Positions 1 to 9,352 of a stretch of DNA of 9,352 nucleotides are shown here, piece after piece. Under the pieces are notes generated by a model, which did no database searches, was not told the DNA's origin, and saw only the letters and a list, made by a program, of their open reading frames with translations. A program made the translations under genes and the position numbers. This DNA is from Pseudonocardiaceae bacterium (GTDB lineage: Bacteria > Actinomycetota > Actinomycetes > Mycobacteriales > Pseudonocardiaceae), in the NCBI GenBank assembly GCA_025937115.1, contig JAICSB010000108.1, positions 1-9,352 on the forward strand, written 5' to 3'. Each line of letters starts with the position of its first letter. Within the stretch, counting starts at the first letter, position 1.

Positions 1-1222
<1,222 letters not shown>

Positions 1223-1226
<4 letters not shown>

Positions 1227-1627
1227 GCCAGAACGAGGAATCAGCGGTCGTGCGCGGAGCGGCTGGCATGCCGGAGGTTGCGATGACCCGTCCGGACGGT
1301 GATGTGGCCGACGTCGATGACCTCGAGGAGGCCATGCGCGATGTGGTCGACCCGGAGCTGGGGATCAACGTGGTCGACCTGGGTCTGGTCTACGACATCC
1401 GGGTTGACGAGGGCAATATCGCCATCCTGGACATGACGCTGACCTCCGCGGCGTGCCCGCTGACCGACGTCATTGAGGACCAGACCCGTGCCGCGCTGAC
1501 TGGGGGCCCCGACGGGGGCCTGGTGGACGATGTGCGGATTAACTGGGTGTGGATACCGCCGTGGGGTCCGGACAAGATCACCGAGGATGGCCGAGAGCAA
1601 CTGAGGGCACTCGGGTTCACTGTCTGA
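1223..1627 (+). CDS. sufT: SufT, MIP18/DUF59-family Fe-S assembly factor
   Basis: 134-aa protein of the MIP18 (DUF59) family, whose bacterial SufT members help mature Fe-S proteins and close suf operons in actinobacteria. Conserved blocks are DPELGINVVDLGLVYDI (residues 43-59), MTLTSAACPLTDVIEDQ with the conserved Cys78 (71-87), and the terminal WIPPWGPDKITEDG. The first ~30 residues are a poorly conserved acidic leader. The GTG start at 1223 is supported by GGAGG at 1214-1218 and the GTGA overlap with sufU. This is the last gene of the suf operon here. The stop codon almost coincides with the point where homology to a PIN-domain gene begins in another frame (see the pseudogene entry), so the downstream junction looks rearranged while the SufT C-terminus (LRALGFTV) appears normal for the family. 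Confidence 0.94.
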
Positions 1628-1877
1628 GGTCAGCCGCTCACCCCGGCAGGCCCAACTTCGTCGCTTGCTCCGTGGCTGTGATGTCGCCGGACTGGACGAG
1701 GACACCGCACACCGAGTCGGTGAGCTCCTCGCTCACGCGTGCACGTCCGACATCGTTGACGGTGCAGTCGCCGCCGTAGCCATTGTCCGTTCCGCTGCGG
1801 TGCTCACCGGCGATCGAGGTGACATCGCCCATCTTCTCGGGTCAGCGGGTGTCGATCTCCCCATTATCGATATCTGA
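1605..1877 (+). pseudogene. 5'-truncated PIN-domain (VapC-like) toxin gene
   Basis: A frame open from 1605 (after TGA at 1602-1604) to TGA at 1875-1877 reads as the second half of a PIN-domain protein. It begins VSRSPRQAQLRRLLRG at 1629, continues through LDEDTAHRVGELL and TSDIVDGA, and ends VLTGDRGDIAHLLGSAGV plus a short beta strand. This follows the usual order in actinobacterial VapC-like PIN proteins (RQARLxRLL, LDExxARRAGELL, TSDVVDA, VLTSDPxDI). The later acidic residues are present (Asp at 1749-1751 and 1758-1760). The first ~50 residues, with the leading catalytic aspartate, are absent, and there is no ATG/GTG with a ribosome binding site at the 5' end. No antitoxin gene is adjacent. 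It is most likely a dead fragment joined to the end of sufT. That it is a PIN fragment is judged from recalled family patterns, not from a search. Confidence 0.72.
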
Positions 1878-1885
1878 TCAGCCGC

Positions 1886-3760
<1,875 letters not shown>

Positions 3761-4012
3761 TCGGCGATCCTAGGACCTGGGTGTCATCGCCGGTGGCCGT
3801 GTTCGGGTTTGGGTCGACCGATCGCAGGGAAGCCGTTGTGCACACCCAACCGTTGTCTCGAGGAGGGCGCCGTGGACGCGCCGATCCGAGGTGTTCGCCA
3901 TGGTTAAGCAGCGTGGCGGAGTCGAAGTCGAGGATCGCCGCCGCGAGCTGCCCCGAGACTCCGAACTGTTCGTATCACGCCACCGCACCGCCCGGCGACG
4001 GCGAACCGACTT
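3761..4012. promoter_or_regulatory. Divergent spacer between recQ and the cation transporter gene
   Basis: This 252-bp spacer must hold the promoters for recQ (leftward) and the transporter pair (rightward). Visible structure: GGTTTGGGT at 3806-3814 faces ACCCAACC at 3844-3851, an imperfect inverted repeat with a 29-nt spacer. CCGTTGT occurs twice in the same orientation, at 3833-3839 and 3850-3856. A strong Shine-Dalgarno-like GAGGAGGG lies at 3860-3867. No convincing -10/-35 pair or named metal-regulator operator was recognised. The right half (3872-4016) contains two tiny overlapping reading frames, described separately. Confidence 0.4.
3872..3907 (+). CDS. Possible 11-aa leader peptide
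   Basis: A GTG at 3872 sits just after the best Shine-Dalgarno sequence in the spacer (GAGGAGGG, 3860-3867) and would give MDAPIRGVRHG before TAA at 3905-3907. Its last codons overlap the ATG at 3900 of the next small frame. It could be a leader that brings ribosomes onto the downstream frames, or the strong GA-rich site may be accidental. The peptide resembles nothing I know. Confidence 0.2.
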   Translation: MDAPIRGVRHG

Positions 4013-4016
4013 ATGA
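3900..4016 (+). CDS. Possible 38-aa upstream ORF coupled to the cation transporter
   Basis: The frame ATG 3900 to TGA 4014-4016 would encode a 38-residue, very basic peptide ending RHRTARRRRTDL. Its stop overlaps the transporter start in an ATGA motif, the same junction used by the real gene pairs in this window. The transporter ATG at 4013 has no recognisable Shine-Dalgarno of its own, which fits coupling. Against it, third-position GC is only about 60-65%, lower than in the neighbouring genes, and the peptide has no known family. Either a translated upstream ORF or chance. Confidence 0.3.
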   Translation: MVKQRGGVEVEDRRRELPRDSELFVSRHRTARRRRTDL

Positions 4017-5047
4017 GAACTGCGCAGGTGGAACCATCGCATCGTCCGAAAACAGCTGACCACGGCTCTGACGGCGGGGAAAGTACGCTGACCGTCATCG
4101 TCGCGCTTGCGATCAACTTGTTGATCGCTGCGATGAAGCTGCTCGCCGGGTTGCTGACCGGATCGGCCGCGATGCTGGCGGAGGCGGCGCATTCGGTCGC
4201 CGACTCGACCACGGAGGGGCTGCTGCTGGCCGCGCTGCGGCACTCGGAGCGACCGGCCGACCGGCGGCACCCGTTCGGCTACGGCAAGGTTCGATACTTC
4301 TGGGCGCTCATCGCCGCGGTGTCGATATTCGTCACGGGCGCCCTGTTTTCGGTGTATGAGGGCGTGCGCACGATCTTTGGCGGGGGCGAGGAGCAGACCC
4401 TGGCGTGGGTGGCCTTCCTGGTGCTTGCGCTGTCCTTCGTGATGGAGGGCATCTCCTGGATCCGGGCGGCACGTCAGATCCGCCGTGAGCGCGATGCTGA
4501 GAGCCAAAGCCTGATCGAGTACCTGCGCACCACCGATGACCCGACCGTCAAGACTGTTTTTTTCGAGGACACCGCGGCGCTGGTCGGCCTGCTACTCGCC
4601 TTCGCTGGAGTCGGTTTGCACCTGCTCACCGGCTCGGCGTTGTGGGATGGCCTGGCCTCCCTGCTGATCGGCGTGCTCCTCGGAGTGGTGGCTTACCTGC
4701 TCGGCCGGACGAACATGCGGCTGCTGATCGGGCAGCAGGCCGACAGACGGCTGGTCCGGGCGATCTACGCGCAGCTCACAGCCAAACCAGAAGTCGAGCA
4801 AGTGGTCGATCTGCTCACCATGCTGACCGGCACTGACAAGGTACTGCTCTGCGCACGGGTGGACTTCGCGAACTCGCTGTCCACCGACGAGCTGGAACAT
4901 GCGTGTGTGCGTATCGACGACGAGCTGCGGCAGGAGTTCACCGATCTGGATGAGATCTTCCTTGAGCCGGTGCCTCGGACCGACCCGTCGCTGCGGGCGC
5001 GAGTGATTGGCCGGTACGGCGCAGTACTGGACAACCTTCGCCCATGA
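4013..5047 (+). CDS. Cation diffusion facilitator, ZnT9/SLC30A9-like type
   Basis: 344-aa inner-membrane transporter of the cation diffusion facilitator family, which exports divalent metal ions (Zn, Fe, Mn, Co) by proton antiport. Key features: TM1 at ~27-48; TM2 with the metal-site signature AEAAHSVADSTTEG (His60, Asp64); the conserved RRHPFGYGKVRYFW loop (84-97); TM3 ~97-116; TM4 ~128-150; and a charged linker. TM5 carries FFEDTAALVGLL (Glu185, Asp186) where classical CDFs have HxxxD, and TM6 carries WDGLASLLIG (Asp212). The EDTAAL and WDGxAS pattern is that of the SLC30A9-like branch. A C-terminal cytoplasmic domain (~245-330) follows the usual alpha/beta layout. The ATG at 4013 fits the family's N-terminal length but lacks a clear ribosome binding site. 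The stop overlaps the next gene (ATGA). Metal specificity cannot be read from sequence. Confidence 0.92.
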   Translation: MRTAQVEPSHRPKTADHGSDGGESTLTVIVALAINLLIAAMKLLAGLLTGSAAMLAEAAHSVADSTTEGLLLAALRHSERPADRRHPFGYGKVRYFWALIAAVSIFVTGALFSVYEGVRTIFGGGEEQTLAWVAFLVLALSFVMEGISWIRAARQIRRERDAESQSLIEYLRTTDDPTVKTVFFEDTAALVGLLLAFAGVGLHLLTGSALWDGLASLLIGVLLGVVAYLLGRTNMRLLIGQQADRRLVRAIYAQLTAKPEVEQVVDLLTMLTGTDKVLLCARVDFANSLSTDELEHACVRIDDELRQEFTDLDEIFLEPVPRTDPSLRARVIGRYGAVLDNLRP

Positions 5048-6216
5048 CTCGGCCGCCCCCATCGTCGGCTGAAGGCGGCGACATGACCGTATCCCGTCGG
5101 TCCGACATGACCTACCACCGACGAAATGGCAGCTTCCGAGGGAAATCCCGACGCGAGGACGCCCGTCCCGCTCTTCCGCACAGCCTCGTTATCGGCGCGG
5201 CCTGGTCATGGCGGCTGCTGCTGGTGGGAGTCACGGTGTATGCCGCCGTGCGGGTGCTCGTGCTGCTGTCGCTTGTGGTGATCCCGGTGGTCGCCGCGCT
5301 GCTGCTGGCGGCGTTGCTGCGGCCGGTAGCGCAGCTGCTGCAGCGGCGTCTTCCTGGGCCGCTGTCTGCCCTGCTGACGCTGGTGATCGCCGCAGTGGTC
5401 CTGGGGGGCTTGGGATACCTGATCGGATTGCGCTTCGCGCGGGAGCTACCGACGCTGATCGAGCAGTTGGTCGGTACTGTCCGCCGCATCCGCGCTGTCC
5501 TGGGCGGCGGTGGCGTGGGTCAGTTCCAACTCGACCAGATCGAAAAGTCGGTAATCAACTGGTTGCAACGCAACCAGAGCCAGGCTGTCGCCTACCTCAC
5601 CACGGGGGCCGGATACCTGGTCGAGTTCGCCACCCTGACCGTGCTCACGCTGTTCATCACCTTTTTTCTGCTCTACGACGGCGAGCGGATATGGAGGTGG
5701 CTGCGCACACCGCTGCCGGCGCGGCAGTCCCATCGGGTGGACCTGGCGGGGCGGGCAGCTTGGGCCACCATCACTGGTTATGTGCGCGGCACCGCGGTCA
5801 TCGCCACCATCCACGGCATCGTGATCGGGTTTGTGGTGTTCCTGTTGGGGGTGCCGCTGGCGCTGCCGCTGGGGGTGCTGGTGTTCGTCGGGAGCTTCAT
5901 CCCGTTCATCGGTGCGCTCGTCGCCGGCGGCCTGGCCGTCCTGATCACGTTCGGCACCCACGGATGGCTGGCCGCGCTGATCCTGCTCGGAGTACTCATC
6001 GCGGAGAGCCAGCTCGAAGTCCATTTGCTCCAACCGCTGATCGTCGGCCGTTACGTGCGGCTCCATCCGCTGGCAATCGGGCTCTCCTTCGCGGTGGGCA
6101 CTGTGCTTGCCGGAATCGTCGGAGCGATCGTCGCAGTTCCCACCGCTGCCGTTGTTCACCAGGCCTGGCCGGCGCTGCGCGGCCCGGATCACGATCGCCG
6201 CGCCAAGCCGAAGTAA
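5044..6216 (+). CDS. AI-2E/PerM-family transporter-like membrane protein
   Basis: 390-aa member of the AI-2E transporter family (PerM/YdiK/TqsA type, formerly UPF0118). Members include putative exporters and Na+/H+ antiporters; the substrate here is unknown. A ~45-residue basic, disordered N-terminus leads into about eight hydrophobic segments: ~47-65, 68-92, 107-130, 191-212, 250-270, 273-293, 305-320 and 343-370. Family motifs are FVGSFIPFIGALVAGGLAVL (281-300), ESQLEVHLLQPLIVGRYVRLHPLAI (321-345) and GIVGAIVAVP (357-366). The start at 5044 overlaps the upstream transporter stop and suits translational coupling. An alternative in-frame ATG at 5083 has GAAGGCGG at 5071-5078 and would remove 13 poorly conserved residues. 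Co-translation with the metal exporter suggests a shared ion-homeostasis or envelope role, which is an inference. Confidence 0.9.
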   Translation: MTRPPPSSAEGGDMTVSRRSDMTYHRRNGSFRGKSRREDARPALPHSLVIGAAWSWRLLLVGVTVYAAVRVLVLLSLVVIPVVAALLLAALLRPVAQLLQRRLPGPLSALLTLVIAAVVLGGLGYLIGLRFARELPTLIEQLVGTVRRIRAVLGGGGVGQFQLDQIEKSVINWLQRNQSQAVAYLTTGAGYLVEFATLTVLTLFITFFLLYDGERIWRWLRTPLPARQSHRVDLAGRAAWATITGYVRGTAVIATIHGIVIGFVVFLLGVPLALPLGVLVFVGSFIPFIGALVAGGLAVLITFGTHGWLAALILLGVLIAESQLEVHLLQPLIVGRYVRLHPLAIGLSFAVGTVLAGIVGAIVAVPTAAVVHQAWPALRGPDHDRRAKPK

Positions 6217-6307
6217 TCAGTGGCCACGCCCGGTGGTTCGCCCATCCATCTCAGGTACCCGCTCCAGCGCGCCACACACAGTGGATTTCTCCCCAGGCTC
6301 AGATGCC

Positions 6308-6333
6308 GCTTCAACAGGGTCGGTGGCGGGTAA
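6308..6333 (+). promoter_or_regulatory. Weak sigma-F-like promoter before the proline-rich gene
   Basis: GGGTAA at 6328-6333 follows GCTT (6308-6311) by 16 bases. The mycobacterial sigma-F pattern is GTTT-N15-17-GGGTA, so the -10 and spacing fit but the -35 matches only three of four bases. The start site would fall near 6340, just upstream of the strong ribosome binding site at 6353. Suggestive only. Confidence 0.22.
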
Positions 6334-6336
6334 TCC

Positions 6337-6360
6337 AAGGAGGCGATCGAGTAAGGAGGC
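6337..6360 (+). promoter_or_regulatory. Tandem Shine-Dalgarno-like AAGGAGGC boxes
   Basis: The octamer AAGGAGGC occurs at 6337-6344 and again at 6353-6360. The second copy lies 8-9 bases before the GTG at 6369 and decides that start. The first has no usable start codon at a suitable distance. It may be a standby ribosome site or a small duplication. Confidence 0.5.
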
Positions 6361-6368
6361 ACACATCC

Positions 6369-6593
6369 GTGGGCACCCATCGAATTGCCACGACGCGGTT
6401 GTCTCAGCGGCCGAGCCCGGGCCCCGCGAACACCGTCCCACCCGACCCAGAACCCATCCCCAACCCCGGCCCTGGCCCGCTGCCCCCGGGCCCGCCGAAC
6501 CCCGTCCCCACCCCACCACCACCAGTACCCGACCCGCCTCCGCCTCCTCAACTGCAGTCTGGGCGTCCGGTGCGGTACCGGGGTCGGCAGTGA
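6369..6593 (+). CDS. Small proline-rich protein, unknown function
   Basis: 74-aa protein from a GTG start with a near-perfect Shine-Dalgarno (AAGGAGG at 6353-6359). A ~20-residue N-terminus (MGTHRIATTRLSQRPSPGPA) has no hydrophobic core, so there is no ordinary signal peptide. Residues ~24-60 are a proline-dominated low-complexity stretch built from PxPxP, NPGPGP and runs of four or five prolines (PPPPV, PPPPP). A short basic tail ends RPVRYRGRQ. Such a segment would form an extended polyproline-II rod and could bind partner domains or span the wall, but nothing identifies a role. Short proline-rich proteins are common in actinobacteria. It follows the AI-2E gene after 152 bp and faces the membrane protein gene convergently. 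Long frames in this stretch on the other strand are treated as compositional shadows, because only this one has a good ribosome binding site. Confidence 0.6.
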   Translation: MGTHRIATTRLSQRPSPGPANTVPPDPEPIPNPGPGPLPPGPPNPVPTPPPPVPDPPPPPQLQSGRPVRYRGRQ

Positions 6594-6634
6594 TGGCGTC
6601 ACGTTGTGCGCGTGACTGTCCGCAGGTCTGTACA

Positions 6635-6666
6635 CCGCGCGGTCGTTGCGCCGGTGATCCGCGCGG
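6635..6666. terminator. GC hairpin between convergent genes, possible terminator
   Basis: The palindromic octamer CCGCGCGG is repeated at 6635-6642 and 6659-6666, so the copies can pair as an 8-bp stem with a 16-nt loop. It lies in the 125-bp gap between the stop of the proline-rich gene (6593) and the stop of the oppositely oriented membrane protein gene (6719). There is no T-tract, so an intrinsic terminator is only a possibility. Confidence 0.3.
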
Positions 6667-6718
6667 CGTACCCCGCCTATCAGCTATCAACAGGCGTGAC
6701 GGGGGCTGAGAACGAAGT

Positions 6719-7228
6719 TCAGTCGTGGATGGAACGCACGGTCATGCGACCGAGCGCAAATGCGGCCAGAGCCGTGGCTAGGGCACCGAGCCCGTAGAAG
6801 TAGCCGAGCTGCTCGAACATCTGCAGCCAGTTCGGCCCGAGCGGCGGACCGATCGGAGCCGTCAACCCGTCTACCCGCCACACCATACTGACCACCGGCC
6901 CGATGATGAACCAGATCCCGCCGATCAGGGCGAGCCACGCGCCGAAGCCACCGCTGGCCCGATTCGCGCTCGGACCGAGGATCAGACCACCGAGGAACAG
7001 GGCGATCCCCGGCAGGATGTTAAACCACAGCCGGTCGTAGGTGAAGAACCAAGGCACTGTGACGCCGAAAGCGTAGTGGAAGTACGGCCCGATGAACGGG
7101 ATGACGGCGCCCCAAATGCCGAGCAGCACGAGCAGGAAGGCGCTGCCCGCCCCACGGCTGCGCTGCATCGCCAGGCCCGCTTTCCGACCGTCGGGCCGAG
7201 CGCCGAGCGAAGACTGTGTCGTCGACAT
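6719..7228 (-). CDS. Four-helix membrane protein of unknown function
   Basis: 169-aa hydrophobic protein. A polar ~28-residue N-terminus (MSTTQSSLGARPDGRKAG) is followed by four predicted membrane helices at ~29-50, ~67-86, ~95-116 and ~141-160. Paired glycine-rich helices 2 and 3 read LPGIALFLGGLILG and WLALIGGIWFIIGP. This resembles small actinobacterial membrane proteins with SPW-like repeats, but the family is not certain. The ATG at 7228 is chosen because GAGGAG lies at 7234-7239; an upstream in-frame ATG at 7261 would fall at about the predicted transcription start and lacks a good site. The gene lies 91 bp downstream of the encapsulin gene on the same strand, with its own sigma-F-like promoter in between. 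It could be co-regulated with the nanocompartment or simply a stress-induced neighbour. It has no cargo-loading peptide at its C-terminus. Confidence 0.82.
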   Translation of the reverse strand: MSTTQSSLGARPDGRKAGLAMQRSRGAGSAFLLVLLGIWGAVIPFIGPYFHYAFGVTVPWFFTYDRLWFNILPGIALFLGGLILGPSANRASGGFGAWLALIGGIWFIIGPVVSMVWRVDGLTAPIGPPLGPNWLQMFEQLGYFYGLGALATALAAFALGRMTVRSIHD

Positions 7229-7268
7229 GGCAATCTCCTCAATGAGGGTACTTTCAAGCATCGACCGA

Positions 7269-7294
7269 TTACCCGGTCGTCCTTCTCAACAAAC
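7269..7294 (-). promoter_or_regulatory. Sigma-F-like promoter for the four-helix membrane protein
   Basis: On the minus strand GTTT (7294-7291), 16 bases, then GGGTAA (7274-7269) match the mycobacterial sigma-F pattern GTTT-N15-17-GGGTA. Transcription would begin near 7262, about 34 bases before the ATG at 7228. The site lies wholly in the gap after the encapsulin stop (7320-7322). Sigma-F promoters serve stationary-phase and envelope/oxidative stress genes. Assigned from pattern only. Confidence 0.6.
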
Positions 7295-7319
7295 TCGCGC
7301 GGTATCGGCGGAGGATGTA

Positions 7320-8147
7320 CTACCCTTCGGTGAGGACGACCGCTGCGTCGGGTTCGGTGACGCGGAAATTGAAGCTTTCTTCCAGATACAGCGTCACCAG
7401 TTCGGCGTCGTGCCGGGTATAACCGATCGAGAAGTCCTGCCCGACGTCGAGGATGAAGTCGCCGCCGCGCTTGCTCAGTACCAGGGCACCATCCAGGCCG
7501 GGAGCCCACACAACGTCTCCACCGCCGAGGATCTTGGTCAGATGCTCGCGCAACGGATAGCCGCCGTGTTCGGCCGCCTCGGCGATGCGGGTGTATCCCT
7601 GCGGGCTGACGGCTAAGGCATACGGACCCTCGATGCCGGCCTGGCGAAGCAGGTTGGTCGCGTTGGCGATTGCGTGTGGATAGGTGTTGGCATCTTGCCC
7701 CAGCGTCAACCAGGGATGTGAGCTGCTGTCCACGATTCCGGTGATTCCCGCTTCCGGCCAGCCGTGGAACACCGTGCGGTTCTCGATCAACGCGGCGTCA
7801 TGCGTGGCGCGGTCGAGATCGCCATAGTCGACGTCGGTGGCGCCGCGTTCGGCGTCCTGCAAGCCGGAGCACTCCACGGTGAAGCTCACCCGCAGTTCGG
7901 TCAACGCCAGGACGCGCCGTTGCCGGGCGACCACCGTTTCGAACTTGGTGCCCGGCGGTGCGCTGTCCAGCGAGGCAGTCCGGCCGAGGTTGGTGGCGGA
8001 ATGTGTCCAGCCGTGTGGCCCGGACCAGTCGACCAGCCGGCGTGCGGCCAACCTGGCGGTGAGCCGGTCCTTGGCCTCGTCGTCGATCTGCTGCCACCCT
8101 TTGGCCGGGATGGGTGCGTATTTACGTAACAGATGATCGGTTGTCAT
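7320..8147 (-). CDS. enc: Family 1 encapsulin shell protein (HK97 fold)
   Basis: 275-aa encapsulin of the linocin-M18/CFP29 type, slightly longer than the usual ~265. It self-assembles into an icosahedral protein shell that packages cargo with a C-terminal targeting peptide. The N-terminal helix region MTTDHLLRKYAPIPAKGWQQIDDEA is typical (R-x-x-AP, W-x-x-I-D-x-EA), followed by RRLVDWSGPHGW. The extended E-loop region is at ~50-85, a P-domain region includes FTVECSGLQDAERG (~89-102), and the A-domain spans ~128-225 with PYALAVSPQGYTRI and the pore-region loop EHGGYPL. The C-terminal YLEESFNFRVTEPDAAVVL ends the P-domain. The ATG at 8147 overlaps the hemerythrin stop (TGATG), and a GAAGGGA ribosome site lies inside that gene. 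A longer frame reaches upstream to 8423 but is an overlap artefact. No cysteine except Cys93. The adjacent tagged gene identifies the natural cargo. Confidence 0.95.
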   Translation of the reverse strand: MTTDHLLRKYAPIPAKGWQQIDDEAKDRLTARLAARRLVDWSGPHGWTHSATNLGRTASLDSAPPGTKFETVVARQRRVLALTELRVSFTVECSGLQDAERGATDVDYGDLDRATHDAALIENRTVFHGWPEAGITGIVDSSSHPWLTLGQDANTYPHAIANATNLLRQAGIEGPYALAVSPQGYTRIAEAAEHGGYPLREHLTKILGGGDVVWAPGLDGALVLSKRGGDFILDVGQDFSIGYTRHDAELVTLYLEESFNFRVTEPDAAVVLTEG

Positions 8148-8704
8148 CAACGTCCCTTCAGGCTGCCGATACCGAGGGAGTTGTTCGCGTCGCCGGCGGA
8201 GATCTCCGCCTCTATTGCGCTGACGTACGCCTGCGGATCCTTGTCGCTGGTATCCAGGCCCTGGGCATCGGAATGGTCTGTCTTGAACTTCAGAAACTCG
8301 TGGCCTAGGTTCACGCGCACACTCAGCGGAGTGTTGCGCCGGAAGTCGGGCAGCGCGTCGTCCTCTTCCTCTGCCATATGACTGCTGTTGGCCACTCGTG
8401 CGTGCCGGACGCCATCCCACCACTGCGCACTACCGATGGGGTGCCGCGCTGCTTCGCGCACGCCGTCCCGGATGTCGTTGTGATCACCGATCGCATCGAC
8501 GGTTTCGTCTTCGGCGTCATCGCCACGGCGCAGCAGCTTCGGATAGAAGATGGCCTCCTCAGCAGCGGCGTGCACCTCGAGCAGGTTCGCGAGGGGTTCC
8601 CAGATCTCGCGTAACTGCTCGGGTGCGTCGGCATCGTCCAATGCGGCGAACTCCCGACGAAACGTCTCATGATCGTCGAGAATCAACTGTGTGATATCCG
8701 ACAT
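8147..8704 (-). CDS. Hemerythrin-like encapsulin cargo protein with targeting peptide
   Basis: 185-aa hemerythrin-domain protein, a four-helix bundle carrying an oxo-bridged di-iron centre able to bind O2 or NO. The ligand set is complete: His12 (DDHETF), His45 and Glu49 (HAAAEEAIFYP), His75 (GDHNDI), His109 and Glu113 (SHMAEEED). The domain occupies ~1-140; an extra helix and an acidic linker (~141-173) follow. The protein ends NNSLGIGSLKGR, an almost ideal family 1 encapsulin cargo-loading peptide, so it should be packed inside the shell made by the next gene. The ATG at 8704 has GAGGAG at 8712-8717. The stop overlaps the encapsulin start by one base. Hemerythrin cargo is an established but less common encapsulin class in actinobacteria, linked to protection against oxidative and nitrosative stress; the exact role here is inferred. 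Confidence 0.95.
   Translation of the reverse strand: MSDITQLILDDHETFRREFAALDDADAPEQLREIWEPLANLLEVHAAAEEAIFYPKLLRRGDDAEDETVDAIGDHNDIRDGVREAARHPIGSAQWWDGVRHARVANSSHMAEEEDDALPDFRRNTPLSVRVNLGHEFLKFKTDHSDAQGLDTSDKDPQAYVSAIEAEISAGDANNSLGIGSLKGR
8153..8159 (-). promoter_or_regulatory. Encapsulin ribosome binding site inside the cargo tag codons
   Basis: GAAGGGA (8159-8153, minus strand) lies five bases before the encapsulin ATG. The same bases are part of the CTG-AAG-GGA codons for Leu-Lys-Gly of the hemerythrin targeting peptide. The site therefore serves both as translation signal for the shell gene and as coding sequence for the shell-docking tag. Confidence 0.7.
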
Positions 8705-8744
8705 CGCACCGCTCCTCAGCTCGGGTTCCCAGCTCCGGACCTGC

Positions 8745-8895
8745 TCAGTTCAGCCGCTGGTACAGCACGACGTTGGGTGCTTCGAATGACTTGTTCGGGA
8801 AGCTGCGCAACGCCTCCACGAGACCGCGTGGCCAGCCAGATCTGCCGGGGACCCTGGGTAGTCGAGAACTTCTGTTCGGTGACCTGAAACCCCAT
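8745..8895 (-). pseudogene. Frameshifted 3' remnant of an unrecognised gene
   Basis: Two adjoining minus-strand frames read like one protein tail broken near 8826. The first part (8895-8827) reads MGFQVTEQKFSTTQGPRQ then IWLAT. The second (8828-8745) reads RGLVEALRSFPNKSFEAP then NVVLYQRLN and stops with TGA at 8747-8745. Third-position GC is about 80% in both parts, as expected for real coding DNA here, and neither part continues sensibly in its own frame past the break. There is no credible start and no 5' portion. The remainder of the gene is missing, so this looks like a decayed C-terminus. I do not recognise the family. The stop lies 41 bp upstream of the hemerythrin start, so the cargo-encapsulin promoter may lie within this remnant. 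Confidence 0.5.
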
Positions 8896-8994
8896 AACCC
8901 GGGGTGCCCGCTTCGGCGAGCCACTACACATCCGCAGCGCTGATCAGCGAAACTGAGGCGCCAGCGTGCAACTGTGCACTGCCAGCCCTCAGAT

Positions 8995-9029
8995 TCGGTG
9001 ATCATGAGTGGGCGACATCGGTGACCATG
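8995..9029. repeat. Short direct repeat TCGGTGAYCATG
   Basis: TCGGTGATCATG (8995-9006) and TCGGTGACCATG (9018-9029) differ at one base and are 23 bp apart from start to start, about two helical turns. They could be paired regulator half-sites upstream of the permease, or chance. No regulator gene is visible nearby. Confidence 0.3.
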
Positions 9030-9061
9030 CGGCCGGTAGTCGCCACACCTTGATCCCGGTT

Positions 9062-9087
9062 GCTGACACCCAATTCGGGTAGTCAGC
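9062..9087. promoter_or_regulatory. Hairpin or operator upstream of the permease gene
   Basis: GCTGACACCC (9062-9071) pairs with GGGTAGTCAGC (9077-9087) except for one bulged A, leaving a five-base AATTC loop. With no T-tract after it, an operator or mRNA structure is as likely as a terminator. The GGGTA of the right arm, with GGTT at 9058-9061, also loosely resembles a sigma-F promoter, but the spacing is short. Confidence 0.4.
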
Positions 9088-9262
9088 GGCATGAAATGGA
9101 TCGCGACGCGCAAGCGGAGGCTCAGCGACTGCAGGCGCGGGCGCCGGGATTTCGCTCCACCATTGGTGCCGGCACTGCTCCCGTCGGCGGTATCGCCGGG
9201 TCTCCCGGCCGCGCCGCGGCGAGGGTGGTCCTGACCTGGCGTCGCCGTAGCGGTAGCTGATT

Positions 9263-9352
9263 GTGGCAGCTGAAATCTCCTCGATCTTGCTGCTGTTCGT
9301 GGTGCTCGGTTTCGCCGTGCTACGACCCCGGGGATTACCCGAAGCCGTAGCC
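9263..9352 (+). CDS. N-terminus of an ArsB/SLC13-type permease, cut by window edge
   Basis: Thirty codons from GTG at 9263 to the window end give a short MAAEIS lead followed by a hydrophobic helix (ILLLFVVLGFAVL) and RPRGLPEAVA. The helix plus RPRGLPEAVA is characteristic of the first segment of actinobacterial ArsB/SLC13-family permeases (arsenite efflux or anion transport). In-frame TAG at 9254-9256 leaves GTG 9263 as the only standard start, though the upstream sequence has no strong Shine-Dalgarno. With so little protein visible the substrate is uncertain, and the family call rests on recalled pattern. Confidence 0.6.
   Translation, partial: MAAEISSILLLFVVLGFAVLRPRGLPEAVA

Follow-up and report, generated by a model that had tools for sequence, protein, structure and literature searches.

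The window, the whole stretch of 9,352 nucleotides that was analysed, comes from a soil actinobacterium and carries on its minus strand a hemerythrin-domain cargo gene (positions 8147 to 8704, 185 aa) followed by a family 1 encapsulin shell gene (7320 to 8147, 275 aa), the two overlapping by one base in the sequence TGATG at 8147. The shell protein scored 288.1 bits against the family 1 encapsulin model NF041155 (curated cut-off 100) and matched PF04454 at 2.3e-79, which bears out the family assignment given in a preliminary description of this DNA, where the overlap is also correctly noted. Its sequence matches in the PDB include Cfp29 shells, those of Cfp29 type being nearer than the EncA entries, and its AF2 model reached a pLDDT of 87.0. 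Such a shell would be expected to assemble into an icosahedral T=1 particle of about 24 nm. The cargo matched the hemerythrin (HHE) domain PF01814 with 51.3 bits (gathering cut-off 25.3) and ends in the putative targeting peptide SLGIGSLKGR (residues 176-185; 8150 to 8179, minus strand). This peptide, already named as a family 1 cargo-loading signature in the preliminary description, fits the consensus SDGSLGIGSLKRS given in the available portion of PMC8346489, and the predicted pLDDT below 50 of residues 174-185 is consistent with a C-terminal tag following a flexible linker.

Both genes are preceded on the minus strand by motifs, read directly from the DNA, that are likely ribosome-binding sites: GAGGAG (8712 to 8717), 7 nt ahead of the cargo start, and AAGGGA (8153 to 8158), 5 nt ahead of the shell ATG and formed by the K-G codons of the tag. 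On the same strand, 58 bp downstream of the shell gene, a frame for a 180-aa protein (6719 to 7261) had no Pfam match. A protein of this type is present in the fetched locus of eight of nine close relatives (L001, L002, L003, L005, L006, L023, L175 and L176) and missing from L004 and from every other locus searched; it may possibly belong to the cargo-shell unit. The promoter scan found none, and the terminator scan returned one terminator-like site, versus 1.5 in shuffles.

Elsewhere in the window, all on the plus strand, positions 1 to 1627 hold Fe-S assembly genes (the end of a SufS-like cysteine desulfurase, a SufU over the TIGR01994 cut-off and an FeS_assembly_P protein). The open frame at 1620 to 1877 encodes 85 residues that match the PIN domain (PF01850) over its C-terminal portion alone (profile positions 57-113 of 120; 21.3 bits, below the cut-off of 23.6), and it is probably a truncated PIN gene lying between a SUF-type gene and recQ. 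A 74-aa proline-rich frame with a GTG start and an upstream AAGGAGG (6369 to 6593) had no Pfam match. Conserved neighbours revealing a pathway did not emerge in either set of loci searched. Besides cargo and shell, no family was found in more than nine of the 24 loci examined among the 36 paired ones (close MAGs and some others being excluded, and clusters of overlapping or antisense frames set aside), and around 38 mycobacterial copies the commonest family other than the gene itself occurred in 21 loci, none being identified.

Linkage, tag and shell among relatives

The genome-contig scan kept 80 of 155 relatives, to which the linkage counts refer. The shell gene lies directly downstream of the cargo gene in 36 of the 80 (gap of -10 to 91 bases), a recurrence indicating that the pairing is not due to chance. 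In the other 44 the shell was absent from the locus DNA fetched (with short downstream flanks of 242 bases in L052 and less than 2.3 kb in L034, L036 and L076); 41 of these copies are tagged and three (L034, L043 and L079) are untagged. A shell match was found somewhere in the genome for 41 of the 44. These comprise 40 of the 41 tagged copies, the exception being L076 from a 3.4-Mb MAG and two of the matches being fragmentary (only 29 positions in G003, two pieces in G015), and one of the three untagged copies (L043, whose genome also has the paired L028). The tagged unlinked copies belong to Mycobacterium or Mycolicibacterium (38), Rhodococcus (two) and a Frankiales MAG (one). In M. rhizamassiliense, about 0.84 Mb of the same contig separates the hemerythrin gene from the shell gene.

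Across relatives the tag is conserved and the linker before it is not. All 38 unlinked mycobacterial loci keep the tag, with a pairwise pN/pS of 0.086 over its eight codons, versus 0.80 over the preceding ten codons of the linker and 0.204 over the core (pS 0.51 to 0.59 in this comparison). Of the 36 linked loci, 35 were counted and gave 0.27, 1.14 and 0.45, respectively, all of these values being pairwise counts summed over related sequences, whose events are not independent. At the level of sequence this shows the tag to be under constraint in relatives, and the peptide would presumably direct loading of the cargo into the shell. The strict tag pattern was failed by 42 of 121 metagenomic homologues (the window's counted), and some of their tags are eroded (e.g., SLGTGSVKGR), so that loading may have been lost in some relatives.

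Two genome surveys addressed how tag and shell go together. Among 297 genomes of the closest relative's family, 62 had a hemerythrin match, and the shell cut-off was exceeded in 58. The 64 hemerythrin copies read (of 66) comprised 36 tagged and shell-adjacent ones (including L134, at 1.6 kb from the shell), one shell-adjacent copy with the frame broken before the tag, four tagged unlinked copies and 23 untagged ones, 20 of which sit in shell-less genomes. A shell was present in 39/39 genomes with a tagged or frame-broken copy versus 1/21 with untagged copies only, and 18 of the 297 had a shell and no hemerythrin match. The mycobacterial family was covered by 301 genomes, with a hemerythrin match in 34 and a shell in 191; 27 of the 30 copies read (of 35) are tagged, 20 by pattern and seven, with V replacing I, as judged by eye. 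All 27 are in shell genomes, three of them beside the shell. Since mycobacterial shells are common (191/301) and two of the three untagged copies also lie in shell genomes, tag and shell are strongly associated only in the 297-genome survey. The mycobacterial survey also contained a further hemerythrin group (L281, L283, L284, L286, L287, L288 and L291; 41-46% identity to that of L057), whose members carry V-type tags (e.g., SLSVGSLKR), do not adjoin a shell and always come from shell genomes.

Possible exchange of cargo between shell lineages

In genomes with an unlinked tagged hemerythrin, a tagged ORF lies directly upstream of the shell in 30/30 fetched shell loci (28 recognised by one motif, two with SIGSMKG), and a DyP domain adjoins the shell in all 13 genomes searched for DyP. 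In a tree of 75 shells, a branch with support 100 separates 22 DyP-linked shells from the rest (51 hemerythrin-linked and two without an intact linked hemerythrin), and in a hemerythrin tree (104) the unlinked mycobacterial and Rhodococcus copies nest within the tagged, shell-linked group, apart from the main untagged group; both are quick trees, in which branches are long and many forks open. Residues common to both shell clades include R36, D40 and several at 228-247.

A search for DyP that covered 27 of the 36 hemerythrin-linked shell genomes revealed the reciprocal arrangement. DyP was present in 24, as 72 copies whose ends were all read. A short N-domain match (381-390 nt) was seen in 13 of the 72, nine of them tagged by pattern: four adjoin a second shell (G056, G059, G060 and G077, all Amycolatopsis) and five are unlinked (G065, G070, G073 and G074, all Pseudonocardia, and the MAG G047). 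The other short-type copies were L212 (G055), with the tag-like end SSLGIGGMKDA, and three without a tag (L202, L216 and L239). In the remaining 59 DyPs, 58 had no tag-like end and L260 (G079) ended in SLGIGGKP. The single shell match in each of G047, G055, G065, G070, G073, G074 and G079 is the hemerythrin-linked shell; an enzyme that does not adjoin the shell can thus retain the address. As the four Pseudonocardia genomes form one clade in the hemerythrin tree, the unlinked tagged DyP may represent a single event in that genus.

Taken together, relatives keep the address label with the shell gene elsewhere or belonging to a different lineage, a pattern suggesting that cargoes are able to switch shells. 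Because orthologous tagged hemerythrins persist where the shells examined belong to the DyP-linked lineage, the tag would act as a portable address and not as half of a fixed pair. The chances seem to us about even that, where one shell lineage is missing, its tagged enzyme is retained and packaged by the other lineage through the shared targeting peptide; Mycobacterium and Rhodococcus would then load hemerythrin into their DyP-linked shell, and some Pseudonocardia would load DyP into the hemerythrin-linked one. If so, such shells would be mixed compartments that handle H2O2 and NO together. The comparison makes it testable whether a shell is exclusive to the product of the adjoining cargo gene or open to any tagged enzyme in the cell; if one shell housed both tagged hemerythrin and tagged DyP, a name taken from the operon neighbour would miss part of the chemistry of these systems in many actinobacteria.

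The mycobacterial DyP encapsulins (Cfp29 shell) have a family 1 shell and the same kind of tag as the window, whose shell is 41% identical to one mycobacterial shell over 257 positions; they differ in forming a separate shell clade (support 100, in the quick tree) and in having DyP as the adjoining cargo. Cargo that bears a tag although its gene is not linked to that of the shell is described, in the available part of PMC8229669, for EncC and EncD of M. xanthus and for BfrB and FolB of M. tuberculosis. In contrast to those secondary cargos, the hemerythrin is linked in one lineage and unlinked in another. According to the accessible sections of PMC6934571, shells group according to their cargo; within the haemerythrin group, Pseudonocardia provides an exception in having a peroxidase. 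Unlinked tagged relatives would escape the search of PMC8346489, which as excerpted was confined to 5 kb from the shell. Neither an unlinked tagged hemerythrin nor the reciprocal DyP pattern is described in those parts of the hemerythrin encapsulin literature that were covered.

A mixed compartment could also exist in the window's own species, with tagged proteins encoded elsewhere using the same shell, although this seems to us rather doubtful. It would be in line with established secondary cargo (PMC8229669, in the text available) and with the presence of a second, unlinked and tagged hemerythrin in G046, G048, G123 and G155, and of a tagged hemerythrin fragment (L194) and an unlinked tagged DyP in G047. 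The nearest genome argues against it. The closest fetched relative (L001; MAG Pseudonocardiales bacterium nzgw100, genome G045) has a cargo 99% identical to that of the window, with DNA 96.0% identical over 1,912 bases. A strict tag scan of G045, with a pattern that misses variant tags, found only the tag of the paired cargo, and both its second hemerythrin (L158) and its sole DyP lack the tag. Over the seven nearest genomes the strict scan gave 10 matches (the paired cargo of every genome, L194 and two unread ones), versus five for the reversed pattern. The preliminary description had called the pair isolated and suggested that the shell may be dedicated. The first term holds at this locus, and is not a statement on unlinked tagged cargo elsewhere in the genome; the second is borne out only in part, agreeing with the strict scan of G045 and conflicting with the unlinked tagged proteins of other close relatives. 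As a rule for relatives, a dedicated isolated pair is ruled out by their unlinked tagged hemerythrins and DyPs.

Some close relatives show altered loci. In G123 and G155 the shell and the 180-aa-type protein downstream of it are retained, and the listed frames include no intact linked hemerythrin. In L176 (G155:C276) the frame before the shell (6684-7622, minus strand) starts with residues resembling a hemerythrin end (AYVSSVQ), which would fit decay of the linked cargo gene with survival of the unlinked tagged copy L156. The cargo frame of L004 (1126-1653) stops just short of the tag and the shell frame of L001's genome (G045:C19:354-1118) contains one TAG; both are MAGs, and sequence error is possible. 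Divergent second encapsulin-like proteins, at 93.9 and 75.3 bits just below the family 1 cut-off of 100, are encoded in the relatives G046 and G155 (L177:6283-7257, plus strand; L178:5727-6893, minus strand), surrounded in both by corresponding long frames of about 300, 986 and 1,100 aa.

The hemerythrin domain and its probable chemistry

The putative ligand residues H12, H45, E49, H75, H109 and E113, correctly listed in the preliminary description, are all found in the cargo translation and are invariant in 125/125 aligned sequences (the window's counted, duplicates removed). Arg79, four residues after His75, is equally invariant (125/125) and occupies what we take to be the position of the fifth His of the O2 carriers. 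The AF2 model of the cargo has a mean pLDDT of 92.4. With the cargo alone as query, the PDB sequence search gave a single match, to an irrelevant esterase (E 0.67); the cargo profile reached entry 6q09, entitled as an Rv2633c homolog from Mycobacterium and presumably the hemerythrin-like NO peroxidase of M. kansasii, the best fold match being a protein of the NO-peroxidase kind. H45, E49, H75, H109 and E113 align with identical residues of 6q09, at an overall identity of only about 18%.

The M. kansasii NO peroxidase (PMC8913304) and the cargo share a four-helix bundle with an added helix. The enzyme is described, in the available text, as a monomer with a Tyr ligand, and its mycobacterial class as having four His, two Glu and one Tyr. 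The cargo presents the four His and two Glu and may lack that Tyr; Tyr54 is conserved but Phe53 lies opposite the first Tyr of YYP in 6q09. Its conserved residues make the cargo a probable di-iron protein.

These features bear on the alternative in which the encapsulated hemerythrin would be a reversible O2 (or NO) binding store and no enzyme. Hemerythrins bind O2 and NO (PMC8346489, as excerpted) and the domain and its ligands are conserved, yet O2-carrying hemerythrins use seven ligands, namely five His, one Glu and one Asp (PMC9388753, portion available), whereas the cargo has four His and two Glu that are conserved. At the HxxxE position of 113 the alignment shows no Asp, and four residues past His75 the invariant Arg79 stands in place of a His. 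Together with the best fold match, this makes a store unlikely and weakens the O2 part of the O2/NO compartment put forward in the preliminary description. An iron storage compartment, as in encapsulated ferritin systems, would also place a di-iron protein within a family 1 shell; it is highly improbable, the cargo being a hemerythrin domain and not of the ferritin-like family, and the accessible literature on hemerythrin cargos reporting no iron-mineralising function.

We consider it probable that the locus is a family 1 encapsulin operon whose tagged di-iron cargo is enclosed in the shell, removes NO and H2O2, and carries a portable tag. Both protein families, the tag and the conserved ligands are established at sequence level; the removal of NO and H2O2 is the chemistry we infer for the cargo. 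The compartment type is already known, and the pair adds one more hemerythrin encapsulin, with no difference in kind from the actinobacterial systems reported (PMC8346489; Giessen and Silver 2017), which have, as far as the excerpts go, the same shell family, cargo, C-terminal peptide and gene order. The available part of PMC8346489 counts 45 hemerythrin cargos in family 1 systems, 42 from Actinobacteria and none then structurally characterised, in agreement with the earlier remark that such cargo is known in actinobacteria and less characterised; it credits to an earlier study the formation of dimers in solution and protection against oxidative and nitrosative stress.

In the proposed mechanism, the first gene would yield the small hemerythrin-like di-iron cargo, attached through its flexible C-terminal peptide to the inner surface of the shell, and the second the shell itself, assembling around the cargo. 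Pores of the shell would admit small molecules, and the enclosed di-iron centres would remove nitric oxide and hydrogen peroxide. Coupled translation may aid assembly, the genes overlapping and the K-G codons of the tag resembling the ribosome-binding site of the shell gene. That these codons are kept solely for that site (AAGGGA here; often AAGGGA, AAGGAG or AAGGGG in linked loci), the peptide itself being unused, is scarcely credible and is contradicted by the 38 mycobacterial loci, which have no shell in the locus DNA and still keep the peptide at the low pN/pS given above, mostly in other codons (AAAGGC in 20/38).
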